A stretch of 64,000 nt of DNA from Nitrospiraceae bacterium (GTDB lineage: Bacteria; Nitrospirota; Nitrospiria; Nitrospirales; Nitrospiraceae): the NCBI GenBank assembly GCA_013140715.1, contig JABFSG010000026.1:1-64000 (forward strand), read 5' to 3'. Both the position numbers and the translations under genes were made by a program. This document shows positions 1-64,000 of this stretch, piece after piece. Under the pieces are notes generated by a model. The model did not search any database. It saw nothing but the letters and a program-made list of their open reading frames with translations, and was not told where the DNA came from. Positions within the stretch are counted from its first letter, which is position 1, and every line of letters starts with the position of its first letter.

Positions 1-251
1 TCGCCGTGGGGCAACAGACCTCACAGCGCGAACATGCGGCCGACTTGCGCAAGCAACATCTAGGACAATTGGCAAAGATCTATGAGAGTATGCCTGCGGA
101 AGAAGCGGCTGCGCGTATCGAACGAATGGCGGATCGGAAAGCGTTGGAGATCCTCCGTCTCCTGAAGAGTAAGTCGGCCGGGGCCATCCTGGCACAGGTG
201 AGAGTCGATCGTGCCGCAAAGTTGACCGAAGAACTTCTCGCTGCTCCTTAG
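1..251 (+). CDS. MotE-like flagellar stator chaperone, C-terminal part (partial)
   Basis: The reading frame is open to the left edge, so only the C-terminal 80 or so residues are present; the GTG at base 6 is probably internal. The segment KIYESMPAEEAAARIERM followed by DRKALEILRLLKSKSAGAIL is typical of the MgtE-N/MotE family, secreted-side chaperones that stabilise the MotC/MotB stator; similar proteins lie between fliJ and fliK in many flagellar clusters. The gene ends 200 bases before fliK, which fits that order. The function is inferred from family and position; the N-terminal signal and coiled coil cannot be seen here. Confidence 0.75.
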   Translation, partial: AVGQQTSQREHAADLRKQHLGQLAKIYESMPAEEAAARIERMADRKALEILRLLKSKSAGAILAQVRVDRAAKLTEELLAAP

Positions 252-378
252 CCGTTCCGTACCGCGCGTGCGGAAATTTTTACCTGCGCACCCTGCATCT
301 TCTTCCCTGCTCCCTCCCGTCAGTGCCGGCTCCCTGTGCTAACTCCACGCCGAACAGCATATCCAGTCGTTTCCGAGA

Positions 379-394
379 TGGCACGGAGCTTGAA
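379..394 (+). promoter_or_regulatory. possible sigma-54 promoter upstream of fliK (imperfect)
   Basis: TGGCAC at 379-384, five bases, then TTGAA at 390-394. The -24 half is perfect but the -12 half lacks the conserved C (TTGCA expected), so this is only a weak candidate. It lies 58 bases before the chosen fliK start. Confidence 0.3.
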
Positions 395-451
395 GATGCT
401 AGGTCCAGAATCCGGACCTTCTGTACCAGGTAGTTGGAGTTTGTCGCCACT

Positions 452-2176
452 ATGGATATCGGACTTCTCATGCCACCGTCCGGCTCTCCTGCCGCTCAAA
501 CGAATTCCGGCTTATCGAGCGAGACAGGTCAATGTCAGGAGCCTATCCAGTGTAGGGCCTTTTCTGTCGTTCTCGAAGATGCAGTAAAGAATACTCTGGA
601 TGAAAATCCAGCCCCATTTTCCGATGCCGTCGATCCGATAAAATCAGTTCTGCAACAAACGATGGAAGACTCTGCAACTGGTGCGGCGTTGATCGGCATT
701 GCGGTTGCGTCGCCGTTTCAAGTGGGAAACCTGCCTGAAGCGGTTTCTCCGGTGACCGACAAGGCAGGGTCTTCACAACAGTCCACTGGGTGCAACCTGC
801 TGAACGCTGATTCAATTCCTTCTCCCCTGCCAGGGGTGATGGCGCCTCAAGGCGCTGTTTCCCCGAGAGATGCGTCTGCGCCCGCGCAGGGGGCCACAGG
901 CGGTAGCCCGCAGGGGAGCGAATCGATTCCTCTGCCTTTCCCGGAGGTCACGGTGATGGCGCCTCAAGGCGCTGTTTCCCCGGGAGATGCATTGACAACC
1001 GCGCAGGGAGCTATAAAAGTTGGCTCGCAGGGGAGTGAATCGAACACGTTGATCCCGCAGGGGCCGACAGATGCTGTCCTGGATGGCGATAGCATAGTGG
1101 GAAATGTATCTGTGCCGGCTGGCCTGCTACAAGCTAAGACCGCCGACTCTTCCCCCAATAGTTTCCTGCAACCGGCGATCGTTCCCGCTCAGTCGAACGA
1201 ACCCTCCACGACACAGGGCGACTCTCGAAGTCCGGGTCAGCCGGCTACCAGGAATGGCGGTAGCGCTCCAACCAATGGAGCGTCTGTCCTTCTAGAACAA
1301 CCGTCAGGTGATGCGCTTCTTCCCAACGTACAGCCGTCGGATTCTCTGACCTCCGATCGTAGAGCAACTGTTGTGATGAACGAGCAATGGAGCAGGAATA
1401 TTTCTCCTGCGGCCTCTGTGAATGGGGTTGTACAACTTTCTGGTCGGACATCGATCGAAGTCGGCCCATCGGCCATTCTCCAAGCCCAGGGGGTTCAAGA
1501 GACCACGTTGTCGGGGCAGGCTCCAGCGGTTTCGATGGTTGGAAGTAGCGGAGGGCAAGATCCATTCGGAGCCTCTGCACAGGGAGGAGGCGAAGGCGCC
1601 CTGTTTCAACTTAGCGCAGGCGGGCCTCCGGAATCGATGGCGCGAGGTCCCCAATCTCAGCTCTTCAGCGACCAATTCACCCTGGCGCAGCAGCCACAGC
1701 CGTCATCCCAGGGAGGGGGCTCATCCGTTCCAATGCCGATGCTGAATCAGCTTAAGATCGCACAGGCCTTCTCTGGTGAGAACCAGATGACAAGCATGAC
1801 CCCGCTGTCTGGAATGGCTCAAACTGTCCACGTGGAATTGCCATCCCACGACTCAGGCCCGCTCAGCGTGAGAATTTCCATGACGGACCAGACCGTGTCT
1901 ACGCAGTTCACCACGGATCGAAGCGATCTTGGTCAGTTTCTGCTCACGCGGCAGGATCAGCTCCAGCAGAGCCTGTCCAGAGCCGGGCTGGAACTTGGCC
2001 AGTTTCAAGTGCATATCAATCAGGATGGCCGGCAGGAAACACTTCCCGATCGGCAGTCTCGGCGAAACGGTGAAGCCCCGGAGCAACGGTTCGCGTCGCA
2101 GGACCAGAACCGACAATCTCACGATCAGGAACGGCCTAGCCATCGGCCCACAGGCGCGTTGAGTCTGTTCGCATAA
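452..2176 (+). CDS. fliK: FliK, flagellar hook-length control protein
   Basis: About 574 residues. The N-terminal three quarters is low-complexity and Gln/Pro/Ser/Gly-rich, as in other FliK molecular rulers. The C-terminal domain (about residues 450-535) carries the conserved pattern VELPSHDSGPLSVRISM followed by LRxxL-like helical sequence and FQVHINQ, the substrate-switch domain that contacts FlhB. A charged, glutamine-rich tail follows. I chose ATG 452 (GGAG at 436-439); a TTG at 434 would add six residues. A 117-bp in-frame duplication (836-930 and 953-1047) repeats MAPQGAVSP in the ruler region. flgD and flgE follow, the usual hook-module order. Confidence 0.88.
   Translation: MDIGLLMPPSGSPAAQTNSGLSSETGQCQEPIQCRAFSVVLEDAVKNTLDENPAPFSDAVDPIKSVLQQTMEDSATGAALIGIAVASPFQVGNLPEAVSPVTDKAGSSQQSTGCNLLNADSIPSPLPGVMAPQGAVSPRDASAPAQGATGGSPQGSESIPLPFPEVTVMAPQGAVSPGDALTTAQGAIKVGSQGSESNTLIPQGPTDAVLDGDSIVGNVSVPAGLLQAKTADSSPNSFLQPAIVPAQSNEPSTTQGDSRSPGQPATRNGGSAPTNGASVLLEQPSGDALLPNVQPSDSLTSDRRATVVMNEQWSRNISPAASVNGVVQLSGRTSIEVGPSAILQAQGVQETTLSGQAPAVSMVGSSGGQDPFGASAQGGGEGALFQLSAGGPPESMARGPQSQLFSDQFTLAQQPQPSSQGGGSSVPMPMLNQLKIAQAFSGENQMTSMTPLSGMAQTVHVELPSHDSGPLSVRISMTDQTVSTQFTTDRSDLGQFLLTRQDQLQQSLSRAGLELGQFQVHINQDGRQETLPDRQSRRNGEAPEQRFASQDQNRQSHDQERPSHRPTGALSLFA
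836..1047 (+). repeat. 117-bp in-frame tandem duplication inside fliK
   Basis: Bases 836-873 recur at 953-990 with one change, and 911-926 recur at 1028-1043 with one change. The offset is 117 bp in both, i.e. 39 codons. The two units have diverged in the middle. The repeat encodes MAPQGAVSP...AQGA...QGSES twice. Confidence 0.85.
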
Positions 2177-2222
2177 CGATGAACAGATTCTCTGAGGTTT
2201 TTTTCACAGAAAGGACAGAGCC

Positions 2223-2504
2223 ATGATCGACCTCGCCGCAATAGTCAATTCGAAAACCACGACTCCCCAGCAAACGACTGGGCCGAAAGAACTCGGTCAG
2301 GATGAGTTCTTGAAGCTCCTGGTCACGCAACTCAAGTATCAAGACCCGCTGAAGCCGCTCGAAAATCAGGACTTCATCGCACAGACTGCGCAGTTCAGTC
2401 AGCTGAACCAGATGACCGAGCTTGTGAGCTTAATGAAGCAAAGCGTGGCACTCCAGGAAGCAGCGACAGTTCCGGCGGCAGGACAAACTCAGACCCAAGC
2501 GTAA
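2223..2504 (+). CDS. flgD: FlgD, hook cap / hook assembly protein (short form)
   Basis: Hook-capping scaffold that lets FlgE polymerise. The core [21 protein letters not shown] and [18 protein letters not shown] is the conserved FlgD N-terminal domain (residues 24-70). The protein stops at 93 residues, whereas most FlgD proteins are about 220 residues with Tudor and FnIII-like domains; here only the export/capping N-terminus is present. No downstream frame before flgE restores the missing part. AAAGGA precedes the ATG. Clean codons and intact neighbours argue for a genuine short FlgD rather than a frameshift. Confidence 0.88.
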
Positions 2505-2579
2505 CGCCGGGGGCAAGCATGAAGATCATGATTCGCCTGCACGCACACAGTCATCCGTTTTGAACAAAGGAGACACATC

Positions 2580-3806
2580 ATGGGAATTTTGACCTCACTC
2601 TTTTCGGCCGTCAGCGGGCTCAATTCATACGGGAATGCGATGTCGGTGATCGGGAACAATATCGCGAACGTCGGAACGGTGGGGTTCAAATCGAGCCGTT
2701 CGTCGTTCGCCGATTTGGTTTCGGCCTCGCTCGGCGGCGGGTCGAGCGCCGCCCAGGTGGGATTGGGCGTATTCCTCAACGACGTGCAGACCAGTTTTTC
2801 CCAGGGCTCGCTCACGAGCACAGGAAATACCTTGGACCTCGCGATCGATGGAACCGGGTTTTTCCAGCTGCGAGACAACGCCGGAGTTTCGTCCTATTCT
2901 CGCGCGGGAAATTTTGAAGTGAACAATGTCGGACAGATTGTGGATCCAAGCGGCCGCTTCTTGCAGGGGTATCAAACATCGTCGACAGGAGTGGTTTTGG
3001 GAACAGTAGGAAATATTACCCTGTCTACCGCGACGGTTGCGCCCCAGGCAACCAGCACCGCGACGGTGGTGGCCAATCTCGACTCCACCGCGGCCGTTCC
3101 GGGAACCGCGTTTGCCGTCACCGACCCCACGACCTACAACTTCTCCAACGGCATGGCCTTCTACGATTCGCTTGGAACGCAGCACCAGCTTCGGATGTAT
3201 TATGTGAAAACCGCAACGGCCAACACCTGGAATCTCTATTCTCAAGTCGATGGCGGCGCCGCCACGGCACGAACGGATTTGGCATTTAACTCGAGCGGGG
3301 TGTTGACGGGAGGCGGAGCGCAGACATTTTCACTGGCTCTCGCCGGCGGGGCTGCCACGCCGCAGAGTGTAGCCATGGACTTCTCGGCCATGACGCAATT
3401 TGGGGCGACGTCGAACTTGACCGATCAAACTCAAGACGGGTTTACATCCGGATCGTTTCAGTCGCTGTCTATCGATCCAGCCGGACGAGTCGTAGCGCAG
3501 TTTAGTAACGGTCAAACCAGAACCCTTTCCCAGATTGTGCTGAGCCGGTTCTCGAATCCGAACGGGCTGGTACGTTCGGGTGAGAATGCCTTCGCCGAAA
3601 CGGTAGACTCGGGTGCGCCGTTAGCCGGGGCCCCGACGAACAATGGGTTGGGGCGGCTCATTTCCCAAACCATTGAGCAGTCCAATGTGGACCTCGGCAA
3701 AGAGTTTGTCGACATGATCATCACGCAGCGCGCGTTTCAAGCGAATTCCCGGGCCATCACCACGAGCGATGAGATGCTGCAAGAGTTGGTGAATCTGAAG
3801 CGCTGA
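2580..3806 (+). CDS. flgE: FlgE, flagellar hook protein
   Basis: 408 residues. The N-terminal rod-type helix FSAVSGLNSYGNAMSVIGNN with NIANVGTVGFKSSR is the flagellar basal-body rod motif. The middle (about 85-290) holds the hook D1/D2 domains (LDLAIDGTGFFQL). The C-terminus has EQSNVDLGKEFVDMI and ITQRAFQANSRAITTSDEML, the FlgE/FlgG-type terminal helix. AAAGGAG lies just before the ATG. It is exported through the type III apparatus encoded downstream and assembled under FlgD, with length set by FliK. Confidence 0.95.
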   Translation: MGILTSLFSAVSGLNSYGNAMSVIGNNIANVGTVGFKSSRSSFADLVSASLGGGSSAAQVGLGVFLNDVQTSFSQGSLTSTGNTLDLAIDGTGFFQLRDNAGVSSYSRAGNFEVNNVGQIVDPSGRFLQGYQTSSTGVVLGTVGNITLSTATVAPQATSTATVVANLDSTAAVPGTAFAVTDPTTYNFSNGMAFYDSLGTQHQLRMYYVKTATANTWNLYSQVDGGAATARTDLAFNSSGVLTGGGAQTFSLALAGGAATPQSVAMDFSAMTQFGATSNLTDQTQDGFTSGSFQSLSIDPAGRVVAQFSNGQTRTLSQIVLSRFSNPNGLVRSGENAFAETVDSGAPLAGAPTNNGLGRLISQTIEQSNVDLGKEFVDMIITQRAFQANSRAITTSDEMLQELVNLKR

Positions 3807-3841
3807 TCACTCCACGCGAGGAAGAGTCGAAGGGACTGGCT

Positions 3842-3915
3842 CCGCCGTCTGAGGCGGTGCCTGTCCCACTGCCTCTCAGATGGGGGCAGGCGCCAATAAG
3901 AAGGGTGCCTGCCTC
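3842..3915. repeat. REP-like cluster of alternating GGTGCCTGYC words
   Basis: Just after flgE there is a short hairpin, CCGCC-GTCTGA-GGCGG (3842-3857). Then come GGTGCCTGTCCC (3856-3867), its near inverse GGGGGCAGGCGCC (3882-3894) and again GGGTGCCTGCC (3903-3913). The three words alternate in orientation, so neighbouring pairs can form stems of 10-12 bp. Words of this kind resemble REP elements mobilised by RAYT transposases; a related GGGACAGGCACC lies at 34804-34815. It may also end flgE transcription. Confidence 0.5.
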
Positions 3916-4120
3916 ATATCCCCAGTCTATCTCCCCACAACCGTCCTGTTGCGTCATCTTATTGACAGCGTCAAGGCTCTGGCAATGGGCCCGACGATTC
4001 TCCGCCCACAATTCATCAAATTCATACGCCAGATGGCATATTGCGGTTGTGGTGTCGTCTGCGACAGGCATGATGCCGATGGCATAGCCATTGCAAACTT
4101 CCCGATTGTCGATCTGTTCG
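3916..4120. other. rest of the flgE-fliL gap, no gene recognised
   Basis: The flgE-fliL gap is 330 bases. Beyond the REP-like cluster I see no convincing reading frame, promoter or RNA structure here; short frames on both strands lack a ribosome site and any family resemblance. Confidence 0.5.
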
Positions 4121-4136
4121 ATTGGAGGAGGTGTTT

Positions 4137-4676
4137 ATGGCAGAGACTGAAACCGCGCCGCCGCCGGCGCCAGCTGCGGCTGGGATTCCGCTGAAAATGG
4201 TCATCATCATCGTCGCGGGGACACTCCTGCTTGGCCTTGGAGGGGCGTTCGCCGCTTTTAAGCTTATGGGCGGAGACCATAAGGGAGAGGATCCGAAAGC
4301 CGAGGCGACGGTCGCGAAGGAGACGGGGCATGGTGAGCCTGAAGCGAAGCACGGCGCCGGCAAAGCCGGCGGCCCAGGCGCGATCTACGACGTAGAGCCG
4401 TTTATCGTGAACCTGGCTGATACGCCGGAGGTGCGCTATCTGAAACTGACTATCAAACTGGAGCTCGAAAACCAGGATGCCTCCGCGGAACTCGCCAACC
4501 GCGTTCCGCAGTTACGCGACACGATACTGGTTCTCCTGACGAGCAAGGATGCGGCGTCGATCCGCACCACTCAGGGCAAGTTTCAGTTGCGCGATGAGAT
4601 CACCCAACGGGTCAATAGTCTGCTTCCAAAGCCTGCAGTGAGGGCAGCGTACTTTACGGACTTCGTCGTGCAGTAG
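4137..4676 (+). CDS. fliL: FliL, flagellar basal body-associated membrane protein
   Basis: 179 residues. A Pro/Ala-rich cytoplasmic start is followed by one membrane helix (about residues 20-45, MVIIIVAGTLLLGLGGAF) and a periplasmic domain with YDVEPFIVNLADTPEVRYLKLTI, the FliL signature. The C-terminus ends VRAAYFTDFVVQ, matching the family end. FliL rings surround stator units and aid torque. ATG 4137 is chosen because GGAGGAG (4124-4130) lies seven bases ahead; the frame could start at 4122, but that would bury the ribosome site. It leads the fliLMNOPQR-flhBA series. Confidence 0.93.
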   Translation: MAETETAPPPAPAAAGIPLKMVIIIVAGTLLLGLGGAFAAFKLMGGDHKGEDPKAEATVAKETGHGEPEAKHGAGKAGGPGAIYDVEPFIVNLADTPEVRYLKLTIKLELENQDASAELANRVPQLRDTILVLLTSKDAASIRTTQGKFQLRDEITQRVNSLLPKPAVRAAYFTDFVVQ

Positions 4677-4695
4677 CCGGAACCGCTTCGCCGCT

Positions 4696-5670
4696 ATGGA
4701 AAAAATACTCTCACAAGATGAAATAGACGCGCTACTGAAAGGCGTCGTCTCCGGCGAGGTCGAAACCCAAGCCGGAGAGGAGGAGCAGCCGGCTGGCGGG
4801 GTCAGGCAGTTTGACCTCTTCAATCAGGAACGCATCGTCCGCGGGCGCATGCCGACGCTGGAGCTGATTACTGACCGCTTCACCAGGCATCTGTCCCTGT
4901 CCTGGAGCATGCTGCTGAATACGAAAGTCGAGTTCAATATTATCGGGACGCAAATCATGAAGTTCGGCGCGTTCCTGAAGACCGTTCCGATTCCCTCCTC
5001 GTTGAATGTGTTTCGAATGGATCCGTTGCGCGGGAACGGTCTGCTTGTCCTGAACGCATTCATGGTCTATCTCGTTGTGGACTACTTCTACGGGGGTAAG
5101 GCGCAAACGCATGTGAAGCCTGAAGGCCGGGATTTTACGCCGATTCAGCTGCGGATCATCAAAAAGCTTGTGCAGTCGGCATTTGAAGACCTGGAGAAAG
5201 CGTGGCGCGCTGCGCTTGCCATCAAGACCGCGTTGGTCCGTTCTGAAGCCAATCCTCAGTTTGCCATGGTGGTCTCCGTATCGGAGATCGTGTTCGTGAC
5301 CACGCTCCAAGTGCAATTCGGAGAGACAACCAGCGATTTTTTCATTGTCTATCCCTATTCGATGCTCGAACCCATTAAAGAGAAACTCTATTCGGGCATC
5401 GTCTCGGAGCAGGTGGAGCAGGATGGAAGCTGGGCGACCAGGTTTCATGAAAAGCTGCAAGAGTGCCAGCTTGCCGTAACGGTTCGGCTTGGAACCGCCT
5501 CGGTCAAGGTGCGGGACGTGTTGGACTTCACCCCCGGTGATCTCATTCTCCTTGACCAACGGCCCGGCGATCCGCTCGATTGTTTTGTCGAAGGATACTT
5601 GAAGTTTCAAGGAAGCCCAGGTGTCTCGAAGGGGAACCATGCCTGCCGCATCGAAAAGGTGATCGTGTAA
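4696..5670 (+). CDS. fliM: FliM, flagellar motor switch protein
   Basis: 324 residues. The N-terminal ILSQDEIDALLKG is the CheY-P-binding peptide. The middle domain (about 45-225) holds RxPTLELITDRFTRHL and the FliG-binding region; the C-terminus (about 240-320) is a SpoA domain (LAVTVRLGTASVKVRDVL and GDLILLDQ). It forms the C-ring with FliN and FliG and sets rotation direction. It starts 19 bases after fliL and is followed by fliN, so the C-ring genes are adjacent. Confidence 0.95.
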   Translation: MEKILSQDEIDALLKGVVSGEVETQAGEEEQPAGGVRQFDLFNQERIVRGRMPTLELITDRFTRHLSLSWSMLLNTKVEFNIIGTQIMKFGAFLKTVPIPSSLNVFRMDPLRGNGLLVLNAFMVYLVVDYFYGGKAQTHVKPEGRDFTPIQLRIIKKLVQSAFEDLEKAWRAALAIKTALVRSEANPQFAMVVSVSEIVFVTTLQVQFGETTSDFFIVYPYSMLEPIKEKLYSGIVSEQVEQDGSWATRFHEKLQECQLAVTVRLGTASVKVRDVLDFTPGDLILLDQRPGDPLDCFVEGYLKFQGSPGVSKGNHACRIEKVIV

Positions 5671-5699
5671 TCGGTTGATATGTTCGAGGAGAACCGTCC

Positions 5700-6080
5700 A
5701 TGGCTGACAACGAAGTAGCAACCTCCGGAACGAAACCTCCCACTCCCGCCGCTGCGCCGGCTTCAACAGCGGCTCCGGCGTCATTTCCTTCCCTCGACGG
5801 AGGAGGAGCGGTTCCTGCGCCCAAGAATATCGAGTTCATTCTCGATATCCCGATGCAAGTGACGGTGCAGGTCGGATCGACCAAGATGGTGATTCGAGAG
5901 TTACTGCAGCTCGGACAGGGGTCGGTGATCGAGCTTGAAAAATTGGCGGGGGAACCGATGGAGGTGCTGGTCAACAACAAACTGGTGGCTAGGGGCGAAG
6001 TCGTCGTCGTGAACGAGAAGTTCGGCATCCGCCTCACCGACGTCATCAGCGCGGCTGAGCGGGTTCAGCAACTCGCGTAA
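5700..6080 (+). CDS. fliN: FliN, flagellar motor switch protein
   Basis: 126 residues. An Ala/Pro/Thr-rich leader (1-40) precedes a SpoA domain (about 45-122) with IEFILDIPMQVTVQVGSTK, IRELLQLGQGSVIEL and LVNNKLVARGEVVVVNEKFG, nearly canonical FliN. It builds the lower C-ring and binds FliH. GAGGAG lies before ATG 5700. A 9-nt repeat array follows the stop codon. Confidence 0.95.
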   Translation: MADNEVATSGTKPPTPAAAPASTAAPASFPSLDGGGAVPAPKNIEFILDIPMQVTVQVGSTKMVIRELLQLGQGSVIELEKLAGEPMEVLVNNKLVARGEVVVVNEKFGIRLTDVISAAERVQQLA

Positions 6081-6171
6081 GGGTTTGTTCGGTTCATTTG
6101 GTTCATTTGGTTCGTTTTGTCTATTTGGTCCAACCAAATAAACGAGACAAACCAAACAAACTGAATAAACA
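6081..6171. repeat. nonamer strand-switch array, family A copy 1 (fliN-fliO spacer)
   Basis: The left arm is a row of nonamers of type GGTTYRTTT (GGTTCATTT twice); the right arm is a row of AACCAAATA / AACCAAACA-type nonamers. The arms meet at TTTGGTCCAACCAAA. The transcript could fold into a long imperfect hairpin. The array ends just before the fliO ribosome site (GGAGG, 6177-6181). Three more copies are at 23899, 58679 and 63250. Confidence 0.85.
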
Positions 6172-6184
6172 AGACTGGAGGAAC

Positions 6185-6541
6185 GTGATCGATTTCTGGG
6201 ACAGTTTTCTACGAATGGCGTCGGCGTTGGCCCTTGTGCTGGCTCTCATAGGAGGGTTGGTTCTATTGATTCGCCGATTTACAGGTACAAGGTTGGGCGC
6301 GCCTGTATCCACGCAGATTGTCCAGGTCCTCGGCAGCGGGTACATCGGCCCACGCAAGACGATTTCTCTGGTATCGGTTGCAGGGGAACTCTTCGCGGTC
6401 GGCATGACTCCGACGGAATTGGTGTCTCTCGGCCATATCCAGGATCGGGAGCGAGTCCAGCAGTTTCTGTCTGCGGCGACAACCGGTCGCCCGATCGCAA
6501 CCGGCCGGCAGTCAGAGACGAGAGGTGGCCATGCAGACTGA
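6185..6541 (+). CDS. fliO: FliO, flagellar export apparatus assembly protein
   Basis: About 118 residues: one N-terminal membrane helix (SALALVLALIGGLVLLIRR, about 12-30), then a short cytoplasmic domain with VQVLGSGYIGPRKTISLVSV and LFAVGMTPTELVSLG, the FliO/FliZ pattern. FliO helps FliP assemble into the export gate. The frame is open back to 6098 through the repeat array, but those codons are repeat-derived. I place the start at GTG 6185 after GGAGG, although the three-base spacing is short; ATG 6215 is the alternative. It overlaps fliP by 11 bases. Confidence 0.82.
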   Translation: MIDFWDSFLRMASALALVLALIGGLVLLIRRFTGTRLGAPVSTQIVQVLGSGYIGPRKTISLVSVAGELFAVGMTPTELVSLGHIQDRERVQQFLSAATTGRPIATGRQSETRGGHAD

Positions 6542-7334
6542 TGCCAACGCAGGTCGTCCGTCGACCGCTCCTGTGCGACGGCGGCAGAGCTACATCGGTT
6601 GTCTTGTGCTCGTTGCGCTGATCTGCGCGTTTCTCGGCATGACGCAGGACGCCATCGGCGGGGCCAATCCTTCTGTCACGATCGATCTCGGCCAGACGGG
6701 TCCCAAACAGACCGCCGTCGTATTTCAAATTATTGCCCTGCTGACGGTGCTCTCCCTGGCGCCGGCATTCTTCATCATGGTGACGTCCTTCACGAGAATT
6801 GTGATCGTTCTTTCGTTTCTCCGACAGGCGATCGGGACGCAGGCTGCGCCGCCCAATCAGATCATCATCAGCTTGGCTCTATTCATCACCGTCTTTGTGA
6901 TGGCGCCGGTGGGGGAGACCGTCTATAGCCAAGCTCTGCAGCCCCTGCTCGCGGAACAAATCTCGTACGAAGAGGCTTGGACCAAAGGTATCCAGCCGAT
7001 TCGAGCCTTCATGCTGAAGCAGGTACGGGATAAGGACCTCGCACTCTTTATCGATCTCAGTAAATTGCCGAAACCTGAAACAGTCGATCAGGTTCCCATC
7101 TATGTCGTGATTCCCGCCTACATATTGAGCGAATTGCGTGTCGCCTTTCAGATCGGCTTTCTTATCTATATCCCGTTCCTGATCGTCGACATGGTGGTGG
7201 CCAGCATCCTGATGTCCATGGGCATGATGTTGTTGCCTCCGGCCGTCATTTCACTCCCGTTCAAACTGATTCTCTTCGTGCTGGCCGATGGGTGGAATTT
7301 GGTCGTCGGGTCGTTGGTGAAAAGCTTTCAGTGA
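6531..7334 (+). CDS. fliP: FliP, flagellar type III export gate protein
   Basis: 267 residues. A basic N-terminus and cleavable-type hydrophobic stretch (about 20-40) precede four membrane helices. Conserved FliP motifs are visible: FFIMVTSFTRIVIVLSFLRQ, LALFITVFVMAPV and MGMMLLPPAVISLPFKL near the C-terminus. FliP5 forms most of the export pore with FliQ4 and FliR1. ATG 6531 lies inside the fliO end, a coupled overlap; the GTG at 6525 would add two residues. Confidence 0.95.
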   Translation: MQTDANAGRPSTAPVRRRQSYIGCLVLVALICAFLGMTQDAIGGANPSVTIDLGQTGPKQTAVVFQIIALLTVLSLAPAFFIMVTSFTRIVIVLSFLRQAIGTQAAPPNQIIISLALFITVFVMAPVGETVYSQALQPLLAEQISYEEAWTKGIQPIRAFMLKQVRDKDLALFIDLSKLPKPETVDQVPIYVVIPAYILSELRVAFQIGFLIYIPFLIVDMVVASILMSMGMMLLPPAVISLPFKLILFVLADGWNLVVGSLVKSFQ

Positions 7335-7359
7335 TTGAAATCGGAATGAGGAGAACAGG

Positions 7360-7629
7360 ATGACACCCGAGATGGTCACCGAATTAGGCCGCCAGGCCAT
7401 CGAAACCACACTGATCGTGTCGACTCCCATCCTTGGACTCTGTCTGGTGGTGGGGCTTGCCGTCAGTGTGTTCCAGGCCATGACGCAGTTGAATGAGGCG
7501 ACCCTCACGTTCGTGCCGAAAGTGGTGGCCGTCTTCGTCGCATTTGTCTTCTTTTTGCCCTGGATGTTGAGCGTGCTCACGTCGTTTATGACGCAGGTGT
7601 TTCTGAATATCCCTCTCTATGGGCAGTAA
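7360..7629 (+). CDS. fliQ: FliQ, flagellar type III export gate protein
   Basis: 89 residues, two membrane helices (about 17-38 and 52-75). The motif VSVFQAMTQLNEATLTFVPK between the helices is the FliQ signature. GAGGAG precedes the ATG. The length is exactly that of the family. It sits between fliP and fliR, with which it makes the pore complex in the inner membrane. Confidence 0.95.
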   Translation: MTPEMVTELGRQAIETTLIVSTPILGLCLVVGLAVSVFQAMTQLNEATLTFVPKVVAVFVAFVFFLPWMLSVLTSFMTQVFLNIPLYGQ

Positions 7630-7662
7630 CCAGGCGGCGATGGAATCGACGATGAAAGAACT

Positions 7663-8451
7663 ATGAATATTGCGCCCTCACTGCATCTTGCCTTGCCGGA
7701 ATTCCAGTCGTTTCTGGTCTTGGTGTCTCGTGTCGGGGGCATCGTGGCGGCATTCCCGATGTTAGGTGGACGAACGGTTCCCGCCAAAATCAAGATTGCG
7801 CTTGTACTGATGTTGGGGGTCGCGCTCTCGCCGCTCATTCGGCTTCCGTCGATGTCTCAGGATGCGATCGAAATGACAGCCGGGCTTGCGAGCGAGTTGC
7901 TCATCGGCCTGGTCATCGGCCTGGCCGTCCGACTGGTCTTCGGAGCGCTGGAAGTGGCCGGCGATCTGTTGGGGACTCAGATGGGATTCGGTGCAGTGCA
8001 ACTGTTGGATCCCATGACCGCGCAACATTCGTCGGTGATCAACGAGTATTTTCGAATCATCGCCATGTTGGTGTTTCTTTCTTTGAATGCGCACATGGTC
8101 GTCGTGGCGGCCATCGTGTCGAGCTACGATGCCATCCCGCCATTCGGCGCGCGACTGTCGCCTGCGCTCGGGGAGGAGGTGCTCCAGCTGTCCCAGCATA
8201 TGTTTGTGATCGCCCTGCAGCTATCGGCGCCGATCCTTGTGGTGATGCTCCTGATCAATGTCCTGCTGGCCATGCTGGGGCGGGCTGTCGCTCAGATCAA
8301 CGTCTTCGTGCTGAGTTTTCCCATCACGATCGCGGGCGGGTTACTGGTGTTGGGCTTGGCGTTACCCTACACAGTCACGCTGTTCGAACGGGAATTTTTG
8401 GGGTTGCACGACACGATCGAACGGCTATTGAGGATCCTTGGACATGGCTGA
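7663..8451 (+). CDS. fliR: FliR, flagellar type III export gate protein
   Basis: 262 residues with about six hydrophobic segments. VLVSRVGGIVAAFPMLGGRTVP at the start, MGFGAVQLLDPMT in the middle and PILVVMLLINVLLAMLGR are typical FliR sequences. It forms the single-copy cap of the FliPQR helical pore. The stop overlaps the flhB start by eight bases (ATGGCTGA), so the two are translationally coupled, in keeping with natural FliR-FlhB fusions in other bacteria. Confidence 0.94.
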   Translation: MNIAPSLHLALPEFQSFLVLVSRVGGIVAAFPMLGGRTVPAKIKIALVLMLGVALSPLIRLPSMSQDAIEMTAGLASELLIGLVIGLAVRLVFGALEVAGDLLGTQMGFGAVQLLDPMTAQHSSVINEYFRIIAMLVFLSLNAHMVVVAAIVSSYDAIPPFGARLSPALGEEVLQLSQHMFVIALQLSAPILVVMLLINVLLAMLGRAVAQINVFVLSFPITIAGGLLVLGLALPYTVTLFEREFLGLHDTIERLLRILGHG

Positions 8452-9532
8452 AGGCGCCGACAATAAGACAGAACCGGCGAGTGAGAAACGGAAAGCGGAT
8501 GCCCGCCGGGAAGGAAATGTTGCGGTGAGCCGCGATGTGACGACCGCGGCCCTCCTTCTCGCGGGCATCGGGCTGCTCGCTCTGTTGGCCGGTCCCGGCA
8601 TGCATCAGCTAACCGATGTAACCCGGTTGGGTCTCGCGATGCCGATTGATCGTATCGCCCATACCAGTCTGACGATCGAGCAGGTCCATTCGCTGCTGAT
8701 GGAGAACGGTCTCACGACCCTGCTGCTCATGCTGCCGTTCCTCGCAGGGCTGGCACTGGTCGGCACCGGCGCGATCCTCGCTCAGACGGGGTTTCTATGG
8801 AAGCCATCCCTGCCCTGCGACATCGGCCGGTTGAACCCGATCAAGGGGTTCGGTCGCCTCTTCGCTCTCCGGTCCGTCTCCGAGTTGGTCAAATCGTTGC
8901 TCAAAATTGCGATTATCGGCGGCATTGGTTCGTTGGTGCTCTGGCACGACTTCCCGCGTCTTCCGGAACTCGTGCATTACGACATGTGGGGGCTCCTCAC
9001 GGTGATGGGGTGGCTGACGCTGAAAGTGGCGATCGCGATTGCGGGAGCGATAGCCGTGGTTGCAGGGGCGGATTTTTTCTATCAACGGTACGAGTGGGAA
9101 CGGTCTTTGCGGATGAGCCATCAGGAACTGAAAGAAGAACATCGCGACTCAGAAGGGGACCCGATGATCAAGAGCCGGGTGCGGACCGTTCAGCGGGACA
9201 TGATGCGAAAACGCATGATGGCGGCCGTGCCGACAGCGGATGTCGTGGTCACGAATCCCACGCACCTTGCCGTCGCGCTCAAATACGATACGGCGAACAT
9301 GTCTGCGCCCATCGTCGTCGCGAAGGGGGCAGGCCATGTCGCGGAGCGGATTCGTGCGCTAGCCAGACAGCATGGGATCGTCGTGGTCGAAAACAAATTT
9401 GTGGCGCGGACGCTCTATAAACTTGTCGAGGTCGGCAGAGAAATTCCCGTCGATCTCTACCGCGCCGTGGCAGAGATTCTTGCGTTTGTGTTTCGCTCAC
9501 GCGGGCTCTCGTCTGAGCGGATCACTCGATAG
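8444..9532 (+). CDS. flhB: FlhB, export-gate substrate-specificity switch protein
   Basis: 362 residues. Four membrane helices (about 25-215) follow a charged, sheared-looking N-terminus (SEKRKADARREGNVAVSRDV). The cytoplasmic tail carries the autocleavage site NPTH at about residues 271-274, within VVVTNPTHLAVALKYD. FlhB switches export from hook to filament substrates when FliK signals. ATG 8444 is preferred over TTG 8438. Confidence 0.95.
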   Translation: MAEGADNKTEPASEKRKADARREGNVAVSRDVTTAALLLAGIGLLALLAGPGMHQLTDVTRLGLAMPIDRIAHTSLTIEQVHSLLMENGLTTLLLMLPFLAGLALVGTGAILAQTGFLWKPSLPCDIGRLNPIKGFGRLFALRSVSELVKSLLKIAIIGGIGSLVLWHDFPRLPELVHYDMWGLLTVMGWLTLKVAIAIAGAIAVVAGADFFYQRYEWERSLRMSHQELKEEHRDSEGDPMIKSRVRTVQRDMMRKRMMAAVPTADVVVTNPTHLAVALKYDTANMSAPIVVAKGAGHVAERIRALARQHGIVVVENKFVARTLYKLVEVGREIPVDLYRAVAEILAFVFRSRGLSSERITR

Positions 9533-9546
9533 GGGACTAGGAGATC

Positions 9547-11640
9547 ATGGCATCCGACACTGCGAAATCGTCTCCCTCGTCGTTCGTGAAACACCCGGAT
9601 ATCCTGGTGTCGCTGGGCGTGGTGGGGGTCATCATGCTGATGATCCTTCCGCTTCCACGGTTTTTCTTGGACCTCCTCTTGGCCTTCAATATCACCGTGT
9701 CGGTGATTATCCTGCTCGTGGGGCTACAAGTGCGTCGGCCTATCGAGTTCTCGGCCTTTCCTTCCATTCTCCTCATCGTGACGCTCTTCCGTCTGTCGCT
9801 CAACATTGCGTCGACGCGCCTGATTTTGCTGCACGGGAATGAAGGCGCAGGCGCAGCGGGCGAAGTGATTCGGGCATTCGGCAATTTCGTCGTAGGGGGA
9901 AATTACACGGTCGGACTCGTGGTGTTTTCCATTCTGGTCGTCATCAACTTTGTCGTCGTGACCAAAGGCGCAGGCCGGGTCGCCGAAGTGGCGGCTCGGT
10001 TCACCTTGGATGCAATGCCCGGGAAACAGATGAGCATCGACGCCGATTTGAATGCCGGACTGATCGACGAGACGGAGGCGAGGCGGCGGCGTAGAGAGAT
10101 CTCAGAAGAAGCTGATTTTTACGGTTCCATGGACGGAGCCAGCAAGTTTGTCCGAGGGGATGCCATTGCGGCGATCATCATCGTTCTGGTCAACATCGTC
10201 GGAGGACTCACGATAGGAGTGTTGCAGCAAGGCATGAGTCCCGGATTGGCCGCGCAAACCTATACGCTCTTGACGGTCGGGGAGGGGCTGGTTGCCCAGA
10301 TTCCCGCGTTGTTTATCTCGACGGCCGCGGGCATCGTCGTGACTCGCGCTGCGGCGGATGCCGATCTGGGAAACCAGATCACGCGGCAGATGTTGCTGTC
10401 GCCCAAAGCCGTCGGCACGGCTGCCGGGATCTTGCTGGCTTTGGGTGCCGTTCCCGGCTTACCCCATCTGGCCTTTCTCGGATTGGGCGGGGCCGCCGCC
10501 TGGCTCGCCTATCGATTGGCGCAGGAGGCAAAAGCTCCCGTCGAGTCGGCCCCGGTTTCTACGGCGCCGCAAGCAGAAAATGCGACGCCTCAACTGGCTC
10601 CGCTCGATTTGATGGAAGTGCAGGTCGGGTATGGACTCATCGGCTTGGTGGAAGGGAAAAATGGGACCGCGCTGCTCGATCGGATCAAGGGGTTGAGGAA
10701 ACAGTTCGCGGACTCGATGGGGTTTCTCCTGCCGCCTATCCATATCCGGGACAACCTCCAACTGCGTCCCAACGAATACGCGGTCATGCTGAAAGGCGTG
10801 GAGCTCACGAAGGCCGATGTATTGCCGTCGCACGTGCTGGCCATCGATCCGGGAAATGCCCAACGAGGCCTCATTCATGGCGTCGCCACCAAGGAACCGG
10901 CGTTTGGGTTGCCCGCGCTCTGGGTGCCGGAGTCGACGCGCGAGCAAGCGCAACTGGCCGGCTATACCGTTGTTGATGCCGGTTCGGCCATCGCCACGCA
11001 TTTGTCTGAAATTATTAAACGTCACGGGCATGAATTGTTGGGCAGACAGGAGGTGCAAGCGCTGCTCGAAGAGTTGGCGAAGGCCCATCCGAAACTGGTC
11101 GAGGAATTGATTCCCACCTTACTGCCGCTTGGAACGGTTGTCCGTGTTCTCGGCAATCTGCTGCGTGAAGGCATTCCGATCCGGGATCTTCGCTCGATCG
11201 TTGAAGCCTTGGCCGACCACGCCAACACCACGAAAGATTCCGAGCTGCTCACGGAAATGGCTCGGCAGGCGTTGGGACGGACGATTACACGGCAGTATCA
11301 AGCGCCGGACGGCACGTTGCCTGTGATCACACTGGATCCTCGGCTCGATCGGTCCTTGAGCGAACAGGCTGCGGCCATTCCTCAAGGAAGCATGTTGAAC
11401 CTGGATCCCGGTCTTTCTCACACCCTGTTGGCGGCGATGAAACAGACCGTGGAACGTGTCGCCGCCCGCGGTCATCAGCCTGTTCTGCTCTGTTCGCCGG
11501 CCCTCCGTCGCCATATCCGTCGATTGACCGATCGGATTCTGCATGCCGTGCCGGTGGTGGGTTTCAACGAACTCGATTCGATGGTTCGTCTCCAGTCGCT
11601 GGATACCGTTCGGTTGGACGGAGAAGCTCTTTTACCCTGA
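9547..11640 (+). CDS. flhA: FlhA, flagellar type III export gate protein
   Basis: 697 residues, the usual size. About eight membrane helices in residues 20-320 include the FHIPEP region (FSAFPSILLIVTLFRLSLN, AGRVAEVAARFTLDAMPGKQ, ISEEADFYGSMDGASKFVRG). The C-terminal half (about 350-697) is the nonameric cytoplasmic ring that docks chaperone-substrate complexes (for example FliS-FliC and FliT-FliD, encoded at the far end of this window). GGAG lies before ATG 9547. flhF follows after eight bases. Confidence 0.96.
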   Translation: MASDTAKSSPSSFVKHPDILVSLGVVGVIMLMILPLPRFFLDLLLAFNITVSVIILLVGLQVRRPIEFSAFPSILLIVTLFRLSLNIASTRLILLHGNEGAGAAGEVIRAFGNFVVGGNYTVGLVVFSILVVINFVVVTKGAGRVAEVAARFTLDAMPGKQMSIDADLNAGLIDETEARRRRREISEEADFYGSMDGASKFVRGDAIAAIIIVLVNIVGGLTIGVLQQGMSPGLAAQTYTLLTVGEGLVAQIPALFISTAAGIVVTRAAADADLGNQITRQMLLSPKAVGTAAGILLALGAVPGLPHLAFLGLGGAAAWLAYRLAQEAKAPVESAPVSTAPQAENATPQLAPLDLMEVQVGYGLIGLVEGKNGTALLDRIKGLRKQFADSMGFLLPPIHIRDNLQLRPNEYAVMLKGVELTKADVLPSHVLAIDPGNAQRGLIHGVATKEPAFGLPALWVPESTREQAQLAGYTVVDAGSAIATHLSEIIKRHGHELLGRQEVQALLEELAKAHPKLVEELIPTLLPLGTVVRVLGNLLREGIPIRDLRSIVEALADHANTTKDSELLTEMARQALGRTITRQYQAPDGTLPVITLDPRLDRSLSEQAAAIPQGSMLNLDPGLSHTLLAAMKQTVERVAARGHQPVLLCSPALRRHIRRLTDRILHAVPVVGFNELDSMVRLQSLDTVRLDGEALLP

Positions 11641-11648
11641 GGTGAACG

Positions 11649-13001
11649 ATGAAGATGAAAGTATTTCATGCCGACACCATGCATGACGCCATTCGAGCCA
11701 TCAAGGAAGAGTTGGGGCCGGACGCCCTTATCCTCTCCACGAAACGAGTGAAGCGGGGGAGCTTGCCTTTCTCGCTGTTTGGGCGAGCGGTATTGGAAGT
11801 GACGGCTGCGATCGATTCGGGAGCCGACCAGGAGGTCCTCGATCATCAAGCGGCTCCTCAGGCCGCACAGGACGAGGTTCACCCTGTCGAGAATCGACGA
11901 GAGCCGGCTCCTGCGTTTCAGGACACATTGAGCGCGTTGCTTCACTACAAGAAGCAAGCGCCATCGGAGTCCGGGGGAACGAACGTTCGGACGCCGCCGC
12001 CGACTCCGAAACCAGAGTTGCGACAGGCTCCCCAGGGGCTTCGCCAGCTTAAGAATGAACTCCTGGACCTGCAGCAGCGCCTGACCTCTTCGTTGCCCGA
12101 TGAATCCCAGGCGGCAGGATCCAGCTTCTCGGCGCCGTTGGCGCGGGCCTGCCGCCTTTTGGTTGCGCAGGGATTGCGGCCCTCAACAGCCGAAAGTCTC
12201 TGCCTCATGCTTCGACGAGACCTCTCACCGGAGTCGTGTGGATCGGATCGCGAGATTCAGGATGCCCTGCGCCGTCTCTGTGCGGAGCAGATTCGAGTCA
12301 GCGGACCCTTGCTGGATGCGGCGAACGATTACAAAGTCGCCATGTTTGTCGGTCCGAGCGGGGCAGGCAAGACCACGGCCATCGTGAAGCTTGCGGCCCA
12401 CTACCGGCTTCAAGAAAACAGGGCGGTCGCCCTCATTACACTCGATACCTGCCGCATGGCCGCGGTCGAGCACCTCCGCATGTATGCGAATGTCTTGGGC
12501 GTTCCTCTCGAAACGGCTCAGACCATGGCCGACGTGGTCGACGGCATACGCCGCCATCGTCAAGCCAGCCTGATCATGATCGACACACCCGGTTTCGGTC
12601 CTCATGAAGCGGCGCAACTCATGAATCTCGGAGGCCTTAGAGATTCGTGCGGATCGCTCGACACGCATCTGGTCTTGTCCGCGACGACGCGGATGCAAGA
12701 TCTTCGTCGCACTGTGGCGCAGCATGCCGCCTGCGCTCCGTCTCATCTGCTCTTTACCAAGCTGGACGAGACGGAGGAATACGGGAATCTGTTTGAACTG
12801 GCCTACCAGACCACCTTGCCCCTGTCCTATTGGAGCAACGGTCAGCGGGTGCCGGAAGATTTTGAACAGGCGGATTCGGTTCGGCTGGCGGATCTCCTGC
12901 TCGACAGGGGGTCAGCTCGATATACACCATCAGGCCTCTCGTCATCCATCGGACGCGACTCCGCGCTGTCCATGGGCGGAACGACGCCACAACAAGCGTA
13001 G
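11649..13001 (+). CDS. flhF: FlhF, SRP-type GTPase for polar flagellum placement
   Basis: 450 residues. An N-terminal B domain (MKMKVFHADTMHDAIRAIKE, LGPDALILSTKRVK) is followed by a variable Pro/Gln-rich linker, then the NG GTPase core. The P-loop GPSGAGKTT begins near residue 235; LDTCRMAAVEHLRMYA, IDTPGFG and TKLDETEEYGN are the further G motifs. FlhF positions and numbers flagella with FlhG, encoded next. This pair implies polar flagellation. Confidence 0.93.
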   Translation: MKMKVFHADTMHDAIRAIKEELGPDALILSTKRVKRGSLPFSLFGRAVLEVTAAIDSGADQEVLDHQAAPQAAQDEVHPVENRREPAPAFQDTLSALLHYKKQAPSESGGTNVRTPPPTPKPELRQAPQGLRQLKNELLDLQQRLTSSLPDESQAAGSSFSAPLARACRLLVAQGLRPSTAESLCLMLRRDLSPESCGSDREIQDALRRLCAEQIRVSGPLLDAANDYKVAMFVGPSGAGKTTAIVKLAAHYRLQENRAVALITLDTCRMAAVEHLRMYANVLGVPLETAQTMADVVDGIRRHRQASLIMIDTPGFGPHEAAQLMNLGGLRDSCGSLDTHLVLSATTRMQDLRRTVAQHAACAPSHLLFTKLDETEEYGNLFELAYQTTLPLSYWSNGQRVPEDFEQADSVRLADLLLDRGSARYTPSGLSSSIGRDSALSMGGTTPQQA

Positions 13002-13015
13002 TAGGGAGGCTCCGC

Positions 13016-13876
13016 ATGAAGAACATGCTCAGTGAACAGGAGGCAACGATGCCGACCGTGGCTCAAGAGAGTCCCTGCACCCATGTCATTACCGTCACCA
13101 GCGGCAAGGGTGGAGTGGGGAAAACGAATGTCGTTGTCAATCTTGCCGTGGGGTTGGCGCAAGCCGGGAAGCGAGTGCTGGTGTTGGATGCAGATTTGGG
13201 GCTCGGCAACATCGATGTCTTATTGGGATTGGTGCCCCGGTATACGCTGGAACAGGTGCTGTGCGGATCGCACCACCTGTCCGACATCGTCCTGCAAGGT
13301 CCGGCCGGAATCCAGGTGTTGCCGGCCGGTTCCGGCCTGCCTCACCTCACGTCCTTGACCGACACACAACAGCTGCTTCTGCAAAGCGAGCTGGAGCATG
13401 TCGCCGGCACAGTCGACGTGTTGTTGATCGATACGGGAGCCGGTGTGTCGCCCAATGTCACCTATTTTGCCTCAGCGGCTCAAGAGACTATCGTCGTCAT
13501 TTCGCCTGAACCGACGTCGTTGACCGACGCCTATGCGCTGATCAAGGTGTTATCCCGGCAGCACCGTGAACGCCGCTTCAACGTGTTGGTCAACATGGTG
13601 AAAAATCAACGCGAAGCGGCGCAGACATTCCGCAAGCTGGATGCCGCGGCGGAGCGTTTTCTGAACATCCATCTTGAGTATCTGGGATTTATCCCCCTCG
13701 ACGATTACCTGCCGATGGCCGTCATGGAGCAGAGGGCGGTGACAGAACGGTTTCCCTGTTCGCCCGCCGCCCGAGCCTTTGTCCAAGTGGCGAAAAAGAT
13801 TGCCGAGTGGCCCGATCCGCAACTGCCGAAGAGTACGGTCCAGTTTCTGTGGCAGCAATTGATTCCCATGTCCTAG
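13016..13876 (+). CDS. flhG: FlhG (FleN/YlxH), MinD-type ATPase controlling flagellar number
   Basis: 286 residues. The deviant Walker A motif TSGKGGVGKTN lies near residues 28-38; VLVLDADLGLGNIDVLLG and LLIDTGAGVS are the other MinD-family motifs. FlhG stimulates FlhF GTPase and interacts with FliM/FliN. Two starts have good ribosome sites: ATG 13016 (GGGAGG at 13004) and ATG 13049 (GGAGG at 13038), so the first 11 residues are uncertain. A gap of 15 bases separates it from fliA. Confidence 0.92.
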   Translation: MKNMLSEQEATMPTVAQESPCTHVITVTSGKGGVGKTNVVVNLAVGLAQAGKRVLVLDADLGLGNIDVLLGLVPRYTLEQVLCGSHHLSDIVLQGPAGIQVLPAGSGLPHLTSLTDTQQLLLQSELEHVAGTVDVLLIDTGAGVSPNVTYFASAAQETIVVISPEPTSLTDAYALIKVLSRQHRERRFNVLVNMVKNQREAAQTFRKLDAAAERFLNIHLEYLGFIPLDDYLPMAVMEQRAVTERFPCSPAARAFVQVAKKIAEWPDPQLPKSTVQFLWQQLIPMS

Positions 13877-13891
13877 CGGGAAACCATCGAT

Positions 13892-14653
13892 ATGGATATG
13901 ACTATGAGCAATACAACGATGCAACAGACCCGGCAGATAGGCACCTCGTCCGACTCGCACCGCGAAGCGATCATTAGAGAGTTCGCCTATGTTGTGAAGG
14001 CGATGGCCTATCGTCTGGCCTATCGTCTCCCAGCCTATATGGATGCGGAGGATCTGGTGTCGGTCGGCATCATGGGATTGATGGACGCAATGGATAAGTA
14101 CGATCCTGGGCGGGAAGCCAAGTTCAAAACCTATGCGGAATTCCGTATCAGAGGCGCCATGTTGGATGAAATCCGTTCCATGGATTGGATTCCCCGGTCG
14201 GTTCACGAGCGGGTTACGTTGTTGCAGCGCGTCCATACCAAACTGTTGAACAGGCTCGGCCGCCCTCCGACAGATGAGGAAGTTGCGGCAGAGATGAACC
14301 TATCTCCGGCCGAATTGGACGAGTTTCTTGTACGGTCCCAGGGAGCCGTCCTGGTCAGCTTGGACGACATCAACCTGCATGAGCTGGATGGGCCGAAAAT
14401 TCTCGACATGCTTGCCGACACGCATCATCCGGATCCCCTGGCCATCATCCTCAACGATCAGGAGCGTGAGCGGGTGGCCGATGCCATCCAGGAATTACCC
14501 GAGAAAGAACGGCTCGTGCTGACCATGTACTACTATGAAGAGTTGACGATGAAAGAAATCGGCGGAATCTTAAAGGTCACGGAGTCTCGCGTCTGTCAGA
14601 TCCATACCAAAGCGGTGCTTAACCTCAAGGGGAAGCTCACTCTGCTGCAATGA
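13892..14653 (+). CDS. fliA: FliA, sigma-28 factor for late flagellar genes
   Basis: 253 residues. Region 2 (LPAYMDAEDLVSVGIMGLMD, KYDPGREAKFKTYAEFRIRG) and the FliA hallmark IRSMDWIPRSVHERV are present. Region 3 (GRPPTDEEVAAEMNLS) and region 4 helix-turn-helix (LTMKEIGGILKVTESRVCQIH) follow. Its anti-sigma factor FlgM is encoded at 21417. Candidate target sites in this window are at 24931, 25814, 34757 (minus) and 59420. Confidence 0.95.
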   Translation: MDMTMSNTTMQQTRQIGTSSDSHREAIIREFAYVVKAMAYRLAYRLPAYMDAEDLVSVGIMGLMDAMDKYDPGREAKFKTYAEFRIRGAMLDEIRSMDWIPRSVHERVTLLQRVHTKLLNRLGRPPTDEEVAAEMNLSPAELDEFLVRSQGAVLVSLDDINLHELDGPKILDMLADTHHPDPLAIILNDQERERVADAIQELPEKERLVLTMYYYEELTMKEIGGILKVTESRVCQIHTKAVLNLKGKLTLLQ

Positions 14654-14659
14654 TCCACC

Positions 14660-14726
14660 ACAGCAACCAGGCGAGAGGGCACTAACTCCTTGCCCCTTGC
14701 CTGGCGTCCATTGATGACGGTTGCTG
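14660..14726 (+). terminator. nested inverted repeat after fliA, possible terminator
   Basis: Outer arms CAGCAACC and GGTTGCTG, with inner arms CAGGCGAGAGGGCA and TGCCCCTTGCCTG (imperfect). They lie seven bases beyond the fliA stop. There is no clear T-run, so termination is only a suggestion. Confidence 0.35.
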
Positions 14727-14853
14727 TCAGTCCCGCACCTCTCAAGTCTTCTCGGAAATCGACCGAAACATTCTCAGGTTTATTCTCCTTCGCCGAATAC
14801 CCCGTGGCACGCTGCGAGGAGCTTCGTCTCCGCACGAGCGAGCGTTGTAAACC

Positions 14854-15639
14854 ATGATTGCCGGCACCATGAACCTCTCCACTTTGAGTGACGTCTCCAT
14901 GATTTTTCACAACGGTTGGATGGCCAGCGCAGGACTTTCCAGTATCGTCCTGGACCCTCTCGTGATGATCGCCCTGGGCTGCCTCATCGGCCTTCTTATT
15001 TTGGGAGGATTGTGGCTGCAGGGACGGAAAGCGAGCTTGGGGTCCCATCGAGAACGATCCACGGGGACATCCACCGAACTACCAACGGCCTATGACTACG
15101 TGACGGGTTTGCCGACAGGACGATTGTTTGGGACGTTACTCGAACAAGCAGTCGATCGCGCACAAAGAACCGGCCGCTCTCTTGCGTTGCTCGTAGTGGA
15201 ACTGGATCACTTCCGGATGGTGGCAGAGCGTCAAGGTCAAGCGAATGGTAACGTGCTCGTGCGTGTCCAGGCAGCCAGGGTCAAGGGTGTCCTCCGTTCC
15301 ACAGAAACAGTCGCGCGTCTGGCGCAGGATCAGTTTGCCATGGTTCTCGATAATTTTACTTCCCCCCAGGAAGTGTCAGCCATTATTGAAAAACTCCAGG
15401 CCACGGTGGGGCTTCCGCTCACCTTGGAGGGACAGGAGCTCTTCCTGACCTGCCGTATCGGCATCGCATTCTTTCCGCAAGATGCCAGGGAACAGGAAGG
15501 ATTGATCGACCAGGCCATGCGGGCGCTGAAAACGGCGAAGTCCGATGGGCAGGCCGTTCGGTTTGCCTCGCCTATTCCTGCGGTGTCCTCTTCCGATCCA
15601 GAATCTGCACCTTCCCGCTTCGCAAACCTTCTTCCGTAA
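14854..15639 (+). CDS. membrane-anchored degenerate GGDEF-domain protein
   Basis: 261 residues. One membrane helix near residues 36-57 (MIALGCLIGLLILGGLWL) is followed by a diguanylate-cyclase-like domain from about 85 to 245: DYVTGLPTGRLFGTLLEQAV resembles the D-x-LTGLxNR opening, and VVELDHFRMV the I/D-D-FK segment. The catalytic GG(D/E)EF is replaced by AQDQF (VARLAQDQFAMV), so synthesis of c-di-GMP is unlikely. It may be a sensor or partner. It follows fliA by 200 bases and precedes the flgF operon, and has no strong ribosome site, so the start is uncertain. Confidence 0.7.
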   Translation: MIAGTMNLSTLSDVSMIFHNGWMASAGLSSIVLDPLVMIALGCLIGLLILGGLWLQGRKASLGSHRERSTGTSTELPTAYDYVTGLPTGRLFGTLLEQAVDRAQRTGRSLALLVVELDHFRMVAERQGQANGNVLVRVQAARVKGVLRSTETVARLAQDQFAMVLDNFTSPQEVSAIIEKLQATVGLPLTLEGQELFLTCRIGIAFFPQDAREQEGLIDQAMRALKTAKSDGQAVRFASPIPAVSSSDPESAPSRFANLLP

Positions 15640-15775
15640 GCATCACGATTCGTACGGCTCTTTTTCTCCGGTCCAACTCGCGACTTTCTTCCTACTCCGG
15701 CAACCTTTTCCTAGTCCTGTCTTTTTCCTCCGCACGGCTCTGCCGATAGTCGCGGAGGCTTACCTGGATAGGGCT

Positions 15776-15811
15776 CCTGTCCTGGCGCTGTTTTTACAGC
15801 GCCAGGACAGG
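15776..15811. terminator. perfect 16-bp hairpin with TTTT loop upstream of flgF
   Basis: Bases 15776-15791 (CCTGTCCTGGCGCTGT) and 15796-15811 are exact reverse complements around TTTT. There is no T-run on either side, so it may be a barrier, a processing site or a REP-type element rather than a classic intrinsic terminator. It isolates the preceding transcript from the sigma-54 site at 15854. Confidence 0.6.
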
Positions 15812-15853
15812 CAACACGGTTGCGAGACCCTCATAGCCGCACTTTCAGGAGGA

Positions 15854-15869
15854 TGGCATGTATGTTGCG
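15854..15869 (+). promoter_or_regulatory. candidate sigma-54 promoter for the flgF operon
   Basis: TGGCAT (15854-15859), five bases, TTGCG (15865-15869): GG and GC at -24/-12 with exact spacing, against the consensus TGGCAC-N5-TTGCW. Transcription would begin near 15881, about 27 bases before flgF. Confidence 0.6.
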
Positions 15870-15907
15870 AAGCGACATGGTCGAACGATCCAACTTAAAG
15901 AGGGTAT

Positions 15908-16678
15908 ATGAATCGAGCGGTCTATCCCATTCTTTCCGGCGCATTGGCGCAAGAACGCCAGATGCAGGTCTTCGCCAATAATATGGCGAATGTCAATACG
16001 GCTGGCTTCAAACAGGACAATCAGGCATTTAAGGCTGTGATGGCTCGTGCGCAGGTTGCCGCGCAAGCTTTCGCTCATCCAGTCGGTTTCGGTCAGCAGA
16101 TCGGTGTCCGTCCGTTCGGCCCATCCGAGCGGGTCTTCTCTTCGCCCCATGCCGTCCGTACGTCATTCGAGGCAGGCAGGATCAGAATCACCGGGAATCC
16201 ACTCGATGCGGCGATTCAGGGAAGCGGATTTTTCGAAATCCAGACTCCTCAGGGGACTCGCTATACCAGGAGCGGCATGTTCACGCTGGACTCTCAGCGC
16301 CGGCTGGTCACGAATCTGGGGTATCCGGTCATGGGTACAAAGGGAGAGATCAAGATTCCGCCCGGTACGGTCCAGGTGAGTTCGCAGGGGGCGATTCACG
16401 TCGATGGGCAACCGGTGGCGACGCTTAAAGTGATGGATTTTCCCGCGGATAACATGCCGGAAAAACATCTCGAAGGGCTGTTTGCGTCGGATTCCGCCCA
16501 GCCGGCGAAGAATCCCCAAGTTCAGGGGGGCCATATCGAGGAGTCGAACGTCAATTCGATCGGTGAGATGGTCAAAATGATCCAGGGCACCAGAAATTAC
16601 GAGTCGGCGCAGAAGATGATTCAGACATTGGACCATATGGCAGAAGTTGCGATCCGAGAGGTCGGTCGAGTGCTGTGA
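15908..16678 (+). CDS. flgF: FlgF, flagellar proximal rod protein
   Basis: 256 residues. The N-terminal rod motif (MQVFANNMANVNTAGFKQDN), central NPLDAAIQGSGFFEIQTPQG and YTRSGMFTLDSQRRLVT, and C-terminal EESNVNSIGEMVKMIQGTRNYESAQKMIQ identify a FlgF/FlgG-type rod protein. The shorter length and first position in the pair favour FlgF. It is the first gene after the sigma-54 site; AAAGAGGG precedes the ATG. A repeat spacer (E1) separates it from flgG. Confidence 0.92.
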   Translation: MNRAVYPILSGALAQERQMQVFANNMANVNTAGFKQDNQAFKAVMARAQVAAQAFAHPVGFGQQIGVRPFGPSERVFSSPHAVRTSFEAGRIRITGNPLDAAIQGSGFFEIQTPQGTRYTRSGMFTLDSQRRLVTNLGYPVMGTKGEIKIPPGTVQVSSQGAIHVDGQPVATLKVMDFPADNMPEKHLEGLFASDSAQPAKNPQVQGGHIEESNVNSIGEMVKMIQGTRNYESAQKMIQTLDHMAEVAIREVGRVL

Positions 16679-16772
16679 AACGTGTGAAGCGCGAGACGGG
16701 CGAGAATGGCGCGACGTGATCAGAGTGGGTTTTCATCTTGTCTCGCCGGTCTCGCTCGTCCCGCGTGTCGCG
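16676..16772. repeat. strand-switch repeat spacer, family E copy 1 (flgF-flgG)
   Basis: Begins GTGAAACGTGTGAAGCGCGAG at the flgF stop. A left arm with GCGCGAGACGGGCGAGA and GGCGCGACG is mirrored by a right arm with GTCTCGCCGGTCTCGCTCGT and GTGTCGCG. The words recur in the other E copies (21801, 34636, 60861) but in a different order. Confidence 0.65.
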
Positions 16773-16837
16773 CAAGAAGCACATATGGCCACATGCGCTT
16801 CACAATTTAGGAACCACGAGGGAGGTAGGAGGTTTAT

Positions 16838-17629
16838 ATGATCCGAGCGATGTGGACGGCGGCAACCGGCATGACCGCCCAACAGATTAACGTCGACACG
16901 ATTGCCCACAATTTGGCGAACGTCAATACGAACTCGTTTAAGCGTAGTCGCGCGGAGTTCGCCGATTTGCTGTATCAGGTTCAACGTATGCCGGGCACCA
17001 ATGCGTCGAACGTCGGTGTGTTTCCCGTCGGCATCCAGATCGGAGCGGGGGTTCGTCCCGTGACGGTGGCCAAGGAATGGATGCAGGGAAACATGCGGCA
17101 GACGAACAACGAATTGGATATCGCGATCGATGGGGCTGGATTTTTCCAGGTCTCGCGGCCTGATGGAACGGTCATGTATACCCGCAACGGCTCCTTCAAA
17201 CGTGACAATGTCGGAAATCTGGTGACCGGAGACGGCGACCTGCTCAATCCCGTCATTACGATCCCTTCGGGGGCCTTGAAACTCGACATCGGCCAAGACG
17301 GCACCGTCTCCGTGCTGCTCCCCGGCGTTACCCAGGCGTCGCAGGTGGGGCAGATTCAGTTGACGCGGTTCGACAATCCGTCCGGATTGGTCGCGATGGG
17401 AAATAATCTCATGCTCGACAGTTTCGCGTCCGGTCCTCCGTTGCAAGGCACCGGTGGCTTCTCGACCGGATTTGGAACGATCCAACAGGGTTTCCTGGAA
17501 AGTTCCAATGTGAACTTGGCCGAGGAGATGGTCAACATGATCATCGCGCAACGCAGCTATGAAATTAACTCGAAGACGATTCAAGCTTCAGATGAAATGA
17601 TGTCGATCGCGAACAACCTGAAACGGTAA
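16838..17629 (+). CDS. flgG: FlgG, flagellar distal rod protein
   Basis: 263 residues, the canonical FlgG length. MIRAMWTAATGMTAQQIN and IAHNLANVNTNSFKRSRAEF at the N-terminus, NELDIAIDGAGFFQV and GTVMYTRNGSFKRDN in the core, and FLESSNVNLAEEMVNMIIAQ plus NSKTIQASDEMM at the C-terminus match FlgG closely. A strong ribosome site, GGAGG at 16829, precedes the ATG. flgA follows at once. Confidence 0.95.
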   Translation: MIRAMWTAATGMTAQQINVDTIAHNLANVNTNSFKRSRAEFADLLYQVQRMPGTNASNVGVFPVGIQIGAGVRPVTVAKEWMQGNMRQTNNELDIAIDGAGFFQVSRPDGTVMYTRNGSFKRDNVGNLVTGDGDLLNPVITIPSGALKLDIGQDGTVSVLLPGVTQASQVGQIQLTRFDNPSGLVAMGNNLMLDSFASGPPLQGTGGFSTGFGTIQQGFLESSNVNLAEEMVNMIIAQRSYEINSKTIQASDEMMSIANNLKR

Positions 17630-17655
17630 GTCCGATGCAGGGAGGGGAATTTCCT

Positions 17656-18462
17656 ATGACCGTATCCCGTGTATTCATGCAGCCGACCCTATGGGCGCTG
17701 GTCTGTCTTGGGCCGCTGATGGCAGAGACCGTTTCTCTCCAACAGGCCCAGGCGGTATCCGTTGGAGAATCCGTCCCTGAAGGTCGTTCAGTCGTCATGC
17801 GCAGCGAACTCAGGCCGACGGTTCCCCAGTTGCATCCGGAGCAAATCCAACGAAGTATTCTTCGAGTACTCGAGCAAGAGATGGCAGGGAAGGTCCGTGC
17901 CGTTCATGCAGTCATGGTAGACCCGCTCGATCCGATGAAGATCCCGTCCGGCGCCATCGGCCTGAGAGTCTCCCCCAACGGCCTTGAAGAGGGTCTCGGG
18001 CGTCGAACATTTCATGTTCAAATCAATACGAACGGCAAACCGTGGCAGACGATTGATGCTATTGCCGATGTGTCTGCCTCCATCGACGCAGTCGTGCCGA
18101 CAAGAGTCCTCCAGATCGACACGGTGCTCGAAGCGGAGGATGTCGCCGTTCATCGCGTCAAACTCACGGATTTGGATCACCAGTTCATTGCCGATGTGAA
18201 GGATGTCATCGGGAAAAGCGCTGCGCGTCCATTGCAGACCAATAATCCGATTCGTCTTGGGATGCTGAAAAAACCGTACGCAGTGCGCAAGGGCGACCGT
18301 GTGTCCATCGAAGCGAGGCATGGAGGCCTCTCGATTCAAGTGGTCGGCCTTACCAAGTCGAGTGGAGAAATCGGGCAGACCGTTACGGTGGCCAATGTGG
18401 ATTCTGGTAAAGAGCTGCGTGCAAAGGTTGTTGGACCGGGGGCCGTTCGTGTTGAATTCTAA
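17656..18462 (+). CDS. flgA: FlgA, P-ring assembly chaperone
   Basis: About 268 residues. An N-terminal signal peptide (FMQPTLWALVCLGPLMAE) sends it to the periplasm. The C-terminal SAF-type domain has VVPTRVLQIDTVLEAEDV, VIGKSAARPLQTNNPIRLGML and VRKGDRVSIEARHGGLSIQV, the FlgA pattern. It assists FlgI ring formation. ATG 17656 has GGAGGGG at 17641; the ATG at 17635 is upstream of that site and less likely. A palindromic element begins one base after the stop codon. Confidence 0.92.
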   Translation: MTVSRVFMQPTLWALVCLGPLMAETVSLQQAQAVSVGESVPEGRSVVMRSELRPTVPQLHPEQIQRSILRVLEQEMAGKVRAVHAVMVDPLDPMKIPSGAIGLRVSPNGLEEGLGRRTFHVQINTNGKPWQTIDAIADVSASIDAVVPTRVLQIDTVLEAEDVAVHRVKLTDLDHQFIADVKDVIGKSAARPLQTNNPIRLGMLKKPYAVRKGDRVSIEARHGGLSIQVVGLTKSSGEIGQTVTVANVDSGKELRAKVVGPGAVRVEF

Positions 18463-18584
18463 CAGGATGCTGAAAAAGTCTGTCAGCGGCGTTCTCACGT
18501 CGCTCAGGGGCTCAACGTACCGAAGCGTACGCCTCGCCTCTTCGCTCGTTGCGGCCTTGCTGGACAGCCTTTTTGAGCATCCTG
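18463..18584. mobile_element. 122-bp MITE/REP-like palindromic element between flgA and flgH
   Basis: Termini CAGGATGCTGAAAAAG (18463-18478) and CTTTTTGAGCATCCTG (18569-18584) are inverted repeats with one mismatch in 16. The symmetry continues inward (GTCTGTCAGC against GCTGGACAGC) and the centre has CGTAC-CGAAGC-GTACG. It encodes no protein of its own and reads through as a false N-terminus for flgH. Elements with these ends are, as far as I recall, common in Nitrospira genomes; that is recollection, not a search. Confidence 0.75.
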
Positions 18585-18673
18585 CGCATCTTGAAAATTC
18601 CACAGGCGTTTTCTACATAAACCGAGCTTCTCAGCCGCTTCGCAGGGCGGTTAATTTCACATTCCCTGCGGCC

Positions 18674-19348
18674 ATGGCAGCGATCATTCTGACGGCCGCA
18701 CTCCTTGGCTATGGCTGCGCGTCATCGACGGAAAAAGTCGCCGCAAAACTGATGGTTCCTTCCCTGCCGGCGCCGAAAACGCTGGGTTCTCTCTGGCAAG
18801 AAGAGAACGGCCGCGCCTATCTCTATGAAGATATGAGGGCGATGCGTGTCGGAGATATTCTGACCATCAAAATTGTCGAAGTTCATAAGGGGTCGAAGTC
18901 CGCCGACACCTCGGCGGAGCGGGATTCCACAATCAACAACAGCCTGTCAGGCAGCGCGATTGGATATGTCGGTATTCCCGGCATTCGCCTTGGCGGCGAA
19001 GCCAGGCGCGGGCTCGGCATCGATGCGAGCGCGTCGAACAAGTTTGAGGGCAAGGGCACCACGAATCGTGAAGGAACCTTGTCGGGAACCATTTCCGTCG
19101 TCGTCACGGACGTGCTGCCCAACGGTGATCTTCGGATCGAGGGGCGCCGGGAGGTCACGGTCAATAGCGAGAAGCAATTGATGACGATCGCCGGCATTGT
19201 GCGGCGGGTAGATGTCAACACCAAGAATACCGTGCTCTCGTCCGCTATTGCGGATGCCAAAATCGAGTATTCGGGGCTGGGTGTTCTGGACGATGTCCAA
19301 CGTCCTGGATGGCTCGTTCGGATACTCGACTGGGTTAGCCCATGGTAA
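18674..19348 (+). CDS. flgH: FlgH, flagellar L-ring lipoprotein
   Basis: About 224 residues from ATG 18674. A hydrophobic N-terminus ends at a Cys (LLGYGCASS, Cys 15), a weak lipobox consistent with outer-membrane lipidation. SLWQEENGRAYLYEDMRAMR, VGDILTIKIVE, SNKFEGKGTTNREGTLSGTI and VLPNGDLRIEGRREVTVN are strong FlgH motifs. The frame is open back to 18299, but that stretch is flgA sequence in another phase and the 122-bp element. The lack of a strong ribosome site leaves the start uncertain by a few codons. Confidence 0.9.
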   Translation: MAAIILTAALLGYGCASSTEKVAAKLMVPSLPAPKTLGSLWQEENGRAYLYEDMRAMRVGDILTIKIVEVHKGSKSADTSAERDSTINNSLSGSAIGYVGIPGIRLGGEARRGLGIDASASNKFEGKGTTNREGTLSGTISVVVTDVLPNGDLRIEGRREVTVNSEKQLMTIAGIVRRVDVNTKNTVLSSAIADAKIEYSGLGVLDDVQRPGWLVRILDWVSPW

Positions 19349-19367
19349 TGGGAAAGGGCTCGAAACG

Positions 19368-19646
19368 ATGAATTACGGCAGGAGACGAACGGTCGGTATC
19401 CGCTGGGATCGCTGGCACCGCATAGTCACCATGCAGTCGTTGGAGATGATGGTGATGAATCGGGTTTTACGCCGGGCAGAGATAGATCCTCCTCGACGCC
19501 GTAACGATGCCACAGATAGTCGAGTAGGTTCGGACAGGCCCGTATCATTCCTGACACCCGTCAGCGCCGATGAGCAGGGTTGGTTCACCCGCTTCTTCCG
19601 TCGAAGGGCTGATTCATCTTTTACCCACATGAGGCCCAGGGCATGA
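19368..19646 (+). CDS. small basic hypothetical protein between flgH and flgI
   Basis: 92 residues, rich in Arg (RRRTVGIRWDRWHRI, RRAEIDPPRRRND, WFTRFFRRRADS). I recognise no family. AAAGGG lies 10-15 bases ahead of ATG 19368, and its stop overlaps the flgI start as ATGA (19643-19646), which suggests coupled translation. There is no signal peptide or membrane helix. It could be a real small regulator or coupling peptide, or chance; the tight fit to both neighbours is the main support. Confidence 0.45.
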   Translation: MNYGRRRTVGIRWDRWHRIVTMQSLEMMVMNRVLRRAEIDPPRRRNDATDSRVGSDRPVSFLTPVSADEQGWFTRFFRRRADSSFTHMRPRA

Positions 19647-20776
19647 TTAGAGTAACGATGAGCATCGGGTTGCTGGTATTGGGGTGTCTCCTCTGGGCGA
19701 TACCGGCGAGCGCGGTTCGTATCAAAGACGTGGGATCGTTCGAAGGCGTTCGGGAAAACCAGTTGATCGGCTACGGACTCGTCGTCGGCTTGGATCGAAC
19801 CGGAGATCAGGTCATCGGCGGACAGTTCACGATCCAGGCCATGATGTCTATGTTAAATAAAATGGGCATCAACCTCGTGATCGATCCGATCCAGTTGCTG
19901 ACGCGCAACATCGCGTCGGTCATGGTGACGGCCAAGTTGCCGCCCTTCGCCAAGCCAGGGTTGACGGTTGATGTTCTGGTCTCCTCCATGGCGAATGCCA
20001 AGAGTTTGCAAGGAGGCACCTTGCTGCTTACCCCGCTGAAGGCGGCAAACCAGCAAGTCTATGCCGTGGCGCAAGGGCCGGTCTCGATCGGAGGCTTCTT
20101 GGGAGGAACGGGTGGGGCAGGCGGATCGACCGTGACCAAGAATCATCAATCAGCCGGGATTGTGCCGGGCGGCGCGATCATTGAGAAGGATGCGGGCATC
20201 GAGATCGATTCGTGGGAGACGGTCTCAGTACTTCTGCGCCAACCGGACTTTACGACGGCGATCAGGACATCCGAAGCGATCGACGGAGTATTCGGGAAGG
20301 GGAGCGCAACGGCGGTCAATGCCGGACTCGTCAAGGCGTCGATTCCAGCGACATTTCGTGGCCGGGTCGTGGAGTATATTTCCACGATCGAGGGATTGGA
20401 TGTCAATGTCGATATGGCTGCGAAAGTCGTCGTGAATGAACGGACCGGTACCGTGGTGCTGGGAGAACATGTCCGTATTTCCACCTGCGCCGTGTCACAC
20501 GGTAATCTCACGATCTCGGTCAAGAATACGCAAAACGTGTCGCAGCCTACCGCCCCCGTGATCGGGTCCACCGGTGGACAGACAACGGTCACCACCGATG
20601 TGCAGACAGAGGTCAAGGAACAAGAGTCCAGGCTGATCGTCGTGGATGAAACTGTGACGCTCGGGGACGTGGTGGGAGCACTGAATGCAGTTGGAGTGAC
20701 GCCACGGGACTTGGTGGCGATTTTATCGGCCCTCAAGGCAGCCGGAGCACTTCAAGCCAATCTTGACGTAATTTAG
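19643..20776 (+). CDS. flgI: FlgI, flagellar P-ring protein
   Basis: 377 residues with a signal peptide (MSIGLLVLGCLLWAIPASA). VRIKDVGSFEGVRENQLIGY, GYGLVVGLDRTGDQ, NIASVMVTAKLPPFAKPG and LLTPLKAANQQVYAVAQGP are textbook FlgI. The C-terminal part VTLGDVVGALNAVGVTPRDL also fits. It forms the periplasmic ring around the rod with FlgA help. Confidence 0.96.
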   Translation: MIRVTMSIGLLVLGCLLWAIPASAVRIKDVGSFEGVRENQLIGYGLVVGLDRTGDQVIGGQFTIQAMMSMLNKMGINLVIDPIQLLTRNIASVMVTAKLPPFAKPGLTVDVLVSSMANAKSLQGGTLLLTPLKAANQQVYAVAQGPVSIGGFLGGTGGAGGSTVTKNHQSAGIVPGGAIIEKDAGIEIDSWETVSVLLRQPDFTTAIRTSEAIDGVFGKGSATAVNAGLVKASIPATFRGRVVEYISTIEGLDVNVDMAAKVVVNERTGTVVLGEHVRISTCAVSHGNLTISVKNTQNVSQPTAPVIGSTGGQTTVTTDVQTEVKEQESRLIVVDETVTLGDVVGALNAVGVTPRDLVAILSALKAAGALQANLDVI

Positions 20777-20811
20777 ATAATACATTGATTTAAAATAGTA
20801 AAGTAGTATCT

Positions 20812-21171
20812 ATGAGTGACGATAGCAGAATGATTGGCTCAATCGGGAATCTAGCCGAAGCTCAGTTTAGCCTGTTGCAGGCTCCTCACATACAGACCCA
20901 GGATCGGCAGGGTCAACTGGCTGCTCTCAAGGATGCGGCCCATGAATTCGAAGCCTATTTTATCTCTAATCTATTGAAAGTTATGAGAGAAACTGTTCCA
21001 AAGGGAGCGCTTGAGAATAAAGGGGGGGCCTATTTTTACTCCTTTTATGACCAGGAGATCGGTCGATTGTCTGCCCAAGCAGGCGGGCTTGGTTTGGCAA
21101 GAATGATCCATGAGTACACAGAAAAAATGCTCCCGCCCTCAAGTTCTAAGAGCCGACAGCCGATACTATAG
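20812..21171 (+). CDS. flgJ: FlgJ N-terminal domain, rod-binding protein
   Basis: 119 residues. LKDAAHEFEAYFISNLLKVM and GGAYFYSFYDQEIGRLSAQAG with LGLARMIHEYTEKM form the rod-binding domain of FlgJ. The muramidase domain found in enterobacterial FlgJ is absent, so another lytic enzyme must open the peptidoglycan. Single-domain FlgJ is common outside the gamma-proteobacteria. The 35 bases before it are A/T-rich (TAATACATTGATTTAAAAT). Confidence 0.9.
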   Translation: MSDDSRMIGSIGNLAEAQFSLLQAPHIQTQDRQGQLAALKDAAHEFEAYFISNLLKVMRETVPKGALENKGGAYFYSFYDQEIGRLSAQAGGLGLARMIHEYTEKMLPPSSSKSRQPIL

Positions 21172-21263
21172 CCGGTAAGGATCATCGGGCATGTTGGAGT
21201 TTCATCAGGCAAGACACTTGAGATAGCGGGAGGACAGGGTGCAGGAGACCAGAAAGAAAGCCA

Positions 21264-21352
21264 GGTTAGCAGGGCCGCAGCGTCTGAAGAAGGCCGAGGC
21301 CGAGGGTGAACCAGGATCTGATTTCCTTTATCTCAGCGGCAACCTCAGTTTT
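21264..21352. repeat. hexamer strand-switch array, family D copy 1 (flgJ-flgM)
   Basis: Hexamers CTGAAG AAGGCC GAGGCC GAGGGT on the left, with CTCAGCGGCAACCTCAG on the right. The same words appear in the 22378 copy. This copy is the more decayed. A short frame (21239-21439) runs through it but looks repeat-derived. Confidence 0.5.
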
Positions 21353-21416
21353 CCCATAACACTCGCGGATTTTTTCAGTACGTTGGCGGAAGAAAAAACA
21401 GAGAGGAGCCATCGCT

Positions 21417-21719
21417 ATGCAAATCTCCGGTCATGGTAAGCCAGATCATCTTGCCAGGCTCCTACTCGGGGTTCAAGGAGCCGATGCAGTCGGTGCGAAG
21501 CCCAAGGCCCAACAGGACGGACGCCAGGATCGGGTCCAGATCTCAGATCGGGCCAAGGAAATTCAGCGAATCAAATCGTTGGCCGATCAGCCGGATGCCG
21601 CACGAGAAGCGCGGATTGAACGGATTAGCCGAGCGGTAGACGACGGCACCTATTCAGTGTCGGGGAAAGATGTCGCCGATGCGCTGATACGTCAGACGCT
21701 CTCTGATGCAGTTCTTTAA
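21417..21719 (+). CDS. flgM: FlgM, anti-sigma-28 factor
   Basis: 100 residues. DRVQISDRAKEIQRIKSLAD followed by EARIERISRAVDDGTYSVSGKDVADALI is the FlgM C-terminal sigma-28-binding domain. FlgM holds FliA inactive until it is exported through the completed hook. GAGGAG precedes the ATG. It opens the late group flgMNKL. Confidence 0.93.
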   Translation: MQISGHGKPDHLARLLLGVQGADAVGAKPKAQQDGRQDRVQISDRAKEIQRIKSLADQPDAAREARIERISRAVDDGTYSVSGKDVADALIRQTLSDAVL

Positions 21720-21730
21720 ATAGGTTGGGA

Positions 21731-21800
21731 AGCCTGAAGGAGTACAGGCCGAAGGCTAGGGATCGGAGATCCGTACACTTCAGCCGCCAGTCTTCAGCCG
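21731..21800. repeat. strand-switch repeat spacer, family C copy 1 (flgM-flgN)
   Basis: AGCCTGAAGGAGTACAGGCC and CGAAGGCTAGG on the left, CACTTCAGCCGCCAGTCTTC on the right. The 19-nt word AGATCCGWACACTTCAGCC at 21767-21785 recurs at 56943-56961 with one difference. It runs directly into an E-family spacer. Confidence 0.65.
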
Positions 21801-21855
21801 TCACCCCGCCTCGCGAGCCTCGCGTGAAAACGAGATACGCTTCACACGTCACGGA
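21801..21855. repeat. repeat spacer, family E copy 2 (upstream of flgN)
   Basis: The 17-nt word AACGAGATACGCYTCAC (21829-21845) recurs at 60929-60945 upstream of fliD. CTCGCGAGCCTCGCGTGAAAA gives local symmetry. flgN starts 11 bases further on. Confidence 0.6.
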
Positions 21856-21866
21856 CACCGAAAACC

Positions 21867-22376
21867 ATGCAGGATACCGCGACCGCTCTCCAGGAACTCG
21901 ATCATATCCTTCGTCGTGAAGAAGCCCAGTGCGATGCACTGGCGCACAATATCCAGCGAGAACGACAAGCCCTTCGCACATTGGCTTTGACCGACATGGC
22001 GGAGGTCAACCGCCAGCGGGCCGCGCTGTTGGACAAGCTTCTTCTGCTCGAGACGGAGCGAACGACCTGGGTTGTGAGGTTGGCCGATCGTTGGAATCTC
22101 AGCCCCTCAGCCATATCCCTGAGCGTCATTTTGGAACGACTTGAGACTGTCGAGGCGCAACGGTTGGAAAGGCTCTATACCGGTATGGCTGGAAAGATTC
22201 GTGCGTTGCGGCACGAGATATCGATTAACGCCAGCATCTTGAGCGGTCTGCAAATGTTCATCGGAAAGGGGTTGAACGTCATGCGCCAGGCCACGGCTCC
22301 TCTGGGGCTCTATTCCGGATCGGGAGAGCCTCGCGAAGGCGGCATGGGTGCACTCATGTTTCGGCAGAAGGGCTAG
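21867..22376 (+). CDS. flgN: FlgN-like export chaperone for FlgK/FlgL
   Basis: 169 residues, almost entirely helical: LDHILRREEAQCDALAHNIQ, EVNRQRAALLDKLLLLETER and a C-terminal amphipathic helix (IRALRHEISINASILSGLQM) like those that bind hook-filament junction proteins. Sequence identity in this family is low, so the call rests on helix pattern, size and its place between flgM and flgK. Confidence 0.82.
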   Translation: MQDTATALQELDHILRREEAQCDALAHNIQRERQALRTLALTDMAEVNRQRAALLDKLLLLETERTTWVVRLADRWNLSPSAISLSVILERLETVEAQRLERLYTGMAGKIRALRHEISINASILSGLQMFIGKGLNVMRQATAPLGLYSGSGEPREGGMGALMFRQKG

Positions 22377-22377
22377 C

Positions 22378-22494
22378 CGGTGAGAGGAAGGTTAAGACCG
22401 AGGTTAAGGTTGAGGCTGAGAGCAAAATGATGAAAGCCAGTTCTTTCCTCAACCTTGCCCTTAACCTCAGCCTTCTTCAGTTGTTGCAGTCCGG
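22378..22494. repeat. hexamer strand-switch array, family D copy 2 (flgN-flgK)
   Basis: Left arm of hexamers AAGGTT AAGACC GAGGTT AAGGTT GAGGCT GAGAGC; right arm CTCAACCTTGCCCTTAACC and CAGCCTTCTTCAG. The array is bounded by CCGG on both sides. The flgK start lies 12 bases beyond. Confidence 0.75.
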
Positions 22495-22505
22495 TAGAGG
22501 ACTCC

Positions 22506-23897
22506 ATGTCAATTAACAGATTGCTGGACATCGGTAAATCTGCCCTCTTCACCGCCCAGCAGGGCATTTCAGTGGCGGGGCACAATATTGCGAATGTCAA
22601 TACGCCCGGCTATTCCCGACAACAGGTCACTCAGGCCGAGAACAGGGCGGAGAACGGATCTCCGGGCCAGATCGGCACAGGCGTGCATGCCGAGGCGATT
22701 CGGCGTTCGTTCGACTCCTTTGTCGATGCGCAACTCCTCGCTTCGCGCGAACGGCTCGGAGAGTTTACTGCTTCGAGTAAGGCGCTGGCTCAACTAGAAC
22801 CGCTGTTTGGGGATGCCCAGAATCAAGGCATCGGGGCGGGGCTGAACGAATTTTTCAGCGCGCTTCAGGATGTCGCGACCAACCCGAACGACCTCTCTGC
22901 CAGGACCGTCTTCCTCTCCAAGGCCACGACGTTAGCCGACCGGTTCAATCGGTCTGCAGCGGACTTGACCGCCGCGCAGGAGTCGATCGACCGTCAAGTC
23001 GGGCAAACGATCACGGACGTGAATCGTCTCACCAGCCAGATTGCGGGTCTGAACGCGAAGATTTTCGAGGCTGAGTCCAGTGGCCAACAGGCAAATGATC
23101 TGCGCGACCAGCGCGGCCTTGCGCTGGCCGATTTGGGCGAGTTGATCGAGGTGTCGTCGATTGAAGATGCCACTGGTCAATTGACCGTCTCTGCAGGGCG
23201 TGGGCAAGTTTTGGTGGACAAGGATAGGACCTACCAGCTCGTCGGAGTCCCTAATCTCAGCAACAACGGCTTGCTCGACGTGCACTATGACGTCGGGGCT
23301 GGATCTACGACGAATCTATCATCGGTCATTCAAAGCGGACGGCTCAAAGGGCTTCTTGACGTTCGGGATCAAACCATCCCCGGGTTGCGCACCTCCCTCG
23401 ACACATTGACCTCGGAAGTCGTCGCTCAGGTCAACCAACAACATCGATTGGGATTCGGACTCGATGGTTCCACCAATCAGGATTTTTTCTCGCCGGCCGG
23501 GACGACGGCCCGTACCATTGCCGTTTCATTGACCGATGTCCGCAAGATTGCGGCGTCATCGACTGCGGCAGGCGTGCCGGGCAACAATGCCAATGCTCTG
23601 ACGTTGGCTGGTCTCAGGAGCCAAGATTCCGTCCCGCTCGGCAGTGTGACGTTTCAAGAGTATTACAGCACGGTCGCCGGGAGTTTCGGATCGATCGCTC
23701 AAGGAGTCGAGGGGAATCTGAAAGTGCAACAGATTCTTCATGACCAGTTGACGTCCCAGCGCGCCTCCGTCTCAGGAGTATCGATGGACGAGGAACTGGC
23801 GAATCTCCTTCAGTATCAACGGAGTTTCGAGGCGGCCTCGCGCATGATCGTCGTTGCGGACGAGCTGTTTCAAACCATCTTATCTATGAAACGATGA
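22506..23897 (+). CDS. flgK: FlgK, hook-filament junction protein 1
   Basis: 463 residues from ATG 22506 (GAGGA ahead). SALFTAQQGISVAGHNIANV and NTPGYSRQQV are the FlgK N-terminal signature; LASRERLGEF and FSALQDVATNPNDLSARTV are typical D1 segments; the C-terminus VSGVSMDEELANLLQYQRSF and RMIVVADELFQTILSMKR is canonical. The open frame back to 22455 is repeat-derived. It links hook to filament with FlgL and is chaperoned by FlgN. Confidence 0.95.
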   Translation: MSINRLLDIGKSALFTAQQGISVAGHNIANVNTPGYSRQQVTQAENRAENGSPGQIGTGVHAEAIRRSFDSFVDAQLLASRERLGEFTASSKALAQLEPLFGDAQNQGIGAGLNEFFSALQDVATNPNDLSARTVFLSKATTLADRFNRSAADLTAAQESIDRQVGQTITDVNRLTSQIAGLNAKIFEAESSGQQANDLRDQRGLALADLGELIEVSSIEDATGQLTVSAGRGQVLVDKDRTYQLVGVPNLSNNGLLDVHYDVGAGSTTNLSSVIQSGRLKGLLDVRDQTIPGLRTSLDTLTSEVVAQVNQQHRLGFGLDGSTNQDFFSPAGTTARTIAVSLTDVRKIAASSTAAGVPGNNANALTLAGLRSQDSVPLGSVTFQEYYSTVAGSFGSIAQGVEGNLKVQQILHDQLTSQRASVSGVSMDEELANLLQYQRSFEAASRMIVVADELFQTILSMKR

Positions 23898-23898
23898 T

Positions 23899-24013
23899 CT
23901 GGTCTGTCTGGTTCATTTAGTTTATTTCGTTTGTTTAGTTTAGTTGTTTTGGTCTCTCTGGTCAGTCCGGTCAACCAAATAAACCAGACAAACCAAATGA
24001 ACTAAATAAACCG
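23899..24013. repeat. nonamer strand-switch array, family A copy 2 (flgK-flgL)
   Basis: Nonamers GGTTCATTT AGTTTATTT CGTTTGTTT on the left switch at GGTCAACC to AACCAAATA AACCAGACA AACCAAATG AACTAAATA on the right. The whole spacer from flgK stop to the flgL ribosome site is repeat. Confidence 0.85.
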
Positions 24014-24030
24014 GAAAGAGGAGTCTGACC

Positions 24031-24921
24031 ATGCGGGTTTCTGATCAGCAGTTATATGGCTCGACAGCGGGGAGCTTGCAGCATATCAAAGAACGCATCG
24101 TGCGCGTGCAGGAGCAGATTGCATCCCAGCAACGGATCGCCAAACCCTCCGATGATCCCGCCACCTTCGGGCAAACAATTCTTGAGAAGTCTGCGCTGGC
24201 CGATAACGACCAATGGATCAGGAATATTCAATTTGGAAGTGCGCGCGTCGCGGTGGCCGACCAGACCTTAGGCCAGGCGCAAAATCTGATCAGTCGTGTT
24301 CGGGAGCTTGCCGTGCAAGCAAGGAGCGATACGACATCCGCGCAGGGCCGGGTAACGATCGCGCAAGAGGTCCGTCAACTGCATCGGCAATTGATTCAGC
24401 TCGCCAATACGGAGGTCAATGGGCAACCGGTATTTGCCGGAACCAAGACCGCTGCGCCGCCATTCGTGTTAGGCGTCGGCGATGCCGTCACCTATCAAGG
24501 CAATAGCGAAAGTCAGTCCATTGCCGTCGGTCCGAACCAAACGACACAGATCGTGCTTCCGGGCGATCAGGTGTTCACGGGCGCGACAACGAATATCTTC
24601 GACGATTTGAGCAACCTACTCACGGCTCTGGAGACGAACAATGGGGCCGGTATTGAGGCGGGCATCGGGACTCTCGACCAGGCGACCGGTCAGATCAGCC
24701 TTGCACAAGGGCAGATCGGCGCCATTGCCAATCGTCTCGACACGGCGCGCGAGACCTCGCTGGCTGTGTCGTCGGCTCTTCAGCAGGTGCTGTCGGATCA
24801 AACGGATACAGATTTGGCAACGGCGCTGACCGAGCTTCAGGTTCAGCAAACAGCGTACCAGGCGACCAGTCAAACGTTCTCTCGGCTGTTCGATTCGTCG
24901 CTGCTGAGGTTTCTCCGCTGA
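24031..24921 (+). CDS. flgL: FlgL, hook-filament junction protein 3
   Basis: 296 residues. MRVSDQQLYGSTAGSLQHIK and IASQQRIAKPSDDPATFGQTI are the FlgL N-terminal pattern; GQAQNLISRVRELAVQARSD follows as in flagellin-like D1. The C-terminus ends LQQTAYQATSQTFSRLFDSSLLRFL in FlgL style. AGAGGAG precedes the ATG. It completes the junction before filament growth. Confidence 0.92.
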   Translation: MRVSDQQLYGSTAGSLQHIKERIVRVQEQIASQQRIAKPSDDPATFGQTILEKSALADNDQWIRNIQFGSARVAVADQTLGQAQNLISRVRELAVQARSDTTSAQGRVTIAQEVRQLHRQLIQLANTEVNGQPVFAGTKTAAPPFVLGVGDAVTYQGNSESQSIAVGPNQTTQIVLPGDQVFTGATTNIFDDLSNLLTALETNNGAGIEAGIGTLDQATGQISLAQGQIGAIANRLDTARETSLAVSSALQQVLSDQTDTDLATALTELQVQQTAYQATSQTFSRLFDSSLLRFLR

Positions 24922-24930
24922 CGGCTCTTC

Positions 24931-24957
24931 TTAAGTTTTGAGCACGAAGACCGATAG
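24931..24957 (+). promoter_or_regulatory. candidate sigma-28 (FliA) promoter upstream of csrA
   Basis: TTAAGTTT (24931-24938), 11 bases, ACCGATAG (24950-24957), against TAAAGTTT-N11-GCCGATAA. The -10 end is 38 bases before the csrA start. Confidence 0.65.
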
Positions 24958-24995
24958 AGCCACGTAGACGATGCGATGGAGATCGGACTGCAAGG

Positions 24996-25232
24996 ATGCT
25001 GGTCCTGACACGAAAACGCGGTGAAGGTGTGGCCATCGGTCCGGATGTCCGGGTCGTGGTATTGGGGATCAAGAATGGGCAGGTTCGTTTGGGCATTGAA
25101 GCGCCACGGACGATCGAAGTGCATCGCGATGAGGTCTGTGTCAGAATTCAAGAAGAGAACCAACTTGCGGCCCGCTCGACCGTGGTCCCGTTCGACGTCT
25201 TTCAACGATTGTTACGATCGAAAATCGCTTGA
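24996..25232 (+). CDS. csrA: CsrA, translational regulator
   Basis: 78 residues. MLVLTRKRGEGVAIGPDVRV and VRLGIEAPRTIEVHRDEVC are canonical CsrA/RsmA; the key Arg after APRTIEVHR (the RNA-binding edge) is present. A longer C-terminal tail (about 55-78) is of the kind to which FliW binds in FliW-carrying bacteria. CsrA binds GGA motifs in mRNA leaders, classically flagellin. fliW follows after 17 bases. Confidence 0.96.
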   Translation: MLVLTRKRGEGVAIGPDVRVVVLGIKNGQVRLGIEAPRTIEVHRDEVCVRIQEENQLAARSTVVPFDVFQRLLRSKIA

Positions 25233-25249
25233 TGTAAGGAGCTGTCGTT

Positions 25250-25729
25250 ATGCGTGTTGCGTCAACTCGCTTTGGTAGCTTGAATGTCCCTGACGAGGCG
25301 TTGCTGACTTTCCCGTCAGGGCTGCTCGGCTTTCCGGAATGGACCAGCTACGTGATTCTGGATCATGACACAGATGCTCCATTCAAATGGCTGCACTGTG
25401 CGGAAGAGGCGTCCCTTGCATTTGTCATTATCGATCCTTCGTTGTTCAACGAACACTATCAGGTTACGATTTCGCCGGAAGCGCGCGGCGAAGTGGAGGG
25501 AAGCGAGACCGATGAGCTGGGCCTCGCAGTTATCCTGACCATTCCATCCGATGATCCGTCCGCTGTCACCGCCAATCTTCGCGGTCCTCTCCTCATGAAC
25601 CCCCGCACAAGACTCTGCAAGCAACTCGTCCTGTCCGAGGACTATCCCACCAGATATCCCGTATTTCCCGCTCCAAGGTATGTCGAGCATCGCCAGGTGC
25701 GCCCGCTTGCCGAGGCGATTCCGGCCTAG
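25250..25729 (+). CDS. fliW: FliW, CsrA antagonist / flagellin-binding assembly factor
   Basis: 159 residues. RFGSLNVPDEALLTFPSGLL with GFPEWTSYVILDHD and FKWLHCAEEASLAFVIIDP match FliW; GPLLMNPRTRLCKQLVLSE is the conserved C-terminal segment. FliW releases flagellin-bound state and inhibits CsrA, coupling flagellin translation to export. The csrA-fliW pair next to flgL matches the arrangement in many non-enteric bacteria. Confidence 0.95.
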   Translation: MRVASTRFGSLNVPDEALLTFPSGLLGFPEWTSYVILDHDTDAPFKWLHCAEEASLAFVIIDPSLFNEHYQVTISPEARGEVEGSETDELGLAVILTIPSDDPSAVTANLRGPLLMNPRTRLCKQLVLSEDYPTRYPVFPAPRYVEHRQVRPLAEAIPA

Positions 25730-25813
25730 AAAATTCAAAAAGTCCACGCCCCGCTACTGTCATTACCCAACCGAATCATCCATTCGCAGGGTCTTTCGTA
25801 ACCGACTGTATTT

Positions 25814-25841
25814 TCAAGTTGTTGTCCTCAATTGCCGATAC
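25814..25841 (+). promoter_or_regulatory. candidate sigma-28 promoter for the first hybrid kinase
   Basis: TCAAGTTG (25814-25821), 12 bases, GCCGATAC (25834-25841). The kinase start at 25874 lies 33 bases on. The -35/-10 pattern is shared with sites at 34757 (minus) and 59420. Confidence 0.6.
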
Positions 25842-25873
25842 CGTGAGAGAGGTGGTCACAGATTTGTTCACCC

Positions 25874-28795
25874 ATGCTGCACTCAAGGCTAAATAGCGGT
25901 GGATCCATCCACCGACTTCGACGGGTCTGGCGAGACAATCTCCGTCTTCGTCTGAGCGTCGGCATGGCCTTCACGATTATAGCCATCATGGCCGCGGCGG
26001 TTTTAGTTCGCCTGATCGAAATCCGTCATTCCACCGAGCATGCCGCGCAAGCCAGAGCCCTTGCCATCAGCCGCACTTTCGCCATGGTAGGAGCGGCTGC
26101 CGTGCTCGAGAACCTCTTCCTTATACAGGAAGCGCTGCTCAAAGAGAAAAGCGACCCCGATGTTCTACATATCGACATCATCGACCCGGACGCCATGGTT
26201 GTCGCGGCATCCGATCCCCAGCGGATCGGCCTGTTGCTGAGGGATCAGGTTTCCCCACACCGGCTCCAATCCCACGACGAAACGGTGAGCCAGGGCCTGA
26301 CCGAAGGTGGCGTGCTCACACTCATCGTACTTGCGCCGCTTCGAGATGGAGAGGAGGTCGCGGGATGGGTCCGGGTCGAGTTTTTATTAGCGTCCATGCT
26401 TGAGGAGCAGGCTCACGCGGCCAATGAACTGGTGTTGCTCGCTGTCATTTTGGTCGGTATTTGCATGGCAGGTGTGGAGTTCGTGATCCGACGCGTGTCG
26501 GTGCTCTTTCGAGACACAGCGAAAAAGTTGCAAGGCACGATCCAAGCGCTTCACCACACTTCCGAGTTGGAACAATCATATGACATGCCGACTCGGGCGG
26601 CTGTCCATACAGATGCATCGCCTGGCGGAGAGTTGGAGCAGTTGGTCGGCGTGGTGAATGAGACGACGGAGTTGCTGACAACCCAGGCAAAGGCGCTCAG
26701 ATCCTTCACCGTCTCTTTGGAGCAGGCTGTCGAGGAGCGGACGGCAGAGTTGTCCCGCGCCATGGCGGTAGCCGAAGCCGCAAGTGCAGCCAAATCTCAG
26801 TTTCTGGCGACCATGAGCCACGAGATCCGGACGCCGATGAACGGGGTACTTGGGATGGCCGAACTGTTGCTCACTACCGCCTTGACCGATAAGCAACGGC
26901 ACTTGGCCGCCAGCGTCCATCATTCCGGCACCACATTGCTGAGCATCATCAACGACATTTTGGATTTCTCGAAAATCGAGGCGTGCAAATTACTGCTCGA
27001 ATCCCGTGAGTTCGATCTCCGGGAGACAATTGAAGAGTCGGTCGATCTCTTTACTGAACTGGCCGTGAAGAAAGGGTTGGAATTGACCTGTTTTGTCCCA
27101 CCAGACATCCCCGCCCGTGCCATTGGCGATTCCGTTCGGCTGCGGCAGGTGCTCTCGAATCTGGTGGGGAATGCCGTGAAATTTACGCAGCAGGGCGAAG
27201 TGATGGTGTGGCTCCATCTCCTGGCGCAGGACGACCGGGTCCTCACGTTGAAATGCGCCGTCACTGACACCGGTATAGGCATTCAATCCGAGGCGCAGGA
27301 ACGTCTGTTTGCCCCATTTTCCCAGGCAGACGCCTCAACTACGAGACGATTCGGCGGCACGGGGCTCGGATTGGCGATCGTCAAACAACTTGTGCAGCTC
27401 ATGGGCGGGGAGATTGGTCTTGCCAGCATCCCGGGACAGGGCTCTACCTTCTGGTTCACTGTACAGCTTGGGTCTGTGGCTCCAGGGAGCGGCATCCGGC
27501 AGACGGAGGATCGGCTCCTGAATGGCATGAAGGTGCTCATTGTCAGTGACAATCCGACCCAGGTGTTTGTGATCAACGGGTATCTCACATCCTGGGGGGC
27601 CGAGACGATTTGTGTAGACACAGGCGCCGACGCCCTGGAGGTGTTGATACAGCAAGCGAACGATCGCACTCCTATCGATCTGGCCATTTTGGACCAGCAG
27701 ATGCCCGATATTGATGGTCCGACAGTCGCTCGCAGCATCCGGGACAATCCCCTGATCCAACACATCGATCTCTTGGTGTTCACCGCGGGAGAAAGCCTGC
27801 CGCATTGCGATAAGACCGAGCAGCTCGGCTCCTTCTCGTGGTTGCAGAAACCGGTCCGCCGGTGGGCCTTGCACGATTGGTTGCGTCAATATCGGCAGGG
27901 ATTTGTCATGGGGCAGTCCTCAGCGGTTCCGGAGTCCGCCCCATCCCGCGTTCTGGGCGGTAGAATTCTTCTGGCTGAAGACAATCCCGTCAACCGTGAA
28001 GTGGCAACAGGGATGCTTGAATTGCTCGGATACCAGGTGGACATCGCTCAAGATGGATGCCAGGCCCTCGATCTGTCTTCAACAGGCCGCTACGATCTCA
28101 TTCTCATGGACTGCCAGATGCCTGTCATGGATGGGTTTACGGCGTCGGCCAACATTCGCGATCGAGAACGGCAGACGAAGGCCGCTCGCATTCCGATTAT
28201 TGCGCTCACGGCCAACGCGATGGCGGGAGACCGTGAACGGTGTTTGGAGGCAGGGATGGATGACTTTCTCAGCAAACCATTCAGCCAAGGTCAATTGCAC
28301 GGTATCTTGAGTCGTTGGCACAGCCAAGCGGGCGTGCCAATTCCACACAGAGTTCAAGCGTTGGATTCATCTCTGACCGCGACCGATCCTTCAGCGCCGG
28401 GAGTTCAAGCGGAGCAGATTGAACCGGCTGATGTGGTGGACTTCGCAGCATGGGAACCGATCCGGATGCTGAAGCGGCCTGGACATCCGGATCCGCTGGT
28501 GAAGCTCTTGGCTCGGTATCTGGAAGATTCCCGACAGATGGTCGACCAATTGCGTCAGGCTATTGCATCGAACGATCCTGCGGCGCTCCATGCTGTAGCA
28601 CACTGCCTGAAGTCCAGCAGCGCCACGCTCGGCGCCTTGACCGTAGCGGCGCACTGCAAAGAATTGGAAGCCCTGGGTCGTGATCGTCGGATCGAGGGGG
28701 CTCCAGACCGCTTTCGGCAGTTGGAACGGGATTTCGATGCTGTCTGTTCCGTCTTTCACACTGCACTCAACAAGGAGACGCACCATGACACCTGA
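25874..28795 (+). CDS. membrane hybrid histidine kinase (HisKA-HATPase-REC-REC-Hpt)
   Basis: 973 residues. Two membrane helices (about 26-46 and 184-206) bracket a sensor domain. HisKA has the phospho-acceptor near His 316 ([16 protein letters not shown]); the HATPase domain has [15 protein letters not shown] and GTGLGLAI. Two receiver domains follow, with Asp near 607 ([11 protein letters not shown]) and 746 ([11 protein letters not shown]). A C-terminal Hpt domain has His near 910 ([11 protein letters not shown]). This is a full phosphorelay in one chain. Its end overlaps the next kinase gene by 11 bases. The ligand is unknown; the location implies a link with motility. Confidence 0.9.
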
Positions 28796-30008
28796 TCCAC
28801 AAAAAGTCCCACTCGCCTTGATTGTGGACGACGATGCAGTGATGAGGCTGCTGGCGCGGGCAGCTCTGGAAGGGGCCGGGTGGGAGGTCGAGGAAGCGGA
28901 GAATGGACGGGAGGCGCTGGAGGCCTTTCAGCGCCTCCAGCCCGATGTCGTGCTGCTCGATGTCATGATGCCGGAAATGGACGGGTTTACAGCCTGCGCA
29001 GCGCTCAGAAAACTTCCAGAGGGGGCGCATACTCCGGTTCTCATGATAACCGGCCTGGACGATTACAGCTCCATCACGCAGGCCTATGACGCCGGTGCCA
29101 CCGACTTCCTGACCAAACCGCTGAACGGACTGCTGTTAACGCATCGTGTCCGATACATGGTGCGGTCGAGCCGAGTCCTGCAGGAGTTACGGGCCAGCCA
29201 GGCCAGCCTGGCTCAAGCTCGCGATGCGGCGCTCGAAGGCACACGTCTCAAGTCGGAATTTCTTGCGACAGTGAGCCATGAAATCCGGACGCCCATGAAC
29301 GGCATCCTCGGCATGGCGGACTTGCTATTGGACACGTCTCTGACGCCTGAGCAACGTGAATATACCGATGCCGTCCGCACCTCGGGAGAGGCGCTTCTTT
29401 TGATCGTCAAAGATATCCTGGATTTCTCGAATCTCGACTCCGGAACATTGCAGCTGGAGAAGGTCGATTTCGACGTGAATCGGCTGCTGGAAGACGTGGT
29501 CGGCCGGTTTCACGAACGCGCGCATAGCAAAGGAGTGAAATTGTTCTGCCTACTCCAGCCGAAGACGCCGACATGGCTCAACGGAGATCCGGTTCGCTTG
29601 CGCCAGATCCTGAGCAATTTGTTGGGGAACGCCGTCAAATTCACCGAGCGTGGCGAGATTGCAGTCCGGGTGGAAGTCGCGGAGAAACCGGATAGGCAAA
29701 ACCCGATCGATTTGGGGGTCCCAGCTCCATGTATGCAAGTGACGGGAGAGAGCGGCCACGTTGTCAACTTGCGCTTCTCCGTCTCCGATACGGGAGTCGG
29801 CATCGCGCCGGAGGCTCGCACGAGAATTTTTCAGCCGTTCGTGCAGGCCGATGGGTCGAATGCGAGACAGTATGGAGGGGCCGGGTTGGGACTTGCCATC
29901 TGTCAGCAGCTGGTTGACCGTATGGGTGGGTCCATCGGCGTGGAGAGCGAGCTTGGCCGCGGCAGCGTCTTTTACTTCACGGTCCCGCTGGAACCTAAGG
30001 CGAAATAG
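28785..30008 (+). CDS. response regulator-kinase hybrid (REC-HisKA-HATPase)
   Basis: 407 residues from ATG 28785, coupled to the preceding kinase. The N-terminal receiver has the acidic pocket [10 protein letters not shown] and acceptor Asp 59 ([12 protein letters not shown]). A coiled segment leads to HisKA with His 165 ([16 protein letters not shown]) and an HATPase domain ([23 protein letters not shown]). There is no membrane helix, so it is soluble. It may take phosphate from the upstream Hpt domain on its receiver and so gate its own kinase. No output domain is present. Confidence 0.88.
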
Positions 30009-30111
30009 AATGCATGCCCGCTACCATTTTATGAACAAGACAGTTGCGATTCTCAGCCGCTTCCCGCCAACAGGCTGTTGAAAATTTCTTTTGCGCAACC
30101 GCTACCTTGAA

Positions 30112-30160
30112 TCTTCGCCCGTCGCGCCGTTCCCGCCCGTCTCGACTCTCTCGCGAGGCG
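30112..30160. repeat. E-family fragment between convergent kinase genes
   Basis: GTCGCGCCGTTCCCGCCCG and GTCTCGACTCTCTCGCGAGG use the same words as the right arm of the flgF-flgG spacer. The left arm is missing or decayed. AACAGGCTGTTGAAAA at 30070-30085 is another short palindromic word. I see no gene or clear terminator in 30009-30161. Confidence 0.35.
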
Positions 30161-30161
30161 A

Positions 30162-33020
30162 TCAAGCTGCATGCTTTTGAGCCTCGCTGTGGGTTCGGCA
30201 TCGCTCCTCCAGAAGCTGAACGAGGCGGAGCACCGCCTTCTCGATCTGAACGTAGATGATCGGCCCTTCAACCAGCGTGCCGAGCCGTCCAAGCGCCTCC
30301 AATTGTCCTGCGGACGATACTACCTCCGATGCGCAGAGGTTGCCGGCTGTCCCTTTCAGCAGATGGGCAGCCTGTTCCACAGCTCGCCGATCTCCGTCGG
30401 TCAAGGCTATACGGATGCCCTCCAATAAGGTTTGATAGCGCTGAAGGAACAGCGCAATCAGATCCTCCATGAGCGCCGTGTCGCCTCCGATATTTCGTAA
30501 CATCGCAGTCGTATCGAAGATCACCGGAAGGTACCGACTGCTTTTCTCTTCCTCATTGTGTCCTGCATCGACGGCCTGTTCGACTTGCAACTGAATGGAG
30601 ACTGGAATCCATCGGTCGAGGGTTGTCCTGAGGTCTTCTTTCCGTAGAGGTTTCGTCAGGTAGTCGTCCATACCGGCTGCGAGGCAGCGTTCTCGGTCTC
30701 CGGCCATCGCATTGGCGGTCACTGCGATGATCGGAATATGGTGTGTTCCTGTGTGGTTGGCTGCCGAAGATTCTTGGACAGCCGCTTCTTTTTGGCGAAT
30801 GAGTCTGGTCGCCTCAAAACCATCGACGAGGGGCATCTGACAATCCATAAGGATGACGGCATAGGAGCCTTTGGCCAATGCTGCCAGCGCTTCTTGACCG
30901 TTTTCTGCGATATCCGATTGGTAGCCCAGTTTCTCCAGCATGCGAACGGTGAGTTTCTGATTGATGAGATTATCTTCAGCCACCAGAATACGCGCGGCCG
31001 GCTTGATTTCTGTGAGGGTGTGCCGTGTAATGAGTTGCGGTGCCGGCACCGTAGCCGGTATCACGGCCACATCGCCGATCATCAGCTCCGGCATGCCGAG
31101 CACGGTCCTCAAACAATTTGCGAGTTGATCGTGGCGGACCGGTTTGGTGAGATAGGCGAGGAACCCGGCTTGGCGAGCCAGTTCCGCATGCCCTCGCTGA
31201 ATGAGCGAAGTGAGCACGACAAGACGGATCAGCGATCCAACCGGGTGAAGTTTCATCTCCTTGGCGAGTTGCAACCCATCCTTGCCGGGCATCAACATAT
31301 CGACGATGGCGATATCGTAGGAGAGGCCGTTTCTTGCCTGCCGCTCAATCAGCGCGATGGCTGAGGCTGCATCCTCGGCTTGATCGTCGACCATGCCCCA
31401 TCCCGTGACCAGGTGATGAAGAATGATCCGATTCGACTCGTTGTCGTCGACGATCAGGACGCGACGTCCGGTTAATTCAGCCGACGGCATGATCGCTAAG
31501 GGGGACGTCGTCTGTTTGAGGAAGTGGGCGGTGGCCCAGAATGTGCTGCCGCGGCCCGGTTGGCTGGCGATGCCGACCTTGCCGCCCATTTGCTCGACCA
31601 GTTGCTTTGAAATCGCAAGTCCGAGACCGCTACCTCCGTATTTGCGCGAGGTGGAACTATCCGCCTGGGTAAAGGGTTGGAACAGTCGAGCCTGCACCTC
31701 CGGGGGAATGCCGATGCCGCTATCGGTGATTTCGAACCGAACGACCACCGCATCGGCCAGGTCCTTCTCAAGGAAGGCTTGAACCGTCACTTCACCCCGT
31801 TCGGTAAATTTAATCGCATTGCCGACGAAGTTCGTGAGGATTTGGCGGAGCCGCCCGGGATCGCCTCGCAGGCCGGTCGGCAAGGCCGCATGCACCAGGC
31901 CGGTGATTTCAAGGCCCTTGGTCTGTGCCCGTTCCGCGAATTGACCCAACACGTCTTCCACCGTCGCGCGAAGGTTGAAATCGATGCACTCCATGTCGAG
32001 CTTGCCGGATTCGATTTTGCCGTAGTCGAGAATGTCGTTGATCAAGTTCAACAAGGCTTCGCCGCACTGACGGATGGTATCGATATAGGATTGTTGTTCC
32101 TCGGAAGGATTCGTATCCATCAAGAGGCCGGTCATCCCGATGACTCCGTTCATCGGCGTCCGTAACTCATGGCTCACGGTGGCCAGAAACGAAGTTTTCA
32201 CTCGGGCGGCGTTCTGCGCTTCTTGGAGCGCCTGATCCAATTGGCGATTGCTGTTGCGCAGCTCCGTGTGCGCCGTGTGGGCGTCGGTCATATCCACCGC
32301 GTAGCCGCGGACCAATCGATGTGAAGGAACGGGGCAGAAAATCCACGAGAAGCTCGCCTCGGCGAGGCAGACTTCTTCCCCCCGTATGTCCTGCCCCGAT
32401 TCGAGGCAGCGTTGAACGAGCCGGAGCAGCTCGCCCGGACAGACAACGGGAAATCCTCCGGCATTGTAGCCGAACCGCTGCAGCAACCTCGCCATCGCGG
32501 GATTTGCATAGACGAGGTTCGCATCGGAGTTCAATTCGATAATGGGCGAGGGGCTTTCTTCTGCCACGCTGGCCAGACGGGTGTAATCTTGCTGCAATTC
32601 TTTCTCGCGAGTCAGGTCGCGTATCGTCAACAGTCCACCGGAACCTTCTTCTATGCCCAGCGGGACGTAGCTCCATGCGACCGGATGTGGTTCGCCGGCA
32701 GCGCCTATGAGCGTCGTCTGGGTTTCCTGAATGGGGCAACGATCGGAAACCGAGGCGTGAATGCGTGTCACGACGTTGTGGTCGGACGTGCCCGGTCGTT
32801 GCCGCAAGAGGTCCTGAAGCGGTTTCGATGAGCAGAAGTCGGCTGAGCGGCCTAGGAGGCGAGCGGCTTCCGCGTTCACAGACAGGATGCGAAGTTGATG
32901 ATCGAGCGACAATACCCCGATCGGGAGCATGTCCAGCGCAGCCGGGTTTACATGGATTCGGGCCATGGGCGTTCGCAATGGACGAGCAGTCTTCTCGCGA
33001 TGCTTGACGGGGCGTTTCAT
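30162..33020 (-). CDS. soluble PAS-type hybrid histidine kinase (PAS-PAS-HisKA-HATPase-REC-REC-Hpt)
   Basis: 952 residues. Two PAS-like domains come first (IGVLSLDHQLRILSVNAEAA at about 33-55; IIELNSDANLVYANPAMARL at about 160-180). HisKA has His near 284 (ATVSHELRTPMNGVIG); the HATPase has NFVGNAIKF, DSGIGI and GSGLGLAI. Two receivers (VDMLMPGKDG; LMDCQMPLVDG) and an Hpt domain (HLLKGTAGNL) follow. No membrane segment is seen. Its start overlaps the stop of the HD-GYP gene as TGATG, so the pair is one operon. It likely senses an internal signal and feeds the HD-GYP output. Confidence 0.9.
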   Translation of the reverse strand: MKRPVKHREKTARPLRTPMARIHVNPAALDMLPIGVLSLDHQLRILSVNAEAARLLGRSADFCSSKPLQDLLRQRPGTSDHNVVTRIHASVSDRCPIQETQTTLIGAAGEPHPVAWSYVPLGIEEGSGGLLTIRDLTREKELQQDYTRLASVAEESPSPIIELNSDANLVYANPAMARLLQRFGYNAGGFPVVCPGELLRLVQRCLESGQDIRGEEVCLAEASFSWIFCPVPSHRLVRGYAVDMTDAHTAHTELRNSNRQLDQALQEAQNAARVKTSFLATVSHELRTPMNGVIGMTGLLMDTNPSEEQQSYIDTIRQCGEALLNLINDILDYGKIESGKLDMECIDFNLRATVEDVLGQFAERAQTKGLEITGLVHAALPTGLRGDPGRLRQILTNFVGNAIKFTERGEVTVQAFLEKDLADAVVVRFEITDSGIGIPPEVQARLFQPFTQADSSTSRKYGGSGLGLAISKQLVEQMGGKVGIASQPGRGSTFWATAHFLKQTTSPLAIMPSAELTGRRVLIVDDNESNRIILHHLVTGWGMVDDQAEDAASAIALIERQARNGLSYDIAIVDMLMPGKDGLQLAKEMKLHPVGSLIRLVVLTSLIQRGHAELARQAGFLAYLTKPVRHDQLANCLRTVLGMPELMIGDVAVIPATVPAPQLITRHTLTEIKPAARILVAEDNLINQKLTVRMLEKLGYQSDIAENGQEALAALAKGSYAVILMDCQMPLVDGFEATRLIRQKEAAVQESSAANHTGTHHIPIIAVTANAMAGDRERCLAAGMDDYLTKPLRKEDLRTTLDRWIPVSIQLQVEQAVDAGHNEEEKSSRYLPVIFDTTAMLRNIGGDTALMEDLIALFLQRYQTLLEGIRIALTDGDRRAVEQAAHLLKGTAGNLCASEVVSSAGQLEALGRLGTLVEGPIIYVQIEKAVLRLVQLLEERCRTHSEAQKHAA

Positions 33021-34624
33021 CAGGCCGCCTCTTCGTGAATACCGTCGAGAAACATGGCCACATTCACCCGTTCAAGCTGGGGATCCAGCACCTTCGTAAT
33101 CGTCCTGGCCTGTGTCCCTGCCGCCTGCGCTCCCAGATCGACGCGAATCGGCGTGAGATAGGATCCACCCTGCGGCCCCATGATCACTTTGACAACCGGC
33201 TTGAGCCGTTGCAGGGGGTTCATCCCCACGACCACCGCCTGTTCTCCCGTATTCATCAAGACCAGGCTGCCGATCGGATAGACACCCAGACTGCCGATCA
33301 TGCTTTGGATCAAATCCTTGGGATACTGTCCGCTGTCCCCAAGGCGAAATAACTGGCGGATGGCATCGTGCTGCAGCATCGCGGGGCGGCCTCCACGGCG
33401 GCTGATCATACCGTCATAGAGGTCTACCAGGCCGACCAGTTGCGCTAAGATGGAGGTGGAGTCTCCTTTGAGATTGTGCGGGAACCCGCCTCCATTACTG
33501 TATTCATGATGTTCCACGACAATCCGGATGACGGCATCTCGATCCTCCTTTGCCTCCCGCAGGACCGCCTCTCCCAGTGCGGGGTGTTGCCGCATCGTGG
33601 CGCGCTCTTGCTCTGTCAAATCATGGCTTCTGCGGTACAGATTCCGCGGCAATCTGGTATAGCCGATGTCGTGCAGGAGCGCGCCGGCGCCGAGCGCATC
33701 CAGGTCTTCTTCCGTCACTCCATAGTTATGCGCCACGATGAGCGAGAGGGTACAGACATCGAGTGCGTGCGACGCCAACGTTCGATCGAACCGTTTCATC
33801 TTTTGAAGCGTGAGAAGGCTGAGCATGGAGGAGGGGTTATCCAGTACACGCGAGAGGACATTTCCGACGACCGTCCGCAGCGTGTCAGGCCGAGGGACGA
33901 TTCCCGCCTCTAATCCTTCGAACATCCGTTCCATTGAACCGATCGCTTCGTTGTACGTCTCTTGGGCGGCCGTGGCCTGTTCCTGGGTTTTCAGTGTTGT
34001 GGATAGGTCTCGGCTGTCGGCCGGCTGCGGCGGTTTGTCCGACGAGACTGCCTGCGCTGCCTCGCCGGATTGGGAAGCGACGGCTGTTTCCTCTGTATTC
34101 GGCGGCCGTGGTGGGCCTTGCTGGCTGTCAGGCGGCTGCGGCTGTGCGGTGGACATCTCTTTGTCGGATGCGGGCTGGAGAGATTTTTCCGGTAAGGGCG
34201 GCAGCGTAGCTTGGCTCGTCCGTGGAGTGACGGTGTCTTCCTGTCCCTTAGGCGCCAGCTGTTGCTGCACACCTGCTGGCTGCGGTCGTGGGGGACGCAT
34301 TTCCATACCGGCAGTCAGATGAGGAGAATTTCTTGAGGGGGTTGGCAGCCCCGCATCGTCCGGCTGTGGAATGGCGGCCGGTTGTTCTTGTGAAGCAGGT
34401 GGTGGAGGCGTGCCTCTTGACCTGGTCGGCGCCACATCGAGGCCTCGGCGGGGATCGATCTTCAGTTCCCTGATCCCGCATTGCCGGAGCAGGTCGATGT
34501 CTTTCGTATCGCGGATGAGGCGTTTATGGAGGAGGAAGGGTGTTCGGTACCAGGGCTGGTCCATTTCAACAATGAACATCCCTGGTTTAAGTTGGTCGAT
34601 CGTGACCGTTTTTACGTGATCCAT
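33020..34624 (-). CDS. DUF3391/HD-GYP protein with altered catalytic motif
   Basis: 534 residues. An N-terminal DUF3391-type domain (IDQLKPGMFIVEMDQPWYRT) is followed by a long Pro/Gln-rich linker (about 70-215) and an HD-GYP domain (about 255-480). The HD pair is present (LLHDIGYTRLP) but Lys of HDxGK is Tyr, and the signature reads HHEYSNGGGFP where HHExxDGxGYP is expected. c-di-GMP hydrolysis is therefore doubtful, and binding or signalling may remain. A sigma-28-like site lies about 130 bases upstream; the hybrid kinase follows in coupled translation. Confidence 0.85.
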   Translation of the reverse strand: MDHVKTVTIDQLKPGMFIVEMDQPWYRTPFLLHKRLIRDTKDIDLLRQCGIRELKIDPRRGLDVAPTRSRGTPPPPASQEQPAAIPQPDDAGLPTPSRNSPHLTAGMEMRPPRPQPAGVQQQLAPKGQEDTVTPRTSQATLPPLPEKSLQPASDKEMSTAQPQPPDSQQGPPRPPNTEETAVASQSGEAAQAVSSDKPPQPADSRDLSTTLKTQEQATAAQETYNEAIGSMERMFEGLEAGIVPRPDTLRTVVGNVLSRVLDNPSSMLSLLTLQKMKRFDRTLASHALDVCTLSLIVAHNYGVTEEDLDALGAGALLHDIGYTRLPRNLYRRSHDLTEQERATMRQHPALGEAVLREAKEDRDAVIRIVVEHHEYSNGGGFPHNLKGDSTSILAQLVGLVDLYDGMISRRGGRPAMLQHDAIRQLFRLGDSGQYPKDLIQSMIGSLGVYPIGSLVLMNTGEQAVVVGMNPLQRLKPVVKVIMGPQGGSYLTPIRVDLGAQAAGTQARTITKVLDPQLERVNVAMFLDGIHEEAA

Positions 34625-34635
34625 CGAATCTCGCC

Positions 34636-34715
34636 GTGAAACGTGAGGAGCGTCAGGCGCAAAGCGCCGACAACGTCGTTCGTATTCTCTTGCGCGTCAC
34701 GCTTCACGCCTGACG
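34636..34715. repeat. strand-switch repeat, family E copy 3 (divergent HD-GYP region)
   Basis: Left: GTGAAACGTGAGGAGCGTCA, GGCG (34636-34659). Right: CGTCACGCTTCACGCCTGACG (34695-34715 minus one). CGTCAGGCG and CGCCTGACG are exact inverse repeats. It lies in the leader of the minus-strand operon. Confidence 0.7.
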
Positions 34716-34756
34716 TTGTACGTTCTGCCGCGCCGCGTGGCTATCCTGCTACCAAA

Positions 34757-34784
34757 CTATCGGGATAAATGGAGCTGAACTTGA
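34757..34784 (-). promoter_or_regulatory. candidate sigma-28 promoter for the HD-GYP/kinase operon
   Basis: On the minus strand: TCAAGTTC (34784-34777), 12 bases, CCCGATAG (34764-34757). It has the same form as 25814 and 59420. The leader to the start at 34624 would be about 125 bases and contains the E-family hairpin. Confidence 0.6.
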
Positions 34785-34855
34785 CAGTAGTGTCCGAGGA
34801 ACGGGACAGGCACCCCCCTTAGGCAGGCGACGGGGGAAGCCAGTCTCTGCTTCCT

Positions 34856-34882
34856 TCAGGATTTTCTCTTCGGAACCGATAG
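34856..34882 (+). promoter_or_regulatory. possible sigma-28 promoter for the second HD-GYP gene
   Basis: TCAGGATT (34856-34863), 11 bases, ACCGATAG (34875-34882). The -10 is good, the -35 poor. It would make the 380-base gap a divergent FliA-dependent promoter region. Between this and the minus-strand site is only GGGACAGGCACC (34804-34815), a REP-like word. Confidence 0.4.
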
Positions 34883-34920
34883 AGTCCATCAGGACATGGT
34901 GGTGTTCGACGGTACTTAAT

Positions 34921-34994
34921 CAGGTAAACAGGCTGAAGTGTTTGAAATTTCAAACTCGGGCCTTCAGCCTGAACCCCTTCAGCCTATCTACCTG
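34921..34994. repeat. strand-switch repeat, family C copy 2 (upstream of HD-GYP)
   Basis: The left end CAGGTAAACAGGCTGAAG and right end CTTCAGCCTATCTACCTG are inverse with two mismatches. The centre holds the perfect 16-bp palindrome GTTTGAAATTTCAAAC (34940-34955). Bases 34962-34996 match 56954-56988 with one mismatch in 35. The gene starts 11 bases on. Confidence 0.8.
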
Positions 34995-35004
34995 AGCAGT
35001 TACG

Positions 35005-36228
35005 ATGCGTAAACGAATTTCCATCGATCAGTTGAAAATCGGGATGAAGGTCGAAAAACTCGACCGGTCCTGGCTGGCAACGCCGTTCTTGCGTCATCGA
35101 TTCACGATCACGTCCGCAGAGCAAATCGAACAACTGCATGCCAGTGGTGTCCGACAACTCGATGTCGAGGCTGACGATGTAGGCCAGGGCGCCAACTCGT
35201 TTGTGGGGGTGATGCCGGTGGAGGCTGAAATCTCTCAGCCGATATCGGTGTCCCCGGAGCCGGAACCATCGGCTATTCCGTTTGCCGAAGAGCTGCCTGT
35301 AGCACGACAGGTCTACGGGGCTGCAAAATTGATTATTCAGCAGGCCATGGAAGATGTGCGGATGGGCCGCGCGCTGAACATGGAGGCGGTCAGTGAAGCG
35401 GTCGAAAACATGTCCGATAGTATCTTGCGCAATCCGGATGCCCTCACCAGTCTGACACGTCTTAAACAGTTCGACGAATACACGTTCTTCCATTCCGTCA
35501 ACACGTCCGCTCTGGCATTGTCGGTCGGAAGGCACCTCGGATATGAGCGCGTGCCGCTCCTCCAGCTGGGAACAGGCATGTTGTTGCACGACATCGGTAA
35601 AACGCTGATTCCGATCGAGATTCTCAACAAGACTGGGCGCTATGCGGCAGACGAATTTGAAATCATGAAGCAACATGTTCTGCGCGGGGCTGAGATCCTG
35701 TCGAATACCACCGGCCTCGCCGATGTGTTTCTGAAACCGACATTGGAGCATCACGAACGAGTCGATGGGACCGGGTATCCCTATCGACGGCCCAAATCGG
35801 ACCTCAGTCAGTTCGGACTGATTGCCGCGATTGTGGATATTTACGATGCAGTGACCAGCGATCGTTGTTATCACAAGGGGAAAACGCCGCACGATACACT
35901 TCAGATGCTCTATAAATTGGGAATGCAGGGCCATGTGGATGGGGCGCTGGTCCAGCAGTTCGTGCAGGTTGTGGGGGTCTACCCCGTCGGCTCCTGCGTT
36001 TCGCTCAATACGGGAGAGAGGGCGATCGTGAAGCAATTCAATCACGAGGCTCCCATACGACCCCTGGTTCTATTGATCACGGACGACGCAGGGCGTCATC
36101 GATCCATTCCTCTCGACCTGGATCTCGCGGTTCAGCCCGATCAACCGAAGCGGACGATTGCCTCAATTCTGGATCCAACTTCCGTAGGGATCGATCCCCG
36201 CATCTATCTCGATAAGGAAGCGGCATAA
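35005..36228 (+). CDS. DUF3391/HD-GYP c-di-GMP phosphodiesterase
   Basis: 407 residues, a paralogue of the 33020-34624 protein with a much shorter linker. The N-terminal domain has ISIDQLKIGMKVEKLDRSW. The HD-GYP domain is canonical: MLLHDIGKTLIP, then LEHHERVDGTGYPYR, plus VDIYDAVTSDRCYHKG. It should hydrolyse c-di-GMP, favouring motility. The C-terminal part (VYPVGSCVSLNTGERAIV) is typical of the family. Its stop overlaps the next ATG as TAATG, so it is coupled to a PilZ protein. Confidence 0.92.
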   Translation: MRKRISIDQLKIGMKVEKLDRSWLATPFLRHRFTITSAEQIEQLHASGVRQLDVEADDVGQGANSFVGVMPVEAEISQPISVSPEPEPSAIPFAEELPVARQVYGAAKLIIQQAMEDVRMGRALNMEAVSEAVENMSDSILRNPDALTSLTRLKQFDEYTFFHSVNTSALALSVGRHLGYERVPLLQLGTGMLLHDIGKTLIPIEILNKTGRYAADEFEIMKQHVLRGAEILSNTTGLADVFLKPTLEHHERVDGTGYPYRRPKSDLSQFGLIAAIVDIYDAVTSDRCYHKGKTPHDTLQMLYKLGMQGHVDGALVQQFVQVVGVYPVGSCVSLNTGERAIVKQFNHEAPIRPLVLLITDDAGRHRSIPLDLDLAVQPDQPKRTIASILDPTSVGIDPRIYLDKEAA

Positions 36229-36962
36229 TGGAATCAGAACATGCTCCCGTACAGTCGTCCATTCTCAAAGTCGGACTATCGCTTCAGCTGGTCATCGGAT
36301 CCGGTCAAGACACAGTGAACTGTGGCTCCACGTTGTTGGGCTGGAGAGAGAGGGCCTGGCTGATTTGCGAATGGCCGTTTCATTTCGGGCAAGCGGTTCC
36401 CTGCGACACGGGAACCCGTTGCCTTGTTCGATCGATGGTGGGAGGCAAGCTTGTCGCGTACCAGAGTGAAGTCTGCATGACGCAGATGTCCCCGCTTCCC
36501 CTTCTGTATCTTGTCTTTCCCCGGAGAACCGAGGAAATTCAACTCCGTAAGGATTCGCGCGTGATGAGCAATGAACCGTTGCTCTTAAGACAAACAGCCC
36601 AGGGGGGTGCGATGGTTGCTCTGCCGAATGGGTCGGCTCCAATCGGGGGCTTACTCCAAGATCTGAGCCTGTCTGGTTGTCGAATCATGCTCAAGCGGGC
36701 GCCCGACGATCTGGTGTTGGGCGCCACGGTCTATCTAGAATTCGAGCTGATCGGGATCGGACATGTCTCGCATCTCGCAGGCGCGATCAAGAATATTGCG
36801 GAACGTGACGGCGCCCTCTTACTCGGCATCGAGTTTCGATATACCGGAAAGGAGTCCATTGAATTCCGGGGATGGGGAGGGAACGTTCAAAAGGCCATTG
36901 AGTATTCTGTGATGCAGCGGCAAACCGATTGGGGATTCTTGACGCCTCCGTCAGAACCATGA
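36228..36962 (+). CDS. PilZ-domain c-di-GMP-binding protein (YcgR-like layout)
   Basis: 244 residues. An N-terminal YcgR-N-like beta domain (about 10-105) precedes a PilZ domain (about 105-215). The c-di-GMP-binding arginines lie in RKDSRVMSNEPLLL and the second motif in LQDLSLSGCRIML (DxSxxG). Such proteins brake the flagellar motor by binding the switch or stator when c-di-GMP is high. Translational coupling to the HD-GYP phosphodiesterase suggests a matched writer-free eraser/reader pair. Confidence 0.85.
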   Translation: MESEHAPVQSSILKVGLSLQLVIGSGQDTVNCGSTLLGWRERAWLICEWPFHFGQAVPCDTGTRCLVRSMVGGKLVAYQSEVCMTQMSPLPLLYLVFPRRTEEIQLRKDSRVMSNEPLLLRQTAQGGAMVALPNGSAPIGGLLQDLSLSGCRIMLKRAPDDLVLGATVYLEFELIGIGHVSHLAGAIKNIAERDGALLLGIEFRYTGKESIEFRGWGGNVQKAIEYSVMQRQTDWGFLTPPSEP

Positions 36963-36966
36963 CGGA

Positions 36967-37039
36967 GTTTCAAGTTTCGAGTTGCAAGTTTCTGGTTCGT
37001 CAACAACTAGAAACTCGGAACTAGACACTAGAAACTAGG
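36967..37039. repeat. heptamer strand-switch array, family B copy 1
   Basis: Left arm: AGTTTCA AGTTTCG AGTTGCA AGTTTCT. Right arm: AGAAACT CGGAACT AGACACT AGAAACT. They switch at GGTTCGTCAAC. The period is seven bases in both arms. A second copy is at 62764. It starts five bases after the PilZ stop. Confidence 0.8.
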
Positions 37040-37072
37040 ATACAGAGTCACGAACGGCAATGTCGGACCGGT

Positions 37073-37095
37073 TCCCAGGCAATTTTTGCCTGGGA
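37073..37095. terminator. perfect 10-bp hairpin upstream of the sugar operon
   Basis: TCCCAGGCAA, loop TTT, TTGCCTGGGA. There is no T-run after it. It could end the HD-GYP/PilZ transcript. Confidence 0.45.
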
Positions 37096-37175
37096 GGATC
37101 TCCCATTCAGCCGCACCCTGCCCGCGAGCAGTTATCCTCAGCCCATTTCTCCTCCCCCTTCGATTTCATGCCGAG

Positions 37176-37191
37176 TGGCGCAAGCCTTGCA
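37176..37191 (+). promoter_or_regulatory. candidate sigma-54 promoter for the sugar/glycan operon
   Basis: TGGCGC (37176-37181), AAGCC, TTGCA (37187-37191): exact -24/-12 spacing, one mismatch in the -24 box. The rfbF start is 110 bases downstream. It is the only promoter-like site I see in 37040-37301. Confidence 0.55.
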
Positions 37192-37301
37192 CTAATGCGA
37201 GTTGTCTCGTGTGTCGAGGCTGTACTGCCTATGCAGCGTCAATCGGCATAACTGAAACGTTCAAGGTCTTGTGTCATGAATCTCGGACGTGAGTGCTCAT
37301 C

Positions 37302-38072
37302 ATGAAAGCGGTCATTCTAGCCGGCGGGATCGGATCGCGCCTCAGTGAAGAGACGGTCGGGCGCCCAAAACCGATGGTAGAGATCGGAGGCAAGCCGATT
37401 CTCTGGCACATCATGAAGATCTATTCCGCGCACGGGATCAACGACTTTGTGATTTGCCTCGGATACAAAGGGACCGTGATCAAGGATTACTTCGTCAATT
37501 ATTTCATGTACCGGTCGGACGTAACCATCGACATCGCCCACAATAAAGTCGAGGTCCATCAGAATCACGCCGAACCGTGGCGAGTGACGCTGGTGGATAC
37601 CGGGGAACAGACTCTGACCGGCGGTCGCCTCAAACGTGCATCGGAATATCTGCAGAGCGAAGAGGCGTTTTGCTGCACCTACGGCGACGGGGTAGCGGAT
37701 CTTGACATCGGCGCAGAGATTGCGTTTCACCGCTCCCACGGCAAGCTGGCTACAGTGTGCGCGGTTGTGCCGCCGGGCCGGTATGGAGCGCTCGTCCTGG
37801 ATAAGACACAGGTGACGGGCTTCAAAGAAAAACCGCCGGGCGACGGGGGATTCATCAACGGCGGTTTCTTCGTCCTGTCGCCGAAAGTCATCGACCTGAT
37901 CGAAGGCGATCGGACCTCCTGGGAAGGGGCGCCGCTGGACCGGCTCGCGACCATGGGAGAACTGATGGCCTTCGAACACCGCGGATTTTGGCGACCGATG
38001 GATACCGTGCGCGACAAAACCCAATTGGAAGATTTTTGGCAGTCGGGCTCTGCACCCTGGAAGGTATGGTAA
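37302..38072 (+). CDS. rfbF: glucose-1-phosphate cytidylyltransferase
   Basis: 256 residues. It makes CDP-glucose from CTP and glucose-1-phosphate. VILAGGIGSRLSEETVGRPK with PMVEIGGKPILWHIM is the nucleotidyltransferase signature; FCCTYGDGVADLDI, GFKEKPPGDGGFINGGFFV and WEGAPLDRLATMGELMAF are specific to RfbF. ATG 37302 is chosen; the GTG at 37293 would add three residues. rfbG follows with a TAATG overlap. The gene opens a tightly packed operon. Confidence 0.94.
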   Translation: MKAVILAGGIGSRLSEETVGRPKPMVEIGGKPILWHIMKIYSAHGINDFVICLGYKGTVIKDYFVNYFMYRSDVTIDIAHNKVEVHQNHAEPWRVTLVDTGEQTLTGGRLKRASEYLQSEEAFCCTYGDGVADLDIGAEIAFHRSHGKLATVCAVVPPGRYGALVLDKTQVTGFKEKPPGDGGFINGGFFVLSPKVIDLIEGDRTSWEGAPLDRLATMGELMAFEHRGFWRPMDTVRDKTQLEDFWQSGSAPWKVW

Positions 38073-39133
38073 TGCCGCCGACGGATTCGTTCTGGCGAGG
38101 AAAGCGGGTGCTGCTCACAGGGCACACCGGATTCAAAGGAAGCTGGTTGTCGCTTTGGCTGGCGCGCCTTGGCGCCCGTGTCACAGGAGTGGCCCTGCCG
38201 CCGGCGACGGAGCCGAACCTCTATCACCTCGCTCACGTCGACAAAACGCTCGACAGTTACTATTGCGACATCCGGGTCGAGAAGGCGCTGGTACCGATCG
38301 TACGCACTGTTCTTCCGGAAATCGTGATTCATCTGGCAGCTCAACCTCTCGTTCGAGCAAGTTATCGAGCGCCGATCGAAACGCTGACCACCAATATCAT
38401 GGGCACCACGCATCTCCTTGAGGCGTTGCGCGCCATCGAAGGTGTCCGCGTGGTCGTCATTGTGACAACCGACAAGGTGTATAAAAATTCCGGCCCGTCC
38501 GACTCATTTAGTGAGAACGACGCGCTCGGCGGCAACGATCCTTACAGCGCCAGCAAAGCGGCCTGCGAAATTGTGACGGACTGTTATCGCGCCTCTTTCT
38601 TGGGCGATCGCGCGGTTGCGGTAGCGACTGCCAGGGCTGGAAACGTGATTGGAGGGGGAGACTGGTCGGCCGACCGCTTGATACCGGATGCGATTCGAGC
38701 TTGGAGTTCGGGCCATACGCTCCAAGTGCGCCGTCCGAATGCGGTGCGGCCATGGCAGCATGTGCTTGAACCTCTCTCCGGATATATGAGTCTGGTCGAG
38801 AAACTCTGGGACAACCAGCCGCTTGCGGGCGCATACAACTTCGGCCCGCCGGCCCATGAGACTGCCACGGTCCGCGAGGTGCTGGAACTGGCCCGAGCGG
38901 CCTATGGTCATGGAGAGGTGGCCTATGGCGACGGAAACGAAGGGCCGCATGAGGCAGAATCGTTAATCTTGGACGTGGAAAAGGCTCGTACATTGCTCGA
39001 AGTGACGCCCAAGTGGCGGCTCGCCGCCGCGGTAGAGCGGACGATGCAATGGTACGGCGGACAGGCCGAGGGACAATCGGCCCGCATGTTATGCGAAGCC
39101 GATATGGCAGCCTATCAGTCGGTGGGTGTATGA
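38072..39133 (+). CDS. rfbG: CDP-glucose 4,6-dehydratase
   Basis: 353 residues, SDR family. It forms CDP-4-keto-6-deoxyglucose. LLTGHTGFKGSWLSLWLARL is the NAD-binding glycine motif as found in RfbG; YSASKAACE holds the catalytic Tyr-Lys pair; VATARAGNVIGGGDWSADRL and RPNAVRPWQHVLEPLSGYM are RfbG signatures. The start ATG 38072 shares its A with the rfbF stop and has GGAAGG seven bases ahead. Its stop overlaps the next gene as ATGA. Confidence 0.95.
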   Translation: MPPTDSFWRGKRVLLTGHTGFKGSWLSLWLARLGARVTGVALPPATEPNLYHLAHVDKTLDSYYCDIRVEKALVPIVRTVLPEIVIHLAAQPLVRASYRAPIETLTTNIMGTTHLLEALRAIEGVRVVVIVTTDKVYKNSGPSDSFSENDALGGNDPYSASKAACEIVTDCYRASFLGDRAVAVATARAGNVIGGGDWSADRLIPDAIRAWSSGHTLQVRRPNAVRPWQHVLEPLSGYMSLVEKLWDNQPLAGAYNFGPPAHETATVREVLELARAAYGHGEVAYGDGNEGPHEAESLILDVEKARTLLEVTPKWRLAAAVERTMQWYGGQAEGQSARMLCEADMAAYQSVGV

Positions 39134-39690
39134 GCCGTTTTACGGTTGTCGACACACCGCTGGCCTGTCTGAAGGTGATCGCTCGCCAGTCCTTCCACGA
39201 CAGTCGGGGGTCGTTCTGCCGTTTGTTCTGTGAAGAAGAACTGGCCTCCGCCGGGTGGACGAAACCTGTCGTGCAGATCAACCATTCCTATACGAGAAAG
39301 CGCGGCACAGTTCGCGGGTTGCATTTTCAGCGCCCGCCCAAAACCGAGATGAAACTGGTCTCCTGCATTCGCGGTGAGGTATGGGATGTGGCGGTGGATA
39401 TCAGGGTCGACTCTCCCACGTTTCTACGCTGGCACGCGATACACCTGTCTGAAGAAAACGAGCGCGCGCTTCTGATACCGGAAGGCTTTGCTCACGGCTT
39501 TCAGGCCATGACCGACGATGTGGAGCTTATTTACTGCCACTCAGCGCCCTATTCGTCTTCCGACCAAGCAGGGCTATCGGTACTGGATGCAAGTTTGGAC
39601 ATTCGATGGCCGCTGCCGGTGGTCGAACTGTCGTCCCGGGATGCAGGATATCCCTCGGTCGCTTCGGTCTTCGAAGGAGTATCGCTGTGA
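39130..39690 (+). CDS. RmlC-like dTDP/CDP-4-keto-6-deoxyhexose 3,5-epimerase
   Basis: 186 residues, cupin fold. QINHSYTRKRGTVRGLHFQR is the RmlC motif with the catalytic His (GLHFQ); EVWDVAVDIRVDSPTFLRWH and IPEGFAHGFQAMTDDVELIY are further signatures. In this operon it probably acts on CDP-4-keto-6-deoxyglucose or its methylated product, epimerising C3 and/or C5. Both ends overlap their neighbours (ATGA and GTGA), so translation is coupled throughout. Confidence 0.88.
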   Translation: MSRFTVVDTPLACLKVIARQSFHDSRGSFCRLFCEEELASAGWTKPVVQINHSYTRKRGTVRGLHFQRPPKTEMKLVSCIRGEVWDVAVDIRVDSPTFLRWHAIHLSEENERALLIPEGFAHGFQAMTDDVELIYCHSAPYSSSDQAGLSVLDASLDIRWPLPVVELSSRDAGYPSVASVFEGVSL

Positions 39691-40913
39691 AGTGCCGACA
39701 TTGCGGGGCCGAACCTCGCCTGCCGTTTCTCGATCTTGGGAGTGCGCCGCCGTCGAATGCGTTCCTCACCGACGAACAATTACGGGCCCCTGAAACCTAC
39801 TATCCTCTCAGGCTTGTAGTTTGCGAGGACTGTTGGCTGGTCCAAACCGAGGACTATGTCGGTCGCGAGAGCATGTTCAACGATCAGTACGGCTACTTCA
39901 GTTCCTACTCCACCAGCTGGCTTGCTCATGCGCGGAACTATGTGGACTCCACCTGCCGGCGCTTCGGGGTCGGATCGGACTCCTGCCTTGTCGAGGTCGG
40001 AGCCAACGATGGCTACCTCCTCCAGTATGTCGCAAAAGCCGGCATCCCCTGCTATGGCATCGAGCCTACGGACGGCACGGCGCATGAGGCTCGCCGAAAG
40101 GGAATCGAAATCATCGGGTCATTTTTCGGTACGGCGCTCGCCGAAGAACTTGCGGCGGTTCACCGCCAGGCAGACGTGATGGTTGCGAATAATGTCCTGG
40201 CCCATGTCCCGGACATCAACGACTTCGTCGCGGGCTTCGTAAGCCTATTGAAACTCCATGGCGTGGCGACCTTCGAGTTCCCGCACCTCTTGAACATGGT
40301 CCGGCACAATCAATTCGATACCGCATACCACGAGCACTTCTCCTATCTGTCGCTCACGAGCGTCGAGCGTATTTTCCGCTGTAACGGGCTCGCGGTGTTC
40401 GACGTGGAAGAAATTCCCACCCAGGGAGGAAGTTTGCGTGTTTACGCACAACGGGCCGACAGGGGGAGACGCCCGCGTGAGGCCTCTGTCGACGAACTGT
40501 TGCGGCGCGAGGACGATGCCGGCATGCGATGCCAGGACTTTTACACCGGTTTCCAGGTACGGGCGGAGAACCTCAAGAACGACCTGTTGACGTTTCTGAG
40601 AGACGCGAAGAGCGATGGGAAGAGGGTCGCCGCATATGGCGCAGCAGCCAAGGGCAATACGTTGCTCAACTTCGCCGGCGTGCGGTCGGATCTCCTGTCC
40701 TATGTGGTGGATAAGAACCCGGCAAAGCAGCGAAAGTTCATGCCCGGCAGCCATATCCCGATTCTTTCCCCCGCCGCTCTGCGCGAACGTCGCCCCGATT
40801 ACCTGCTCATCCTTCCTTGGAATATCGCCGACGAGGTCAAAGAAGAGTACGCGGACTTGGCGGAGTATCGGGTGAGATTTGTGACGGCGGTGCCGCAGTT
40901 GGAGGTGACATGA
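39687..40913 (+). CDS. SAM-dependent sugar C-methyltransferase (TylCIII/NovU type)
   Basis: 408 residues. N-terminal zinc site (KCRHCG; VVCEDCWLVQT), SAM-binding core (VEVGANDGYLLQ; GIEPT; ANNVLAHVPDIND) and the catalytic segment FDTAYHEHFSYLSL, which contains the Tyr/His pair of TylCIII-type enzymes. QGGSLRVYAQ and a C-terminal Rossmann-like lobe (AYGAAAKGNTLLNF; VVDKNPAKQ) complete the family layout. Such enzymes add a methyl group to C3 of a 4-keto-6-deoxy sugar. The start is GTG 39687, overlapping the epimerase stop. It predicts a branched-chain sugar product. Confidence 0.9.
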   Translation: MKCRHCGAEPRLPFLDLGSAPPSNAFLTDEQLRAPETYYPLRLVVCEDCWLVQTEDYVGRESMFNDQYGYFSSYSTSWLAHARNYVDSTCRRFGVGSDSCLVEVGANDGYLLQYVAKAGIPCYGIEPTDGTAHEARRKGIEIIGSFFGTALAEELAAVHRQADVMVANNVLAHVPDINDFVAGFVSLLKLHGVATFEFPHLLNMVRHNQFDTAYHEHFSYLSLTSVERIFRCNGLAVFDVEEIPTQGGSLRVYAQRADRGRRPREASVDELLRREDDAGMRCQDFYTGFQVRAENLKNDLLTFLRDAKSDGKRVAAYGAAAKGNTLLNFAGVRSDLLSYVVDKNPAKQRKFMPGSHIPILSPAALRERRPDYLLILPWNIADEVKEEYADLAEYRVRFVTAVPQLEVT

Positions 40914-41764
40914 GCGGCCTGTGCCTCGTGACCGGGGGAACCGGCTTCGTCGGGCGTCAGGTACTGCGCGCGTTACGCGACGCGGGCGTGCCGACTCGTG
41001 TGGTCGTTCGCGATGGAACGCATCGTTCGTTCGAATCCGATGCAGGGTTTGAGAACATTATCACGACTGCCGACCTATTCACTGAGAGCGTCGACTGGTG
41101 GACCAATGTCTGTGACGGGGTCGACACAGTCATCCACGCCGCTTGGTATGCAGAACCTGGCACCTATCTGCATTCGCCCAAGAATCTGGACTGTCTGCTC
41201 GGCACGCTTCAAGCGGCCCAGGGTGCGGTGCGAGCGAAGGTCCGGCGATTTGTCGGCGTCGGCACCTGTTATGAATACGACGTCAATCGGGGAATGCTTT
41301 CGGTGGACACGCCATTACAGCCGACGACCCCCTATGGCGGAGCCAAAGCGGCGGCCTTTATGGCGCTCTCGCAATGGCTTCCTGCACAGGGAACGGAATT
41401 CGCCTGGTGTCGTCTGTTTCATCTCTATGGCGAAGGCGAAGACGGCCGGCGGCTCGTGCCCTATCTGCGAGCGAGATTGGAGGCCGGCGAATGCGCCGAA
41501 CTCACCGGCGGGAATCAGATCAGGGATTTTTTGAATGTCCGTGAAGCAGGGCGGCTGATCGTTCAAACATCGTTGGGTGGACGTCAGGGCGCGGTCAATA
41601 TCTGTTCCGGCATTCCGGTCACGGTTCGGGAACTGGCCGGGAGAATTGCGGACGAGCATGGCCGCCGAGACTTGCTGCGCTTCGGTGCACGTCGGGAAAA
41701 TCCGATCGATCCACCCTGTGTGGTGGGAGTGAGAGAGGACGAGTCATGCGCCATCGACCAATGA
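40910..41764 (+). CDS. NAD(P)-dependent sugar epimerase/4-ketoreductase (SDR)
   Basis: 284 residues, extended SDR. CLVTGGTGFVGRQVLRAL is the cofactor motif; VIHAAWYAEPG and GVGTCYEYD lead to the active-site PYGGAKAAAF (Tyr-x3-Lys). GGNQIRDFLNVREAGRLIV and AVNICSGIPVTVRELA are common in nucleotide-sugar reductases. It likely reduces C4 of the methylated keto sugar, the last step of the pathway. GGAGGTG precedes ATG 40910, which overlaps the methyltransferase stop. Confidence 0.88.
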   Translation: MSGLCLVTGGTGFVGRQVLRALRDAGVPTRVVVRDGTHRSFESDAGFENIITTADLFTESVDWWTNVCDGVDTVIHAAWYAEPGTYLHSPKNLDCLLGTLQAAQGAVRAKVRRFVGVGTCYEYDVNRGMLSVDTPLQPTTPYGGAKAAAFMALSQWLPAQGTEFAWCRLFHLYGEGEDGRRLVPYLRARLEAGECAELTGGNQIRDFLNVREAGRLIVQTSLGGRQGAVNICSGIPVTVRELAGRIADEHGRRDLLRFGARRENPIDPPCVVGVREDESCAIDQ

Positions 41765-41807
41765 GATCGATCGGGCGTGATCGAACGAACAAGGAGAACT
41801 GCCGGAC

Positions 41808-42833
41808 ATGAAAGCCAAAATACAACCAAGAATCAATTTGGACGATCGCACAGCCTTGCAGGACGTCATCCCTTTGGAGACGCCCTTCATCCTGTTCGTC
41901 GATCCTTCCAGCGCCTGTAACTTTCGGTGCACATTCTGTCCCACCGGCGATCGCGACTTGATCAAGGGGACAGGACGTTTTCAGGGGGTGATGGATTTCG
42001 ATCTCTATCGAAAAATCATCGACGATCTGGCCCTGTTCCCGCAATCGATCAAGGTGCTGCGCCTGTACAAAGACGGTGAGCCTCTGCTGAACAAACGGTT
42101 TGCCGACATGATCGCCTATGCCAAAAACAGCGGACGTGTGCCCTATATCGACACCACGACGAATGGATCGATGATTACTCCGGAGCGCATGGGGCCGCTC
42201 ATCGAAGCAGGCTTGGACAAAATCAATATCTCCGCATACGGCATGACGCGAGCGGAGTACATGGACTTCACGAAATACGACTTCGATCTCGCCAAATTTG
42301 TCGAGAATGTGAAGTGGTTGTACGACCATAAGAGGGACTGCGAGATCGTCATCAAGATACCGGGAGAGTTGATTACGGAGGCGGAGAGGCGCGAGTTTTT
42401 CGACACCTTTGGGGATTACTGCGATCGAATCTTCATCGAGAATTTTGCTCCTTGCTGGCCGGACTTCGATGTCGAAACCCGGTTGGGCGTCACCATTGAC
42501 ACGGGCATTTATCAGCAGCCCATCAGTATCACGGATACCTGCCCCTATATCTTCTATGCGATGTCGATCAATGCCGACGGATTGGCCAGCGCCTGCTTTG
42601 TCGACTGGGGGCGCAAGCTACAGGTCGGCGATGCCCGACTGCATTCACTGCCGGAGATATGGAACTCGCGGGAGTTTAATGAGCTGCGCATGATTCACCT
42701 GGAGGGAAAGAGGATGCAACATCCGGTCTGTTCCAAATGCGGGCAATTGTCACATTGCCGACCGGACAATATCGATCAATTTCGCGACGAACTTATTCCA
42801 AAAATGAAAATGCGCATCGAGGGTGTTGCGTGA
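41808..42833 (+). CDS. radical SAM/SPASM-domain protein, paralogue 1
   Basis: 341 residues. The 4Fe-4S motif CNFRCTFC (Cys 37, 41, 44) starts a radical SAM barrel. The C-terminal SPASM-like domain has CPYIFYAMSINADG, ASACFVDW and CSKCGQLSHC, enough for auxiliary clusters. The substrate is unknown; in glycan clusters such proteins may modify sugars or a carrier-bound intermediate. It is 40-50% similar by eye to the protein at 44214, sharing the same first 45-residue pattern. AAGGAG precedes it. It is followed by an FkbM gene, as paralogue 2 is by a methyltransferase. Confidence 0.87.
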   Translation: MKAKIQPRINLDDRTALQDVIPLETPFILFVDPSSACNFRCTFCPTGDRDLIKGTGRFQGVMDFDLYRKIIDDLALFPQSIKVLRLYKDGEPLLNKRFADMIAYAKNSGRVPYIDTTTNGSMITPERMGPLIEAGLDKINISAYGMTRAEYMDFTKYDFDLAKFVENVKWLYDHKRDCEIVIKIPGELITEAERREFFDTFGDYCDRIFIENFAPCWPDFDVETRLGVTIDTGIYQQPISITDTCPYIFYAMSINADGLASACFVDWGRKLQVGDARLHSLPEIWNSREFNELRMIHLEGKRMQHPVCSKCGQLSHCRPDNIDQFRDELIPKMKMRIEGVA

Positions 42834-42981
42834 GGAATCCGGTCAATCGGCGACGCGCGCCCGTTACTCGAAACGAAGGATCGTCCGCAGAGTGGTTGTC
42901 CGGGGGTCGGATCCTGTTTCGCGATGTCGAGAAGAGGGGTTGGAATTGAGCGAGTCTGCGCTTGCACCGGAGGTCGGACCG

Positions 42982-44217
42982 ATGAGTGAGGGATGCGGAG
43001 CCGGCATGATCAGGCGGATGCGTCTCCCAGATCACTTTTCTGCCCAGGAGGCGCTTGCGGAGCTTCTTTCCTATCCGTCTGCGGAGGGGCCTCGCTCCCT
43101 GGAGGGGCCGTTTGCCCTCTATGGGGCCGGCAAGCTCGGCTTGATGGCCATGACGTTTTTTGAACGGGTGCAGCTGAAACCGGACTTGGTGATCGATGCC
43201 AACGCCGACAGACTGCGTCATTCCGAGGCGTGGCGCCGTTGGCCGATGCAGGACCCTCTCCACGTGCCGATGCGACTGAAACGTTCGCTCCCGCTTGTCG
43301 TGAGCATTGCCACCACCTGTTTTGCAGAACTGGCCGCAGGCCTGAAAGCACAGGGCTGGTGCGATGTCATACCGATCTACGACGTCACGGAGGCCTATCG
43401 TACCCGGTATCCTTTGGGCAACGGCTGGTTCATGGGTGACTTGACTGGGACTGAGCGAACGGCGACCGAGCAGGTATTGGCCGCTTGGAGCGACGATGTT
43501 TCGCGGGCGCATCATCTGCAGTTCATGGCCTGGCACCGTCTGCGCCAGGACTGGCTATTCGAGGGTGCGCCGGTGGAGACGGCCCATCGCTATTTCATCC
43601 CGGAGATCTCCTCGGTCCTGGGGGACCGGGAAGTCTTCGTGGATGCCGGCGCCCATACAGGCGAGACTGCCAAGGCTTTTCGCGAGAGGGTCGGCAACCG
43701 CTTCGCGGAGATCATCATGTTCGAACCGGACAGCGGTAATGCCTCCTTGATCGAAGCAGGTCTGGAACAGTTGCCTGGCTCCCTCAGACAGAAACATCGG
43801 TTGTTGCGCCTGGCCTTGTCCCAGACCAGCGGTAGGCAGCCCTTTATCCCGCAACTCGGCTATGGGTCGCAGCTGTCCTCGCTCGGCAGGGACAGGGTGG
43901 ATACGATGGCGCTGGACGATATGGAGGTGGCGCCGACCTATATCAAGCTGCATCTTGAAGGGCATGAGCTGGATGCCTTGCGGGGGAGCGAGAGAAGTCT
44001 CCGTCTCCATCGCCCGATCCTGTCGGTGACGACCTATCACAGCGATACAGGCATCTGGAAGTTGCCGTCCTGGTTGATGGGCAGGATGGCCGATTACCGG
44101 CATTACCTGCGACTGCACAGTTGGTGCGGAACCGGCGCGGTGATGTATTGCGTGCCCGCCGAGCGCATCGGCGCTCGCTCGAACCCAAAAGTCAGTTCGT
44201 GGGGTGAACGACGATGA
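42982..44217 (+). CDS. FkbM-family methyltransferase with N-terminal GAG domain
   Basis: 411 residues from ATG 42982 (GGAGG at 42969). Residues about 40-150 form a Rossmann-like domain (FALYGAGKLGLMAMTFFERV; DLVIDANADRLR). The C-terminal FkbM domain has VFVDAGAHTGETAKAF, IIMFEPD and YIKLHLEGHELDALRGSE. FkbM enzymes are SAM-dependent O-methyltransferases, often of sugars. The frame is open back to GTG 42823, overlapping the radical SAM stop, so a longer start is possible, but that stretch is Arg-rich and looks non-coding. Confidence 0.83.
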   Translation: MSEGCGAGMIRRMRLPDHFSAQEALAELLSYPSAEGPRSLEGPFALYGAGKLGLMAMTFFERVQLKPDLVIDANADRLRHSEAWRRWPMQDPLHVPMRLKRSLPLVVSIATTCFAELAAGLKAQGWCDVIPIYDVTEAYRTRYPLGNGWFMGDLTGTERTATEQVLAAWSDDVSRAHHLQFMAWHRLRQDWLFEGAPVETAHRYFIPEISSVLGDREVFVDAGAHTGETAKAFRERVGNRFAEIIMFEPDSGNASLIEAGLEQLPGSLRQKHRLLRLALSQTSGRQPFIPQLGYGSQLSSLGRDRVDTMALDDMEVAPTYIKLHLEGHELDALRGSERSLRLHRPILSVTTYHSDTGIWKLPSWLMGRMADYRHYLRLHSWCGTGAVMYCVPAERIGARSNPKVSSWGERR

Positions 44218-45248
44218 AAGCCGAAATTAAATCGAAGCTGAACTTGGAACAGCGTGTGCTCTTGCAGGACGCCATCCCCTTGGAGACGCCCTTTCTGCTG
44301 TATGTCGATCCGTCGAGCGCGTGCAACTTTCGCTGCACCTTCTGTCCCACCGGCCATACGGATTTGTTGAAGGCCTCCGAGTATAAGCGGAGCGTCATGC
44401 GCATCGAACTCTTCAAGAAGTTGCTCCAAGATCTGGAGGCGTTTCCTCAGCCGCTCAAGGTAATGCGCATGAACAAAATAGGCGAGCCGCTCTTGAACAA
44501 AGAGCTGCCGGCCATGATTGCGTTGGCCAAGGCCTGCGGTCGCGTGCAATCCATCGACTTGGCGACGAACGCGTCGATGTTTTCGCCGGAACTGCTGACC
44601 CGTTTGGTCGATGCAGGGTTGGATCGAATGAACGTCTCGCTGGAAGGGGTCACTCGGGAACAGTATGCCCAGCATGCCAAGGTGGATGTGGATTTCGACC
44701 GTCTGGTGGACAATATCCGCTGGTTGTATGCCCATCGCCGCCAATGCGAGGTCACGATCAAGATTCCGGGCGACTATCTGAGCGAGCAGGATCGGCAGCG
44801 GTTTTTCGATCTGTTCGGCGATTATTGCGACCGCATTTTCGTAGAAAAACTGTCGCCCATCTGGCCGGAATTCGACGTCGCGCAACGGGCAGGGGTCGCG
44901 ATGGAGGAGCGCGAAGGCCAGTATCGCCAGACCCTCTTGGAGAAAGATGTCTGCACGTACATATTCTATGCGATGGCGGTCAATGCCGACGGCACCGTGA
45001 GCGCGTGCTGCCCGGATTGGGATCAGAAGCTGCTGGTCGGCGATCTGAACAGTACTTCTCTGAAGGACATCTGGCATTCACCCGCCATGCACAATCTGCG
45101 GCTACAGCATCTACGAGGGGCGCGCCGGGATAATCCTCTCTGCAAGGGTTGCGGACACATCAAACATGCTCAGGTGGACAATATCGATGCCTACAAACGT
45201 CAGTTGCTGGACAAGCTGGAGTGTCATTCAGCGGCGGATTTAGGATGA
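44214..45248 (+). CDS. radical SAM/SPASM-domain protein, paralogue 2
   Basis: 344 residues. CNFRCTFC again at Cys 37, 41, 44, within VDPSSACNFRCTFCPTG, identical to paralogue 1 in that stretch. The SPASM part has CTYIFYAMAVNADG, SACCPDW and CKGCGHIKHA. The extra Cys in CCPDW (CFVDW in paralogue 1) suggests different auxiliary cluster ligation. It overlaps its upstream neighbour as ATGA and its downstream neighbour likewise. Confidence 0.87.
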   Translation: MKAEIKSKLNLEQRVLLQDAIPLETPFLLYVDPSSACNFRCTFCPTGHTDLLKASEYKRSVMRIELFKKLLQDLEAFPQPLKVMRMNKIGEPLLNKELPAMIALAKACGRVQSIDLATNASMFSPELLTRLVDAGLDRMNVSLEGVTREQYAQHAKVDVDFDRLVDNIRWLYAHRRQCEVTIKIPGDYLSEQDRQRFFDLFGDYCDRIFVEKLSPIWPEFDVAQRAGVAMEEREGQYRQTLLEKDVCTYIFYAMAVNADGTVSACCPDWDQKLLVGDLNSTSLKDIWHSPAMHNLRLQHLRGARRDNPLCKGCGHIKHAQVDNIDAYKRQLLDKLECHSAADLG

Positions 45249-46411
45249 AACAAGCGAACAAGTCGACGAGAGACAGGTGCCCGGCCTGCAGTTCCCCTGC
45301 AGCCCACTTGCTGGATTGGGAGTTCAGCGGTCTCGGCGACTCCATTTTCAATTACACGGCGCATTTTTTCTGCTGCCAGGATTGCAGTTTAGTCTATGTC
45401 CAGAACATCGACGACGAGAAGTTGGCTCAGTACTATGCCGGGGAGTGCAGCTATTTCGAAAAGCCCCATTTCGCCGTCACGTCTCCCACGAACCAGGAAA
45501 AGTATGAAGCGTACATCCGCTTTCTGAACGACAATCGGGTCGCGCCGGTCGACATGGCCGATATCGGCTGCGGCCGCGGCGGCTTTGTCAGTCGGCTGAG
45601 CGAGCGTTGGGAGGCGGCCTGTTGGGGCGTGGATGTGGATATGCGGAGTATGCCGCAAGGTGAGGGCAAGGACAAGGCGGCCTTCAGGATGGGGGATGCC
45701 GCACAACTGCCTTTCGGAGACCGGTCGCTCGGCCTGCTCACCTATTTCCATATTTTGGAACATGTCCGCGATTTGCACGGCCTCCTGAGCGAAGCGGTGC
45801 GGGTGTTGCAGCCTGACGGATTCATCATGATCGAGGTACCGGACGCCGAACGCTATCGCGCCCATCCGATCGGATCCGCTTTTTGGATATCCATCCGCGA
45901 ACATATTTACCATTACACAGCCAAAGCTCTCGTTGCCGCACTCCAGTCCCACGGGTTTCATATCCTCCAAGTATCGAGGCAGACCCTGCCGACGCCGGAA
46001 TTTTCTTATCCTTCCCTGATGGTATTGGCTAGAAAGAGGGAACGGCCGGCGGCGGTCGCGAATATTCCGATAGCGGGCGATGTCGCGGCCTATGTCTTGG
46101 AATCGAGGGAGGCGCTTCTCAGGCAGGCACAGGAGATTCTCGGCGTGGCAGAGAACCAGCAGGTCACGCTCTGGGGCTGTTCAGCCGAGCTCTTCAGCTT
46201 GCTGCCATTACTTGACCGGCGCCGAGTTAGGATCTGCGACTCCTCCAAACTGAAACAGGGGACCTCCTACAAAGGCATGGCGATCGAAGACCCCCGCTCC
46301 GTTCCCATATCCGGCACACTCATCATCGCCCCCTACTTACATGGTGTCGCGATCAAGTCAACGGCGCGCCAGCTCGGCTGGTCCGAGTCGGCCATGCATC
46401 TGCTGCACTGA
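45245..46411 (+). CDS. SAM-dependent methyltransferase with zinc-ribbon N-terminus
   Basis: 388 residues. An N-terminal zinc-ribbon (CPACSSPAAHLL; CCQDCSLVYVQ) precedes a class I methyltransferase core (ADIGCGRGGFVSRL; GVDVDMRS; LTYFHILEHVRDL; MIEVPDAERY). The C-terminal lobe (VTLWGCSAELFSLLPLLDRR; IIAPYLHGVAI) resembles the Rossmann-like C-terminal domain of sugar C-methyltransferases such as the one at 39687. It is a distant relative of that gene but lacks its YHEHFSY motif (REHIYHYT instead). The substrate is unknown. Confidence 0.83.
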   Translation: MKQANKSTRDRCPACSSPAAHLLDWEFSGLGDSIFNYTAHFFCCQDCSLVYVQNIDDEKLAQYYAGECSYFEKPHFAVTSPTNQEKYEAYIRFLNDNRVAPVDMADIGCGRGGFVSRLSERWEAACWGVDVDMRSMPQGEGKDKAAFRMGDAAQLPFGDRSLGLLTYFHILEHVRDLHGLLSEAVRVLQPDGFIMIEVPDAERYRAHPIGSAFWISIREHIYHYTAKALVAALQSHGFHILQVSRQTLPTPEFSYPSLMVLARKRERPAAVANIPIAGDVAAYVLESREALLRQAQEILGVAENQQVTLWGCSAELFSLLPLLDRRRVRICDSSKLKQGTSYKGMAIEDPRSVPISGTLIIAPYLHGVAIKSTARQLGWSESAMHLLH

Positions 46412-46414
46412 AAC

Positions 46415-47548
46415 ATGAACCGAGGGATGGAATTCGTGACAGGTATGTACAACAAAAAAGTAGTGGAAGCCGAGCGCCGGCGGCGCGCCTCCTCTGCGGC
46501 AGCCCTGGAAGCCCGCTTTACTGAAGGCATCGCCATCTATGGGGCAGGATTTGTCGGCACCTGGGCTGCCCGTTATCTGCAGTCTCTGGGAGCGAGAGTC
46601 GTGAAATTTATCGATCGTGACCACCGCAAAATCGGCCACAGAATCGACGGGATTCCCGTCGTGGCCCCGAGCAAGGAAGAGCTGGCGACGGTACCGGCCA
46701 TGTGTATCGCCGCCCGCCATGCGGTCCGGGATGTGGAGCAAGAGATGGCTCCCTACGGCTTTCCCATCCACTCCTTCGACGGTTATTTCGTGTTGCGCAA
46801 CTATGAGCGGCTGCTGGCGATCCGCGATCGGTATTTCGACGATTCCCGTTCGGTGGAGGTATTCAATGCGCTCCTGATGGCCATGCTGACCGGCAGCGTC
46901 GCGCCCTGCCGCGACGTGATGGAAAAGGATATGTATTTCTGCCTGCCGGAGTTCAGCGGCAATTTCGACGAGGTCTTCGTGGATGCAGGCGCCTTTGTCG
47001 GCGACACAGTGGAGCGTTTTGTCTGGGAAAATCTCGGTACGTTCAGACAGATCTACGCGTTTGAGCCAGGCGCCAGGCAGTTCGTCGCGATGGAGCAACG
47101 GGTGAGGCGGTTGGCTGTGGAATGGGCATTTGACCCGGCGACTGTGTCCCTGATCAGGGGAGGCCTGTCGGACAGAGCCGGCCGCATGGCCTGCACGTTT
47201 TTGAATGACGCGCCATTGCGACATGGTCTGTCGGAGATGGCATCCCGATCCCAGGGGGGGGAACCGGACGAGACCACTGCCCCAGTCTTGACTCTGGATG
47301 AGTACCTGGCGGGAAGGCCCGTGACCCTGATCAAAGCGGATGTAGAAGGCATGGAGATGGAATTGCTGCGGGGCGCTCAGGAGACGATACGCAACTGCCG
47401 TCCAAAACTGGCTCTCTGCGTCTATCACTATCCGAGCCATCTGTATGAGGTGGCGGAGTATGTCCGAAGCCTTGTGCCTGAGTACCGGTTTGCCTTGCGG
47501 CACCATGCGCCGTTATTCGGCGATTTTGTCCTGTACTGTTGGATCTAA
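46415..47548 (+). CDS. FkbM-family methyltransferase with N-terminal GAG domain, second copy
   Basis: 377 residues. The N-terminal Rossmann-like domain (IAIYGAGFVGTWAARYLQSL; VVKFIDRDHRKIGHRIDGIP) is followed by an FkbM core (VFVDAGAFVGDTVERF; IYAFEPGARQF; LIKADVEGMEMELLRGA). It has the same two-domain layout as the protein at 42982 but little sequence identity outside motifs. It probably O-methylates another hydroxyl of the same glycan. It starts four bases after the previous gene. Confidence 0.84.
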   Translation: MNRGMEFVTGMYNKKVVEAERRRRASSAAALEARFTEGIAIYGAGFVGTWAARYLQSLGARVVKFIDRDHRKIGHRIDGIPVVAPSKEELATVPAMCIAARHAVRDVEQEMAPYGFPIHSFDGYFVLRNYERLLAIRDRYFDDSRSVEVFNALLMAMLTGSVAPCRDVMEKDMYFCLPEFSGNFDEVFVDAGAFVGDTVERFVWENLGTFRQIYAFEPGARQFVAMEQRVRRLAVEWAFDPATVSLIRGGLSDRAGRMACTFLNDAPLRHGLSEMASRSQGGEPDETTAPVLTLDEYLAGRPVTLIKADVEGMEMELLRGAQETIRNCRPKLALCVYHYPSHLYEVAEYVRSLVPEYRFALRHHAPLFGDFVLYCWI

Positions 47549-47570
47549 CTAACCAGTAAAGGTGGCAGAC

Positions 47571-48362
47571 ATGACTCCCCTGGAACAATATCGGCAAGAG
47601 ATGGATGGGCGGATTGCGACCTATCGTGGCAACCATGAATTGCAGGCGGCGGCCCGGTCCTTCTTCGACCAGATCGGCATCGGCAAGGCCAACTATGTGT
47701 ACAACTTTACGTGGTTGGGCGTCCCTATTCTGCAGATTCCCCAGGATCTTCAAGCCATGCAGGAGATTATCTGGCTCGTGAAGCCGGATTTGATCATCGA
47801 GACCGGAGTCGCCTGGGGAGGCTCCCTCATGTTTACCGCTTCCATGCTCGCCATTCTGGAAGCCTGTGGTCAAATCGACGAGGGCAGGGTGGTGGGCATC
47901 GACTTAGAGATACGGCCTCATAATAAGCAGGCCATCGCAGCCCATCCGTTGGCGAGGAAGATTACCCTGGTCGAAGGGTCGAGCATCGATGAGGCAGTCG
48001 TTTCACAAGTGCGCGCGATCGCCGCGCAGTACAAACGGGTCATGGTGTGTTTGGATAGTCACCATACCCATGACCATGTACTGGCCGAGCTGGAGTCCTA
48101 TGCCCCCTTGGTCGGTGTAGGGAGTTACTGTTTGGTCGGCGATACGATTATCGAGGATGCCCCGGAGGGGATGTGTGGAAACCGTCCTTGGGGGAAGGGT
48201 AACAGTCCAAAGACAGCGGTCTGGGAATATCTGCGCCGCTTACGAACAGAGGGACGCCAAGACGTCGATGGGAACGTGATGCGTTTCGAGATCGATCATG
48301 GGTGCGAGGACAAGATCGTGCTCACCGGTTCGCCCGATGGATACCTTAGGCGTGCCGAATAG
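47571..48362 (+). CDS. CmcI-like (cephalosporin hydroxylase / rhamnosyl O-methyltransferase family) protein
   Basis: 263 residues. YVYNFTWLGVPILQIPQD, LIIETGVAWGGSLMFTASML, VVGIDLEIRPHNKQAI and MVCLDSHHTHDHVLAELESY match the CmcI family, whose members methylate or hydroxylate sugars and antibiotics in a SAM-dependent manner. AAAGGTGG lies just before ATG 47571, so the GTG at 47562 is rejected. In this island an O-methyltransferase role on a deoxy sugar is the best guess. Confidence 0.85.
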   Translation: MTPLEQYRQEMDGRIATYRGNHELQAAARSFFDQIGIGKANYVYNFTWLGVPILQIPQDLQAMQEIIWLVKPDLIIETGVAWGGSLMFTASMLAILEACGQIDEGRVVGIDLEIRPHNKQAIAAHPLARKITLVEGSSIDEAVVSQVRAIAAQYKRVMVCLDSHHTHDHVLAELESYAPLVGVGSYCLVGDTIIEDAPEGMCGNRPWGKGNSPKTAVWEYLRRLRTEGRQDVDGNVMRFEIDHGCEDKIVLTGSPDGYLRRAE

Positions 48363-48444
48363 CCTCCGAACGTTACGATGAGCCTTCGGACGTCGTGTCA
48401 GCGTCGGTTTCCCGCGCGCCAGGTCCGGTTCATGGGATCGCCAC

Positions 48445-49800
48445 ATGTTGAAGATTTTACACATCACGGCGCATTTAGGAGGAGGGGTCGGCAAGGTCTT
48501 GGCGCAGGTGGTGGCCGAGTCGCAGCGCCGAATACCTGAAATCCGGCACACGATCGTCTGTTTGGATGGTTTGGAAAAATCGCAATTCGCCGATCGCGTC
48601 ACGTCATCCGGAGGAACGCTTCTTCTGCGCCCAACTAGACCGGAATTGGATGCCCACATCCGGTCGGCCGATATCGTTCAATTGGAATGGTGGCATCATC
48701 CGGTGGTTGCCGGATGGATGTGCGCCGGCGAATTGCCTCCCATGAGGCTCCTGATCTGGAGCCATGTATCCGGCCTCCATGCGCCTGAAATACCCGGCGC
48801 GTTGGTGGCGGCGCCCCATCGCTTTCTGTTCACCTCGCCATGCTCCGTCGAGCATCCTGTCATGGCAGCGGTCAAAACTCAGGTCGGAGAGAGGGCCGGT
48901 GTGGTCTTTAGCTCAGGTGGATTCGATGAATTTCCCCCTCCTCCGGCTCGCATCCAGAAGGACCGTCTGAGGGTCGGTTATGTCGGGACTCTGAACTTCT
49001 CCAAACTGCATCCCCGCATTCTTGATTTTGTAGCGGCTGTGCGTCAGCCGGACTTTCAGCTTGCCTTGATCGGCGATCCGACGACAGGAATGGATCTGCT
49101 TGAGAACGCCGAACTACGGGGACTCGGAAGCCGGCTGGAACTGCGCGGTTACCAGACCGATATGGCGAAACAATTGGAGCGCCTGGATGTATTGGCCTAT
49201 CTCCTCAATCCGCTGCATTATGGGACGACGGAGAATGCCCTGCTCGAAGCCATGGCGATGGGAGTCGTTCCCATTGTGTTGAACAATCCCGCCGAGCGGT
49301 ACCTGGTGAAACATATGGAGTCCGGTCTGGTCGTGGATGGCCCTGAGGCCTTCGCCGAGGCGCTGGATTGGCTCGCCGGGCACCCGGATGAGCGCGCTCG
49401 ACTATCTGCGAATGCGGCTCGAACCGTGCGAGACGGTTTTTCCATCGGACACACCGTCGACAATCTTCAGGCCCATTACCAGGCTATTCTCAGCGAACAG
49501 AAACGATCCTTCGACTTTCGCCCCATCTTTGGAGCCGAACCGGCCGACTGGTTTCGCTCATGCCAGGGAGAGGAAATCTGGCGCTTCAGCAACGAGGAGG
49601 CCTCAAGGAAACCTTCAAGCCGGGGGCCCTCGTTTCTCTATGAAAGAACCAAGAGTTCCGTGTTTCATTACCGAACGGTCTATCCGACCGATGCTCGCCT
49701 AGCGCGTTGGGCCCAACAGTTGGATGCCGGACCCTGCATGCCGATGTTGCCGAACGAGGATGTTTCCAACGCTGCCGTCGGGTTGGGGACCGGTGAATGA
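48445..49800 (+). CDS. glycosyltransferase family 4-type protein
   Basis: 451 residues. A GT-B fold is suggested by an N-terminal LKILHITAHLGGGVGKVLAQ and C-terminal RVGYVGTLNFSKLHPRILDF, LELRGYQTDMAKQLERLDVL and the donor motif YGTTENALLEAMAMGVVPIV. A further 80 residues at the C-terminus (about 365-451) are outside the usual domain and unrecognised. It is cytoplasmic and would transfer sugar from a nucleotide donor. The 82 bases before it hold no obvious promoter. Confidence 0.85.
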   Translation: MLKILHITAHLGGGVGKVLAQVVAESQRRIPEIRHTIVCLDGLEKSQFADRVTSSGGTLLLRPTRPELDAHIRSADIVQLEWWHHPVVAGWMCAGELPPMRLLIWSHVSGLHAPEIPGALVAAPHRFLFTSPCSVEHPVMAAVKTQVGERAGVVFSSGGFDEFPPPPARIQKDRLRVGYVGTLNFSKLHPRILDFVAAVRQPDFQLALIGDPTTGMDLLENAELRGLGSRLELRGYQTDMAKQLERLDVLAYLLNPLHYGTTENALLEAMAMGVVPIVLNNPAERYLVKHMESGLVVDGPEAFAEALDWLAGHPDERARLSANAARTVRDGFSIGHTVDNLQAHYQAILSEQKRSFDFRPIFGAEPADWFRSCQGEEIWRFSNEEASRKPSSRGPSFLYERTKSSVFHYRTVYPTDARLARWAQQLDAGPCMPMLPNEDVSNAAVGLGTGE

Positions 49801-50025
49801 CGCGACGACCGGTTCGCGGGGTCTGATGCAGTTCTTGCCGCCCGATGTGCCGTCCCGAGTCCTTCACGGGGAATAATTTACCCGGCTTCGAGATTGTGCA
49901 GACCCACCTGTACAGGGTCTGAATGAACGGCTGGAGCGTTCGACGGAATGGCTGGAGGCCGGAATACTGGGTCATCGTCGCAGGACGATGCACAGATTGC
50001 CGCGAGGGTCGCAGCCGCTGTTCTC
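49801..50025. other. spacer with possible decayed coding remnants
   Basis: The gap to the next gene is 296 bases. Fragments in two phases read like protein: QFLPPDVPSRVLHGE (from 49829), then FEIVQTHLYRV (49887) and LNERLERSTEWLEAGILGHR (49919), each ended by a stop or a phase change. None continues a neighbour. I cannot name a family. Confidence 0.3.
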
Positions 50026-50041
50026 TGGTGCGGTGCTTGCA
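50026..50041 (+). promoter_or_regulatory. possible sigma-54 promoter for the giant glycosyltransferase
   Basis: TGGTGC (50026-50031), five bases, TTGCA (50037-50041). The spacing and -12 are exact; the -24 has two mismatches to TGGCAC. The start codon is 56 bases downstream. Confidence 0.4.
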
Positions 50042-50096
50042 CAATGACGGCCTGGTTCGTCGGCGCCGGTTGCCGGTAGAAAATGGAGAATCGCAT

Positions 50097-53000
50097 ATGA
50101 GCGGCCATACGCCTCTTCTCACCGTTGGACTTCCGGTCTTTAACGGCGAGCCCTATATCGGAAGCGCCATTGAATGCATTCTGTCACAGTCTTTCCATGA
50201 CTTCGAATTCATCATTTCCGACAACGCATCGACCGATGGCACCGAACAGATTTGCCGGCATTACGCCCAACGCGACCGGCGTATCCGCTACCATCGACAG
50301 CTTGCCAATATGGGGGGAGCCCGAAATAGCGACTGGATTCTCGGGAACGTCAGGACGGAGTTCTATGCGACTGCCTCTCACGATGACTATTTCTCGCTGA
50401 ACTACTTGGAGGCATGCCTGGCGAAACTGCAGGGCACGCGGAGCGCCATATCCTGCTGCCCCGAGCACGTCGTCGCGATCGACCCACGGGGGAACACCAG
50501 ATCGCGTCAGCGCAACTTCGATACGGAAGGCAAGGATCTTCCCGCCAGGATGCACGAGCTTGTGAACCGACTGGGATGGTACGCCTATTATGGGGTATCG
50601 CGCACGGAGAGCAGTCGGGTCTTGCTGAACGCCATGGGGCGATATCGGTGCGTCTATGGCGGGGATGTCATTTTGATGTCGCTCGCGCTGCTGCGGGGAG
50701 ATATCGTCGCCGCGCCCGGGACCAGTTTTTTCTATCGTGAGCCGGATCTGGCGAAGGTATCCAGACAAATGGAGGGTATACTGCCTGGGTCGGCGGTTCC
50801 GCAGCAGCCCTATTCGGGCCTCGCTCGCGATCTTCTCCAAGTTGTGCAGGCCTCGGATCTGGCCCCAGACGTGAAGACGAAGGTCTGTCTGACGATGCTC
50901 ACGACGATGGCCAACCATCCTGACTGGACGGTCGTCCTGTCGCGGGAGAAAAAGGGGATTGCCGATCTGGCAGCGGAGCTCTGGTCGTCCGCACCGCCTG
51001 CGGAAGGGGCGAAAGCGGCGGGGCAAGCGCTGCCGGGCGGGTCGTCGTCAACGCGGCGCGTGGCGGTGCAACGCAATGTGCATCGGTCTCTCCGAATATT
51101 GTTTCAGAATCGGTCAACCGCCAAGTCCCATCCGGGAGGGGACACAGTCGTGATGAATGTCCTTCTCCGCGAACTTGAACAATTGGGCCATCGGGTCGAC
51201 GTCGCGCTGGGACCGGCAAATCTCGCCGGCTATGACCTGGTACAGGCTTTCAACTTTGCCACTCCGGAGGTAACCGACGACTATGCCCGCAGGGCGGTGG
51301 CCGCGAAGGTTCCCCTGGTCATCGCCGCGATTTATGAAGATTGGCCGCTGTTTCTCAATAAAAGTTTGGCCATGACGGACGTCTTTCGCCATTATCAAGA
51401 GGGAAGAGATGCCGCGAAGTTTCACGAGCATTTGACGCGCGTCAAACAACTCCCGGGCGCGAAACGCTCCGAAAACAGTTATGCGGCGCGCAGCGCGGAT
51501 TGTCTGGTCGCATTTAGTCGTTCAGAGAAAGAGCGGCTCCTTGCCGACTATCCGGATTGTCGGCGTCTCGAAGTGATCAGGCTCGGCGCCGATCATCTCA
51601 AGATGATCGATGCCGGCCCCGCTCTATTTCAACGAACCTATGGGGTCGAAGATTTTGTGCTGTGCGTCGGTCGGTTGGAAACGAGAAAGAATCAATTGAT
51701 GTTGCTGAAGGCTCTGGAGCACGACCCCATCACGATCGTGTTCCTCACAGGGGGATTCAGCTGTCAGCCGGGCTACGTGGACCTCTGCCGCCGGTTCCAT
51801 CGCAAAGGGAAGACACTGTTCCTCGAACGATTGCCCGATGAGATGCTCGCGTCCGCCTATTCGGCGGCCCGGGTTCTCTGCATGCCAAGCTGGTACGAAC
51901 TTCCCGGCCTTGTAGCCTTGGAAGCGCTGCGGTTCGGATGTCCAGTGATTGCGTCGCGATGGGGGACGTTGCCGGACTATGTTCCGCAAGGCGTCACGTA
52001 CTGTGAGCCAGATGATCCTGAAGGCATCCGGACTGCAATCCTGTCCTCCTATGCAGAGAGGGCCAAGCGGAGACCTCAGGAGCTGGTGCAGGATTTCAGA
52101 TGGAGAGATGCAGCGGCAGGCTTGGTAACCATCTATGAAGAGGTGCTGGATCAACGCAGAAACAGGGACGGCGTACAAGAGCCTGTCGATAGGGTCGAGT
52201 CTGCCCATGGGCAGACGGCCCCGTCCGATCGCGCACCATATGACTGTTCCATCATTATCCCTGTGTGGAACAAGGTGGAGCTGACCGAGCAATGTTTGAC
52301 GGCGCTGGCGGCAGCCACGGTGGGCATCGCCTACGAAGTCATTATCGTGGATAACGGATCGACGGACGGCACGCATGACTTCTTGCAAACGCTGAGCGGG
52401 GATGTGCAGGTCATTTGCAACCGGGAGAACCTCGGCTTTGCCAAGGCCTGCAACCAGGGCGCTCGGGCGGCACGAGGACGCTTCCTCGTCTTTTTGAATA
52501 ACGATACGATTCCGCTGGAGAATTGGCTGACGTCATTGGTTGCCGAAGTCACCTCTCACCCGGAGGTCGGCATTGTCGGAAGCAAACTGCTCTACGAAGA
52601 CGGCACGGTTCAACATGCAGGAGTCGTCTTTGCGCGCGAAGGACTCATGCCCTACCATCTCTATCGTCGCTTCCATCGAAACCATCCGGCGGTCAACCGA
52701 CGTCGGATGTTCCCATCCGTCACGGCTGCCTGCATGCTCGTAAGGCGGGAGATCTTTGAGACGAACGGCGGATTCGATGAAGGGTTTCAGAATGGGTTCG
52801 AAGACGTCGATCTCTGTCTGAAGGCCGGCGATAAAGGCTGGCAGATCGTCTACCAACCGTTGAGCGTGCTCTATCACCTCGAAAGTCAAACGCCCGGACG
52901 CACATCTCATGAGCAGGAAAACGCGATTCGGTTGCTCATGCGATGGGGACAACGATGGTGGCTGGCAGACGAAGACCTCTACTATTACGAAGACGGTTTT

Positions 53001-53855
53001 ATACCCATCTACACGGAGGAGCGGAACAAGAGGCAATTGGAGCTCCGCCGGTTTCAGCACGAAGCAGAGAAGGCTTCATGGAGATTGGTGGCAGAAACAG
53101 AACGTGCGGCCCTTAGTCGCGACCTCCCACTTTTGAAATCTCTCTTGGCCAGATGGGATGAATGGCCTTCCTTCGCAGACGTGCTCAGTTGGGGCGCCCG
53201 GTTGTGCACTAAGACCGGCCATGCGCTGCTGAGCCGGCACTTCTATCAAAGACTGATACAGCATCATGACGATCCGGCGGCCAGAAAGGCCCTGGCGCGC
53301 ATGGCGTTGGAAGAAGGAAATTTGCCGGAGGCAGATTCGCTGTTGGCTACTTTGTTGAAACAGTTGCCTCAAGACGGCGAAGGATGGGTTCTGCGCGGCA
53401 TTCTCGATATGCAGCAGGCGCAGTATGCCGAAGCAGAACAGGCGTTTCTGACCGCTCTGGCTCAGAGAGGGGACAGACGAAAGTCTATGATGGGGTTGGG
53501 GATGGCACGGATGGGCCAAGACAAGTCCGATCAGGCGTGGAACGAGTTCCGTACCGTGCTGAACGAATGTCCGGACGATGCCGAGGCGATCCAGTGGCTG
53601 CTGAGGGCCGGCGCCGCACGCGGCTCGTGGGCGGAACTGAGCGGGCACCTGCAAAGCTTTGTTTCGAGAAACCCGGCCGAATTGTCCGTTCGATATGCGC
53701 TGGCAGGCGTTTTGATACGAAGCGGGCAGAGCGACGCCGCGCAACAAGAATACCGGACGCTCTGCACCCTGGCTCCTTCCTATGAAGGGCTTGAGGAATT
53801 GGCGCAGGCGCTATCGACTCACGAGGCGTTGGCGGAAACTGTTCCACAGTCTTGA
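50097..53855 (+). CDS. trimodular glycosyltransferase GT2-GT4-GT2 with TPR tail
   Basis: 1252 residues. Module 1 (about 1-260): LLTVGLPVFNGEPYIGSAIE, SDNASTDGT. Module 2 (about 320-690): ILFQNRSTAKSHPGGDTVV, LCVGRLETRKNQLMLLKAL and PSWYELPGLVALEALRFGCP, a GT4 layout. Module 3 (about 715-960): CSIIIPVWNKVELTEQCLTA, VDNGSTDGTHDF, FLNNDTIPLENWL and GGFDEGFQNGFEDVDLCLKA. A TPR-like tail (about 1040-1250) follows. Three catalytic modules imply a processive or multi-sugar chain enzyme; the TPRs may recruit flagellin or partners. ATG 50097 has GGAG eight bases ahead; the open frame upstream to 49923 is disregarded. Confidence 0.88.
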   Translation: MSGHTPLLTVGLPVFNGEPYIGSAIECILSQSFHDFEFIISDNASTDGTEQICRHYAQRDRRIRYHRQLANMGGARNSDWILGNVRTEFYATASHDDYFSLNYLEACLAKLQGTRSAISCCPEHVVAIDPRGNTRSRQRNFDTEGKDLPARMHELVNRLGWYAYYGVSRTESSRVLLNAMGRYRCVYGGDVILMSLALLRGDIVAAPGTSFFYREPDLAKVSRQMEGILPGSAVPQQPYSGLARDLLQVVQASDLAPDVKTKVCLTMLTTMANHPDWTVVLSREKKGIADLAAELWSSAPPAEGAKAAGQALPGGSSSTRRVAVQRNVHRSLRILFQNRSTAKSHPGGDTVVMNVLLRELEQLGHRVDVALGPANLAGYDLVQAFNFATPEVTDDYARRAVAAKVPLVIAAIYEDWPLFLNKSLAMTDVFRHYQEGRDAAKFHEHLTRVKQLPGAKRSENSYAARSADCLVAFSRSEKERLLADYPDCRRLEVIRLGADHLKMIDAGPALFQRTYGVEDFVLCVGRLETRKNQLMLLKALEHDPITIVFLTGGFSCQPGYVDLCRRFHRKGKTLFLERLPDEMLASAYSAARVLCMPSWYELPGLVALEALRFGCPVIASRWGTLPDYVPQGVTYCEPDDPEGIRTAILSSYAERAKRRPQELVQDFRWRDAAAGLVTIYEEVLDQRRNRDGVQEPVDRVESAHGQTAPSDRAPYDCSIIIPVWNKVELTEQCLTALAAATVGIAYEVIIVDNGSTDGTHDFLQTLSGDVQVICNRENLGFAKACNQGARAARGRFLVFLNNDTIPLENWLTSLVAEVTSHPEVGIVGSKLLYEDGTVQHAGVVFAREGLMPYHLYRRFHRNHPAVNRRRMFPSVTAACMLVRREIFETNGGFDEGFQNGFEDVDLCLKAGDKGWQIVYQPLSVLYHLESQTPGRTSHEQENAIRLLMRWGQRWWLADEDLYYYEDGFIPIYTEERNKRQLELRRFQHEAEKASWRLVAETERAALSRDLPLLKSLLARWDEWPSFADVLSWGARLCTKTGHALLSRHFYQRLIQHHDDPAARKALARMALEEGNLPEADSLLATLLKQLPQDGEGWVLRGILDMQQAQYAEAEQAFLTALAQRGDRRKSMMGLGMARMGQDKSDQAWNEFRTVLNECPDDAEAIQWLLRAGAARGSWAELSGHLQSFVSRNPAELSVRYALAGVLIRSGQSDAAQQEYRTLCTLAPSYEGLEELAQALSTHEALAETVPQS

Positions 53856-53861
53856 CTGTCC

Positions 53862-55052
53862 ATGACATCACGCGCCCTCATCATCCAACTCGCCAGATTG
53901 GGCGACCTGGTCCAGAGCCTGCCGGTGATCACATCGCTCGCGGCTCGGTATCCGCACCGATCGCTCGACCTGCTTTGTCCTGCGCCGCTGGCGAACCTTG
54001 CGCGTCTTTTCCCGCGAGTGGGACAGGTGCTGGAATGGAACGGACCACGATGGCATGCCTGGGCCAAATCTTTTGTCGGAGAGTTCCAGCACTCGTGGCT
54101 GCGCGAAGTCGAGCAGTATCTCACGGAGTTGACGTCCGATCCCTACGAGATGGCCTATGTGCTGAATCAACACCCGCGGGCCTTCCTGGCCGGCGCCCTG
54201 TTGGCATCCGAGGTTCAGGGGCCTCATTTGCGCGGTCCGTTGGATGAAGAGCTGTCGCCCTGGGCGTCGTATTTGCGTCGCGTCGCACAGGTGCGAGGCT
54301 CCAATCGCATTCACCTCTCCGATGCGTTCTGTGGGCTCTGCGGAGTGACGCCTCTCCCGGTTCCGCCTTTCTTGATGCCGCCCTCGAACGATCCTCCCGG
54401 CGATCTGGCCGAGGTCGGCATATCGGCAGGGCAATGGATTGCGGTGGTCGTGGGAGCCGGTGACGCGGATCGATCGATTCCGGTCGCGGTGTGGATCGAA
54501 TGGATCTCGCTGTTGCTCGCCCACGGATCGCCTTGTTCCGTCGTCCTGGTCGGAGCCTCGCGAGACCAGACCGTAGCCCATGCCGTTCAGGAGGGGCTCT
54601 CTCCGCTCATGGCAGGACGATTGTGGGATGCGGTTGGACGCACGACTCTTCCGCAACTTGCGACCCTCTTGAAGCGATGTCACTGGGCTGTCGGCGCCGA
54701 CACAGGCCCGCTTCATCTGGCGACCGCAGTCGGTACGCGCGCGATGGGGCTGTATTTCTCACGCGCCCGGGTGCATGAAACCGGACCCTATGGCCAGGGT
54801 CACTGGGTATGGCAAGCGGATCGCGCTGTGCCGGAGACTTGGCCGATCCAAGCCAGTGTGAAGATGATTCGAGATCCGGCCACGGTGTCGCAACAGGAAC
54901 CGGTTGCAGGATGGTCCTTGTGGCAGTCGCACTATGACGAATGGGGCGCCGTCTTTCGGCCTGTGGGCGAAGGAGATTCGCAGGAAGATCAGCGAGCCGC
55001 CATCTGGCGCCAATTATCGGAACAACGCATGTTGCTGCAAGGGGTGCAATGA
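53862..55052 (+). CDS. glycosyltransferase family 9 (heptosyltransferase-like), copy 1
   Basis: 396 residues. ALIIQLARLGDLVQSLPVIT is the GT9 start; VLVGASRDQTVAHAVQ and CHWAVGADTGPLHLATAVGT hold the donor-site motif. In flagellar islands such enzymes extend filament glycans rather than lipopolysaccharide. It starts six bases after the previous stop and overlaps the next start as ATGA. Confidence 0.85.
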   Translation: MTSRALIIQLARLGDLVQSLPVITSLAARYPHRSLDLLCPAPLANLARLFPRVGQVLEWNGPRWHAWAKSFVGEFQHSWLREVEQYLTELTSDPYEMAYVLNQHPRAFLAGALLASEVQGPHLRGPLDEELSPWASYLRRVAQVRGSNRIHLSDAFCGLCGVTPLPVPPFLMPPSNDPPGDLAEVGISAGQWIAVVVGAGDADRSIPVAVWIEWISLLLAHGSPCSVVLVGASRDQTVAHAVQEGLSPLMAGRLWDAVGRTTLPQLATLLKRCHWAVGADTGPLHLATAVGTRAMGLYFSRARVHETGPYGQGHWVWQADRAVPETWPIQASVKMIRDPATVSQQEPVAGWSLWQSHYDEWGAVFRPVGEGDSQEDQRAAIWRQLSEQRMLLQGVQ

Positions 55053-56863
55053 GTTTCTTCGAGGACAATCTCAGCCGACTCATGCAGAACAATCCTGCTT
55101 TGGCATCGGCGCTCCGGCAGAGCGGCACAGGCAGATTGGAGATCGTCCAGGCGCGCAGCGGTGTGCCGTCGGCCCGCGCGAATGGACGCTGGATTCACAG
55201 TGCCTACGATCCCATCAAAGAAGCGCAGGCCTGGGCTGAGAGCCAGAGCTATCAGGATGGAGAGACGATCGTGCTGTTCGGTCTCGGGCTGCTCTATCAG
55301 GTCGAGGCTCTGTGCGCCCGCCTGCCTCGGACGGCGGCGGTTGTTCTCGCCGTGCCCGATCCGAGCGCGCTAGCCGATGCCGCGGCGGCTCGCGCGTGGG
55401 GCGACTGGATGGATCGAGTGGTCTGGGCTTGGGGTACGGCAGAGGCGATCGGTGAACAGATCGCCTCTGCCGGCCATCCGATACGGCTCGTCGCCTATGC
55501 CCCGGCGGCATCGTTACATGCAGAGTCTCATCGTATCATTGAAACGATCCTGCAGCGAAAGGTTGCGGCCCAGGCCGGCGGGCAGCTGCGTATTGCGGTC
55601 GTCGGGCCGATCTACGGAGGCTCGCTGCCCATCACCCGCTATGCGGTCAGCGCGCTGAAATCGCTCGGTCACCATGTCCGATGGCTCGATCCCAGCGTTC
55701 ATGCCACGAGCTATCATCAGTTGGAATTGCTCAAAAACTCCCAGCACCGGTTGGCGTTGCAGAGTAAGTACGCCGAGATGCTGAGTCGGATTACGATGGC
55801 TCAGCTGGCGGAGGATCCGCCCGATCTGGTGCTGTCGTTGGCGCAAGCGCCGTTGATTCTCCCGATGCTGGAGCATCTCAGGCGCAAACGGTTTTTGACG
55901 GCGATGTGGTTTGTTGAAAATTACCGGCATCTGACCTATTGGCAACAATTGGCGGCGGGCTACGATTTTTGGTTTGTGATTCAGCGAGAGCACTGCATGG
56001 CAGCGCTCAAACAGGCAGGCGCGAAAGATGTGCGCTATCTTCCCATGGCAGCCGACCCATCCGTGCACCGCCCATTAGAGTTGACCCAGGCTGAGCGGGA
56101 GGAATACGGGTCGGATGTCTCGTTCGTCGGCGCCGGCTATGCCAACCGCCGCGCGATCTTTCCGCAACTGCTCAATCACGAGTGGAAATTCAAACTCTGG
56201 GGAAACGAGTGGGATGGCGCGACTGAATTATCTTCCGTGCTGCAACGCAACGGCGCGCGGATCGATACCGATACCTGTCAGAAAGTATTCAACGCCAGCG
56301 CGGTGAATTTGAACCTGCATTCTTGGGCCGGCGCCGGACTCGATCCGAATGGAGATTTCGTCAACCCTCGCACCTTCGAACTGGCTGCCTGTGGCGCCTT
56401 TCAACTTTCCGATCGCCGGTCGCTGATGCCGGACCTCTTGGCCGCGAATGAAATCGCTACCGTCTCGTCTTCCGGCGAACTCCCCGGCGCCATCGCCCGC
56501 TGGCTGCGCGAGCCGGAGCAGCGCCTCGCCATGGCGGCAAATGCTCGCAGGCGTGTGCTTGCCGAACATACCTACGCGCACCGCATGCGCGATCTGCTGT
56601 CCCAGGTCGGTGTCGCCAGCCCGGATCGCATCGGAGCGATCCTACGCGGGGCTCGCCAGGCAGAAGCGCTCGCGTCGACGGCCGCTGACTCATTTCCGGT
56701 TCTCGCCTCGACCCTGCGGACCTTTCCGCCCACCCAGCGGGTCGAATTGAAGCAGCTGGCGGCGCAGATCCGCTCACGCGGCCCTGCGGGCACCCTGTCC
56801 AGGGAGGACCTCATGCTGCTGATGTTGGACGAGTATCGGTCCGAGACGAAAGATTTGGTGTGA
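55049..56863 (+). CDS. Maf-like N-terminus fused to CgeB/GT-type glycosyltransferase
   Basis: 604 residues. The N-terminal part (about 1-150) resembles the start of motility-associated Maf/DUF115 proteins: SAYDPIKEAQAWAESQSYQD and IVLFGLGLLYQVEALCARL. From about 175 it is CgeB-like: RIAVVGPIYGGSLPITRYAV, then DVSFVGAGYANRRAIFPQLL, LNLHSWAGAGLDPNGDFVNP and RTFELAACGAFQLSDRRSLM. The C-terminal 90 residues are helical. A Maf-type domain points to flagellin as acceptor. It overlaps the GT9 gene by four bases; a C-family repeat follows. Confidence 0.78.
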   Translation: MSFFEDNLSRLMQNNPALASALRQSGTGRLEIVQARSGVPSARANGRWIHSAYDPIKEAQAWAESQSYQDGETIVLFGLGLLYQVEALCARLPRTAAVVLAVPDPSALADAAAARAWGDWMDRVVWAWGTAEAIGEQIASAGHPIRLVAYAPAASLHAESHRIIETILQRKVAAQAGGQLRIAVVGPIYGGSLPITRYAVSALKSLGHHVRWLDPSVHATSYHQLELLKNSQHRLALQSKYAEMLSRITMAQLAEDPPDLVLSLAQAPLILPMLEHLRRKRFLTAMWFVENYRHLTYWQQLAAGYDFWFVIQREHCMAALKQAGAKDVRYLPMAADPSVHRPLELTQAEREEYGSDVSFVGAGYANRRAIFPQLLNHEWKFKLWGNEWDGATELSSVLQRNGARIDTDTCQKVFNASAVNLNLHSWAGAGLDPNGDFVNPRTFELAACGAFQLSDRRSLMPDLLAANEIATVSSSGELPGAIARWLREPEQRLAMAANARRRVLAEHTYAHRMRDLLSQVGVASPDRIGAILRGARQAEALASTAADSFPVLASTLRTFPPTQRVELKQLAAQIRSRGPAGTLSREDLMLLMLDEYRSETKDLV

Positions 56864-56868
56864 TAGTG

Positions 56869-56986
56869 CAGGTAGATAGGCTGAAGGGGTACGGGGTCTA
56901 GACTGAAGGGATTCAGGCTGAAGGCCGAAGGTCAGAGACCGAAGATCCGAACACTTCAGCCTGAATCCCTTCAGCCTATCTACCTG
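56869..56986. repeat. strand-switch repeat, family C copy 3
   Basis: Perfect 20-bp terminal inverse repeats: CAGGTAGATAGGCTGAAGGG (56869-56888) and its complement (56967-56986). Nested inside is a second perfect pair of 16 bp, GGGATTCAGGCTGAAG (56908-56923) and 56954-56969. The next gene begins eight bases beyond. Confidence 0.9.
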
Positions 56987-56993
56987 AGTCGCA

Positions 56994-58670
56994 ATGACTG
57001 ATATGCCCAAGCAAGTGCTCATCATCAACGTGACACGCATGGGGGATCTGATTCAGACCGGCCCCCTCTTGTCACGATTGCGCGAGGAATGGCCCGATGT
57101 TGCGATCGATCTGGTCGTGGATCGGAGCTTCGCGCCGACGGCATCGCTCCTAACCGGACTCCGGCAGGTCATCAGTTGCGATTTCGCCCGGCTACTCGAT
57201 GACTGTCGCACGCAATCCAAGAGCCTCGTGACACTCATGAGCGAGATGACGGCCTGGGCTGCGCCGTTGTTGGCTGCGCGGTACGATCGCATCGTCAATC
57301 TCACATTCACTCGCCCGACCGGTTTACTGGCGTCGTATATCGGTGCGCCGGACCTGAGAGGGATTACGGCAGGGCCGGATGGCGCTCCCACCGTACAGAA
57401 TCCCTGGCTGTCCTACTTCACGGATCTGCACCGCCATCGACGATTCAATCGGTTCAATCTGGTAGACCTCTATGCCATGGGCGGGAGCGGGCCCGGCTCC
57501 TTCTCGCCCCTGTCGGTAACCGTGCCGGCTGAAGGCAGGGACTGGGCCGACTCGTTCCTTCGATCCCAGGCTCAGACCGTCCGCCACTGGGTCGCAGTAC
57601 AGGTCGGAGCCAGCGATGTCATGAAGGCCTGGCGTCCGGAATATTTCGGCCGGACGATGGCGCATCTGGGCCGTCGCCCGGGCGTGGGATTTGTCCTGAT
57701 CGGCACGGCCGCCGAGATGGAGTCGATTGAGTTGGCCAAGGCGGTCTATCGGGCGGGTGGAGGAGTCGCGCCGATCCTCGATGCCAGCGGTCGGACGACA
57801 CTCCTTCAACTCGTCGGGCTGCTCTCGCATTGCCGGTTGCTCCTTACCAACGATACAGGCCCGATGCACCTGGCGGTCGGTGTCGGGACTTCGGTGATCG
57901 ACTTGTCGGTGGGCCATGTCGATCACAATGAAACCGGACCCTACGGGCCCGGCCATTGGGTGGTTCAGCCGGATCTCGCCTGCTCTCCCTGTGGGTTCGA
58001 TCAAATCTGTTCCCACCACGCCTGCAAAGATCGATTGATTCCCGAAGAGGTTTCGAATCTCTGTCTCCATGCGCTGGGACTTGCTCCATTTCCTTCCTTG
58101 AGCCCAGGTCTTCGGCTCTATCAATCGGGCGTCGATGCCGATGGACTCGGTTCCTTCACTTTGCGCGCGGGACAGGTCGATTCCGACAGCGCATGGTATG
58201 CGGGGTTTTGGAGGAGATTTTGGCATGAGGATTTTACAGGCAAGCGGAGTCTGTTGGCCGAGAATCTCGAATCTGCGCCGGACCGAGATCCTGCGCTGGC
58301 CTGGATGAGAGCCGCAGCTCAACCTCTTCGTCGACTGGAGCAGCAGGCTCGGCATATTGCGGAGCTCACGGGGCGGCATCCGCTTCCGGTTTCGACGTTG
58401 CAGCGGGCACAGGCGCAGCTTCGTCAAGAGCGAGAACAGCTTCTGCCTCGTATGATGGCCTATTCGGCCACTGGTCCGGCCACGGTTGCCATGATCAGAG
58501 ATATTCATAACGATGATGTGACGGGTCTGCCCCTGTTAGCCGATCGGCACGTCAAGGCCTATCGACGTTGGAATCAGCGCGTGGCTCGGGTCCAAGAGTT
58601 GTTGTCGTCCGCGCCGGCGAAGGTCGAGAAAAGCAAGCGTATGTTGCCGATGATACCGACCGCCGCCTAA
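56994..58670 (+). CDS. glycosyltransferase family 9 (heptosyltransferase-like), copy 2, extended
   Basis: 558 residues, about 200 longer than typical GT9. VLIINVTRMGDLIQTGPLLS, VAVQVGASDVMKAWRPEYFG, GFVLIGTAAEMESIELAK and LLLTNDTGPMHLAVGVGTSV define the GT9 core (about 5-365). A Cys-rich stretch CSPCGFDQICSHHACKD (about 324-341) and a helical C-terminal extension (about 390-558) are additional. ATG 57003 is an alternative start. A hairpin spans its stop codon. Confidence 0.83.
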   Translation: MTDMPKQVLIINVTRMGDLIQTGPLLSRLREEWPDVAIDLVVDRSFAPTASLLTGLRQVISCDFARLLDDCRTQSKSLVTLMSEMTAWAAPLLAARYDRIVNLTFTRPTGLLASYIGAPDLRGITAGPDGAPTVQNPWLSYFTDLHRHRRFNRFNLVDLYAMGGSGPGSFSPLSVTVPAEGRDWADSFLRSQAQTVRHWVAVQVGASDVMKAWRPEYFGRTMAHLGRRPGVGFVLIGTAAEMESIELAKAVYRAGGGVAPILDASGRTTLLQLVGLLSHCRLLLTNDTGPMHLAVGVGTSVIDLSVGHVDHNETGPYGPGHWVVQPDLACSPCGFDQICSHHACKDRLIPEEVSNLCLHALGLAPFPSLSPGLRLYQSGVDADGLGSFTLRAGQVDSDSAWYAGFWRRFWHEDFTGKRSLLAENLESAPDRDPALAWMRAAAQPLRRLEQQARHIAELTGRHPLPVSTLQRAQAQLRQEREQLLPRMMAYSATGPATVAMIRDIHNDDVTGLPLLADRHVKAYRRWNQRVARVQELLSSAPAKVEKSKRMLPMIPTAA

Positions 58671-58680
58671 TGGGCGGCGG
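58660..58680 (+). terminator. hairpin with stop codon in its loop, followed by T-rich array
   Basis: CCGCCGCC (58660-58667), loop TAATG, GGCGGCGG (58673-58680). The TAA of the preceding gene is in the loop. The next 45 bases are the T-rich arm of the A-family array, so the pair has the form of an intrinsic terminator. Confidence 0.6.
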
Positions 58681-58806
58681 TTCATTTGGTTTATTTCGTT
58701 TATTTCGTTTGTTTGGTTTGTGTTGTTTATTTGGTTGAACCAGACTGACCAGATAAACCAAATCAACGAAACAAACCAGATAAACAAGATAAACCAAACA
58801 AACAAC
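58679..58806. repeat. nonamer strand-switch array, family A copy 3
   Basis: GGTTCATTT GGTTTATTT CGTTTATTT CGTTTGTTT on the left; switch at GGTTGAACC; AACCAAATC AACGAAACA AACCAGATA AACAAGATA AACCAAACA on the right. This is the longest A copy and the clearest nonamer periodicity. The next ribosome site, AAAGGAG, begins just after it. Confidence 0.88.
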
Positions 58807-58821
58807 TAAAGGAGTGACTCA

Positions 58822-59352
58822 ATGCGTATTACACTCGATCAGGATCAGTGGGACGTAAGTGACGATCAACTGGTCAGCGAGGCCCTGACAGAGGTCAGCG
58901 ATCGTGCCGACGCGCGACACCGGCTCGTCACGTCGTTGAGGCTTGGGGGACGTCCGATCACGGATCGTGATCTCCAGCCCATATTATTGAACAAACTCCT
59001 CAAAGAGGTCGGGCCGATCGAAGCCTGTTCGCAGAATATCTCAGAGATCATGACCGATGCTGCGCCGGCGACTACCCGATTCGCTTCAACGTTGAAGGCC
59101 GAGGCCCAGGGATTCCTCGTCCCACTGCGTATAAGCGGTGTCATTCCCATCGCGCTGGATCGTTGGTTCGGGGCATTGGCCGATTATGTGGAACTTCTTC
59201 AAGCCGGTGGGCAGGAGGGGCAGGCCACCGGCGATTTACAGGCGGTTTCTTTCTGGATTCAAGAACTCCTGGAAGCTCGGTCCGTTCAAGATCCGGTTCG
59301 AATGGCGGATATCCTTGAATTCGAAGTGCTTCCGCATTTGGCTTCTGTATGA
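58822..59352 (+). CDS. unknown protein upstream of flagellin
   Basis: 176 residues, acidic and mostly helical, with no membrane segment or signal peptide. I recognise no family. It has a strong ribosome site (AAAGGAG, eight bases). Features: LRLGGRPITDRDLQPILLNK, IEACSQNISEIMTD, a probable helical bundle, and WIQELLEARSVQDPVRMADI at the end. It lies between the glycan island and fliC, separate from both by spacers, so it may be a flagellin-related chaperone or regulator; that is inference from position only. Confidence 0.7.
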   Translation: MRITLDQDQWDVSDDQLVSEALTEVSDRADARHRLVTSLRLGGRPITDRDLQPILLNKLLKEVGPIEACSQNISEIMTDAAPATTRFASTLKAEAQGFLVPLRISGVIPIALDRWFGALADYVELLQAGGQEGQATGDLQAVSFWIQELLEARSVQDPVRMADILEFEVLPHLASV

Positions 59353-59419
59353 GCCGTTATATCGAATATTATCGATTGTCAGCCACTGGGATCTCTCTGC
59401 ATCCTGTTCTTCAGCCCGC

Positions 59420-59447
59420 TCAAGTGTGGAGCTGCTGGGACCGATAA
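59420..59447 (+). promoter_or_regulatory. candidate sigma-28 promoter of flagellin
   Basis: TCAAGTGT (59420-59427), 12 bases, ACCGATAA (59440-59447). Transcription from near 59455 would give a leader of about 120 bases. This leader has GGA motifs in TTGGAGGGG (59487-59495) and in the ribosome site AAGGAGGA (59561-59568), both possible CsrA contacts. Confidence 0.62.
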
Positions 59448-59576
59448 GGGATGCACGACCAGGGAACCTCACCGGTATGCATGCTATTGGAGGGGTTCTA
59501 GGTCAAAACAATCCTGGCACGGATGCCGGGAAGCACCAGTGGTTGATTCGATCGGTATTCAAGGAGGAATAGGTCC

Positions 59577-60401
59577 ATGCCTTTAATTGTCAATAACAAT
59601 CCAGCTTCGATCGCAGCTCAGCGAAACTTGACCGTCAATACGAACCAGTTGCAACGGTCGGTTGAACGGTTGTCTTCAGGCCTTCGGATCACTCGAGCGG
59701 CGGACGATGCCGCCGGACTCGGCGTGTCCGAAACGTTGCGCGCGCACATTCGCAGCATCAATCAGGCGACGCGTAATGCGAATGACGGTATCAGCTTGAC
59801 GCAGGTGGCCGACGGGGCTGCTGCGACGATCGGGAACCTGCTCTCCCGTCTCCGTGAGTTATCGTCTCAGTCCGCCAGCGGTACGGTTGGTGTCACGGAA
59901 CGGTCCTACTTGGACCAAGAGTTTGTGACGCTCCGGTCTGAAATCGACCGGATTTCCACCGTGACCGAATTCAACGGCCAGGCGCTGTTGAGCGGATCGA
60001 CCAATTCGTTCGAAGTCTTCATTGGCTTCAAGAGCGGCACGGGTAACTCGCTTACAGCCGACTTGAACGACTTGGACTTGACGAGTATCGGCTTGGCATC
60101 CGTGAACATTTCGACGTCAGCCAATGCCCAGAGCGCGTTGAGCAATATCGACAGTGCGATCAGCTCAATCGCGACCGCCCGAGCGGAATACGGCTCGATT
60201 CAAAACCGCTTCGAAGCCGCCATCTCAAACCTCCAGGTTACCAGCGAAAGCTTTACGGCGGCGGAATCTCGGATCCGCGACGCGGACATTGCGTTTGAGA
60301 CGTCTCAATTTACGAAGAACCAGGTGCTCGTGCAGGCTGGTATCTCGGTGTTGGCACAAGCCAACTCACTCCCGCAACAGGCGCTGGCCTTGCTGCGGTA
60401 G
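59577..60401 (+). CDS. fliC: flagellin
   Basis: 274 residues. The N-terminal D0/D1 (IVNNNPASIAAQRNLTVNTN, VERLSSGLRITRAADDAAGL, RNANDGISLTQVADGA) and C-terminal D1/D0 (ALSNIDSAISSIATARAEYG, NQVLVQAGISVLAQANSLPQ) are canonical. Domains D2/D3 are missing, leaving a Ser/Thr-rich middle (about 130-185) where glycans could attach. AAGGAGGA precedes the ATG with nine-base spacing. It is the only flagellin in the window and is next to its chaperones and the glycan island. Confidence 0.97.
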   Translation: MPLIVNNNPASIAAQRNLTVNTNQLQRSVERLSSGLRITRAADDAAGLGVSETLRAHIRSINQATRNANDGISLTQVADGAAATIGNLLSRLRELSSQSASGTVGVTERSYLDQEFVTLRSEIDRISTVTEFNGQALLSGSTNSFEVFIGFKSGTGNSLTADLNDLDLTSIGLASVNISTSANAQSALSNIDSAISSIATARAEYGSIQNRFEAAISNLQVTSESFTAAESRIRDADIAFETSQFTKNQVLVQAGISVLAQANSLPQQALALLR

Positions 60402-60429
60402 ACCGATGGATCGTTTCGCCGGAGTTATC

Positions 60430-60455
60430 GCCCAGTCGCCTTACGGCGACTGGGC
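60430..60455 (+). terminator. perfect 11-bp hairpin between fliC and flaG
   Basis: GCCCAGTCGCC, loop TTAC, GGCGACTGGGC. There is no T-run, so it may be a 3' stabiliser of flagellin mRNA or a partial terminator. Confidence 0.55.
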
Positions 60456-60498
60456 CTCCGTCGGGCGATGAGGGAACAGCTCCTCAAAGGAGGCATCC

Positions 60499-60858
60499 AT
60501 GGTCCAACACATTCGACCGCCTCAAGACTTCTACGTTGCCCAGCGCCGGTCCGAAAGCGAAGCGCAATCGGTTCATGGCAAAGACAGCAGGGTGGAAGCC
60601 GACCGCGGGACTCCTGCTTCGGTATCGCCGCCGACAAGGGATGATGTGGAGCAGGCGGTTGCTCGTCTCAAGGAAGCGTTTCGTGGAACGACGTCTCACC
60701 TGGAATTTGACATCGATCCAGATTTGGACAAGGTGGTCATCAAGATTCTCAGTGGGGATTCAGGAGAGATCATTCGTCAGATTCCCGCGCAGGAGTTGCT
60801 GGACCTGGCCAAACATCTCGATGGCCCGAAAGGCGTGCTGGTGCGGGAGCGGGCGTAA
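60499..60858 (+). CDS. flaG: FlaG-family protein
   Basis: 119 residues. A variable, charged first half is followed by the FlaG domain (about 50-115): LEFDIDPDLDKVVIKILSGD, GEIIRQIPAQELLDLAKHL. FlaG limits filament length or stability in several polar flagellates. AAAGGAGG lies ahead of the ATG. It lies between fliC and fliD, the usual position. Confidence 0.92.
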   Translation: MVQHIRPPQDFYVAQRRSESEAQSVHGKDSRVEADRGTPASVSPPTRDDVEQAVARLKEAFRGTTSHLEFDIDPDLDKVVIKILSGDSGEIIRQIPAQELLDLAKHLDGPKGVLVRERA

Positions 60859-60860
60859 CA

Positions 60861-60946
60861 AGCGTCGTTTGTGAAACGTCTCCGGTGAGTGAAGCGTCGT
60901 TCGTGAAGCGTGAAGCGTCCGGATCCGGAACGAGATACGCCTCACA
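60861..60946. repeat. repeat spacer, family E copy 4 (flaG-fliD)
   Basis: Tandem words GTGAAACGTC, GTGAAGCGTC, GTGAAGCGTGAAGCGTCC, then the palindrome TCCGGATCCGGA and the word AACGAGATACGCCTCAC shared with the flgN spacer. The fliD start is 20 bases beyond. Confidence 0.7.
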
Positions 60947-60966
60947 AATACAGGAACACTGAAACT

Positions 60967-62352
60967 ATGGCATCGATTTCATTTGGAGGATTGGGGAACG
61001 GAATAGATTTTGGCCAGGTTGTCGATCAACTGGTCAAGGTCCAACATCTTCCTATCGATGCACTCACTCAGAAAAAGGCGACGCTGCAGTCGAAACTGAC
61101 AGAGTACGGATCGTTGACTGACAAACTCCTGGCCTTGCAAACGGCAGGAGACAAGTTGCGATTAACGACCGCCTTCGATCGTTCGAGCACGGCCGTCTCG
61201 GACCCGACCGCCATGACCGCTTCTGCAGCATCGACCACGACGCCCGGATCCTATCTCGTCCGGGTGACGCAATTGGCCCAGTCCCATCAAATCACCAACA
61301 AGGCAGCGACAGCCGTTGCCAGTTCCACTACCGATATCGTCAGCGGGGCATCGGCGACCTTTACCTTCCGCGTCGGAACGGGAACCAACCAGACTGTGAC
61401 CCTGAGTGATACCGCGACGCTTCAAGACTTACAGACCGGCATCAACGATCTGGGCGCCGGGGTGACCGCGTCGATCGTCAACGCCGGCAGCGACACGACT
61501 CCCGCCTACCGATTGATTCTCACTGCTACTGCGTCGGGAGCGAGCAATGGGGTGACGATCGTGACGGACGGCACTACATTGGATTTTGCCAACAGCGGCG
61601 GCACAGGAGGCGTCGATACCTTGCAGGCCGCGCAGGACGCGATTGCCATTGTCGGCGACCCGACATTGAATCCCGTAACCCTGCAGCGCAGCAGCAATGT
61701 CATCGTAGACGCGATTCCAGGCGTCACCCTTTCACTTACTCAAAAGACCGCCAGCGCGGTCTCTGTCAATGTGACACGTGACAACGGCGCGGTGAAGACC
61801 AATATTCAGAACTTCTTGAAGGCCTATAACGACATTGTGACTGCGGTGAACAAGGACACGGCCTACGATGTCACGACAAAAACGGGAGCAATTTTGCATG
61901 ACGAGACCAGTGCAAAAGGACTCCTATCCCAAATCAGACAGGCGCTCTCCTCTCCCATCAGCGGGCTGAGCACCTACAGCTCAGGAGGTGAGATCGGGTT
62001 TCATACCAATCGTGACGGCACGATTACCTTGGACGACGCCAAGATCGATGCTGCCTTGAGTTCCAACTACAATGCCGTCAAATCACTGTTCATCAGTCAG
62101 ACGACGGTGGCTGGTATTGCCCAGCGAGTAAGTCTGACCATCGATGCGATCAATGCCGCCGTATCAGGTTCGCTGACGAGCCGCAAGAACTCGCTTACCG
62201 GACAAGTCAATAGCCTGACGGACCAGATCAGCAGAAGAGAGACAGCCGTGTCGGCGTACGAAGAACGGCTCAAGGTTCAGTACTCAAAGCTCGACAGCTT
62301 GCTGCGTCAGCTGCAAGGGCAGACCAACTTCCTCAATGCACAGGGAAAATAA
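60967..62352 (+). CDS. fliD: FliD, filament cap protein
   Basis: 461 residues from ATG 60967. ISFGGLGNGIDFGQVVDQLV is the FliD N-terminus; SDPTAMTASAASTTTPGSYL and VRVTQLAQSHQITNKA are conserved; the C-terminus LTSRKNSLTGQVNSLTDQIS with VSAYEERLKVQYSKLDSLLR is canonical. It caps the filament and folds incoming flagellin. The open frame back to 60910 is spacer sequence. Its stop overlaps the fliS start as TAATG. Confidence 0.94.
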   Translation: MASISFGGLGNGIDFGQVVDQLVKVQHLPIDALTQKKATLQSKLTEYGSLTDKLLALQTAGDKLRLTTAFDRSSTAVSDPTAMTASAASTTTPGSYLVRVTQLAQSHQITNKAATAVASSTTDIVSGASATFTFRVGTGTNQTVTLSDTATLQDLQTGINDLGAGVTASIVNAGSDTTPAYRLILTATASGASNGVTIVTDGTTLDFANSGGTGGVDTLQAAQDAIAIVGDPTLNPVTLQRSSNVIVDAIPGVTLSLTQKTASAVSVNVTRDNGAVKTNIQNFLKAYNDIVTAVNKDTAYDVTTKTGAILHDETSAKGLLSQIRQALSSPISGLSTYSSGGEIGFHTNRDGTITLDDAKIDAALSSNYNAVKSLFISQTTVAGIAQRVSLTIDAINAAVSGSLTSRKNSLTGQVNSLTDQISRRETAVSAYEERLKVQYSKLDSLLRQLQGQTNFLNAQGK

Positions 62353-62762
62353 TGAATACCTATTCACCCACGGCCGTCGCCACGCAGTACCGGCAAACGC
62401 AAGTGTTGACCGCGTCCGGTGTTCAACTCATCGTGCTGTTGTATGATTCCGCCATTCAGGCGACCGAGCTTGCGAGCGACGGGATTGCCAGACGGCATCA
62501 GCCCGACAAGGCGCGATTTCTTGGGCGCGCCGTGGCCATCGTCGGTGAATTGTCCAACGTTCTCGACTTTGAGCGAGGCGGCGAGATTGCCAAGTCGTTG
62601 TATCGGATCTATGACTACATGCTTTCGGAATTGACACAGGCCAATCTACGCAACGATGCCAGCCGTCTCGACGGCCCGCTTCGATGTCTCAAGGAATTGC
62701 GCGGGGCCTGGCACACGATTGCCCAGCAGCAAGATCAGTCGGTGCCGATGCCGCGTGGCTAG
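62352..62762 (+). CDS. fliS: FliS, flagellin export chaperone
   Basis: 136 residues. YRQTQVLTASGVQLIVLLYD and AIQATELASDG at the N-terminus, VAIVGELSNVLDFERGGEIA and SLYRIYDYMLSELTQANLRN in the core: classic FliS four-helix chaperone. It binds the flagellin C-terminus and delivers it to FlhA. It is translationally coupled to fliD. Confidence 0.95.
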   Translation: MNTYSPTAVATQYRQTQVLTASGVQLIVLLYDSAIQATELASDGIARRHQPDKARFLGRAVAIVGELSNVLDFERGGEIAKSLYRIYDYMLSELTQANLRNDASRLDGPLRCLKELRGAWHTIAQQQDQSVPMPRG

Positions 62763-62763
62763 C

Positions 62764-62911
62764 GAGTTTCTAGTTTCACCTTTCTGGTTTCAAGTTTTCG
62801 GAAGCTGGTCCCTCACAACCTGAAAACAGAGACCGGAAAGTTCCTGCGTGGCTCAAGTTTTCGAAGGGTTTTTCTGACAACATGAAACCAGAAACTAGAA
62901 ACCAGCAACTC
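62764..62911. repeat. heptamer strand-switch array, family B copy 2, running into a gene
   Basis: Left: AGTTTCT AGTTTCA CCTTTCT GGTTTCA. A middle section contains CAAGTTTTCG twice (62801, 62854). Right: AGAAACT AGAAACC AGCAACT. The right arm overlaps the first ten codons of the fliT-like gene. Confidence 0.75.
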
Positions 62912-63235
62912 CACTCAGATGCCACAGTCTGGGAGCAGAACTTACGCGACTTGACGGTGCAGGCAGGTCAGGCTGCAGAGCTCGGACGATGGGATCAGGT
63001 TGAGGAATGTTACCGGCGGCGCGGGGAACAGCTCCAGAATCATCAGATATCTCCGTCACTCGCCACTGACCTGGATGGAATCGACCGGATGGTCGAGGCT
63101 AGAATTGTGATGGCCCGGTCCGCTGTCCAGTCGCAGTTGATTGAGACAGCGAAGGTCCGTCAGAATTTACAAGGACTGCGACCCTGGCAAGGGGTGAGCG
63201 AAACAGAAGGCCCTCGCATGGACCAGGTGGCATGA
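62882..63235 (+). CDS. FliT-like export chaperone
   Basis: 117 residues, helical: WEQNLRDLTVQAGQAAELGR, WDQVEECYRRRGEQLQNHQI, then a Met/Ala-rich helix and a Pro-containing tail (LRPWQGVSETEG). Size, helix content and location directly after fliS suggest a FliT-type chaperone for FliD; identity is too low to be sure. The first ten residues (MKPETRNQQL) are encoded by the heptamer array. No other good start codon exists before Met 70 or so, so either the repeat is translated or a TTG near 62951 is used. Confidence 0.65.
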   Translation: MKPETRNQQLHSDATVWEQNLRDLTVQAGQAAELGRWDQVEECYRRRGEQLQNHQISPSLATDLDGIDRMVEARIVMARSAVQSQLIETAKVRQNLQGLRPWQGVSETEGPRMDQVA

Positions 63236-63249
63236 CGCTCCTTCGCCGC

Positions 63250-63323
63250 TTTGGTTTGCATGGTTCATCTGGTTTGTTTTGTTTGTCTGGTTAGTTTCGT
63301 TCAACCAAACAAACCAAACAAAC
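63250..63323. repeat. nonamer strand-switch array, family A copy 4
   Basis: GGTTTGCAT GGTTCATCT on the left, switch at CGTTCAACC, then AACCAAACA AACCAAACA AACGG on the right. It is the shortest A copy, with a right arm of only three units. The next gene begins 14 bases later with no clear ribosome site. Confidence 0.85.
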
Positions 63324-63336
63324 GGTCTTCTAAACA

Positions 63337-63945
63337 ATGAGTACAGCCATGCTGCCGCCATCGACTCAAACGTCTAAGAGCTTGTCGGACGAACGACGGG
63401 AATGGATTCGAGTCGACGATCGGGTACTGCTGGAGTATCGGTTGCTGACCGACCCCGATGAGGGGCCGACGCCGGGTATTCCACCGGTCGCTCAGGAAGC
63501 GATTGCAGCGGTCATCGCGAAGCCGACATCCGATCTCTTGCTTCGTAACGGCGAGCACCTGGCCGAGTCGCCTCTTCTCCCCTGGATCCTGAAAGTGGAC
63601 TGGCTGTTGGAAGTCATCGTGAAGACACTTGCGAAAATGCAGCCGGAGGGAATTGCGATCGCACAAGTTGCCGATGTGACGCTGAGTGGGGGCGGTATAG
63701 GATTTCTCTCGCCTCGTCATTTTGCCGTCGACGACACGCTGAGTCTGAAAATAGTCCTGTCGCCCTTTACGCCGATCCACACGACCGCTCGAGTAATTCG
63801 ATCGGTCCAAGCCAAGGACGGCGTCAATTACGACATTGCGACAGAATTTATCCAGCTCAATCCGGACGATCAGGAACATCTGATCCGCCACATCATTCAG
63901 ACGCAGGCGGAACGGCTGCGAGGCCGTCGGAAACAAGAAGCATAA
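63337..63945 (+). CDS. PilZ-domain protein (c-di-GMP receptor candidate), late flagellar group
   Basis: 202 residues. The PilZ domain is split: the arginine motif is near the N-terminus (DERREWIRVDDRVLLEYRL, about 18-36) and the second motif after an inserted helical region is VADVTLSGGGIGFLSPRHF (about 112-130). The insert (about 50-105, LPWILKVDWLLEVIVKTLAK) is unusual. It ends with a basic tail. It probably acts at motor or export level, with the other PilZ protein at 36228. The gene end lies 55 bases before the window edge. Confidence 0.82.
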   Translation: MSTAMLPPSTQTSKSLSDERREWIRVDDRVLLEYRLLTDPDEGPTPGIPPVAQEAIAAVIAKPTSDLLLRNGEHLAESPLLPWILKVDWLLEVIVKTLAKMQPEGIAIAQVADVTLSGGGIGFLSPRHFAVDDTLSLKIVLSPFTPIHTTARVIRSVQAKDGVNYDIATEFIQLNPDDQEHLIRHIIQTQAERLRGRRKQEA

Positions 63946-64000
63946 AGCGGGCAAGGGGGATAAAGGGGTAGCGGGATAGAAGTGAGTGTCAGACCCTTTA

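Follow-up and report, generated by a model that had tools for sequence, protein, structure and literature searches.

The four copies of a nonamer repeat in the window (a stretch of 64,000 nt, part of a Nitrospira MAG with assembly code G000, 3.58 Mb in 105 contigs) belong to a dispersed, imperfect palindrome, here called family A, with the layout (GGTTYRTYT)n, then a centre, then (ARAYRAACC)n. Many loci share an asymmetric centre, orthologous copies show whole-unit length changes confined to a single arm, and at orthologous sites family A gives way to other hairpins or to an empty gap. Family A probably represents one of several palindrome families that are non-autonomous, dispersed, and mostly neutral and that undergo unit slippage. 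Each copy in the window lies in a gap between genes:

Copy 1, 6082..6176, + strand: fliN-fliO gap; 5 units, GGTCC, 5 inverted units; the 18-nt centre is lost.
Copy 2, 23901..24014, + strand: flgK-flgL gap; diverged centre GGTCAGTCCGGTCAACC at 23960-23976 (a 17-nt relative, judged by eye).
Copy 3, 58679-58804: whole element, in the gap between a GT9 glycosyltransferase gene and an unknown ORF.
Copy 3, 58679..58732, + strand: left G/T-rich arm of six nonamers, GGTTCATTT GGTTTATTT CGTTTATTT CGTTTGTTT GGTTTGTGT TGTTTATTT.
Copy 3, 58733..58750, - strand: centre in reverse orientation; on the - strand it reads GGTCAGTCTGGTTCAACC, which differs from GGTTAGTTTCGTTCAACC at 3 positions.
Copy 3, 58751..58804, + strand: right A/C-rich arm of six inverted nonamers.
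Copy 4, 63253..63324, + strand: between an unknown ORF and a PilZ-domain gene; 4 units, 2 inverted units.
Copy 4, 63289-63306: centre, an exact GGTTAGTTTCGTTCAACC.

The junction strings that the first-pass annotation quoted for the four copies were all found in the window. Predicted folding is strong for copies 1-3 (RNA folding z-scores of -4.7, -6.3, and -6.2) and only -1.4 for copy 4; no Rfam family matched within the window at the gathering score. The suggestion that the arrays stay open when read, as at the start of fliO, was borne out only in that a raw ORF (6098-6541) begins within the array of copy 1. The array itself is not coding, since it sits between the fliN stop codon, directly 3' of which copy 1 begins, and the fliO start, and since the orthologous gaps (95, 104, 113, 121, and 76 nt) are not all in frame. 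A GC stem across the GT9 stop codon (CCGCCGCCtaaTGGGCGGCGG, window 58658-58682) lies directly before copy 3, and in G003 it is preserved through changes on both sides (CGCAGCCtagTGGGCTGCG). An intrinsic terminator, i.e., a stem followed by a U-run, was considered for the nonamer palindrome and rejected; no terminator match falls on the palindrome, and the matches belong to this GC stem.

The exact unit dimer GTTYRTTTNGTTYRTTT occurs 83 times in forward and 79 times in reverse orientation in the 3.58 Mb assembly, compared to 7 and 10 times in the reversed control; the nonamer arrays proposed earlier thus exist far beyond chance. Genes were called with a simple codon-usage script written for this analysis. 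In the stretches around matches, which were chosen for holding matches, 85 of 89 exact dimers fall outside called genes, while genes make up 87% of the sequence. The hairpins were taken from the same stretches, giving a sample of 79 (52 from G000 and 27 from relatives), some of which are orthologues and hence not independent. Family A copies occupy gaps that run from a stop codon to the next Shine-Dalgarno sequence. Family A is almost restricted to the genus Nitrospira, with 0 to 225 exact matches per congener (MAG assemblies, one genome per species), and the plasmids, phages, and viral contigs searched gave no match. At least six family A hairpins are found within 13 kb around metabolic genes (citrate synthase, malic enzyme) at C68:85000-98000 of G000; no recombinase was detected among the genes scanned there.

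When the centres were aligned in both orientations, the recurring element was an asymmetric 18-mer, GGTTAGTTTCGTTCAACC, present in either orientation. It is found with two or fewer mismatches in 20 of the 79 hairpins and with three or fewer in 28; centres with shuffled loops predict 0.08 and 0.4, respectively. The unit to the left of the centre is also nonrandom: its position 8 is C in 20 of these 28 copies, compared to 29% of units overall (p = 5e-6). An ordered core common to many unlinked loci points to descent by copying. The earlier proposal of a common centre therefore holds at many loci, but that centre is asymmetric and has been lost in many copies; only about a third keep it, and the others lost the core or have different loops. 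The palindromic GGTTNAACC, which had been taken as the shared centre, matches literally in copy 3 only and is a fragment. Nor is a general palindromic switch point supported; a GTTNAAC-like middle junction occurs in just 32 of 79 hairpins. At one further locus (L032, 11014-11232), a family A hairpin carries another, MITE-like palindrome with arms CTAGGGAAGGTCTGATTAATTC in its centre. Concentric nesting is not general: flank complementarity was 4, with 2.8 expected, and we thus regard the nested cases as anecdotes.

The arms comprise 2 to 11 units, with a mode of 5, and the outermost units are mixed. Arms do change by whole nonamers, as had been predicted. In the fliN-fliO gap, G000 and G019 are 97% identical except for one extra nonamer, GGTTCATTT, in the left arm; at site 58671, copy 3 of G000 has one left-arm nonamer more than its G003 orthologue. 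There was no support for the two arms growing together from the centre, as the clean unit changes are confined to one arm. Among indels of at least 3 nt between orthologues, 25 of 52 are multiples of 9, counted over pairs that are not independent, and most of those in the flgK-flgL gap are not multiples of 9. The match score per nucleotide was 1.248 for a hairpin's own arms and 1.238 for swapped arms, with the own arms better in 145 of 312 comparisons. The own arms match no better than swapped ones, and there is thus no mirror-unit relation; on the same grounds, we rejected mirror copying of the arms through fold-back or quasi-palindrome correction.

Family A is not alone: gaps between Nitrospira genes often contain long tandem-unit hairpins, with units of 6, 7, or 9 nt depending on the family. 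Those of the window, besides family A, are:

16682..16773, + strand: GC-rich hairpin with 9-nt periodicity; different families at the orthologous site.
22377..22505, + strand: hexamer AGGTTR hairpin, at the intercistronic site before flgK.
36966..37036, + strand: heptamer AGTTTCN (B7) hairpin.
56869..56986, + strand: GGCTGAAG-type (E7) palindrome; the gap is absent in G010 and G018.
60859..60966, + strand: heptamer CGTGAAR (D7) repeat.
62765..62911, + strand: heptamer AGTTTCN (B7) hairpin, extending into the start of the next ORF.

The CGTGAAR heptamer is found throughout the family Nitrospiraceae, with zero control matches in these genomes; the hexamer and AGTTTC heptamer families are patchy among genomes. 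Orthologous gaps were aligned across up to nine genomes. The family labels were assigned from motif and periodicity, so that single assignments may be misread; the printed sequences show the family differences plainly. The flgK-flgL gap holds a nonamer hairpin in G000, G002, G003, G019, G009, and G010, a single remaining arm in G006, a hexamer hairpin in G016, a GTGAAAR heptamer hairpin in G004, and none in G018 and G023. The site before flgK displays four kinds in nine genomes: the hexamer (G000, G016), the CGTGAAR heptamer (G002, G004), the nonamer (G019, G006, G018), and another palindrome, CAGGATGCTG (G003, G010). Site 16679 is occupied, depending on the genome, by the GC-rich nonamer, a GGCGAGA heptamer, the family A nonamer, the CGTGAAR heptamer, or a further heptamer. 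Site 60859 measures only 18 nt in G002, G004, G010, G016, and G018; G000 and G003 contain different heptamer repeats there, and G019 contains two of these together. Sites 60859, 13877, 7335, 62763, and 56864 are empty in many congeners, and sites 16679 and 22377 hold some hairpin in all or nearly all genomes examined. Given that the same gap carries unrelated hairpins or none in relatives, these elements behave as spreading repeats and not as parts required by the adjacent genes. In G002, the 211-nt gap at site 58671 contains two adjacent hairpins, an AGTTCTG heptamer and a nonamer.

Hairpins that show a G/C imbalance nearly always begin with the G-rich arm: all 78 such hairpins of family A do so, as do 59 of 61 from the other periodic families (137 of 139 in total), also where the flanking genes converge or diverge. 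Since a palindrome reads with identical polarity on either strand, the G-first order is not set by the direction of transcription. Each family keeps a single polarity, and perhaps only four to eleven families are independent, so we give the polarity moderate weight as mechanistic evidence.

Several known classes of repeats were compared to family A. MITEs, ERIC, NEMIS, RUP, and BOX elements are dispersed non-coding palindromes of about 100 nt with empty and filled sites, and family A resembles them in dispersal and in site occupancy. It differs in that neither fixed ends nor a parent transposon were found, and in that arm length varies by whole units; the constant terminal inverted repeats and length of MITEs are not seen in copies with 2 to 11 units and mixed outermost units. 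Cyanobacterial STRRs are short-unit direct arrays concentrated between genes. The heptamer repeats of Beggiatoaceae, e.g., TAACTGA, form direct arrays between genes with no inverted second arm (PMC4679880). Family A shares with both the short, mostly intergenic units; however, it has the inverted second arm, and the sequences are unrelated. REP, BIME, and REPIN elements measure 20-40 bp, are tagged with GTAG or CGTC, and are in most cases accompanied by a RAYT (PMC3733652, PMC3116915). They too are high-copy intergenic palindromes with several families per genome that vary between strains. In contrast, the family A arms are tandem nonamer arrays totaling about 70-130 nt, with no tag and no linked RAYT, and membership in REP/REPIN was rejected because the tags are not enriched and no RAYT is flanked by family A. 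The RepRanger survey includes predicted REP-like palindromes of Nitrospira moscoviensis (PMC12306157); the passages of that survey examined here do not mention tandem-unit arms, families of such arms, or turnover between species. An integron attC site was also rejected: the unit reads GTTYRTT and not the GTTRRRY/RYYYAAC core, and G000 contains no IntI above the cut-off. The same search found none in G002, G003, G018, and G019. One clear integron integrase was found in G008 (C10:192882-193826, 464 bits), the only one among the six genomes searched.

An alternative to neutral spread is that the hairpins are selected in the mRNA of operons, where, as REP/BIME elements can do, they would protect the intercistronic part of the transcript, process it, or insulate it. 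A long stem of any sequence would be enough, and the units could therefore turn over while the hairpin persists. The strong predicted stems are consistent with this, as is the placement in the 64 codirectional gaps, where the median distance is 7 nt from the stop codon to the array and 19 nt from the array to the start codon. Sites 16679 and 22377, which keep some palindrome despite changes of family, point in the same direction, and some hairpin could be useful there. However, a stem needed in the transcript should tolerate G.U above A.C on the sense strand, and the 64 codirectional family A hairpins contain 160 G.U and 162 A.C. The other periodic families contain 96 and 79 (p = 0.23), while the tRNA stems in the same loci contain 6 and 0; the power to detect a 60:40 ratio was 0.94. 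The absent G.U excess and the arm-swap result both speak against pair-by-pair RNA selection; the G.U test excludes strong selection of this kind, though a requirement for a long hairpin of whatever sequence is compatible with it. Many congeners have empty sites, and occupancy is similar in codirectional (40 of 129), convergent (8 of 23), and divergent (4 of 19) gaps, in loci chosen for matches. We consider selection of mRNA hairpins unlikely as the main explanation.

The remaining alternatives concern how the arms arise or what moves them. If G-rich units were added to both 3' ends at a break before these were joined, the arms would be G-first and not mirror images of each other. The polarity of nearly all hairpins, divergent and convergent gaps included, and the lack of mirror matching fit such a double-ended addition, and one-sided G-rich arrays exist in a toxin-antitoxin island of G019. 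Nevertheless, unlinked loci share the 18-nt centre and the order of the units beside it, which indicates copying, and a polarity that is constant per family leaves few independent cases. We know of no bacterial enzyme for this reaction and judge it very improbable. Movement as REP/REPIN elements by a RAYT (Y1) transposase is already largely refuted and hardly credible. G000 has one Y1_Tnp gene and congeners up to seven, but no family A copy is adjacent to the G000 gene, and Y1_Tnp was not found in G018 and G015, both rich in family A (G015 is only 71% complete). In addition, the REP tags are not enriched: GTAG and CGTC occur at 7 and 7 of 158 ends, compared to 6 and 19 in the distal control. 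Equally hard to credit is a phase-variation locus in which unit number switches the neighbouring genes. Unit number does vary between species, and several copies lie in flagellar operons; however, the arrays are non-coding, degenerate, and without pure repeat tracts, and housekeeping genes, e.g., those for citrate synthase and malic enzyme, are also among their neighbours.

Under the preferred reading of mostly neutral dispersed palindromes, an ancestral family A element of n nonamers, the 18-nt asymmetric centre, and n inverted nonamers would have spread in some Nitrospira lineages. Its copies would have come to rest in the short stretches that separate a stop codon from the next Shine-Dalgarno sequence, since insertions are tolerated there, and each arm would then have changed separately through replication slippage of whole 9-bp units and point mutation. 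Family A would be one of several palindrome families occupying the same sites interchangeably, and no particular family would then be needed at a given site. We infer that the copies descended by copying, that their retention is mostly neutral or selfish, and that slippage causes the unit changes. No transposase or uniform ends were found for family A. In the comparison for target-site duplications, the filled and empty orthologous gaps were too diverged to fix the junctions. The best pair of family A copies within a genome is just 89% identical over 80 nt; no recent copy event is therefore visible. The G-first polarity of nearly all families is not predicted by simple random mobile repeats, and it counts against the preferred reading. 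A bolder version, which we regard as distinctly unlikely, is that a common Nitrospira process installs unrelated tandem-unit palindromes, mostly G-first, in intercistronic gaps and replaces one family by another, which would make them a new class of repeats with its own mechanism of dispersal or synthesis.

Dispersed intergenic palindromes have long been known in bacteria. Unusual here are the short tandem-unit arms with their G-first rule and the replacement, among close relatives, of one family by an unrelated one at a given intercistronic site. No description of these hairpins was found in the literature searched, which was mainly open-access papers. If confirmed, these features would point to an unknown mechanism of spread. 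Identical operon junctions that are empty or hold a nonamer, hexamer, or heptamer hairpin would also form a natural series, and the old question of whether such hairpins matter at all for operon expression would become directly testable.

The toxin-antitoxin-rich island of G019 (C10:1-20000; DUF433/DUF5615, HigB, FitA/PIN) carries one-sided G-rich arrays in its gaps, with several unit families mixed and the hexamers in one orientation about every 1 kb. An integron array was considered here, given the small toxin-antitoxin genes and one-sided arrays, but was rejected, as G019 has no IntI above the cut-off. A separate palindrome with the ends CAGGATGCTSAAAAAG ... CTTTTTSAGCATCCTG, of about 124 or 200-250 bp, is located at 18463-18584 of the window and also at sites in G003 and G010. 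It was detected in 31 of 32 genomes; most of the genus carries 80-200 half-sites per genome, with zero control matches. The start of this palindrome often directly follows a stop codon, and between its arms there is sometimes a nonamer or heptamer hairpin.
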